From Acidobacteriaceae bacterium (lineage in GTDB: Bacteria; Acidobacteriota; Terriglobia; Terriglobales; Acidobacteriaceae), in NCBI GenBank assembly GCA_025352065.1, contig JANXUC010000183.1, positions 1 through 33,062 of the forward strand: a stretch of 33,062 nucleotides of DNA, given 5' to 3'. Each line of letters opens with the position of its first letter. Position 1 is the first letter of the stretch. The notes below the pieces were generated by a model. The model saw only the letters and a program-made list of their open reading frames with translations. It ran no database searches and was not told where the DNA came from. This document shows, piece after piece, positions 1 to 33,062 of the stretch. The position numbers and the translations under genes are program-made.

Positions 1-641
1 CCATGAACGGCCAGTGTACAGAATGCTGCCAGACCCACCGGAATGGTATACCAATCCAAAATTCCCGCCTGTTCCCCCGGTTGAAAATTCGTCCAGAGGG
101 GCAGAAAGTTCGTCGTCCCCGTGCCGACAATGGTTGCTGGAGGAAGCGACTGCGACGTTGCAACTGAACCGCTTCCATCGGCTACAACCGGCGGCGCGGC
201 CAACACAAACGCGGACGCTGGCAGTCCGCCCACTGTCTCCGCATCCGCAGCCTTCATGGCATACGGCACGCTCAGCAACAGAATCCGATTCTGTTCCTTC
301 TGCCCCTCCACCTGCACGCCCAGCCAGCGCGCTTCGCCGGAACTGAACAGTCCCATGGGCAGAGGCTTCTCCGCGCCCAGAGAAATTTCGTAGCGTCCTG
401 CGGCATCTGGATGGACGTTCTGTGTCTCCATCCACAACGGCACGCCGCCTTGCTCGTCCGCGTAAAGGGCGAACGTAATCCCGAGCACGCCGCTCCGCGG
501 TTTACCCGCCCCATCTTTGGCGACGCCGTTGAACTTCATCAATTGTGGAACAGCAGTGCTTGCAGAATTGGAACTTGCCCGCGCTCCCGCGACGGAAGCC
601 ATCAGCGACACTACGGCACAAAAACTGAGAATGCGTTTCAT
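1..641 (-). CDS. Secreted tail-fibre-like protein, N-terminal part (runs off left edge)
   Basis: The reading frame starts at an ATG on the minus strand (639-641) and stays open for 213 codons to the window edge, so the C-terminus is missing. The first 22 or so residues (MKRILSFCAVVSLMASVAGA) look like a Sec signal peptide. The next segment holds LMKFNGVAKDGAGKP and VPYAMKAADAETVGGLPAS, a layout I know from acidobacterial secreted proteins annotated as tail-fibre-domain or hypothetical. A GTGTTNFLPLW motif follows near residue 170, which in relatives precedes a repetitive fibre. The last 30 or so codons do not look like that fibre, and a glycine-rich alternative frame exists there, so a frameshift is possible. 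Function is unknown; an extracellular or surface role is inferred. Confidence 0.6.
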   Translation of the reverse strand, partial: MKRILSFCAVVSLMASVAGARASSNSASTAVPQLMKFNGVAKDGAGKPRSGVLGITFALYADEQGGVPLWMETQNVHPDAAGRYEISLGAEKPLPMGLFSSGEARWLGVQVEGQKEQNRILLLSVPYAMKAADAETVGGLPASAFVLAAPPVVADGSGSVATSQSLPPATIVGTGTTNFLPLWTNFQPGEQAGILDWYTIPVGLAAFCTLAVH

Positions 642-934
642 AAAGATTCCCCCGGAAATGGCCTCAGGTAAAGCGATTAAGAAAGGCGACTAGGTAAATA
701 TACTTAGGGAAGGGTTTTGTCGCTACTGAAAAACGGTGCGCATAATCTTGCACAAGCGCCCGCCAATACTGGCTATCCAGGGGCAACAGGGATACTGCGT
801 CAGAACGCGACGGGGACGCCTCATGGAGCTGTTCCTAGAGTGGCAAAATGTCTTTCGGAGGGGACTCTTGGATAAAAAATTCGTCCTAAAGGACAAAGCA
901 GCGACAGCCACAGCCGGAAACCGCGGGTTTTGGC

Positions 935-1004
935 TGCCCCCCAGGGATTCGAACCCCGATACTCTGCTCCAGAGGCAGATGTCCTACCGTTGAACGAGGG
1001 GGCA
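935..1004 (-). tRNA. tRNA-Gln (anticodon CUG)
   Basis: The reverse complement folds as a cloverleaf. The acceptor arms are TGCCCCC and GGGGGCA, the anticodon stem is TCTGC/GCAGA around the loop CTCTGGA (anticodon CTG), and the T arm is CGGGG-TTCGAAT-CCCTG. A U1-A72 end pair is typical of bacterial tRNA-Gln. CCA is not encoded. Confidence 0.93.
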
Positions 1005-1155
1005 AACTTCTGCGGCGGGAGAAACGTCAGCCGCTTGGTTGATCTTATGGGGAGTGCTGCTTGCGGTCAACCTCTGCCTGTGTAGGACGAACATTTCCTA
1101 TTCGTCGGCTTTTGAATTTAGTCGTTGTGGAAAGAAGAAACCAAAGTCAAAAGCT

Positions 1156-1175
1156 GGCGAGCAGGAATGCGCGCC
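1156..1175. repeat. Short palindromic repeat, GGCGAGC family
   Basis: The sequence ggcgagcaggaatgcgcgcc is nearly identical to 19812-19831, where the arms GGCGAGC/GCTCGCC are perfect. Here one arm base is changed. Both copies are followed by ccctaYac and lie between genes, which marks a dispersed intergenic repeat. Confidence 0.6.
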
Positions 1176-1211
1176 CTATACGGGCAAAATCAAAACCTTA
1201 AAGTCAAATGC

Positions 1212-1231
1212 TGCGGACAAAACTGTCCGCA
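1212..1231 (-). terminator. Hairpin downstream of the P-loop kinase gene
   Basis: The arms TGCGGACA and TGTCCGCA are perfect around an AAAC loop, 16 bases past the stop of the minus-strand gene at 1247. The downstream tract on that strand is only moderately T-rich, so this may be a terminator or another palindromic repeat. Confidence 0.45.
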
Positions 1232-1246
1232 TTCCATTAGCAAAGG

Positions 1247-2389
1247 CTATTCGACTTCAACCGCTGGCTCTGCCACTTCCGCCTGAGCCTCTGCTTCTGA
1301 TTCCTGGCCTGCTCCCGCTGCTTCAGCTTCTTTCTTCTTCACGCGGACGTTCGTAATTTTCGTAAAGCCTTCTTCGAACGTGGGCGGACGCAGTTTGCTC
1401 GCCATGCGACGCATCACGTCTTCGGCGACTACGCGCTGGCGCTTTTGATTGCGCTCCAGGCAAACTTCGAGCGGCACATCGAAGAATACGGCGTGCACTT
1501 CATAGCCGTAGTCATGCGCCAGCTTGATCCAGCCCTGGCGTTCGTGCGGAGAAAGGTTGGTGGCATCCACGTAGTTCATGGGACGCCGAGCGACCATTCG
1601 TGCGCGCAGCAGCGAACGCAGGTTCGAGAACACCAGATCCTGAAAACGCTGCTCGTTGGGGTCGTCGAAAAGCAGGCCGCGGAGCAAATCGCTGGAAAGT
1701 GGAGTGATGTTGTTGCGCTTGAACCACGAACTCTTTCCCGATCCGGGAAGGCCAATGGCCAGAACCGTCACGCCTTTGTACTTCTTGGGGGCGGAAGGAT
1801 CTTGGGCCACCGCAGCCGCTGCAACCGGCCGCGGAACTGGAGTCTGTCCGTTGGGCTCGTGGCCGTGCTCGGGCTCTTGGCCATGCTCGTGATCAACGCC
1901 GTTGGTCACCTGCGCGGCATTCCCAATTTGGGAAACTTCGGAAGGTTTCGATCTGCCGCGTCCGCGACGGCTGCGACGGCGACGTCCGCGGTTGGGGCTA
2001 CTGGGTCGCCCTTCGGCTCCTTCGGACGCGTCAGGGGGGCTCCCAGCGTCAGCGCTGGCCATCTCAGGAGCGGCAGGCTCGGGCTCAACCCTCGCCCGTC
2101 TTACCGACGCTACGCGTGCGGGAGCCGCGCGCCGGGGGGCCGGCACTCCGGGCCCGTCCACTCGATTCCAACGATTGTCGTCGTCAATGTCTACGTGGCT
2201 GCTGGTTCTTGCAGGGGTGGCTTGATTGCCAATCGGCGGAGCAGCTTCGCGTCCCACGGTAGTCCGTTGCGCGTCGTAGAGCTCGGGCTGAAGAGGAGCT
2301 TGTTTCGGTTGATCGGACGGGAGCTGTTCGGCGTCACCGTCTTTCTTCTTTTTACGTCTCATAAGTCGGTCACGCATCCAATTGCGCAT
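1247..2389 (-). CDS. P-loop (AAA_33-type) kinase with long disordered N-terminal arm
   Basis: The C-terminal half holds a Walker A motif, GLPGSGKSSWFKR, followed by SSDLLRGLLFDD and an LERN.KRQR lid-like stretch. This resembles the AAA_33/polynucleotide-kinase-like P-loop kinases. The first 200 or so residues are low complexity, rich in Arg, Pro, Ala, Glu and Lys, including a GRRRRSRRGRGRS block that could bind nucleic acid. The C-terminal tail is Glu/Ala-rich. I chose the ATG at 2389 because the 41 codons upstream (to another ATG at 2512) look non-coding and contain a palindrome. No convincing Shine-Dalgarno is visible at either start. The substrate is unknown; RNA-end repair or phosphorylation is only a guess. 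Confidence 0.72.
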   Translation of the reverse strand: MRNWMRDRLMRRKKKKDGDAEQLPSDQPKQAPLQPELYDAQRTTVGREAAPPIGNQATPARTSSHVDIDDDNRWNRVDGPGVPAPRRAAPARVASVRRARVEPEPAAPEMASADAGSPPDASEGAEGRPSSPNRGRRRRSRRGRGRSKPSEVSQIGNAAQVTNGVDHEHGQEPEHGHEPNGQTPVPRPVAAAAVAQDPSAPKKYKGVTVLAIGLPGSGKSSWFKRNNITPLSSDLLRGLLFDDPNEQRFQDLVFSNLRSLLRARMVARRPMNYVDATNLSPHERQGWIKLAHDYGYEVHAVFFDVPLEVCLERNQKRQRVVAEDVMRRMASKLRPPTFEEGFTKITNVRVKKKEAEAAGAGQESEAEAQAEVAEPAVEVE

Positions 2390-2394
2390 AAATT

Positions 2395-2411
2395 TGCTTG
2401 TAACACAAGCA
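2395..2411. promoter_or_regulatory. Inverted repeat just upstream of the kinase start
   Basis: tgcttgt-aac-acaagca is a perfect 7-bp inverted repeat ending 6 bases before the preferred start of the kinase gene. It could be an operator or a small 5' UTR hairpin. No known regulator is assigned. Confidence 0.3.
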
Positions 2412-2659
2412 TATACCTTCGGGCAATCCAGCGCACGTTCGGGAACATACACAATCATCATCAGCAAACGTTTGCGAAGACTCCCTTCGTGGAATTGCGC
2501 TGGCACGGCCATTCACAAAAGCGATCCGCGCGATTCACGAAAGCGAACGTGATTCCGCGCATTGCTGCCCTGCCCTCGGCCCTGCTAACATCTTGAGTTC
2601 GCCTACATTTCCATCGGTCTCACATGCGCGGTTCTCACATAAACGGAGGAGTTCTAGCA

Positions 2660-3670
2660 ATGGCAATTAAAGTTGGTATCAACGGATTTGGGCGCATCGG
2701 ACGCAATGTCCTGCGCGCCTCTCTCAACGACCCTAACATCGACATTGTCGCCGTCAACGATTTGACGGATACGAAAACCTTGGCCCATTTGCTCAAGTAT
2801 GACTCGGTTCTGGGCAACCTGAGCCACACCGTCACACATGGCGATGACTTTATCCAAGTGGAAGACAAAAAAATTAAGGCTTTCAAAGAAAGAGATCCCG
2901 GAGCGCTGGATTGGTCAGGCTCCGGCGTGCAAGTCGTGGTGGAATCGACCGGGCACTTCACGGATGCGGAAGGCGCCAAGAAGCATTTGCGCGGCACGGT
3001 GAAGAAGGTCATCATTTCGGCTCCGGCGAAGGGCGAAGACATCACGGTCGTGCTCGGCGTAAATCACGAGAACTACGACGCGGCGAAGCACAATATTATT
3101 TCCAACGCGTCTTGTACTACGAATTGTCTGGCGCCCATCGCCAAGGTCATCAACGACAAATTCAAGATCGTCAGCGGGACCATGACGACCATCCACTCCT
3201 ACACGAACGACCAGGTCATTCTGGACTTTCCGCACAAGGATTTACGTCGCGCTCGCGCGGCCGCGCTGTCCATGATTCCGACCACCACGGGAGCCGCAAA
3301 GGCTGTAAGTCTCGTCATTCCAGAGCTGAAGGGCAAGCTGGATGGCTTCTCGATGCGGGTGCCGACGCCGAACGTTTCGGTGGTCGACATGGTGGTTTTC
3401 GTCGAGAAGAAAACCACCGTTGAAGAGATCAATGAAGCACTGAAGAAGGCTTCCGAAGCCGGTCCGCTGAAGGGCTATCTGGGATTTGAAACCAACGAAC
3501 TGGTTTCCAGCGACTTCAAGGGCAATCCGATGTCTTCCATCGTGGATGCGCCGATGACGCGCGTTGTGGCGGGCAACTGCGTGAAAGTGATTTCCTGGTA
3601 CGACAACGAATGGGGCTATTCCTGCCGGGTGCGGGATTTGATCAACTACATCGGCAGCAAAGGGCTGTAA
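2660..3670 (+). CDS. gap: Glyceraldehyde-3-phosphate dehydrogenase, type I
   Basis: This 336-residue protein has the usual family length. It opens with the NAD-binding [12 protein letters not shown] motif, has the catalytic cysteine in [12 protein letters not shown], and ends with the [13 protein letters not shown] block. It catalyses phosphorylating oxidation of glyceraldehyde 3-phosphate in the cytosol. The start at MAIKVG is chosen because GGAGGAG lies about 9 bases upstream; a longer in-frame start exists at 2624 but adds an unlikely leader. It is followed 89 bases later by pgk on the same strand, and tpiA comes after that, giving a lower-glycolysis cluster. Confidence 0.97.
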
Positions 3671-3759
3671 GTTGCTTAGCTCAAAGGGTTCAACTCAGCG
3701 GGAACCGGCAACGGTTCCCGCCTTTCCGACACACTGCACTCTGGAGAAACTGGCTCACC

Positions 3760-4971
3760 ATGTCGAAGCTTTCGATTCGCGATCTTCCGCTAGCCGACAA
3801 CCGCATTTTTATGCGCGTGGACTTCAACGTTCCTATTGAAGATGGTCGCGTAACGGATGACACGCGCATCCGCGAAACGTTGCCCACGATTGAATATGCT
3901 TTGCGTCACGGCGCGAAGCTGATTTTGTCCGCTCATTTGGGACGCCCTAAGGGTAAAGTCAATCCCAAGTACAGCTTGAAGCCGGTGGCGGAACGGCTGC
4001 GGATATTGCTGGATAAGCAAATGGAGGGTACGCAGAACGTGGGCTACTGTCCCGATTGCGTGGGCGAGCAGGCGGAAGAAATGGCGCGGAATCTGGAGCG
4101 CGGGCAGGCGCTGCTGCTGGAAAACTTGCGCTTCCATCCTGAAGAAGAAGCCAACGACGAAGCGTTTTCGAAGCAGCTAGCCTCGCTGGCCGATTTTTAC
4201 GTGAATGACGCGTTTGGGACGGCGCATCGGGCGCACGCGTCGACCGTTGGCATCACAAAGTTTGTGAAAAAGTCCGCTGCCGGATTGCTGATGGAAAAAG
4301 AACTCGAGTACATGGGCAAGGCGATGCAGAACCCGGCGCGTCCGTTCGTGGCGATTCTGGGCGGAGCGAAAGTTAGCGACAAGATTGGCGTGATTCAAAA
4401 CCTGCTGACTAAAGTGAACGCGCTGATCATTGGCGGCGGCATGGCCTATACGTTTTTGAAGGCGCAGGGTCAGTCCATTGGCAAGTCTTTGGTGGAAGAA
4501 GACAAGGTTGATCTGGCGAAACAGCTTCTGCAACTGGCGCAGACCAACAAAGTGAAATTTCTGTTGCCGGTGGATCACGTTGTCGCTGAGCGCTTTGAAG
4601 CGACCGCGAAACCGCAGCCTGTCGGCGTGGGAGAGGCCATTCCAGCGGAGATGATGGCGCTGGATATCGGTCCGAAGACGATTGAACTGTTTACCGAAGA
4701 AATTTCTTTGGCGGAGACGATTGTCTGGAACGGACCGATGGGCGTGTTCGAAATGCCGGCGTTTGCCAATGGCACAATGAAGATTGCGGAAGCGGTGGCG
4801 GAAAATATTGGCGCGGTTTCAATCGCTGGTGGCGGCGATACTGTGGCTGCCGTACATAAGGCTGGCGTGGCCGACAAGATCACGCATATTTCTACCGGCG
4901 GTGGCGCCTCGCTGGAATTTTTGGAAGGCAAGAAGCTGCCTGGCGTGGAGGCATTGACGGAGAAAGCGTAA
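3760..4971 (+). CDS. pgk: Phosphoglycerate kinase
   Basis: This 403-residue protein carries the family hallmarks in order: MRVDFNVP near the N-terminus, [42 protein letters not shown] and the nucleotide-loop motif [11 protein letters not shown]. It transfers the acyl phosphate of 1,3-bisphosphoglycerate to ADP. The start at [10 protein letters not shown] is set by the family N-terminus and a GGAGAA about a dozen bases upstream. The gene lies between gap and tpiA on the same strand. A palindromic repeat separates it from tpiA. Confidence 0.97.
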
Positions 4972-4991
4972 GAGTGTTTCATAAAAGCAAA

Positions 4992-5077
4992 TTGTCATTC
5001 TGAGCGAAGCGAAGAATCCCTATTGCCGCAAGACTGTTGACAACGAAAGGGATTCCTCGCTGCGCTCGGAATGACAA
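4992..5077. repeat. Palindromic dispersed repeat between pgk and tpiA
   Basis: Two imperfect 30-base arms (4992-5021, beginning ttgtcattctgagcgaag; 5048-5077, ending cgctcggaatgacaa) are inverted around a 26-base centre. Related arms occur near 14505-14663 and 31236-31275, so this is a family. In transcripts crossing the operon it would form a long stem-loop that could attenuate or stabilise mRNA. Confidence 0.85.
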
Positions 5078-5117
5078 TCGGGTTCATTTAAGTTTGCAGT
5101 TCTAAGAAAAGGATTCC

Positions 5118-5867
5118 ATGCGTAAGAAGCTGCTGGCCGCAAACTGGAAGATGTACAAGACTCCCGACGATTGCCGCGCGTTTGTGCGCGACTTTCTCCC
5201 ACTCATCGCCAATCCTGGGCGGGACGAAATTGTTCTCTGCCCTCCTTACGTGGATTTGCATGCCACGCTGGAGGCGGTGAAGGGCTCTGGGCTTTGCGTG
5301 GGGGCGCAGAATCTGCATTGGGAAAAAGAAGGCGCATTTACCGGAGAAGTCTCACGAGTTATGCTGGTGGCGCTAGGAGTTACGCATGTGATTATTGGCC
5401 ATTCTGAGCGTCGCCAATATTTTGCGGAGACGGACGACACCGTCAATCGCAAGCTGGAATCCGCGCTGGAAGCCGGATTGGCGCCGATTGTATGCGTTGG
5501 CGAAGTGCTGGAAGAACGTGAAGCGGGGCTGACGGATGATGTTCTGCGCCGACAATGCACGCGGGCGTTCAGTGGAATTTCCGCGAAGAAGGCGGAGAAG
5601 TTGGTCGTGGCTTACGAGCCAGTATGGGCCATCGGGACGGGCAAGACGGCGACGCCGCAGATTGCAGCAAGCGCGCACCTTGTCATTCGCGAGGAGGCCG
5701 TGGAAGCCTTTGGTGCGGAGTTTGCCGATAAGTTGCGCATTCTTTATGGCGGCTCGGTGAAGCCGGACAATGTGAAATCGCTGATGGCGGAGCCGGAGAT
5801 TGACGGTGGACTGGTGGGTGGTGCCAGTCTTGATCCGAAGTCGTGGTCGGCGATTGTGAATTATTGA
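5118..5867 (+). CDS. tpiA: Triose-phosphate isomerase
   Basis: The 249-residue protein has the full set of active-site motifs: AANWKMYK (substrate lysine), IIGHSERR (catalytic histidine), YEPVWAIGTGKTATP (catalytic glutamate and loop 6) and LYGGSVKPDN (phosphate binding). It interconverts dihydroxyacetone phosphate and glyceraldehyde 3-phosphate. An AAAAGG lies a few bases before the ATG. It completes the gap-pgk-tpiA order but is set apart from pgk by a 146-base spacer filled by a palindromic repeat. Confidence 0.97.
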   Translation: MRKKLLAANWKMYKTPDDCRAFVRDFLPLIANPGRDEIVLCPPYVDLHATLEAVKGSGLCVGAQNLHWEKEGAFTGEVSRVMLVALGVTHVIIGHSERRQYFAETDDTVNRKLESALEAGLAPIVCVGEVLEEREAGLTDDVLRRQCTRAFSGISAKKAEKLVVAYEPVWAIGTGKTATPQIAASAHLVIREEAVEAFGAEFADKLRILYGGSVKPDNVKSLMAEPEIDGGLVGGASLDPKSWSAIVNY

Positions 5868-5912
5868 TTTGTGGAGCAAGCTCGCTACCGAGAGAAATTT
5901 GTGCAGCGGTCT

Positions 5913-6049
5913 CGGGAAGGGCATGGCTTCAGCCGTGCCGTTAGATTCACTATGACGCAGGCTGATGAGGGTGCAGTTGACATTCCCTCAGGGGCTAAAG
6001 CCCGGTTCGGGATGATCAGGATGGCACGACTGAAGTCGTGCCCTTCCCG
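5913..6049. repeat. Palindromic repeat, 'gaagggca.ggcttcagccgtgcc' family
   Basis: Outer arms at 5913-5939 and 6023-6049 (cgggaagggc...; ...gtcgtgcccttcccg) are inverted around a centre that holds cctcaggggctaaagccc. The same centre and right arm recur at 14711-14773, and the left arm recurs at 31318-31344. It fills the tpiA to enoyl-CoA hydratase gap, and no gene is visible there. Confidence 0.75.
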
Positions 6050-6133
6050 CAGACCAAAATCGTCGGACGGCGTAGATTCTTGCCTTTTTGACGACACCAT
6101 ACTTGGAACCACACCATTTTATTTGGAACACTT

Positions 6134-6916
6134 ATGACCTACGAAAATATTCTGTTCGAGAAGAAGAACTCCATCGGCTACGTGACCGTGAACCGCCCGA
6201 AAGCGCTGAATGCGCTGAATCTGGCGACTCTAGAAGAACTTCGGTCGGCCTTCACCGAGATTCGCGATGACGCAAGCCTGCGTGCTGCGATTTTGACGGG
6301 CGCTGGAGAAAAGGCTTTTGTGGCTGGGGCGGACATCAACGAACTGGCGCAGCAGGATGCCGTGCAAGGAAAAGCTTTCGCACATCGCGGGCAATCCGTG
6401 TTTGATCTGATTGAGAATCTTGGTAAGCCCGTAATCGCGTGCATTAACGGCTTTGCCCTCGGCGGCGGCTGCGAATTGGCCTTGGCCTGCACCATCCGTC
6501 TGGCCAGCGAGAATGCGAAGCTGGGCCAGCCTGAGGTCAAGCTCGGCATCATTCCGGGATACGGCGGTTCCCAGCGTCTACCACGTCTGGTCGGCAAAGG
6601 CATTGCGATGCAGATTGTGCTGACAGGCGAAATGATCACAGCGCAGGAAGCGCTCCGGGTTGGTCTGGTCAACGAAGTGACTGCGCCGGACGACCTGATT
6701 CCGCGCGCCGAGACCATTGCGCAAAAAATCATTGCCAACGCGCCTTTGGCGGTTCAGTACGCTCTGGAAGCGGTCAACAAAGGCATGGGAATGACCTTGG
6801 CGGAAGGCCTCTTCCTGGAAGCGGCGCTATTTGGCGTTTGCTGCTCGACGGAAGACAAGAAAGAAGGCACGACCGCGTTTTTGGAGAAGCGGGCGGCGCA
6901 GTTCCAAGGCAAGTAG
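6134..6916 (+). CDS. Enoyl-CoA hydratase (crotonase family)
   Basis: The 260-residue protein matches short-chain enoyl-CoA hydratases along its whole length. It has the oxyanion-hole segments KAFVAGADI and INGFALGGGCELALAC, and both catalytic glutamates are in place, in GGGCELA and in GQPEVKLGIIPGYGG. It hydrates trans-2-enoyl-CoA thioesters in beta-oxidation or a related acyl-CoA pathway. The exact substrate cannot be told from sequence. The ribosome-binding site is weak, and no other fatty-acid gene is adjacent, so it seems to stand alone. Confidence 0.92.
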   Translation: MTYENILFEKKNSIGYVTVNRPKALNALNLATLEELRSAFTEIRDDASLRAAILTGAGEKAFVAGADINELAQQDAVQGKAFAHRGQSVFDLIENLGKPVIACINGFALGGGCELALACTIRLASENAKLGQPEVKLGIIPGYGGSQRLPRLVGKGIAMQIVLTGEMITAQEALRVGLVNEVTAPDDLIPRAETIAQKIIANAPLAVQYALEAVNKGMGMTLAEGLFLEAALFGVCCSTEDKKEGTTAFLEKRAAQFQGK

Positions 6917-6956
6917 CGCGTCAGGGGCTCGTCATTTGTAAGCCGGCCTTTGAGAT

Positions 6957-7043
6957 TTGTCATTCCGATGCAGAGAGGGATCCGTTTCGCTGTGAGAGAT
7001 CTGTAGCGAAAGCGATTGGTCACTTCGTACAGCATGACAAGGG
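6957..7043. repeat. Degenerate member of the 'tgtcattcc...' repeat family
   Basis: The segment starts with ttgtcattccgatgcagaga and ends with cagcatgacaaggga. This is a loose inverted pair resembling diverged arms of the 4992-5077 element. It lies in the gap between the convergent hydratase and FecR-like genes. Confidence 0.35.
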
Positions 7044-7118
7044 AACCAGAGATCTCCGAATGCACAGCAAGGGAGCGAGCCAAATAGGCGCAGTTTCTTT
7101 CCAACTGAAATTTCCAGG

Positions 7119-7943
7119 CTAGGGTTTCGCGGGGCTGACGGGATCGTCGTGGTGAATCAGAAATAGGACCGTCACCCCGCCTGCCACGCCCGCTCCCACA
7201 TACAGTGCTGTCTGCGAGTTCAAGGGACCAGAGCTGGCCGCGCTCGCTGCGCCGCCGCGTGTCGGCCTCTGGCGCGCCTGCTCGGCTGCCGATGGACACG
7301 CTTCCCGCTTCGCCTCTTGTCCAGCTCGCAGCAGCTCGCCACGATCCGTCTGCGGCTCCTGCACCGCCGTCCCACCCAGATTGCCTAACGGGGCGCCGTT
7401 TACGTCGCGGTCGCGGTCCGCATCGACGAGCTTGCTAACATCTGCTGATTTTTTGTCTTTGTCGTGGGGGCGCTGCGCGCGTCCGTAGACGCGGACATCG
7501 GCTCCGCGCGCTTGAATCAATACTTGTCCCCCCTCCGCGTAACTTACCGCGAAGTCTGTCCAGGCATCCCATTGCTGCGGCTTGACCGTCCAGCAACCTG
7601 CTTGAACCGCAAATCCGCGTTGCGTATTCACGCTCACGCCGCCACGTTCCAGAACCGCGTAGGTGGTTTCGTAACGAAGAGCTGTGTCCGTCCCCAGCAT
7701 GGCGTTGGTGCCGCCTTGCGTCAGATTGCCGCCTCCGTCTTTTTGCGTAACGGTTAAATCGCCAGGCAGAACCGCCTGGGAATTCGCTACTGGGCGCCCG
7801 TTGACCGCTATGTCGCCGTGCGCCGTCAACATCGCTCCTGCCGTGTCCTGAGCTACAAGGGCGACCGGAAATACCACTAGCAGCGCCCCGCACACATGTG
7901 CTCGTAACTTCCTGTTCCAGCCAGTCTTATTGCAAATGAACAC
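7119..7943 (-). CDS. FecR-like envelope protein
   Basis: The protein has an N-terminal hydrophobic export segment (CGALLVVFPVALVAQ). It is followed by an AMLTAHGDIAVNGRPV stretch and GGTNAMLGTDTALRYE, resembling the FecR-like beta domain found in exported acidobacterial proteins. Near the C-terminus a glycine/alanine/valine membrane segment (LYVGAGVAGGVTVLFLI) precedes a short HHDDP tail. I chose the GTG at 7943 because CGGAG lies 5 bases upstream; the frame also continues to a GTG at 7970. Probably anchored in or secreted across the inner membrane; function unknown. Confidence 0.68.
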   Translation of the reverse strand: MFICNKTGWNRKLRAHVCGALLVVFPVALVAQDTAGAMLTAHGDIAVNGRPVANSQAVLPGDLTVTQKDGGGNLTQGGTNAMLGTDTALRYETTYAVLERGGVSVNTQRGFAVQAGCWTVKPQQWDAWTDFAVSYAEGGQVLIQARGADVRVYGRAQRPHDKDKKSADVSKLVDADRDRDVNGAPLGNLGGTAVQEPQTDRGELLRAGQEAKREACPSAAEQARQRPTRGGAASAASSGPLNSQTALYVGAGVAGGVTVLFLIHHDDPVSPAKP

Positions 7944-8259
7944 GTAAACTCCGAGACGAAAACATTCCACCCTTAAGAGTACGCACGAACTCTTTCTCGG
8001 TCAAGGCGATTGAAGATTACAAGGGTACTTACTGGCGCAAGTCTACCTTTCCGCCCTATGGATCAGAAATTTTGGTGCTTTGTTTTTAGTGCCCCTATTT
8101 TACAAATGACAGGCGGGAATCCGCGAAAAAATCTCTGGGATGACCCTAGACAGACAACAGAAGTGCCGGATGAGTTTGTTCTATATCGTTGGCCAGAAAC
8201 CGATTTCAGGGCATACTATCAACACAGCGGCTCGGTAGTGGACCCTCTGCGGAGGATGT

Positions 8260-9096
8260 GTGCAAGTTTCCACCAACTCAAAGCAAGACCTTACGCCCGT
8301 GCCTCCTGGTGTCGGACTGAGTCCAGCACAAGGACCTGAGCCGGGTCCTGAGCAGCGCCAACGGAAGCGACTGATTCTGGCATTGGTGTGCCTGCTGGCA
8401 GCTATTTGCGTGGTTGCAATCAAGAATCGCGCGTACCTGCTTCCTACGGAACCGGCCGAACCCCAGGCACAGGCAGTCTCGTCTGAGCCGCAAAGTCCTC
8501 CTGTTATCCCCACGAAAATTCCCACTGACGCGGGAAGCGGTGCAGCAACAAACGCACTGCATGGTAAGAACAAGCCCAACAGCAAGGCTCGCAAGTCAGG
8601 ACCGGAAACCACTCAGGCGGACACTTATACGCCCAGTGTGAGCCGCAGAGCGCTGCCTCCGCTGGACGTTGAGGTGTATGCGGGCGGACGGGCGGTTCCA
8701 CTGCAACCCAAGGTGCCCAATGCTGTGCGCGTGGACACCAGCAACGGAACCGAAGGCCGGGCGGCGTCCTCGCAGGCTGGCGCCACAGGATCGACGGTTG
8801 CAGCGGACCGGGTGCGGATATCGCCCGAGGCACTGCAAGTTCTCGCACATCCGGTCGATCCGAACTACCCGCTGCTAGCCCGCGAGATGAAGGTGCAGGG
8901 GGCGGTTGTCCTGGATGCGCTGATTGGACGAGATGGCACAATTCAGAATTTGAAGATCGTAAGTGGCCCTGCGATACTGGCGAATGCAGCCATGGAAGCG
9001 GTCCGGCAATGGCGATTCAAGCCTTATTATCAACAAGGTGAAGCGGTTGAAACGGCAGCGCGGATTACCGTGAACTTCACGATTTCCACAACTTAG
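8260..9096 (+). CDS. TonB-family energy-transducer-like protein
   Basis: The start is a GTG with GGAGGA just upstream. A short cytoplasmic N-terminus (rich in Pro and Gln) leads to one transmembrane helix (LILALVCLLAAICVVAI, about residues 37-54). A long Pro/Ser/Lys periplasmic linker follows. The last 90 or so residues form a TonB C-terminal domain with YPLLAREMKVQGAVVLDALI, AAMEAVRQWRFKPYY and a closing VNFTI. Such proteins link the energised inner membrane to outer-membrane receptors, or act as TonB-like adaptors. No ExbB/ExbD or receptor gene is nearby, so its partner is unknown. Confidence 0.88.
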   Translation: MQVSTNSKQDLTPVPPGVGLSPAQGPEPGPEQRQRKRLILALVCLLAAICVVAIKNRAYLLPTEPAEPQAQAVSSEPQSPPVIPTKIPTDAGSGAATNALHGKNKPNSKARKSGPETTQADTYTPSVSRRALPPLDVEVYAGGRAVPLQPKVPNAVRVDTSNGTEGRAASSQAGATGSTVAADRVRISPEALQVLAHPVDPNYPLLAREMKVQGAVVLDALIGRDGTIQNLKIVSGPAILANAAMEAVRQWRFKPYYQQGEAVETAARITVNFTISTT

Positions 9097-9399
9097 TCGC
9101 AGGCTGTTGAAAAACCGCCCAAATTCCGAGACTGTGGCGTGAGCGAGGCCGCAGCGTTGTTCCAGGATCTCACTGCAAAAATCGATATTGGCGAAGCCGC
9201 CTTATTCCTAAAACAAAATCGTTTTAACTCAGTTATTCTAACGCTTACGCGGAGAATTCCCTCCGTTAGCAAAATCAGCTACAAAAATTCCGAAATTTCT
9301 AGACTTGGCACGCCTTTTTGTGCGATTAATAGAACGTTACATTGGTAACATCTGTAAAGTTGTACTGCTTTGCCGTTGTGAATCTACGGAGGGGAATCT
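9097..9399. other. Intergenic stretch without a supported gene
   Basis: Short open frames here have no recognisable family or ribosome-binding site. The segment is more AT-rich towards 9200-9360, fitting a promoter region for the HTH gene that follows, but no clear -35/-10 pair was assigned. Confidence 0.5.
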
Positions 9400-9693
9400 G
9401 TGAAACACAAAGCCAGCAAGAGCAGCAAAGGGTCCAAAGCTTCAGGAGCCGGTCCCAAGCTGCGTGAAATACGAGAAGGTCGCGGGCTAACCATGCGCGA
9501 TGTGCATGCGGAAAGCCGGACCATTGCGTCCAAACACGGGCACCGGGGATTTGAAATGGTCCCCAGCCGCCTACACATGCTGGAAAACGACCTCAGCACA
9601 CCGAGCGTCTATCGCCTCTATTCGCTGTCCACGATTTACGGACTCAGCGTAAAAGAGCTGTTCGGCATGTACGGACTGAAGTTAACCAAGTAA
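9400..9693 (+). CDS. Small XRE-type helix-turn-helix regulator
   Basis: The 97-residue protein starts at a GTG with GGAGGGG 7 bases upstream. After a basic Ser/Lys-rich arm (about residues 1-20) comes an HTH_3-like fold: KLREIREGRGLTMRDVHAES, then PSRLHMLENDLSTPSVYRLYSLSTIYGLSVKELF. The spacing between the first two helices is wider than in Cro/cI, with an insert SRTIASKHGHRGFEMV. It is probably a DNA-binding regulator, target unknown. It stands alone and is convergent with the beta-helix gene. Confidence 0.8.
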   Translation: MKHKASKSSKGSKASGAGPKLREIREGRGLTMRDVHAESRTIASKHGHRGFEMVPSRLHMLENDLSTPSVYRLYSLSTIYGLSVKELFGMYGLKLTK

Positions 9694-9702
9694 AAAACGA
9701 AC

Positions 9703-9729
9703 GGGCCCATCCAGTTTCTGGCGGGGCCC
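9703..9729 (+). terminator. GC-rich hairpin after the HTH gene
   Basis: gggccc-at-ccag-ttt-ctgg-cg-gggccc forms a two-part stem 10 bases beyond the stop. No T-tract follows, so it may be a weak terminator or 3' stabiliser. Confidence 0.4.
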
Positions 9730-9750
9730 CTCCAAACAAGTAAAAACATA

Positions 9751-9799
9751 CGAGAGGGGAAACGATCTGGCGGCCAAGCCTGAATCGGTTCCCCTCTCG
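9751..9799 (-). terminator. Terminator-like long stem between convergent genes
   Basis: Arms cgagaggggaaacgat and atcggttcccctctcg pair over 16 positions with one mismatch around a 17-base loop. Read on the minus strand it is followed by TATGTTTTTACTT, fitting an intrinsic terminator for the beta-helix gene that ends at 9827. It may act in both directions. Confidence 0.7.
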
Positions 9800-9826
9800 A
9801 TGTTTCTGCACAGGTTCTACGATGAG

Positions 9827-12406
9827 CTACTGTTCGTAGGCTCCCTTATCCACGTTGGAACCCTGCACGCGAGCGTTCCCCGCATAGTCCAGCGTTCCAA
9901 AAGTGGCCGACCCTAGGCTGGTATTGCCCGTATTGACCGCTGGCGAACTGGCCGACACATGCAGGTCGGGTGTGACCAGGCTCACGAACATTGGATCTGC
10001 ATACGAGGAATGCACGTCATTCCCGGTGCTCGACTGCCACGATGCAAAACCCGTATGGCTAGTGCCATTCCAGGTCCAGGTACTGCCTGCGGAAGCCACG
10101 GAAGAGAAATACAGGTTGTAGTCGACGGTGGTTGCCGTCTGGCTCACGAAGCTGTTGACCATAAATCCACTCGCCTTAGCGTAGACGATGTTGTTTTCAA
10201 ACACGTTGTTGGTGGCGTGATATTGAATTTGGAACTCGCCGCTGCCCGTGCCCTTGGTGTCATCGTTGTACAGAGTGTTGTTCACGATGGTGCAGTGGTC
10301 GGTGCCTCCAACCTGGCTGGCATAGCCGCCAATCGTGATACCGCTCGCATTGCCGTTGTAGATGATATTGCTGCGCGCGATCACGTAGCTGGAAGTTTTG
10401 CCCGAGTGTTCGCTCGCCAGCTCAATCGAGAAGTCCACGTTGTGGATCAGATTGCGCTCTACGGTGATGCGAGTTCCGCCGTCCACGTAGATTCCGTCCG
10501 CCGCGTATTGATTGCCATAGGCGGGATTCCCATAAGACGTAATGTTGTAAATCGTATTGCCGCTAATCGTTCCGTCCCGCGCCTGATCGTAGGCTGCATT
10601 CGGCGACGTGCCTTCAAAACCGATGGCGTCGATACCGATATTGTTGTTGTCGTGGATCAGGTTGTTGGTCACCGTGAAGTACTGCACGTTCCCGTTCAGC
10701 GACATGGATTCGCTGCAACCGGTTTTCAGGTGGTCCAGCTCGTTCCCGCTGATGGTCAGGTTGTTGATGGAAGCCGGAGCCTGATTTCCGTAAATTGCCA
10801 TGCCCAGGGCGTTGGCATTGCATCCGGACGCGGTAGTCACGATATTGTGAATGTGGTTGTTCAGGATCTGGATATTGCTGCCCGCGCCCAGAACGTAGAT
10901 TCCCACCGGCACGTTTGCCGTGCTGGAGGAAGTGTAGTTGCGGATCTCAAACCCGTTCACAATTACGTAGCTCTGGCTGGAGATGGTGACCATTCCGTTC
11001 TGTCCATTCGGAATCGCGAGACCGGTGCCATCCAGAATCGCCGCGGCCTGTGGATCACTGAGCAGCGTGATGTAGCCACCCGCCGCCGAACCCGATTTAT
11101 TCAGCGTGACGAGTTCGTTGTAGGTTCCCGCGAGTACGTGAATTGTGGCTCCAGCGGTCGCTTGGGAGATGGCAAAGGTAATGGTCTTCCAGGGAAGAGC
11201 GGCGGTGCCTGGGTTGGTGTTACTGCCCGTCGGTGCAACGTAATAGTTCAACCCGCCACCGGATGCCGCTGTGACCGTAACCGCTGCCGACGCCGACTTT
11301 GTGGCATCCGCTTGCGACACCGCCGTCACAGTCACACTAGCCGGACTTGGCACCGTTGCAGGAGCTGCGTAGAGGCCACCCGAGGTCACGGTTCCGACTG
11401 TCGAGTTCCCTCCCGCGATTCCGTTCACTTGCCAATTCACCAGAGTATTCGTCGAACCAGTAACCGTCGCTGTGAACTGCTGCGTGGCATTGGTTTGGAC
11501 AGTGGCAGAGGTCGGCGAAATCGAAACGCTAACCTGCGGCACTCCCGTGACCGTCACCGTAGCTGATGCCGTCTTCGTGGTATCTGCCTGCGCAATCGCC
11601 TTGACGGTTACGGCTGCGGGGCTAGGAACGGCTGCTGGGGCGGTGTACAGGCCCGTCGTCGATACCGTCCCTGTGGTCGAGTTCCCTCCCGTCACGTTAT
11701 TCACTTGCCACGTCACTGCCGTGTTGGTCGAACCAGTGACAGTCGCCGTGAACTGCTGCGTGGCGGAGGTCTGCACCGAGGCGCTGGTGGGAGAAATCGT
11801 GATGTTGACGACCGGCGTCGTGGCATACGTGACCAGCAAAGCTTCGTAGTCGATATCCACGTTGTCCGCGTGGTTGTTGGAAAGTAACTGCACACGCATC
11901 TGGCCGTCGCTGGCGCGCACATAGTTGGCCAACGTGCCCGTCGCGTTGAACGTCAAGATCTGCCACGCCGCCCAGCCCGATGTATCCACCGAGTTCGTCC
12001 CCACGGTCACGTACGCGTTTGTGCTCCAGTTCAAGAGTTGCCAGGTCCAAGTCTGCGTGCTCGAGAGCGGCCCCTGATAGTTCACCTTGACCTGGATCGC
12101 TGTCACCGAACTGGGGGCGATGGAGATTGGCAAGGTGAATACCTGGTAGCCCGCATAGTTGGCGGTCGCAGTTGTTTGGAACTCGACGTACTTGGCCCAG
12201 GTATTGGTGGCGCCGGATTCGTCCAGAAGATCAATAGAACTGGCTACGGGTTGGCCACCGCTTGTGCCGCTGGTCGTCACGTAGGAAGAAGGGACGAGGG
12301 TAGTTGTGGTTTGAGCGTTAGCCGTGGTGATGAGACTGAGAAGGGACAACGCCAGCAAGGCGACGCTGCATCGGTAGTAGGGGACGGAAGCAACTTGGTT
12401 TCGCAT
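9827..12406 (-). CDS. Secreted right-handed beta-helix protein with tandem Ig-like domains
   Basis: A signal peptide (CSVALLALSLLSLITTANAQ) starts the roughly 860-residue protein. An N-terminal beta-rich domain follows. Two near-identical Ig-like repeats of about 90 residues come next (ISPTSASVQTSATQQFTATV and ISPTSATVQTNATQQFTATV). The rest opens with YYVAPTGSNTNPGTAALPWK and continues as parallel beta-helix turns (NNHIHNI, SGNTIYNI, RSNIIYNG), ending GTLDYAGNARVQGSNVDKGAYEQ. This is the layout of choice-of-anchor Q/pectate-lyase-like extracellular proteins. The ATG at 12406 is preferred over 12421 because GGAGAGAGAG precedes it. The role may be polysaccharide binding or cleavage; no catalytic residue set was identified. 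Confidence 0.85.
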   Translation of the reverse strand: MRNQVASVPYYRCSVALLALSLLSLITTANAQTTTTLVPSSYVTTSGTSGGQPVASSIDLLDESGATNTWAKYVEFQTTATANYAGYQVFTLPISIAPSSVTAIQVKVNYQGPLSSTQTWTWQLLNWSTNAYVTVGTNSVDTSGWAAWQILTFNATGTLANYVRASDGQMRVQLLSNNHADNVDIDYEALLVTYATTPVVNITISPTSASVQTSATQQFTATVTGSTNTAVTWQVNNVTGGNSTTGTVSTTGLYTAPAAVPSPAAVTVKAIAQADTTKTASATVTVTGVPQVSVSISPTSATVQTNATQQFTATVTGSTNTLVNWQVNGIAGGNSTVGTVTSGGLYAAPATVPSPASVTVTAVSQADATKSASAAVTVTAASGGGLNYYVAPTGSNTNPGTAALPWKTITFAISQATAGATIHVLAGTYNELVTLNKSGSAAGGYITLLSDPQAAAILDGTGLAIPNGQNGMVTISSQSYVIVNGFEIRNYTSSSTANVPVGIYVLGAGSNIQILNNHIHNIVTTASGCNANALGMAIYGNQAPASINNLTISGNELDHLKTGCSESMSLNGNVQYFTVTNNLIHDNNNIGIDAIGFEGTSPNAAYDQARDGTISGNTIYNITSYGNPAYGNQYAADGIYVDGGTRITVERNLIHNVDFSIELASEHSGKTSSYVIARSNIIYNGNASGITIGGYASQVGGTDHCTIVNNTLYNDDTKGTGSGEFQIQYHATNNVFENNIVYAKASGFMVNSFVSQTATTVDYNLYFSSVASAGSTWTWNGTSHTGFASWQSSTGNDVHSSYADPMFVSLVTPDLHVSASSPAVNTGNTSLGSATFGTLDYAGNARVQGSNVDKGAYEQ

Positions 12407-12556
12407 GCTCTCTCTCTCCATCTGAGGGTGACGTAAAATACCGGTGTACTTATGATTACTTTCGATACCTTCGTTTAATTACGATATCGGTCACATTACT
12501 CCGTTTCACGAAACGCTGTCAACTACAGCAACTGGAACTCTGCTCCAAAAAACCAG

Positions 12557-12578
12557 ACGGCACCCCTAAGGGTGCCGT
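12557..12578 (-). terminator. Intrinsic terminator of the GT39 gene
   Basis: A perfect 9-bp stem (acggcaccc/gggtgccgt) with a 4-base loop lies 30 bases beyond the minus-strand stop at 12608. On that strand it is followed by ctggTTTTTT, a near-canonical rho-independent terminator. Confidence 0.8.
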
Positions 12579-12607
12579 TGCTTGCTGGCGATCCATCTGG
12601 GTTTTCA

Positions 12608-14044
12608 CTATCTGAGTTCAGGCCTGCAGAGCTTCCGCTCCAAGCGCACGGAGCCAAAGTGTTCCTCGACCTCCCGAACGCAGTGCCGCTGGAGCCCAAG
12701 CTCGACGCGCTGGAGATGCTCGTTCGGCGCGATGGCCGAAAGGGTCCAGACACGCCCCGTGCGCGACGCCAAGCTCTGGAGCCCTTCCGCCCCCAGTTCC
12801 GGCATCTCCGCTGAGAGAAGTTGTGGAACACTTCCGGCGGGAAATAAGACTTCTAAGTACTGGCGACCTGCGGCTGCCTCGCGGTTGAGGTAATACTGCG
12901 CGGGAACCCGTTCAAAAGCGTACGGGAACAGCAGCGAATCGCCCGGCTCGGTGCGCAGCATCAGGGAATGCACGGCACCTCTCCAGTCGTCGCTGTAGAA
13001 AGAATCTGCACGAAGGCGCTGATAAAGGAAGTCCTGCTGCAAAGAAAGGCTTACCATGATGCCCAATCCCGACAACAACCACCACCTGTTGGGCAAGAGC
13101 GCAGCGCCACGAGCCGCCAGCAGCAGAAACGGCGGGAGGCAAGCACTGAGATACCTCGGCACTAGGAACGGAATCCGCCAGGACATTGCGCAGGTCAGCA
13201 GCACAGGAGCCCATAACGATGCCCACAGAACGCGCGAACCGCGGTTTGGCAAGCCCGGCTTGGCAAGAAGGAGGCCGCAGGCGATCAACAGCACGTAAGC
13301 CAGCAGGAGCGCCTTTCCTTTGGGCCCGGCCAGCCCGGAGAAGAACGCCGCCAGCAATTGTATTGGCGGTTCCTTGATCCATCCGAGATGTGAGCCTTGC
13401 GCAAATAGCCAGTAGGCAAGCGGTAGCGCGAGAACTGCCACGGCTCCCAGCGCCGCCAAGAAGTTTCGAGATCGAGTTCTCAGCTCCGATGAAAACCCCA
13501 CTGCGGATGAATGGCCGATCAAGGTTAAGCCAAACATGACATGCGAATAGAGCCCGACCACAGAAGCAACAATATACAAATACCAGGATTTGGCAGGTTT
13601 TTCGCAGCACATGAGCAACAAAGATGTCGCCAAAACACTAAAGAGAATCAGGAAGCTATAACTCCGTGCTTCCTGGGAATACGCGATGTGCAGCGGACTG
13701 AGGGCGAGAAACAGAGCGGAGATCCTCCCGGTACGTGGGTCGAAAACCTGGCATCCCAGCCCATACAGCAAAGGCACTGCTAGAACGCCAGCCAGGACGG
13801 AAAGGCTACGGAGCGCGAACTCGCTGCAGCCCGCCACATTCCAGATTCGCAGAAGTAAATAGTAGAACGCCATGTTGGCTTCACGATGTAAAACAATGCG
13901 CCAGAAATCCGCCCTGGTGGCCGACGCCAAAGCTGCGCTGATTGCCTCGTCCGCCCACAGACTCTTGGCGCCAAGATTCCATAGCCGCAAATAGCCAGCA
14001 ACGGCCAACAAGAGAACCATCCAGACTGCAGTGTTCTTGCGCAA
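12608..14044 (-). CDS. GT39/ArnT-like polytopic membrane glycosyltransferase
   Basis: The 478-residue protein begins with a transmembrane helix. The luminal/periplasmic LWADEA motif follows at about residues 29-34; its acidic pair is the hallmark of the PMT/GT39 family, which uses polyprenyl-phosphate sugar donors. Many more hydrophobic helices follow, with SPLHIAYSQEARSYSF near residue 120, another recurrent segment of this family. A soluble C-terminal domain of about 130 residues closes it. The annotated start is a TTG with GAGGGCG upstream; an ATG eight codons in (14020) is an alternative. The acceptor, protein or lipid, is unknown. Confidence 0.82.
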   Translation of the reverse strand: MRKNTAVWMVLLLAVAGYLRLWNLGAKSLWADEAISAALASATRADFWRIVLHREANMAFYYLLLRIWNVAGCSEFALRSLSVLAGVLAVPLLYGLGCQVFDPRTGRISALFLALSPLHIAYSQEARSYSFLILFSVLATSLLLMCCEKPAKSWYLYIVASVVGLYSHVMFGLTLIGHSSAVGFSSELRTRSRNFLAALGAVAVLALPLAYWLFAQGSHLGWIKEPPIQLLAAFFSGLAGPKGKALLLAYVLLIACGLLLAKPGLPNRGSRVLWASLWAPVLLTCAMSWRIPFLVPRYLSACLPPFLLLAARGAALLPNRWWLLSGLGIMVSLSLQQDFLYQRLRADSFYSDDWRGAVHSLMLRTEPGDSLLFPYAFERVPAQYYLNREAAAGRQYLEVLFPAGSVPQLLSAEMPELGAEGLQSLASRTGRVWTLSAIAPNEHLQRVELGLQRHCVREVEEHFGSVRLERKLCRPELR

Positions 14045-14196
14045 AATCGACGCCCTCGGCCCCTAGTTTACACAGGCGCCGTGCTGCCGCTCTCTAGGCT
14101 CGCCTGGTGCGACCGTATAGTTGTGAGATTTCCACGAATGTTGTTCACTGGAGAGTAGGGTTTTGCAGCAACTGACTCCCCCAAACACGGAAGACA

Positions 14197-14491
14197 ATGC
14201 AAATCAAGATTCTAGGCTCAGCGGCAGGCGGCGGATTTCCGCAGTGGAACTGCGCTTGTTCTAATTGCCGGGCGGTGTGGGCGGGGACTTTTCAGGGAAA
14301 AGCGCGATCCCAAGCGCAAGTTGTCGTGAGTGGAGACGGGAAATCCTGGTTCCTGCTGGGCGCCTCTCCCGACCTTCGGTGGCAAATTGAGACTACGCCC
14401 GAGTTGCATCCTGGAGTACGGGATTCGGCAGTCGCCGATTGCGGGAGCTGTTTTAGCCAGCGCGGACCTTGATACAGCGACTCTGGTTTAG
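14197..14491 (+). pseudogene. pqqB: pqqB remnant, frameshifted and truncated
   Basis: The first 75 or so codons encode the N-terminus of PqqB, a metallo-beta-lactamase-fold protein of pyrroloquinoline quinone biosynthesis: ILGSAAGGGFPQWNCACSNC, then GASPDLRWQ and LHPGVRD. Near 14425 the match jumps to the +1 frame, reading SPIAGAVLASADLD, and a TAG at 14489-14491 ends it. The family is about 300 residues, so two thirds are gone. Dispersed repeats follow directly. No other pqq gene is in the window. Confidence 0.82.
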
Positions 14492-14504
14492 CTCATCGAG
14501 CCAC

Positions 14505-14663
14505 AACGAGGAATCCCTTTACCTCCAATACGGCCGCTCGGATGAGAGGCATTCTCGCAGCGGCGTGCAAGAAAACGTTATGACGCCAGATGCACGGGGA
14601 GAACGCCTCTCCACAACATGGCAATTCTATGACGATAGGGATTCCTCGCTGTTGCTCGGAATG
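14505..14663. repeat. Diverged 'gaggaatccct / gggattcctcgct' repeat arms
   Basis: cgaggaatccctttacc at 14508 and agggattcctcgctgttgctcggaatgacaat at 14637-14668 resemble arms of the 4992-5077 repeat, but with a longer unrelated centre. They lie between the pqqB remnant and the next repeat. Confidence 0.5.
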
Positions 14664-14671
14664 ACAATCTT

Positions 14672-14800
14672 AGAGCGTGTTTATAAACGTTTCCCGACCG
14701 GTTCGAGTCTTACCTCAGGGGCTAAAGCCCATGTTCCAGGCGGGTCTAACGGCACGACTGAAGTCGTGCCCTAACCAAAAGCATTTATGTAACACGCTCC
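14672..14800. repeat. Repeat element with GAGCGTGTT ends
   Basis: Terminal inverted sequences (agagcgtgtttataaa; tttatgtaacacgctcc) bound a 129-base element. Its centre carries cctcaggggctaaagccc and the hairpin ggcacgact-ga-agtcgtgcc, shared with 5987-6049. The structure resembles a small non-autonomous mobile element. No coding capacity is seen. Confidence 0.6.
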
Positions 14801-14835
14801 AGAATAGCGTGGCACTTGTTGCAGGAATGGAATTA

Positions 14836-15313
14836 TTACTTCTTCACTGGATCGGCGGACCCGCCGTCGTAGACGACTTTCCATGTGCCGTCGGCTTGCA
14901 GCTTCCACACGGTAAGGTAGTCCCCTTCGAGTTGAATGCTCTCGCCTTTTTCGTTCTCGCCGCGGTAAATCCACCGTCCGGAGGTGTATCCAAACTTGCC
15001 GCTCTTGAAGAGTTGGGCGTGCTTCGGCTCCCAGGTTAGGAAGTGCGCCGGATCATCCCACTCTGGTTTCAACTCTGCGCGCGCGGCTTCCTTAGCCGAC
15101 GACCGGTTTGGCGCGAAGCAGGACCACATCGTCGGCCATAAATTGCATCCAGCCGTCGAGGCGTTTTTCCTGGGTTGCTTTGTTGAAGTTGCGATCCGCT
15201 TTGAGTAGAGCCACTTCCCCGCCCTGCGCGAACGAAAGCACGGCGAAGGAAGACAACACCACCAAACCGAGAGACATCATCGAGGACGTCGAGAGCTGCC
15301 TTCGCAACTTCAT
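14836..15313 (-). pseudogene. DUF4440/SnoaL-like exported protein, broken by one inserted base
   Basis: Two overlapping minus-strand frames join into one protein. The first (from ATG 15313) has a signal peptide and LLKADRNFNKATQEKR...WMQFMADDVVLLRAKPVVG, then hits TAA. The second continues with KEAARAELKPEW...YTSGRWIYRG...GDYLTVWKLQADGTWKVV, the second half of the NTF2-like fold. Removing one base near 15094 (GGC-T-AAG) restores the frame. The start overlaps the lepB stop, so the pair was probably translationally coupled. It is either a recent pseudogene or a sequencing error. Confidence 0.8.
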
Positions 15314-15930
15314 TGCACTTTTCCAACTTTCTCCATCGGCCAGTATCCGAAGACCGCCTTACCAACCACGAAGCTCTGCGCCACCGGCCCAAAATCGCGG
15401 CTGTCATTCGACATATTGCGATGGTCGCCCATCATAAAGTACGATCCTTCCGGAACGCTGATCTCCGGCTGCGAGCGCCAATCGGAATATTGCGGAGGTA
15501 CATAATCCTCTGTGATAGGTCCACCGTTCACGTAGACCACGCCTTCTTCAATGCGAATCTTGTCTCCGGCCACGCCGATCACACGCTTGATGAAGCTCTT
15601 CGACGGATCGCGGGGATAGCGGAAGACGATGACATCGCCGCGCGAAATAGCCTCGATCCTATAGACGAACTTATTTACGAAGATGCGTTCCTGATCCTCC
15701 AGGCCGGGCATCATGCTGGTGCCTTCGACCTTGACCGGTTGGTAGAGGAACACGATGAAGAAGGCGGCGATCAGCAGCGAAATGGCAAGATTGCCGAGCC
15801 ACGCACCCAAGACTCCCGCTACTGCCAGGCGCGGTGGCTGTGTGGAGGGTGGAGAGGGTGGAGAGGGTGGTTGCCCGCTCGTCGGCTGCCCGGGCGTCGT
15901 ATTGTTTTCGGCGTTGTCGTTTACGTCCAT
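15310..15930 (-). CDS. lepB: Signal peptidase I
   Basis: A Pro/Ser/Gln-rich N-terminus precedes one transmembrane helix (LAISLLIAAFFIVFLY). The catalytic serine follows in VEGTSMMPGL and the general-base lysine in KSFIKRVIGVAGD. The family box GDHRNMSNDSRDFGPV lies near the C-terminus. It cleaves signal peptides at the outer face of the inner membrane. The ATG at 15930 is chosen; a TTG at 15948 with AAGG upstream is equally possible. The stop overlaps the start of the DUF4440-like gene. Confidence 0.93.
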   Translation of the reverse strand: MDVNDNAENNTTPGQPTSGQPPSPPSPPSTQPPRLAVAGVLGAWLGNLAISLLIAAFFIVFLYQPVKVEGTSMMPGLEDQERIFVNKFVYRIEAISRGDVIVFRYPRDPSKSFIKRVIGVAGDKIRIEEGVVYVNGGPITEDYVPPQYSDWRSQPEISVPEGSYFMMGDHRNMSNDSRDFGPVAQSFVVGKAVFGYWPMEKVGKVQ

Positions 15931-16112
15931 GTTTCGTTCGATGCTCAAATAGCCTTACGCTGAAGGTTCTTTCGCAATTCTATGGTCCAGCGCCGTGCTG
16001 CGCAAACGGCTTACCCCCATGTACTCTCGGAATACCGCCCTGCCCACCCGGTTCCGCGATTCGCGGTAGAATAATCTTTGGCTCAAGACGAAATCCCATC
16101 CGGAAGGTAATC

Positions 16113-16568
16113 ATGTCGAAACGAATCCTAGCTCTGATTTTCCTTTTCGTCGTAACCATGACCATGTCAGCGCAGTATCCTAGTAAAACGCCAGCGGCGG
16201 AGGTTCCGGCCTACAACAAGACAGCTCCGGCCAAAGGCGTGAAACTACCCCCCATTTTGACTAAAGATGAGCTTTGGGGAGACGATGCTCAGTCTCCCTT
16301 CCAGACTCACGCCTACGAATTGGCGTCGAAGATTTCCGGCACCATTCATCAGATGCCATGTTTCTGCTATTGCGATCGTATGGGACACAAGAGTTTACGC
16401 AGCTGTTTTGAAGGCAAGCACGGCGCGCAATGCGACATCTGCCTGAAAGAGCTGTATTACGTCTATGGGCAGAAGAAGAAAGGCCAGACTGTGGCGCAGA
16501 TTCGCAAGGGCGTAATTGCTGGAGATTGGAAGAAGATCACACCGGAAGACGCGGCGGCGCTGAACTAG
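16113..16568 (+). CDS. Exported PCYCGC-motif protein
   Basis: The 151-residue protein starts with a signal peptide (RILALIFLFVVTMTMSAQ). Its core, MPCFCYCDRMGHKSLRSCF followed by HGAQCDICLKE, matches the PCYCGC-motif family, with conserved cysteines and a histidine in place of the usual PCYCGC. These cysteines suggest metal binding or a disulfide scaffold, but family function is not established. GGAAGG sits 6 bases before the ATG. It is divergent from lepB, with about 160 bases between the starts. Confidence 0.82.
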   Translation: MSKRILALIFLFVVTMTMSAQYPSKTPAAEVPAYNKTAPAKGVKLPPILTKDELWGDDAQSPFQTHAYELASKISGTIHQMPCFCYCDRMGHKSLRSCFEGKHGAQCDICLKELYYVYGQKKKGQTVAQIRKGVIAGDWKKITPEDAAALN

Positions 16569-16719
16569 AATCCGGTCCGGAATCAGACAGACCGCTTGGA
16601 AGGTTTTCCACAGCCGGATATTGGGCTAGGTTTTTGGCTGTGTTCCAAGGCACTTCAGGATACTGGAAATAACCAAAGGTCGTACCTTCACTTTAATCAC
16701 GTAAGTCACTGAAAAAAAT

Positions 16720-17325
16720 ATGGTTACAAAATCAACATCCAAAGCAACTAAGCCCTCCACAACCTCAATTCCCAAACCGGCTGTGGTGATCGACCCTAAA
16801 TATACACAGGCTGTGCAAATGTACGAGGTCGGAATCAAGGCCATGCAGGAGCGCAAATACGACCGTGCCAAGGTCTCCTTTCACAAGGTAATTGAGGCCA
16901 ATATTCGCGAACTGGGCGACCGCGCCCGCATCCATATCAGTGCCTGCAACGCGCAAGCGGCTAAAGCTGGTTTGGACTTCAAAACCTCCGAGGAGCATTA
17001 CGACTACGCGATTTCGCTGATGAATCAGGGGGACTACGTTTCGTCGCGCGAGCATCTGGACAAGCTGCACAAAACGGCGGCGAACAAGGACCATGTGATG
17101 TACGGTCTGGCCACGCTGGATTGTCTGACCGGCCACCTCGAAGATGCGCTGCGCCGTCTGCATGAGGCGATTGCAACCAACCCGCAGCTGCGTTTCCAGG
17201 CTCGCAACGACTCCGACTTCCAGAACTTGGCGGAGGATCCGCGTTTTACCGAGTTGATGTATCCGGATCCGGGCGGGGAAGCTGTTCTGTCGGGTCACGC
17301 AGCCGACGTCGAAGAAGGCCAGTAA
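16720..17325 (+). CDS. TPR-containing protein
   Basis: A Ser/Thr/Lys-rich N-terminal tail of about 25 residues leads into helical repeats: YEVGIKAMQERKYDRAKVSF, then HYDYAISLMNQGDYVSSREHL and VMYGLATLDCLTGHLEDALR. The alternation of small and aromatic residues is that of tetratricopeptide repeats, usually protein-binding scaffolds. No signal peptide is seen. The 9-base gap to yvcK suggests an operon. The ribosome-binding site is weak. Confidence 0.8.
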   Translation: MVTKSTSKATKPSTTSIPKPAVVIDPKYTQAVQMYEVGIKAMQERKYDRAKVSFHKVIEANIRELGDRARIHISACNAQAAKAGLDFKTSEEHYDYAISLMNQGDYVSSREHLDKLHKTAANKDHVMYGLATLDCLTGHLEDALRRLHEAIATNPQLRFQARNDSDFQNLAEDPRFTELMYPDPGGEAVLSGHAADVEEGQ

Positions 17326-17334
17326 GGTCGGCTC

Positions 17335-18420
17335 ATGTCGGCCAATCGTGTTCCTTCGGCAGAGTTGCGGCCGCTTCGCGTGGTCGCAATGGGAGGAGGT
17401 ACTGGCCTATCCACCCTCCTGCGCGGGCTGAAGCACTTCACGCCAGCGCACGGAACCTCGGCAGTCCGCAACGGAACCGAATGCATTGCTGAGCTTTCCG
17501 CTGTCGTTACCGTCAGTGATGACGGCGGCTCCAGCGGACGTCTTCGCAAAGAACTCAACATGCCGCCTCCGGGCGACATCCGCAGTTGCCTCGTCGCCCT
17601 CTCCGAGGACGAAGCGCTGCTCTCACGGCTGTTTCAGCATCGCTTCCAAAAAGGTTCGGGCCTCGAGGGCCACAGCTTCGGCAATCTTTTTCTTGCTGCG
17701 CTGACCTCGGTGGCTGGAGACTTCACCGATGCCGTCCGGCAATCTTCCGAAATCCTTGCCACACGCGGACACATCTACCCTGCCACGACTTCGCACATCG
17801 AACTCGAAGCCGAGATGCGGGATGGCACACACGTCCGTGGCGAGACCAAGATTACAGCCAGTAGCGGGCGCATCGTAAAGTTGTTTCTGGTGCCGCCGGA
17901 TGTGCAGCCCCTGCCGCAAACGCTGGCGGCAATCTCCTGCGCTGATCTGATTACGGTAGGTCCGGGATCGCTCTTCACCAGCCTTGTTCCAAATCTGCTG
18001 GTGCGAGGCATTCCCGAAGCTATGGCGGCGTCTCCGGCGATAAAGGTTTTTGTTTGTAATTTGATGACGCAGGCCAACGAGAGCCTCGGCCTAACCGCTG
18101 GCGACCACATTCGCGCCCTGCATGAACACGCCGGACTGCCGATTTTCGATTTCGCGCTCATCAACCGGAAGCCTGTTTCGCATAACGTGAAAGCTCGTTA
18201 TGCGTTGGAGGGGGCGAGCCAGATCGTCGCCGACCTCGATGCCCTGTGCTCCATGGGAGTCTGCCCCCTGATTGGGGATTACCTGGTCGAGGGAGACAAG
18301 GCCCGTCACGCTACCGATCAAGTGGCGCAAGATCTGATTCATCTGGCGCAGCAGGTAATGCTGCATGGGAAGGATGCGATATTGGCGGCGTCGGGGTTTG
18401 TGGTGGGGCGGAAGGGGTAA
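17335..18420 (+). CDS. yvcK: YvcK/CofD-like UDP-sugar-binding protein (gluconeogenesis factor)
   Basis: The 361-residue protein has the YvcK/CofD motifs: VAMGGGTGLSTLLRGLK, VTVSDDGGSSGRLRKEL, MPPPGDIRSCLVALS and VGPGSLFTSLVPNLLV. In Bacillus and Mycobacterium, YvcK proteins bind UDP-N-acetylglucosamine and influence central carbon flux, cell wall synthesis and cell shape. The ATG at 17335 follows AAGG and is 9 bases after the TPR gene. The stop codon lies inside a 15-base tandem repeat that continues downstream. Confidence 0.9.
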   Translation: MSANRVPSAELRPLRVVAMGGGTGLSTLLRGLKHFTPAHGTSAVRNGTECIAELSAVVTVSDDGGSSGRLRKELNMPPPGDIRSCLVALSEDEALLSRLFQHRFQKGSGLEGHSFGNLFLAALTSVAGDFTDAVRQSSEILATRGHIYPATTSHIELEAEMRDGTHVRGETKITASSGRIVKLFLVPPDVQPLPQTLAAISCADLITVGPGSLFTSLVPNLLVRGIPEAMAASPAIKVFVCNLMTQANESLGLTAGDHIRALHEHAGLPIFDFALINRKPVSHNVKARYALEGASQIVADLDALCSMGVCPLIGDYLVEGDKARHATDQVAQDLIHLAQQVMLHGKDAILAASGFVVGRKG

Positions 18421-18459
18421 GGGCGAAAGGGGTAGGGGCGAAAGGGCTAGGGGCGTAAG
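18406..18459 (+). repeat. 15-bp tandem repeat overlapping the yvcK stop
   Basis: Units gggcggaaggggtaa, gggcgaaaggggtag and gggcgaaagggctag are followed by a partial gggcgtaag. The first unit holds the last four codons and stop of yvcK, and the next two also carry in-frame stops. Confidence 0.8.
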
Positions 18460-18596
18460 TTCAGTCGATCAGAGTGCTCCGCCGAGACAAAGAACGATGG
18501 GCTGAAGCGTGTTTACTCCCACTCTTCAAAAAACTGTTCAGTTCCATGACATCCTTTACACATTGTCCCGAGACATCCTTTGCACTCCAGCGCGAG

Positions 18597-18690
18597 GCGG
18601 GTGGCCGACCCTTCCAGTTCTTGATCTCCATTCTATATCAAGAATATCGGATGCCCCGTCCTTTGCGGTTTTTGCAAAGGGCGGAATCCC
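18597..18690. repeat. Dispersed repeat 'gcgggtggccgaccctt' copy 1
   Basis: gcgggtggccgacccttcc, then cttgatctcc, then a Y-gcccc...cctttgc-g-ttttgcaaaggg hairpin. The same order occurs at 30478-30575. Just upstream, two copies of gacatccttt (18547, 18572) resemble insertion-sequence end repeats, but no transposase is present. Confidence 0.6.
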
Positions 18691-18807
18691 ATGCTTCTCA
18701 ATCCGATGGAGCGAGCAGAGACTCGACACTAACATCTTATACTTTTGTTCCGAGACTCCCCTACCTGCACCTAAGGCGCGGATGAGCCGCGTTGCTAACG
18801 TGAAGTG

Positions 18808-18995
18808 CGGCCTCCGTGGGCGCAGACATTTGGCTATGATCCGCTGGGCAACCTTAACCAAGAGCGGTCGGCTCGCCTGGAATCTAGGCTATACCGGGCG
18901 CACAAATCACTGCGCATCGGGGAGCGGTGCCACGTACCACGCGAATGGCAACCTGGGCAGCGACGGCACCAACACCGAGCTATTCAGTGAATTTA
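18808..18995 (+). pseudogene. RHS/YD-repeat protein remnant
   Basis: One frame reads RPPWAQTFGYDPLGNL and a second frame reads TYHANGNLGSDGTNT. Both are typical of RHS/YD-repeat proteins of the kind seen in acidobacterial genomes (FGYDPLGNL; YDANGNLTNDGTHT). The two pieces are in different frames with a stop between them, and nothing else of the gene is recognisable around them. It is a relic of a much larger gene. Confidence 0.65.
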
Positions 18996-19231
18996 GTTAT
19001 CTACGCTGTGGGTCGTGGGCCGGGTCGTAAAACTTTCGCTATCCGATTTGCTACATCACAAGCTCGGGAGTCCCTCTCGGATGCTCACAACGTTCATGTT
19101 CGGAACGCTCTTGTTCGGAAGAAAAGGGTCTCCCGCACAATCCACAGATCGTTGATGCTAGGTCCTGTTCAAGTACGTCCATGCCAAAATCCTCTTTTCA
19201 CAGCACATCCTTCTCCGAATCGAGAGGAGGT

Positions 19232-19263
19232 AAAAAACCCGGCACTCGAATGCACGTGCCGGG
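19232..19263 (-). terminator. Intrinsic terminator of the zinc-finger microprotein gene
   Basis: On the minus strand, an 8-bp stem CCCGGCAC/GTGCCGGG with a 10-base loop is followed by TTTTTT. It begins 9 bases after the stop codon at 19272, a textbook rho-independent terminator. Confidence 0.88.
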
Positions 19264-19271
19264 TCTCCGCG

Positions 19272-19394
19272 TTAACGGTTTTGGTCCGATTTCCCAACGC
19301 CACAAGTTTTGCCGTGTTCGGAAAGCTCAGATTGTGAAGCGAGCTTCTTACCACAGGTAGCGCACGTATATTGTCCCGACTGTTTCGTGTCCAT
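19272..19394 (-). CDS. 40-residue single C2HC zinc-finger microprotein
   Basis: The frame from ATG 19394 encodes 40 residues beginning MDTKQSGQYTC. AAAGGAGA lies 6 bases before the start, and an intrinsic terminator follows the stop. The peptide fits the classical zinc-finger pattern Y-x-C-x2-C-x3-L-x5-L-x2-H-x3-C: cysteines 11 and 14, leucines 18 and 24, histidine 27 and cysteine 31. It has short polar tails and no signal peptide. A beta-beta-alpha zinc finger binding nucleic acid or protein is inferred. It is surrounded by repeats and remnants, so it is an island of intact gene structure. Confidence 0.78.
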   Translation of the reverse strand: MDTKQSGQYTCATCGKKLASQSELSEHGKTCGVGKSDQNR

Positions 19395-19811
19395 AAACTG
19401 TCTCCTTTTGAAGCGAAATGCTGCTTTACTACCGTGATCTTGCTTCCGACGCTTCTCTTTTCCAATCGAGTCCGTCGTGTAGCCGGGAAGGCGGTTTACT
19501 GTAGGGGGGGTACGGGAAAGACTAAATCAACCATGAGAGCTAGTCTCGATTCGATTTCTTCCCCGCGCTGGACGTCAGGCTACTGGGTCAGGCTGCTGGA
19601 ATGACCGCGCAGCGAACGGTTCCCGTTCCAACCGGATTCGATTCCTATCGGCTATCTGCTCGACGGCTGGAGGACAATGGTTCTGAATCACAATCCGTGT
19701 CCTTCCCGTTGGGGGTGATTATTGGGATTTCTGAGGGCGGACGCACATCGGATTTCTCACTACGTTTCGGAATGCAATTTTTTCAGCTTGTTTTGGCTTG
19801 GGTTTAAGAGC

Positions 19812-19831
19812 GGCGAGCAGGAATGCTCGCC
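19812..19831. repeat. Short palindromic repeat, GGCGAGC family
   Basis: ggcgagc-aggaat-gctcgcc has perfect 7-bp arms and is the sister of 1156-1175. The next 45 bases (cctccggggctgaagccc) resemble the ggggctaaagccc core of the other repeat family. Confidence 0.65.
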
Positions 19832-19912
19832 CTACACTGGCGCTTGGGCCTCCGGGGCTGAAGCCCTTTATTTTGGGGACTTCTACGCGACCATAAATGG
19901 CCGCTCTTTCAC

Positions 19913-20008
19913 GATGAGTCGAGGGTTGTCGGTCTCGATGGGTCGAGGACTGTCGGTCTCGATGCGTTGAGGACTGCCGTTCCTGTTCGGTTGAAGAGTG
20001 TCCGCGTC
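19913..20008. repeat. 24-bp tandem repeat, four diverging units
   Basis: Units begin gatgagtcgagg, gatgggtcgagg, gatgcgttgagg and gttcggttgaag at exact 24-base steps. The second is closest to the first and the fourth is most diverged. No supported gene covers them, and the rest of 19395-20221 shows only short palindromes such as ccaggtt...aacctgg. Confidence 0.75.
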
Positions 20009-20221
20009 ACCTTGGAGTGTCTCGCAGCCCAGGTTATCGTCCACAGGGCCGACGCGAACCTGGGGCACCTTCGGATTATTCGTACCGCATGCCCTGCGCG
20101 AAAGAGCTGCGCCTTCAGGCCAGCGTCCCGATTCGTGGAACCATGGCCTTCAGGCCCGGTGAAAGGCGCCGCGAACGCTCCTGTCCTGAGCTTTCTTGCG
20201 CAGACCAGAGTACCGCGCCCT

Positions 20222-22024
20222 CTACCAGCCTGCTTTCTGACCTTTGTTCTGCTCGTCCAGCCATTTTTGTAGTGGGGCGAAATAGTCGAGGATGGCGGTT
20301 GCATCCATTTCGCGTTGGCCGGTTACGGCTTCCAGTTCGTCCTGCCAGGGACGGCTGTTGCCCATTTGCAACATCTTCCTGAATTTTGCTCCCGCTTCTT
20401 TGGAGTTGAAAAACGTGCAGCGATTCAGTGGGCCTTTGTAGCCGGACTCTTTGCACAGCGAGCGGTAAAACTGGAACTGCAGAATGTCGGCGAGGAAGTA
20501 GCGCATGTAGGGCGTGTTGCTGGGGATGTGGTATTTGGCGCCGGGATCGAAATCGGCTTCGCTGCGAGCGACGGGCGGGGTTACTCCCTGATATTGCAGG
20601 CGCAAATCCCACCAGGCCTGGTTGTAGTTTTCGGGCTTGATTTCGCCGGAGAAGACCTTCCAACGCCACTTGTCGATCATCAATCCAAACGGCAGGAAGG
20701 CGACTTTTTCCAGAGCCCGGCGGAGGAGAATCGGGATATCCGCTTCGGCGGGCGGAAGCTGCTCCAGCAAGCCAATTTGTTTCAGATACTCCGGCGTAAT
20801 GGAGAGCGCCATCGTGTCGCCAATGGCTTCGTGGAAGCCGTCGTTGGCTCCGTTCTCAAACAGGAATGGCTGATTCTTGTATTCGCGGTAGTAGAACGTG
20901 TGTCCCATTTCGTGATGGATGGTGACAAAATCTTCGTCGCGAATTTGGATACACATCTTCACGCGCAGATCGTCTTTGGTGTCGATGTCCCAGGCGTTGG
21001 CGTGGCACACGACGTCGCGGTCGCGCGGCTTGGTCAGCAGTGAACGCTCCCAGAAGGTTCCAGGCAAGGGATCGAAACCCAGCGACTTGTAGAAATTTTC
21101 TCCGTATTGGGCCATACCCTTGGCGTCGAGGTTCTTGTTCTGGAGCAACTGCGTAAGGTCGTAACCGCTACCGTTTTCCGGCAGGCCGAGGAGGGGGAAA
21201 ATGTTTCCCCAGGTTTGCGCCCAGGGATTCCCCAGCAAGTGCGCCGGAATTGGTCCGTTGGGCGGAACGATTTGCGGACCATACTTCTGCGTGAGCCTGG
21301 CGCGAACATAGGTATGCAGCGAGAGATAGAGCGGCCGGACCTGCGTCCACAGGCGCTCCAGTTCTGCGTCGAACTGCTCGGGCGTCATGTCGTATCCGGC
21401 GCGCCAAAGGACGCCGGTGTCTTTGAATCCCTGTTCGCGAGCACCCTGGTTGGAGAGTTCCACAAAGCGTGCATAGCGCTGGCGCATTGGCGCTCCAACT
21501 TTGTGCCATCCCGCCCAGATATCTTTCAACTCCTCTGGATTGCGGCTATCGGAGAGAATTTTTTCGATGGCTGTGATGTCGAGGCAGTCGTTGGGCTTGC
21601 GGCAATACTTGCCTTTGCCGTAATCGCCATCGAGCGAGGTTGCGATTTCGGTCATTTCGCGGCGCAGTTTGGGATCCTTGGGAGCGGGAGCGGGATTCTG
21701 CAACTTCAGGAGGAGGAACTTGCGCGCTAGGTCCGGCGGAAGCTTGATCGCTTCAAAGCGTTTCGCCTGTTCGATCAGTTCCGTTGAGGCCGCGGTAAGC
21801 TCGTCCTGGGCGTCAGCGGCAATCGCTTCCGTATCGTCGGTGATGAAATTTTCCTGCACCCAAGTGGCGCGGGAGGCCTTTATGGTCAGTTCGCGGAGGC
21901 GGTCTTCCCCGTTTTTCATGAACTCTTGCGCTTCCGCTGCGGTTGGCGCGGAGGCAGCTTGTGAAGGAACGGCTAACAAGATCAAGAGTGCGAATGTGAG
22001 CGAAGTTACGAAGCAAGATTTCAT
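20222..22024 (-). CDS. M2-family zinc peptidyl-dipeptidase (ACE-like), exported
   Basis: The 600-residue protein has a signal peptide (FALLILLAVPSQAASA). The zinc site is HHEMGHTFYYREYKNQP at about residue 370, with the third ligand in GANDGFHEAIGDTMALS, the exact arrangement of angiotensin-converting-enzyme family M2. These enzymes release C-terminal dipeptides from oligopeptides; here the likely site is the periplasm or outside, for peptide nutrition. GGGAGAA precedes the ATG at 22024. The gene stands alone. Confidence 0.94.
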   Translation of the reverse strand: MKSCFVTSLTFALLILLAVPSQAASAPTAAEAQEFMKNGEDRLRELTIKASRATWVQENFITDDTEAIAADAQDELTAASTELIEQAKRFEAIKLPPDLARKFLLLKLQNPAPAPKDPKLRREMTEIATSLDGDYGKGKYCRKPNDCLDITAIEKILSDSRNPEELKDIWAGWHKVGAPMRQRYARFVELSNQGAREQGFKDTGVLWRAGYDMTPEQFDAELERLWTQVRPLYLSLHTYVRARLTQKYGPQIVPPNGPIPAHLLGNPWAQTWGNIFPLLGLPENGSGYDLTQLLQNKNLDAKGMAQYGENFYKSLGFDPLPGTFWERSLLTKPRDRDVVCHANAWDIDTKDDLRVKMCIQIRDEDFVTIHHEMGHTFYYREYKNQPFLFENGANDGFHEAIGDTMALSITPEYLKQIGLLEQLPPAEADIPILLRRALEKVAFLPFGLMIDKWRWKVFSGEIKPENYNQAWWDLRLQYQGVTPPVARSEADFDPGAKYHIPSNTPYMRYFLADILQFQFYRSLCKESGYKGPLNRCTFFNSKEAGAKFRKMLQMGNSRPWQDELEAVTGQREMDATAILDYFAPLQKWLDEQNKGQKAGW

Positions 22025-22386
22025 ACAGGATTCTCCCGGCGAGAATTATGCACCAGAAAAACGAGGCTGTCAGCTGAGAGTCTTATTCCCGGCGTAGAAC
22101 CCAAGCTGTCCGTTCTTCATTTCTTCAACCGATCAATCGCTCGACCTCGGAACTTCTTGCGCACTAACCTGCGGAGGTCCGTAAGCCCGCACCATGACCA
22201 ACACCTCCGTGCGCTACCCTAATGCCCTAACTTTAGGCATACTCAAGAAATGTGGCCGGAGTTTGGACGTGGAAAACTTGAGGCTTTTCGCGACGATCTT
22301 ATAGGCTCCGCTCACTTTATGCTCTCCTCTTTACGATCGACATTCAGATTCGCAATCTTGTTGAAAGGAATTGGACTGGTCTCTAC
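22025..22386. other. Intergenic region between divergent genes
   Basis: No supported gene. It should hold the promoters of the M2 peptidase (minus) and the phosphoesterase (plus). The short open frames have no recognisable product. Confidence 0.5.
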
Positions 22387-23739
22387 ATGAAGATTTTAGG
22401 TATTCGCTCAATTGGCGTGGTCATTCTGGGCTGCGTTCTGGCCGGTATGGGAGGCTGCAGTAAGGATCCGGCCCAGTTGAGTCAGACGCGGGGCGCGACT
22501 GCGGCGGTGCAGGGCAAGGGCTTTCAAAAGATTCAGCACATTGTCTTCATCATTAAAGAGAATCGAACGTTCGATCACTATTTCGGAACCTTTCCGGGTG
22601 CGGATGGGGTGACCCGAGGTAAATCGTCGAGAGGCGAAGTGTTGCTAGCTCATGCTGCCGACGTCGGCCCGCACGATCTCGGCCATTCCTGGCGCGACGC
22701 CATTATTGCCATGGCTGGCGGACGCATGAGCCGGTTTGACCTGGTGGTCGACGGGGACACGCAAGGGTTCCTGATGCCCTACACGCAATACAACGAAACT
22801 GATATTCCGAATTATTTTGCTTATGCCCGGAATTTTGTGCTGGCCGACAGAATGTTTTCCTCGCTGGCCGGAGCGAGCTTTCCGAATCACCTATTCACGG
22901 TTTCGGCACAGGCAGGCGGAGTGATTGGCAATCCGCACCCCACGGGAAAGGCTTGGGGATGCGATTCGGACGATTCGCAGGAAGTGCCGATCGAAAAGGG
23001 CGAACTGGGATTCGATAGCGTACGTCCCTGCTTTGATTTTCCGACTCTGGCCGACTCGCTCGAAGGCGCTCACATCTCCTGGAAATACTACGCGCCCCCA
23101 AAGGGGCAGTATGGCTATCAGTTTTCCACGTTAGACGCGATCCAGCATATTCGGAACACGCCGTTGTGGGGGGAACATGTGGTTTCAGACGCTCAGTTTG
23201 CGGAGGACGCGAAGAACGGGAACTTGCCAGCGGTGAGCTGGCTGGTGACCGGAGAGGCGAACGAGCACCCTCCGCGTAGTGTGTGCAAAGGCGAAAACTG
23301 GACCGTGCGCCAGCTCAATGCAGTGATGCAGGGGCCGGATTGGAGTTCGACCGCGGTATTTATTACCTGGGATGACTTTGGTGGTTTCTATGACCACGTC
23401 CCTCCACCGTCCGTCAGTACCTATGGGCTGGGGCCGCGTGTGCCGTTGATAATCATTTCTCCGTATGCAAAAAAAGGCTACGTCAGCCACATGCAGTATG
23501 AGTTTTCGTCATTTCTTAAGTTTGCGGAAACCAGATTTGGGCTTCTCCCTCTGGGAAACCGCGATCTGCGCGCTAACGACATGCTGGATAGTTTCGACTT
23601 CGATCAGCAACCGCAGCAGTCGCTGGTACTGGAGGAGCACTCCTGCCCAAAACAGCCCTTTCTCTTCTGGAGGGTGCGGGAAATTCTGGGACAAACCAAA
23701 ACAACGATCATCAAGCCTGAGCATCCCAAGCAGCTCTAG
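22387..23739 (+). CDS. Phospholipase C/acid-phosphatase-like phosphoesterase lipoprotein
   Basis: The N-terminus has a lipobox-like signal (VLAGMGGC, cysteine near residue 25), suggesting a lipoprotein. The core begins [24 protein letters not shown], the signature of the phosphoesterase family shared by phosphatidylcholine-specific phospholipase C and AcpA. It continues with [17 protein letters not shown] and, near the C-terminus, [18 protein letters not shown]. It hydrolyses phosphate esters outside the inner membrane. The substrate is not set by sequence, and scavenging of phosphate from lipids is plausible. The ribosome-binding site is weak. Confidence 0.88.
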
Positions 23740-23842
23740 CGATCGTCCGATGCGCGGTTGGAGTGTTGCGCCAACCGCGAGCTTCCTTGCGAAGAAATCG
23801 AGCGGGTAAAAGATTTTCTCGACCTCATCGGGTACCATTCCG

Positions 23843-25396
23843 ATGGGAGTCCTTGCGCCGTTGAATCCATCTCCGAAAGCATCGTCAAATTCGCCAGTCC
23901 CCGGAGCCGCTGCTCCCCGACTGCTTTGCTATTTGCTGCCATCCGTGGCGGACATGCTTTTTATCGCGTTGCTCATTTCCCTGGCCTATGGCACGCCGCG
24001 TTTGCTGCTGCTCAACGACCCTGGCATTGGATGGCACATTCGCACTGGCGAGTGGATTTTGCAGCATCATGCTGTTCCGCATACGGACCTTTTCTCGAAT
24101 GTCGCCAGTCGTTCGTGGTTTGCGTGGGAGTGGTTATTTGAAGCTGTCCTCGCCAAAATCCACGCCTGGAGTGGACTGAATGGAGTTCTTGCCTCTGGCT
24201 CCTTCTTATTCGCTCTGACGTTTGCGTTGCTATTTCGCTGGACGTTGCGTCGTGGAGCGCCATTTCTCCTTGCGCTGGTTTTTGTGGTCTTGGCTGTGTT
24301 CGCCTCCACCATTCACGCCCTGGCTCGACCTCATTTGCTGACTTGGTTGTTCACTTTGCTGTGCTGGTATTTGTTGGAGAAAAATACTCGGCGGGTTGGG
24401 TTGATTCCTTTACTGATGCTGATTTGGGTCAACGTTCACGGCGGATTCTTGGTGGCGTTTGTCTTGATGGGGCTGATTTTGGCGGGAGATGTTTGGCAGA
24501 TTTTGGTCGCCCCCACCTCGCCGGGAAGCTCTGACCGCAACTCTCTACGTCTCTGTGGAGTGCTGGCAGTTTCCTTCCTTGCCAGCCTTTGCAATCCCTA
24601 CGGTATTAGACTTTATTCTCATATTTATCAGTATCTAGGCGACTCATTTCTCATGCATCACATTCTGGAAATGCAGTCACCGAATTTTCATTCTTTTGCA
24701 GCCAAGGCTTTTGCTGCCTTGCTGTTGCTCGCAGTGTCCGTCGCGGTAGCAAATCGAGACAAGCTGCGGCCAAGCCAGGTATTTGTTTTGACTTTCTTCT
24801 CGGCTGCCGCTCTAGTTGCGGTACGAAACATTCCCCTTGCCGTGATCTTGCTTACGCTAACCGTCGCGCCACTGCTGAATAACGCGCAGATGGGAAACCG
24901 CCTCCGCAATTTCTCCGACCGCATGGGAGCGATGGAGTCCAACGCGCGCGGCCACCTGTGGGCGATTGTCTTCACGCTTGCTACGATTGCCGCGTGTGCC
25001 AACGGAGGCTCCTTGTTCGGACACCGAATGATCCACGCAGGTTTTAATCCTGAGCGCTTCCCTTTGCGCGCGGTGGATTTTCTTGCGCAGCATCCAATCG
25101 ACGGGCCGCTGTTTACGACCGACGCATGGAGCGGATACATCATTTACCGCCGGTGGCCGGGTTTGGCGGTGGTTGTCGATGATCGTCATGACATGTATGG
25201 ATCGGAGTACATGCGGAACTATCTGGAGATCGTGAATGGTGAAAAAGACTGGCAGGAGCATCTGACTGGAACTGGGGCGCAGGATGTTCTGGTTTCAGAA
25301 AATAGCGCGCTGGCCAGTTTACTGCGTTTGAGCCCTGGCTGGGAATTGCTGTACGAAGATGACCAAGCGGCGCTCTTCGCAAACCGGAAAAAGTAG
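23843..25396 (+). CDS. Polytopic membrane protein, GT-C-like, function unknown
   Basis: The 517-residue protein is dominated by hydrophobic helices from about residue 28 to 400, for example FIALLISLAYG, FLLALVFVVLAVFAST and AAKAFAALLLLAVSVAVA. A soluble C-terminal portion of about 110 residues follows, with YIIYRRWPGLAVVVDDRHDM. An early extracytoplasmic loop has DPGIGWHIRTGEW, reminiscent of GT-C glycosyltransferases, whose first loop carries acidic residues; here the pattern is not the classical DE. No family name is assigned with confidence. It is convergent with the sigma54 activator. Confidence 0.75.
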   Translation: MGVLAPLNPSPKASSNSPVPGAAAPRLLCYLLPSVADMLFIALLISLAYGTPRLLLLNDPGIGWHIRTGEWILQHHAVPHTDLFSNVASRSWFAWEWLFEAVLAKIHAWSGLNGVLASGSFLFALTFALLFRWTLRRGAPFLLALVFVVLAVFASTIHALARPHLLTWLFTLLCWYLLEKNTRRVGLIPLLMLIWVNVHGGFLVAFVLMGLILAGDVWQILVAPTSPGSSDRNSLRLCGVLAVSFLASLCNPYGIRLYSHIYQYLGDSFLMHHILEMQSPNFHSFAAKAFAALLLLAVSVAVANRDKLRPSQVFVLTFFSAAALVAVRNIPLAVILLTLTVAPLLNNAQMGNRLRNFSDRMGAMESNARGHLWAIVFTLATIAACANGGSLFGHRMIHAGFNPERFPLRAVDFLAQHPIDGPLFTTDAWSGYIIYRRWPGLAVVVDDRHDMYGSEYMRNYLEIVNGEKDWQEHLTGTGAQDVLVSENSALASLLRLSPGWELLYEDDQAALFANRKK

Positions 25397-25452
25397 ATCA
25401 AATCCCAAGAAATGAGATCAACTAAGCAAGCTCCGCTTCCAAACGCACTCTG

Positions 25453-27405
25453 CTACGCGCGCTTGCGCTTCGGTTGCATATCGAGCGTCTTGATCAGGCG
25501 AAACAGATGGTTGGCGTGTACGCCCAGGATGCCGGCAGCTTCGGTGTAGTTTCCGCCAGCCTGGTCGATGGCACGCTCGATCAATTTGCGTTTCGCATCG
25601 CGAATTCCATCGTGCAGTGCCGTTGCGGCGCGGCCATCTGGACCCGAGTGTTCCAAAATCGATTCAGGCAGATCTTCCGGAAGAATAAGTTCGGTAGAGC
25701 CCAGCACGATTGCACGCTCGATCGCATTCTCGAGCTCTCGTACATTGCCAGGCCAATCATAAGCCATGAGCGCACCGCGGGCTTCGGGTGAAATGCCTCG
25801 GATCGTGCGCTTCATCTTCTCCGCATAACGTTTGGCAAAGAAGATCGCAAGAATCGGGATGTCTTTCCGGCGATCTTTTAGTGGCGGCATCTTGACGGAA
25901 ACTACATTGAGGCGATAGTAGAGATCCGGACGGAATTCCTTCTTCGCCGACGCTTCCTTTAGATCGCGATTTGTAGCAGCAATCAGGCGGATATCGAGCG
26001 GAATTGTCCGGATTCCGCCAACGCGCTCGAACTCATGTTCTTGAAGGACGCGCAGCAGTTTGGCTTGCAGTGCGGGAGCGAGTTCGCCGATTTCGTCGAG
26101 GAATACGGTGCCCCCTTCGGCGGTCTCGAGCTTGCCTTTCTTCTGTGCGATGGCTCCAGTAAACGCACCTTTTTCGTGGCCGAAGAGCTCGCTTTCCAGC
26201 AGCGTATCCGTGATGGCCGCACAGTTAATGGCCATAAACGGCTTATGCGCTCGGGCGCTGTTGCGGTGAATGGCGCGCGCCACTAATTCTTTGCCGGTGC
26301 CGCTTTCGCCTAAAACCAGTACCGTGGAGTCATTCCCTGCGACGCGTCCGATGAATTGTTTCACGGAGTTGATGGCGTCACTTTCGCCGATCATGTCGTG
26401 AGCAATATCGAGTTCCTGCAGCAGGCGCTCGTTCTCGCCGCCAAGCCATTCCAACTGATATTGATTCTCAATGGCCAGCGCGACAACGTTGCCCAGCGCG
26501 GTCACGAGTTCCAGCAGCTCAGCATCGAAGCGGACGCCCTGGGCGTTCGCATCCATATAGATTGCGCCCAAAACTCTACCTTGAACTTCCAGCGGCACAG
26601 CCAGCACGGAGAGCACTCGCGCTGTAATCAGACTCTCGGCGTCCCGCAAAACCTCGTCGCTAGAAATATCATTCGATACCACTGCTATATTTTCTTCCAG
26701 CACACGGCGCAGAATGGTCTCGCTTATCCGCATGGACTGGTTCGGACCCAGGCGTCGATCCCATCCGCGCACTTCGCCGAGATCGTCATCGCTTTGGCGG
26801 AGCACCAGGGCTGCTCGCTCGGCAGGCGCAACTTCCAGTAGAGCTTCCAACACCTTATGTTCTAGCGCTGCCATACCGCGCACGGCATTCAATGTGCGAC
26901 TGAAGCCCAACAGAACCCGAAGATCCTTCACGGTGCGCGTTGTGGCGGGCATCTCAGTATCCGAGCGAAGGTAAAGGGCATCCTGCTTTTTGAGAATGAA
27001 AGTGGCGCTCTCGCCTAAGTTCTCAAGACCCAAAGCAGCTGAAGTGGAGGACCCACGATCCGCGGTTCGCAGCACGAACATGGAATTGCCGATGCGAACC
27101 TGGTCGCCCGGCGCGAGGACCTTCTCGGTGACAGCAACGCCGTTCACGAAAGTGCTGTTACGGCTGTTGAGGTCGACAAGCCGGAAAGTTTCGCCTTCCG
27201 AACGCAGGACGCAATGGTGCCGAGAAACCAGGGAATCGAGAAGAGGGATGTGATTGGAGGGGTCGCGTCCGACCGTGATTTCGCCGTCAACGAAGGAGAA
27301 CACTTCTCCTTCGCGGGGCCCCTTGAGCACTTCGAGCCGTAGATCTGCGAAACCAACCTTGCTACTCGGTTCGCCCATCGCAGGCTGAGTATACCAACGG
27401 CCCAT
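25453..27405 (-). CDS. FHA-GAF-AAA+-Fis sigma54-dependent transcriptional activator
   Basis: The 650-residue protein has, in order: an FHA domain (about 20-110; [22 protein letters not shown]), a GAF domain (about 165-320), a sigma54 AAA+ domain (about 340-570) and a Fis-type helix-turn-helix at the end ([20 protein letters not shown]). The AAA+ part has Walker A GESGTGKE, the sigma54-contact loop GAFTGA, Walker [10 protein letters not shown] and [18 protein letters not shown] domains bind phosphothreonine and GAF domains bind small ligands, so it should respond to kinase and metabolite signals. It lies divergent to the tandem microprotein operon, about 250 bases away, and is its most likely activator. 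Confidence 0.93.
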
Positions 27406-27584
27406 GACTTTCGATACCTTTAACTACACCTAGCAAATATGTTAGGTGGGCCAACATCCGCGCTAGGTTTTCGCCAGCACCAGGTACTCGCGCACAAACC
27501 ATGTAACCTTTCTAAATCAAGTTATTTCTTTTAAATTCAATAATATACAGGCATCTTGCACGCAGGTACCGTAGTCGTAGAACT

Positions 27585-27601
27585 TTGGTAACCCACCTGC
27601 T
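27585..27601 (+). promoter_or_regulatory. Candidate sigma54 (-24/-12) promoter of the peptide operon
   Basis: ttggtaacccacctgct has GG and GC exactly 10 bases apart and matches YTGGcAcg-N4-tTGCW at the key positions (TGG-A and TGCT). It lies 58 bases before the first peptide ATG. A second, weaker GG-N10-GC is at about 27550-27563. The adjacent gene encodes a sigma54 activator. This is a motif call only. Confidence 0.5.
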
Positions 27602-27658
27602 TTATTAAAGTCGTACCGCAGACAACCAGTCTGATCCCCCGAAAAAAGGAGAAACACA

Positions 27659-27709
27659 ATGAAGATCAAAACCAACACCAAAGCAGGCAGCGCAGTTTGG
27701 GGTGGCTAA
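27659..27709 (+). CDS. 16-residue peptide, copy 1 of 4
   Basis: The ORF encodes MKIKTNTKAGSAVWGG and stops at TAA. AAGGAG lies 7 bases upstream of the ATG. It is the first unit of an array of four near-identical microproteins on one strand. The peptide is basic at its N-terminal half (K2, K4, K8), then small and neutral with one Trp, ending Gly-Gly. It is too short for a membrane helix and has no cysteine. A signalling peptide, a RiPP precursor or a small binding peptide are all possible; no family is assigned. Confidence 0.8.
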   Translation: MKIKTNTKAGSAVWGG

Positions 27710-27717
27710 ATCCCCCG

Positions 27718-27739
27718 CCCCGAGCTGAAAGGCTTGGGG
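27718..27739 (+). other. Hairpin after peptide copy 1
   Basis: ccccgagc-tgaaag-gcttgggg forms 8 pairs with one G-U, 9 bases past the stop. It may be a processing or stabilising structure. Confidence 0.55.
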
Positions 27740-27799
27740 CCCGAAATCAGGAGCAGTTCTAGCAACTGCGGTAGAAACAAAAATCCCAAGGAGGGCCCA

Positions 27800-27850
27800 A
27801 TGAAGATCAAAACGAACACGAAGGCCGGCAGCGCAGTTTGGGGTGGCTAA
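27800..27850 (+). CDS. 16-residue peptide, copy 2 of 4
   Basis: The product is identical to copy 1 (MKIKTNTKAGSAVWGG), although four codons differ synonymously. The ribosome-binding site is AAGGAGG, 5 bases before ATG, in the block atcccaaggagggccca that copy 3 shares exactly. The spacer from copy 1 is 90 bases. Confidence 0.82.
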   Translation: MKIKTNTKAGSAVWGG

Positions 27851-27858
27851 CTCCCCCG

Positions 27859-27881
27859 GCCTGAGTCGAACGACTTAAGGC
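27859..27881 (+). other. Hairpin after peptide copy 2
   Basis: gcctgagtc-gaac-gacttaaggc pairs with a single bulge, 8 bases past the stop. Its sequence differs from the other spacer hairpins, but its position is the same. Confidence 0.55.
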
Positions 27882-27950
27882 TCCGAAGTTCACGAACGAC
27901 AACAAAGTCATTCGAAAAAGATGTGGCAACAAAATCCCAAGGAGGGCCCA

Positions 27951-28001
27951 ATGAAGATCAAAACGAACACGAAGGCCGGCAGTGCAGTCTGGGGCGGATA
28001 G
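27951..28001 (+). CDS. 16-residue peptide, copy 3 of 4
   Basis: The product is again MKIKTNTKAGSAVWGG, with synonymous changes in the Ser, Val and both Gly codons relative to copy 2 and a TAG stop instead of TAA. The AAGGAGG block is the same as for copy 2. The spacer from copy 2 is 100 bases. Confidence 0.82.
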   Translation: MKIKTNTKAGSAVWGG

Positions 28002-28009
28002 TCCGCCAA

Positions 28010-28032
28010 GTTCCCGACCGAGAGTTGGGAAC
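28010..28032 (+). other. Hairpin after peptide copy 3
   Basis: gttcccgac-cgaga-gttgggaac forms nine pairs with one G-U wobble, again 8 bases past the stop. Confidence 0.6.
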
Positions 28033-28093
28033 ACGAACCGAAGCGAGTACAACCGCAGTTCGATACAGACATCTAGATAAAGGAGCGGACACA

Positions 28094-28144
28094 ATGAAGA
28101 TCAAGACAAGCACCAAAGCCGGCAGCGCAGTCTGGGGTGGTTAG
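28094..28144 (+). CDS. 16-residue peptide, copy 4 of 4 (N6S variant)
   Basis: The ORF encodes MKIKTSTKAGSAVWGG, the only copy with an amino-acid change (Asn6 to Ser). Other differences are synonymous. The ribosome-binding site AAAGGAG is 8 bases before ATG. A hairpin (tctccg-ttggcc-cggaga, 28167-28184) and then the operon terminator follow. Confidence 0.8.
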   Translation: MKIKTSTKAGSAVWGG

Positions 28145-28166
28145 TACCTCTGCACTGAACTCGTGT

Positions 28167-28184
28167 TCTCCGTTGGCCCGGAGA
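28167..28184 (+). other. Hairpin after peptide copy 4
   Basis: tctccg-ttggcc-cggaga is a 6-bp stem 22 bases past the stop, weaker and further away than the other three. Confidence 0.4.
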
Positions 28185-28252
28185 GCTTGCACCAAGAAGA
28201 AAGCAGCAAACAACGATTCTGTAGCAGGGCAGGATTCCCCTCCTCCCGACGG

Positions 28253-28285
28253 AAAAAGGGAACCGAGAAATCGGTTCCCTTTTTT
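28253..28285 (+). terminator. Intrinsic terminator of the peptide operon
   Basis: aaaaagggaaccga-gaaa-tcggttccctttttt is a perfect stem of 14 pairs with a GAAA tetraloop. The GC-rich part ends in a run of six T, a strong rho-independent terminator that bounds the four-peptide transcript. Confidence 0.92.
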
Positions 28286-28365
28286 CAATTCCCCAGCTGG
28301 ATGCACTGAGCTGCCGACTGACCGCCAAATTCACGAGTACTCAATTCTGAAGCGCGAACAGAAAC

Positions 28366-28620
28366 CTAGAACGCGGCCACTGCCTTCGCTGCGATCACTT
28401 TCCCAACCGTCTCTCCCGCGGTTGCATCAAAAATCCAATGCACGCCAAGATAGATGCGACTGATCTTGTTCTGTTCGATCCCTTCTTTTAGCGTGAAGGT
28501 TTGTTCCTATTCGGGCCGCACGATCCCGTCGTGATCGGAAGTGATTCCGTTAAATTCGTCCGAGACAAACCTAACTTTGATCTTGTCGGTCTTTTTGCCA
28601 ATCAATCACGCGAAAGTAAA
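28366..28620 (-). pseudogene. Vanadium haloperoxidase/PAP2-like C-terminal remnant
   Basis: The minus-strand frame ending at TAG 28366 reads RFVSDEFNGITSDHDGIVRPE, an in-frame TAG (28507-28509), then SRIYLGVHWIFDATAGETVG. The SRIYLGVHW box is the histidine motif of vanadium-dependent haloperoxidases and related PAP2 enzymes, and the preceding VSDEFNG segment also occurs in that group. The N-terminal two thirds are missing. It joins directly to the remnant of a sigma54 activator, indicating a deletion. Confidence 0.68.
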
Positions 28621-28625
28621 GCCAG

Positions 28626-29125
28626 ACTCACGGTCTCCCGATCCCCTCTCCGTCGAGAGCGAGCAGCATCAGCCGTTCGACAACGTTGCGCAGCTCGCCG
28701 ACATTGCCTGGCCACGGCTGCTCACACAATGCAGCAATCGCTTCCGGAGTAAACGCCATCGGCTTCCATCCGTTCTGCTTGCTCACTTGCGCGGCAAAAT
28801 GCTTGATCAGGACGGGGATATCTTCGCGACGTTCGCGTAGCGGCGAGGCACCAAGGGGAGTACATACACGCGGTGATATAAATCCTGCCGAAACTTCCCT
28901 TCCTTCACGAGCGTTTCCAGATCGCGATGCGTCGCCACGACCACCCTCACATCCACTTTGATTGCATGATCTCCGTCAATGCGTTCCACTTCCGACTCTT
29001 CCAGAACGCGCAGCAGCTTGGCCTGCATCATCAAGGGCATATCGCCGATCTCATCGAGGAAGATGGTTCCACGCTGCGCCTGTTCGAACTTGCCGAGATG
29101 CCGCGCGCCAGCTCCGATGAATGAA
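28626..29125 (-). pseudogene. Sigma54 AAA+ activator remnant
   Basis: The minus strand carries GARHLGKFEQAQRGTIFLDE (Walker B), [39 protein letters not shown], then after a frameshift near 28860 SPLRERREDIPVLIKHF and EQPWPGNVGELRNVVERL. This is the middle of an NtrC-type AAA+ domain. The part upstream of GAFTGA (here degraded to SFIGAGA), the Walker A and the C-terminal HTH are absent. The break lies a few bases from tRNA-Gly, hinting at rearrangement there. Confidence 0.85.
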
Positions 29126-29137
29126 ACTGTGAAATGG

Positions 29138-29209
29138 AGCGGGAGACGGGGATCGAACCCGCAACCAACGGCTTGGGAAGCCGCTACTCTACCATTGAGC
29201 TACTCCCGC
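29138..29209 (-). tRNA. tRNA-Gly (anticodon CCC)
   Basis: Acceptor arms GCGGGAG/CTCCCGC, D arm AGCTCAATGGTAGAGT, anticodon stem GCGGC/GCCGT around TTCCCAA (anticodon CCC), and T arm GCGGG-TTCGATC-CCCGT. CCA is not encoded. Confidence 0.94.
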
Positions 29210-29591
29210 TCAAAAACGATGGCCAGACAAAATTGTAGCATTCCAACTTCGCTTGGCTACGAAAAGTCCTCTACTTCGATCCTGCTGTCGGAGTCTTCGG
29301 GACGAAGAATTCATCCAGATAATGCCGAATGTTCTCGCGGTTCGGTAAGGTTCGTAGTCCTTCGCGATATCCGCATCTGCGCCAAGGCCAGCCAACGCCG
29401 GACCGCGTTCATAGCAACTCCTGGTTTTCAAAACTCGAAGCCGATTCCCCTGCCAATACCTTCCACAGTTTCTGTCAAGATCCGCGACCTGTCTAAACTA
29501 AGCTTCACAGCTTCGTTTACTCTGAACGTCTTTTGATCTAGAATCGCACCGTTTCGCGCATTGGAGTTTCAATCGCACCCCAAGAGGCCCC
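29210..29591. other. Stretch without a supported gene
   Basis: It lies upstream of tRNA-Gly (minus) and of the membrane protein (plus). A 73-codon minus-strand frame shows no family and no ribosome-binding site. It should contain promoters, none clearly assigned. Confidence 0.4.
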
Positions 29592-30152
29592 ATGACCGAC
29601 CTGAACTTGCTGTGGCTGCCGATTTTGCTGTCTTCCATCCTCGTGTTCATCGCCAGCTCCGTCATTCACATGTTTACGCCGTGGCACAAAAGCGACTACC
29701 AGAAAGTCCCCAACGAAGACCGCGTGATGGATGCGCTGCGCCCTATGAACATCCCACCCGGCGACTACATGATGCCGCGCCCAGCCAGCCCAAAGGACAT
29801 AAGCTCCCCGGAGTTTGTTGAAAAGCGGAACAAAGGCCCGATCATGATCTTCACCGTCCTCCCCGCCGGCCCGATCAAAATGGGGAAACAGCTGCTCTCC
29901 TGGTTTCTCTATTCCTGCGTAATCGGAGTCTTCGCCGCCTACGTCACCGGACGCGCGCTTCCCATCGGCGCAAACTATCTCCATGTTTTCCGTTTCGCCG
30001 GGACAATCGCGTTCGTCAGTTACTCGCTCGGTCTATGGCAACTGTCAATCTGGTATCGCCGCTCGTGGGGCACGACGATCCGCTCCACCATTGACGGATT
30101 GATCTACGCCCTGTTGACGGCTGGGACGTTTGGATGGCTCTGGCCTAAGTAG
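29592..30152 (+). CDS. Membrane protein of unknown function, about four helices
   Basis: The 186-residue protein has one N-terminal helix ([20 protein letters not shown]). An extramembrane segment with [20 protein letters not shown] and [13 protein letters not shown] follows. Three more hydrophobic stretches ([54 protein letters not shown]) complete it. AGAGG precedes the ATG. The His/Trp and Pro/Met-rich segment looks conserved rather than random, but I do not know the function. It is the only intact gene between about 28.3 and 32.7 kb. Confidence 0.8.
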
Positions 30153-30154
30153 AG

Positions 30155-30378
30155 TAGTCCTTTAGCATTTGGCCAAAGAGCGAGGAATGTATCCCTCATG
30201 ATCCCGGCTGTACGAATGAGCGTTGTGATGATATCCAGGTCGATTTCGTCGTACTTCGGGATGATAAGAGACCGCGCAACCCCAGCTTTTTCGAGCTTGA
30301 GGTGGCTTCCTTTTTGTCCACAATGACGTCCGCGAGTAATACGCTGGCAACTCTCTTGGCGCGCTTCGCCGAAGTCAC
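30155..30378 (-). pseudogene. HicA-like toxin, frameshifted
   Basis: The first frame gives VTSAKRAKRVASVLLADVIV. The second frame gives KGSHLKLEKAGVARSLIIPK followed by DIITTLIRTAGIMRDTFLAL. Together they follow the HicA mRNA-interferase layout: a basic first helix, the GSH catalytic motif, then a helix ending in R.AG....FL. The frames meet at a run of five A (minus strand, about 30311-30317) where one base appears lost. No HicB antitoxin was recognised next to it. Confidence 0.55.
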
Positions 30379-30477
30379 ATAGACGCCACAAATGACACCT
30401 TTATGCCCGGGTCTTAGCTCTGGATTCACGACGAAAACCGATTGTCCCGACTAACGCTTGCCCTTCGAACGCCCCCG

Positions 30478-30575
30478 GCGGGTGGCCGACCCTTCCGCTC
30501 TTGATCTCCTCAACACCATAAACCCAAAGGTGCCCCAGCCTTGCGAACTTTGCAAGGCTGGGACTTCGGAGTCTC
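30478..30575. repeat. Dispersed repeat 'gcgggtggccgaccctt' copy 2
   Basis: It shares gcgggtggccgacccttcc, cttgatctcc and a gccttgc...ttgcaaggctggga hairpin, in the same order as 18597-18690. The element flanks the broken toxin genes. Confidence 0.65.
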
Positions 30576-30579
30576 GACA

Positions 30580-30864
30580 CTACAGCAGCATCCGCTTCCC
30601 AAGAATAACGGCAGCAATCGTAACGTCAGCTTCACTGAGTTGGTAGACAATCCGGTAGCTGTAAGCGATCAATTCCAGGATGCTATCATCTTCGAATTCT
30701 GGAACTTGGCGTCCCGATTGCGAAAACGCGGAGAGGTTTCGCGTAAGGGTCACAATCTTCTTGACGACTGCTCTCGCATAGGACGGAGAGTCTGCGGCAA
30801 TGTAGGTCGCGATAGATTCCAAATCCTCCAGCGCTCGCCGAGACTACCCTACTCGGTGAGCCAT
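30580..30864 (-). pseudogene. ParE/RelE-type toxin with an early nonsense codon
   Basis: From ATG 30864 the frame reads MAHRVG, then TAG (30844-30846), then SRRALEDLESIATYIAADSP and ...SGRQVPEFEDDSILELIAY, with YRIVYQLSEADVTIAAVI near the end. This is the ParE fold, full length apart from the stop. Relatives have Trp at that position (V.WS.RA), and TGG to TAG is one change. It overlaps the 3' end of its antitoxin gene by 16 bases, as expected for a coupled module. Confidence 0.8.
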
Positions 30865-31033
30865 GGTCCAAGACGCGCTCCCGCCTCTTGCTGGCTGACG
30901 TTCCGTGCTTCCGCGCATCCTCCAATCCCCGCCGAACCTTATCCAATTCATAAAGGTGATACTGGATGTCTTCCAGCGAGCAATTTTCAGGCAACTTGTG
31001 CACAAGTTGCTCAACTTCTTGTTTGGCGGTCAT
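30849..31033 (-). pseudogene. Antitoxin partner of the ParE-type toxin, frameshifted
   Basis: From ATG 31033 (GGAG 5 bases upstream) it reads MTAKQEVEQLVHKLPENCSL, then EDIQYHLYELDKVRRGLEDA. This resembles the short antitoxins paired with ParE toxins. Near 30900 the frame shifts by one base. The expected tail VSQQEAGARLGPWLTE and stop lie in the next frame. Without the shift it would be about 60 residues. Confidence 0.75.
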
Positions 31034-31235
31034 GATCACTCCAATCCAGCCTTCAAAGGAATCATTGCTTAGAACGAGGGCACCCTGAAAATAGCGTGAC
31101 CTAGCCCAGCCTGCGTCGGTTCAAGCTAAAAGACGGGTGGCCCATTCAAGCCCGCTGTTGGCTTGCGTGGGGATGTTCACACCTCCTCGGGCGGGAAGGT
31201 TTTGCCCCGAGGACACAACACTCTCTAGGAATTGT

Positions 31236-31345
31236 CATTCCGAACCCTGAGCGCCCTTTGCGAAGGCGAGGAATCTGCTCCTCGATCGCCCAAACAGAAA
31301 TCCCACGATCATCCGACTCGGGAAGGGCACGGCTTCAGCCGTGCC
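31236..31345. repeat. Composite of two dispersed palindromic repeats
   Basis: attgtcattccgaaccctgagc...gaggaatctgctcctcg (31236-31287) matches the 4992-5077 family, and cgggaagggcacggcttcagccgtgcc (31318-31344) matches the 5913-6049 family. The second piece abuts the transposase fragment. Confidence 0.65.
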
Positions 31346-31608
31346 ACCTGCTGGGGAGGAGAAACGGCACAAGGCGTGGACCGCCCGTGATTGCCGTGCT
31401 GCACCCACGCGACAGAATCAGGCTCATAACGGCGTTTCAGCCGCTGTACCTGCCGCTCACTCAGTTGCAGCAGACGGGCGGCTTCGCTGACGCTCAACCG
31501 CCCGCCTGCTGCATTCTCAATCACTTTTACCCGTTGGAACTCTTTCTGACTCATCGTCACCATCCTGAGAGGGCGACAAAGTCTCGTTGCGGTTAGGGGG
31601 TGACATTC
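31346..31608 (-). mobile_element. Insertion-sequence remnant with transposase N-terminal HTH
   Basis: The minus strand from about 31563 encodes MVTMSQKEFQRVKVIENAAG, then LSVSEAARLLQLSERQVQRL and a short YEPDSVAWVQHGNHGRSTP. This is the first helix-turn-helix of ISNCY-like transposases. Upstream lies tgtcaccccctaaccgcaac, which looks like the IS end. The catalytic domain is absent. The fragment ends at a palindromic repeat. Confidence 0.7.
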
Positions 31609-32114
31609 TCTTGGAGTATCTACATTTCGTGCTTTTGTGAGGCACAAGCGTGCCAGTTTCAGTTAGAAAAAACTGACAGCCTTGGCGCGATCGCGCAGAT
31701 CGTAAAACAGTCCAGACCATTTTACGAAGCAGGCGGAAACCCCTTCGCCAACAAAGTTTGAACAAGCTCTTGGCATAAAATGGCGCTACCAGCTTCTCAA
31801 GAAACGCGAAAGGTCCGCCGGTCGATCCGGCTCGCCTTGGCCCGAGTTACTGGTAAGGGTTGATCGAAATCACGGAGCAACGGGCCGGGCTTGCGTCAAA
31901 TCGCGCACACCAACGATCCTTAATTTCGCCAGATGCCAGGCCGGGAGTTTTTTCGTTAAGGATGCTGGTTTTACTCGGAAGGCAGGGAAACACTCGGTTG
32001 ACCTACTCCTGTGCAAGCGACTTGTACATTCGAGCGCGATTTTTGTACTATTCAATTAACTTTCTGTAAATTCAAATAGATAGCAAAATCTATTGGCTTT
32101 ATGGGAGAAGTGAT
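31609..32114. other. Stretch without a supported gene
   Basis: No product or RNA family is recognised. From about 31990 it becomes AT-rich, fitting a promoter for the fasciclin gene. ttgtac (32043) and gtaaat 17 bases later form a weak -35/-10 candidate. Confidence 0.4.
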
Positions 32115-32547
32115 ATGGCAATTGAGACACTTACCACCCCCGATATCGTTGACACGGCAATCGCTGCCGGTTCTTTTAAGACCTTGGCGACAGCCCTAAC
32201 GTCCGCTGGCCTGGTAAACACAATGAAGGGGGCGGGCCCTTTCACCGTTTTTGCTCCGACCGACGAAGCCTTCGCCAAGCTGCCTGCAGGAACCGTCGAG
32301 ACCCTGCTTAAGCCCGAGAACCACGAGAAGCTGCGCGGCATCCTGACCTATCACGTTGTTCCCGGGAAGGTAACAGCAGCAGATGTTGTAACTTTGAAGT
32401 CGGCAAATACCGTGAATGGTGAGGCCTTGAAGATTGCCGTTCACAACGGTGCAGTCACAGTCGACGCCGCAAACGTTGTGAAGACGGATATTCTTATGCA
32501 GCAATGGCGTCATTCCCGTAATCGGTGCAGTTGTCCTGCCCCAGTAA
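32115..32547 (+). pseudogene. Fasciclin-domain protein, frameshifted near its end
   Basis: A single FAS1 domain without a signal peptide: [55 protein letters not shown] and [17 protein letters not shown]. The expected closing [15 protein letters not shown] and its TAA (32545-32547) lie one base out of frame. One extra base near 32496 explains this, and the uncorrected frame runs to 32567. FAS1 domains mediate adhesion. GGGAGAAG precedes the ATG. Confidence 0.82.
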
Positions 32548-32712
32548 CACTCGGGCCACGGAGGTAGGCGTTCTCGAACGATCAGAGTTCGCTCGCCTCT
32601 GGGAAGGATTCCTTCAAATTAACAAACCAAGGGATGGTACGATTCAAGAATGTGCCATTCTTGATCCGATATGCTGACTGGGTCGTTGACAGCCCGTGAC
32701 AGAGCGAACAGA

Positions 32713-33062
32713 ATGAATCGCCAACAAAATTCAGTGTGGATATTGGGTGACCAGCTTGTGGTAAGACACCCGGCCGTCCTCGCCGCTGAGGCTACTTCTG
32801 GCCGGAAGAACCTACGGATTGTCCTGGTGGAGAGCACTGCAAGCATGGGCCCACTGCCCTCCCAGCGCAAGAAACTCATTCTCCTATTAAGCGCCATGCG
32901 GCACTTCGCCGAAAGGCTGCGCAAATCTGGCTACTCGGTAGACTGCTATCGTTCTCGCGACTTCGTGCAGGGCCTGCGCGAACACATTAGCAAATACGGC
33001 TCCACACATCTTTTCACAATGGCTGCCAGCAGTTTTCAGGAGCGGCGCCTGCAGAGCGAACT
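32713..33062 (+). CDS. Cryptochrome/photolyase-related protein, N-terminal part (runs off right edge)
   Basis: The frame from ATG 32713 stays open for 116 codons to the edge. It begins with VWILGDQLVVRHPAVL, followed by LRIVLVESTASM, QRKKLILLLSAMRHFAERLR and SGYSVDCYRS. This is the N-terminal alpha/beta domain of the deoxyribodipyrimidine photolyase-related family (FeS-BCP type), proposed to repair UV (6-4) photoproducts using FAD and an iron-sulfur cluster. Those sites lie beyond the edge. No strong ribosome-binding site is visible. Confidence 0.82.
   Translation, partial: MNRQQNSVWILGDQLVVRHPAVLAAEATSGRKNLRIVLVESTASMGPLPSQRKKLILLLSAMRHFAERLRKSGYSVDCYRSRDFVQGLREHISKYGSTHLFTMAASSFQERRLQSE

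What the first reader, a model, noticed from the sequence alone, without database searches (positions are those of the whole stretch)
27659..28144. Four tandem 16-residue ORFs encode the same peptide, MKIKTNTKAGSAVWGG
Seen directly: four ORFs of 17 codons at 27659, 27800, 27951 and 28094 on one strand, 90-100 bases apart, each with AAGGAG or AAGGAGG 5-8 bases before ATG. Three products are identical and one differs at position 6 (S). Such short genes are missed by gene callers. Inference: this is a dedicated multi-copy microprotein operon giving a high dose of one peptide. It may be a signal peptide, a RiPP-type precursor (basic KxKTxxKAG lead, short core, C-terminal Gly-Gly), or a small regulator. 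The sequence alone does not say which.
Basis: partly seen in the sequence, partly recalled or inferred. Interest (0 to 1): 0.93.

Follow-up and report, generated by a model that had tools for sequence, protein, structure and literature searches.

The report
Tandem genes for one tiny peptide
Four tiny neighbouring genes, and a fifth elsewhere in the same genome, encode nearly the same 16-residue peptide, which looks like the uncut form of a small exported signal or toxin from a precursor family that we did not find named, and it has its own genetic switch and probably its own exporter.

Summary
The four ORFs are real and kept for their peptide: 9 of 10 variable columns among them are synonymous, while the spacers have diverged almost to chance. 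A fifth copy (MKIKTNTKAGVAVWGN) lies on another contig of the genome. Both loci share an upstream palindrome and a sigma-54-type promoter; the array stands divergent from an FHA-GAF-sigma-54 activator gene. Orthologs of that activator in eight other genomes also face a small-peptide gene and lie near a receptor-like Ser/Thr kinase. The peptides belong to a larger family: a nearly invariant start M-K-x-K-T-x-x-K-A-G and a variable tail of 4-15 residues (33 single genes in 9 genomes, fused repeats in 2 more). Genomes with these peptides and genomes with one HlyD/C39-ABC/ABC exporter nearly coincide (9 of 10 and 9 of 11). Best reading: precursors of a short exported peptide, cut after Lys-Ala-Gly to give SAVWGG, somewhat more likely a signal than a toxin. 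Coding and regulation are well supported; export rests on association; cleavage and function are untested. The strict double-glycine leader rule is not met and no modifying enzyme was seen here, so I file it under neither double-glycine peptides nor RiPPs.

The parts
27659..27709 (+). peptide ORF 1, MKIKTNTKAGSAVWGG; AAGGAG at 27646-27651
27800..27850 (+). peptide ORF 2, MKIKTNTKAGSAVWGG; AAGGAGG at 27788-27794
27951..28001 (+). peptide ORF 3, MKIKTNTKAGSAVWGG; AAGGAGG at 27939-27945
28094..28144 (+). peptide ORF 4, MKIKTSTKAGSAVWGG; AAGGAG at 28080-28085
27429..27446 (.). palindrome CCTAGCAAATATGTTAGG, candidate activator binding site; also upstream of the C35 copy and of the peptide genes of relatives
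27585..27602 (+). candidate sigma-54 promoter TTGGTAACCCACCTGCTT (9 of 14 consensus positions; stronger in orthologs)
25453..27405 (-). divergent FHA-GAF-AAA+(sigma-54)-HTH_8 transcription activator, 650 aa
28253..28284 (+). perfect 14-bp inverted repeat ending in a run of T, read by eye as the terminator of the array; the simple terminator scan did not list it
27717..27740 (+). hairpin 10 nt after stop codon 1 (z -4.2)
27858..27882 (+). hairpin at the same distance after stop codon 2 (z -2.3)
28010..28032 (+). hairpin at about the same distance after stop codon 3 (z -3.1); none better than shuffles after stop codon 4

Best explanation
The array makes precursors of one short exported peptide. 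SHOWN by sequence comparison: four selected coding copies and a fifth at an unlinked locus; a shared palindrome and sigma-54-type promoter at both loci; a divergent FHA-GAF-sigma-54 activator whose orthologs in other genera also face a small-peptide gene with a like palindrome and promoter; membership in a family with a nearly invariant M-K-x-K-T-x-x-K-A-G start and a variable tail; co-occurrence with one HlyD/C39-ABC/ABC exporter. INFERRED: a partner Ser/Thr kinase with one membrane segment and a propeller-like outer part senses a cue and phosphorylates a target that the activator's FHA domain binds; the activator, at the palindrome, drives sigma-54 transcription of both loci; the peptides are translated from each copy; the C39-ABC exporter recognises the 10-residue leader, cuts after Lys-Ala-Gly and exports SAVWGG (VAVWGN from C35). 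Most likely role (about 0.45 for this last step): a secreted signal read by the same kind of cell, because in this branch the tail hardly changes across genera (SA[VL]WG[GS]). Next: an antimicrobial peptide.
For: Selection on the peptide and diverged spacers. Fifth copy. The palindrome pattern, drawn from the two loci, matches nowhere else in the own genome even with one mismatch, against 5 matches of the reversed control; in G003, G289 and G279 a relaxed pattern has one place per genome, the peptide locus. Promoter scores of 14: G289 13, G003 11, C35 10, window 9; six genus-g6 orthologs 10-13; background for a 41-position slot 0.022-0.025 for 9 or more and 0.005-0.007 for 10 or more. One sigma-54 gene in the genome. 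Kinase near the activator in G289, G003 and six g6 genomes; its ortholog in the own genome lies directly behind the exporter genes on C138. G289 has HlyD, C39-ABC, ABC, kinase, activator and array in one run. Exporter in 10 of 396 family genomes, 9 of them among the 11 peptide genomes (Fisher P = 9e-16, no correction for kinship). C39 catalytic positions (positions recalled) kept in the own exporter.
Against: The window's own promoter is weak alone, and a site of equal score lies inside the activator gene. The leader ends in Ala-Gly, not Gly-Gly/Ala/Ser, is only 10 residues long and lacks the hydrophobic residues at -7 and -12 described for C39 substrates. G279 and G237 have the peptide but no exporter found; G262 has the exporter but no family peptide on its 10-kb contig. 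Exporter and array are on different contigs in the own genome and in G003. The exporter query was itself taken from a peptide locus. The G289 activator is split over two frames. No expression or product data.
Confidence: 0.62

Rival explanations
1. Antimicrobial (bacteriocin-like) or RiPP precursors: the tail is the core of a toxic or modified product, and many copies serve yield or variety. This shares the export steps with the best explanation and differs in role.
For: G328 holds 12 copies with very different tails, as in natural-product libraries; the exporters match bacteriocin-type C39 ABC families below cut-off; in G272 a LanM-type gene follows a family peptide.
Against: In the window's branch the tail is nearly constant across genera; no modifying or immunity gene was recognised beside the array, C35 copy or own exporter among the genes scanned; SAVWGG has no Cys.
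Confidence: 0.3
2. An intracellular small regulator or chaperone-like microprotein that is never exported: the basic 16-mer binds RNA, DNA or a protein, and its co-occurrence with the exporter reflects kinship.
For: Exporter unlinked in the own genome and G003; strict C39 leader rule not met; G279 and G237 without exporter found.
Against: Variable tails behind an invariant start; 7 of the 9 overlapping genomes have peptide and exporter on one fetched stretch; in genus g6 the same switch drives a protein with a signal-like hydrophobic segment.
Confidence: 0.13
3. A regulatory RNA or upstream-ORF (attenuator) element whose short frames matter for ribosome position, not for the peptide.
For: Hairpins at a fixed place after stop codons 1-3.
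Against: Amino acids kept while synonymous sites change; no intact gene is evident behind the array: a terminator-like repeat, then a broken activator remnant and a tRNA; the frame and its family occur in many contexts.
Confidence: 0.03

Closest known systems
Double-glycine leader peptides exported by C39-peptidase ABC transporters (AMS/PCAT; LahT, PCAT1)
   Same: Conserved start, variable tail, several precursors with one exporter; exporter with an N-terminal C39 domain.
   Different: Leader of only 10 residues ending in Ala-Gly; none of the -7/-12 hydrophobic contacts; PMC6363468 (passages) gives Gly-Gly, Gly-Ala or Gly-Ser and residues -4, -7, -12.
NHLP/Nif11-leader RiPP systems
   Same: HlyD + C39-ABC + second ABC protein side by side.
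   Different: NCBIfam NHLP models hit far below cut-off for the G328 proteins (TIGR03796 190 against 853 bits, TIGR03794 40 against 156); long NHLP/Nif11 leaders absent; no modifying enzyme recognised here.
Bacterial enhancer-binding protein (sigma-54) regulons
   Same: AAA+ sigma-54 interaction domain, divergent target, upstream palindrome, -24/-12-type promoter.
   Different: Sensory part is FHA plus GAF with a partner Ser/Thr kinase; the targets seen are only micropeptide genes.
Multi-core precursor libraries such as prochlorosins or the LahA set
   Same: Several precursors per genome with like leaders and different tails (G328).
   Different: Genes of 14-25 codons; in the window's branch the copies are nearly identical. 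Prochlorosins are recalled; the LahA set is from passages of PMC6363468.

Membership tests
Double-glycine leader peptide (C39/PCAT substrate) | Conserved leader followed by variable core | tested here: met
   26 distinct single-unit peptides: M1, K8, A9, G10 invariant, K4 and T5 vary once, tail variable; partly a result of the search pattern
Double-glycine leader peptide (C39/PCAT substrate) | Leader ends in Gly-Gly, Gly-Ala or Gly-Ser | tested here: not met
   Ala-Gly in 26 of 26 against the rule in PMC6363468; fused repeats have KAGG
Double-glycine leader peptide (C39/PCAT substrate) | Hydrophobic residues at -4, -7 and -12 of the leader | tested here: not met
   if cut after G10: -4 is I/V/T/L, -7 is K or R, -12 does not exist
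Double-glycine leader peptide (C39/PCAT substrate) | Cognate exporter with an intact C39 domain in the genome | tested here: met
   G000:C138:8509-11178, 57% identical to the G328 exporter; catalytic positions kept; co-occurrence 9 of 10 and 9 of 11
Double-glycine leader peptide (C39/PCAT substrate) | Cleavage at the motif | not testable with these tools
   needs a biochemical assay
RiPP | Modifying enzyme in the cluster and a modified product | tested here: inconclusive
   none recognised among genes scanned around array, C35, C138 and G289, not all genes scanned; LanM-type gene in G272; product not testable
NHLP bacteriocin export system | Exporter proteins above NCBIfam cut-offs | tested here: not met
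   G328 C39-ABC and HlyD below cut-off; the own proteins were not scanned in NCBIfam
Sigma-54-dependent regulon | Activator with sigma-54 interaction domain, and a sigma-54 gene in the genome | tested here: met
   PF00158 at 6e-71; PF04552 at 2.9e-60 on C34
Sigma-54-dependent regulon | -24/-12 promoter and upstream activator site | tested here: met
   weak in the window (9 of 14), strong in orthologs (11-13 in most); palindrome in all loci looked at; binding untested
Peptide pheromone (quorum sensing) | Receptor that responds to the mature peptide | not testable with these tools
   only a candidate: partner kinase with one predicted membrane segment and weak PD40 repeats

The most novel reading that the evidence does not exclude
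A new peptide-signalling circuit: a hexapeptide (SAVWGG) cut from a 10-residue Lys-Ala-Gly leader by a C39 exporter and read by a receptor Ser/Thr kinase with an outer propeller, which acts through an FHA-GAF-sigma-54 activator back on the peptide genes. It would be one branch of a large, unnamed family of minimal leader/core precursors, and a related genus would have swapped the peptide for a different secreted one under the same switch.
Probability: 0.3. Interest if true: 0.86.

Novelty: new variant of a known kind. Interest (0 to 1): 0.72.

Why it matters
If true, it adds a family of ribosomal precursors with a very short leader-core layout (10 + 4-15 residues), small enough to escape ordinary gene calling, tied to one exporter and, in this branch, to a complete candidate switch (receptor kinase, FHA-sigma-54 activator, palindrome, promoter). 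The KxKTxxKAG pattern makes the family searchable in any genome, and peptide signalling or warfare in this little-studied group becomes directly testable.

Tried and rejected
Chance or recent duplication: rejected by synonymous-only divergence (bar N6S) and diverged spacers. Attenuator or RNA-only element: judged unlikely. Named family by profile: no NCBIfam match for 4 family peptides of 21-25 aa and no Pfam match for 3 of 22-25 aa; two fused-repeat proteins had only weak matches, all below cut-off; 16-residue peptides cannot be scanned. Exact pattern in 150 relatives: only the own genome. Scan of genome contigs for KT[NS][TVIA]KAGxxxWG: one Myxococcota hit without a fitting start, judged chance; that tool may leave out records near the window's own genome. 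Phylum search, 347 genomes, up to one mismatch: 8 match, the own one included; frames in L090, L092 and L097 look family-like, L091, L093 and L094 do not, and L095 printed no frame. From, 3 of 14 genomes (G242, G206, G394) were dropped because one search showed no Shine-Dalgarno-preceded family frame. Peptide genes beside more distant activator paralogs: not a rule; some have sigma-54-type sites before larger frames; the own paralog's upstream region was only read by eye. Second conserved palindrome of four g6 genomes: within 500 bp no sigma-54-type site before a peptide gene; one site, in L107, lies inside a reading frame. In g6 the relaxed palindrome pattern also has other matches at about the rate of its reversed control. 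Plasmid records: no fused-repeat match, one exporter match at 38%. Sigma-70 scan: 0 sites; terminator scan: 2 sites against 1.8 by chance, and not the repeat that I call the terminator. Solved structures: the own exporter matches many ABC proteins, among them C39 bacteriocin exporters at 2e-42, with no special closeness. Papers: nine searches did not show the family; none of the held papers contains KVKTNVKAGG, KTNVKAG, KTNIKAG, KTNTKAG, VKAGGL or NHNQTL. I saw listings with abstract starts, plus passages of PMC7159879 (not of direct use) and PMC6363468.

Full report
Observation. Among the four copies 10 of 48 coding columns vary; 9 are synonymous and the tenth is the N6S change. Of all single changes in copy 1 (start codon apart) 104 of 135 would alter the peptide, so the pattern has binomial P = 1.4e-5. 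The spacers are 43-59% identical against 40-49% for one set of shuffles, the ORFs 82-92%. These are old duplicates kept for their peptide.

A second locus. A pattern search of the window's own genome (4.25 Mb, 183 contigs) gave five matches: the four here and one on contig C35, MKIKTNTKAGVAVWGN, a single copy with a Shine-Dalgarno site.

The switch. Upstream of both loci stands an 18-bp palindrome, CCTARCA-N4-TGTTRGG, and 133-156 bp further a GG-N10-GC sigma-54-type site. The palindrome pattern was drawn from these two loci; in the own genome it matches nowhere else, even with one mismatch, while the reversed pattern matches 5 times with one mismatch. The window's promoter is weak alone (9 of 14 consensus positions, consensus recalled), and a second site of equal score lies inside the activator gene. 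The corresponding sites elsewhere are better: G289 13, G003 11, C35 10, six genus-g6 genomes 10-13; G279's is cut by N. In random 41-position slots 9 or more occurs with 0.022-0.025 and 10 or more with 0.005-0.007 probability. The divergent neighbour is a 650-residue FHA-GAF-AAA+(sigma-54)-HTH_8 activator, and the genome has one sigma-54 gene. In G003, G289 and G279 a relaxed palindrome pattern has one place in each genome, the peptide locus (reversed control: 0, 2 and 0 matches). In g6 it recovers the peptide locus in 4 of 6 genomes (G275, G081, G202, G420; in G385 and G417 the site there ends in ACG and escapes the pattern); G385, G417, G275 and G081 have a second conserved palindrome of unknown meaning, and further matches occur at about the control rate.

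The partner kinase and a swapped product. A search of 396 family genomes with the activator gave 86 at E <= 1e-150, the own included. Seven others reach 62-68% identity (G275, G081, G417, G202, G385, G003, G420); other full-length matches are at 52% or less, with three partial ones at 53-56%. An eighth ortholog, in G289, is split over two frames. Within about 3.3 kb of these eight lies a Ser/Thr kinase gene of 855-877 residues (541 in G003, where the contig ends). Three copies examined have one predicted membrane segment near residue 310-317; two scanned in Pfam have a kinase domain and weak PD40 propeller repeats. In the own genome the kinase ortholog (60-63% identical) is on contig C138, directly behind HlyD, C39-ABC and ABC genes. 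In g6 the same activator, palindrome and promoter stand before a different gene of about 55-61 codons with a hydrophobic N-terminal segment and an end such as ADGGPLILCPPRQPNCQTTLPPLS.

A larger family. With up to two mismatches 14 of 398 family genomes match the start of the peptide. Reading the frames leaves 11; G242, G206 and G394 were dropped. Nine genomes hold 33 single-unit genes: 12 in G328, 5 each in the own genome and G070, 3 each in G289 and G272, 2 in G003 and 1 each in G279, G359 and G216 (a second G279 copy is cut by N). G345 and G237 have fused repeats of KVKTNVKAGG-xxx-NHNQ type. Over 26 distinct single-unit peptides M1, K8, A9 and G10 never vary, K4 and T5 vary once, and the tail is variable. 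Much of the conservation at the start follows from the search pattern (one search counts 11 of the 12 G328 copies), but the tail was not in the pattern.

The exporter. By blastp grouping, the stretches from G328, G345, G272, G359 and G216 carry HlyD, a C39-peptidase ABC exporter, a second ABC protein, an ECF-sigma-like gene and a kinase-like gene; in G070 the exporter is cut by the contig end (only the G328 set, and some G289 and G070 genes, were checked against profiles). G289 has HlyD, C39-ABC, ABC, kinase, activator and array in one run. The C39-ABC protein is found in 10 of 396 family genomes at E <= 1e-100; 9 are peptide genomes, and 9 of 11 peptide genomes have it. Fisher P = 9e-16, without correction for kinship, over two samples of nearly equal size (398 and 396), and with a query taken from a peptide locus. 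Exceptions: G279 and G237 without exporter found, G262 with exporter but no peptide on its 10-kb contig. In the own genome and in G003 exporter and array are on different contigs, yet these two exporters are each other's best match among the loci compared (65-70% identical over three genes), and the pattern found no other family peptide in these genomes. The C39 catalytic positions are kept in the own copy.

Mechanism. Shown: coding, conservation, shared regulatory sequence, association. Inferred: activation through kinase and FHA domain, export, cleavage after Lys-Ala-Gly, release of SAVWGG. The tail of this branch is nearly constant across genera (SAVWGG, SALWGS, VAVWGN), which fits a ligand with a fixed receptor better than a diversifying weapon; in G328 the tails vary widely, which fits a product library. 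The family may serve both uses.

Membership. The strict double-glycine rule was tested and not met. The G328 exporter proteins fall far below NHLP cut-offs. A RiPP needs a modifying enzyme; none was recognised here among the genes scanned, although G272 has a LanM-type gene directly behind a family peptide. So it works like a leader/core peptide with a C39 exporter but is filed under none of these. It was not found as a named family in NCBIfam or Pfam as far as members of 20 residues or more can be scanned, and no held paper contains its motif strings.

Limits. Neighbour genes were called by a simple longest-ORF script. There are no expression, cleavage or activity data.

Noticed in passing
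window 28658-29136 (-): Remnant of a second sigma-54 activator gene in pieces, about 42-53% identical to activators of this group, between the array and a tRNA gene at 29138-29209 (-).
   Followed up: partly
window 27717-27740, 27858-27882, 28010-28032: Hairpins of different sequence at the same distance after stop codons 1-3; perhaps mRNA protection or insulation between the copies.
   Followed up: partly
L036:7603-10927 (G272): A LanM-type gene (DUF4135 + LANC_like) directly behind a family peptide, MKVKSNIKAGPASRKG, whose tail has no Cys.
   Followed up: no
L081-L086 (six genus-g6 genomes): Under the same switch, a small protein with a signal-like segment and the end ADGGP[LI][IL]LCPP...; G202 shows a second similar frame behind the first.
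   Followed up: partly
L105-L108: A second conserved copy of the palindrome in four g6 genomes with no peptide gene or promoter seen beside it.
   Followed up: partly
L092 (G688): Two frames ending in GGLKINTNVKAGGV[LV]ISD: here the KTNVKAG-like stretch sits behind a Gly-Gly, so it could be product and not leader.
   Followed up: no
L087:6615-7067 (own contig C138): A short ECF-sigma-like frame (150 aa) just before the exporter genes, perhaps a decayed regulator.
   Followed up: no
L001:6487-8390 (own contig C35): The single copy lies between an LpxI gene and a Gp49-like (toxin-antitoxin type) gene.
   Followed up: no
L063, L074: More distant activator paralogs with sigma-54-type sites (14 and 11 of 14) before frames that begin like secreted proteins of another kind.
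   Followed up: no
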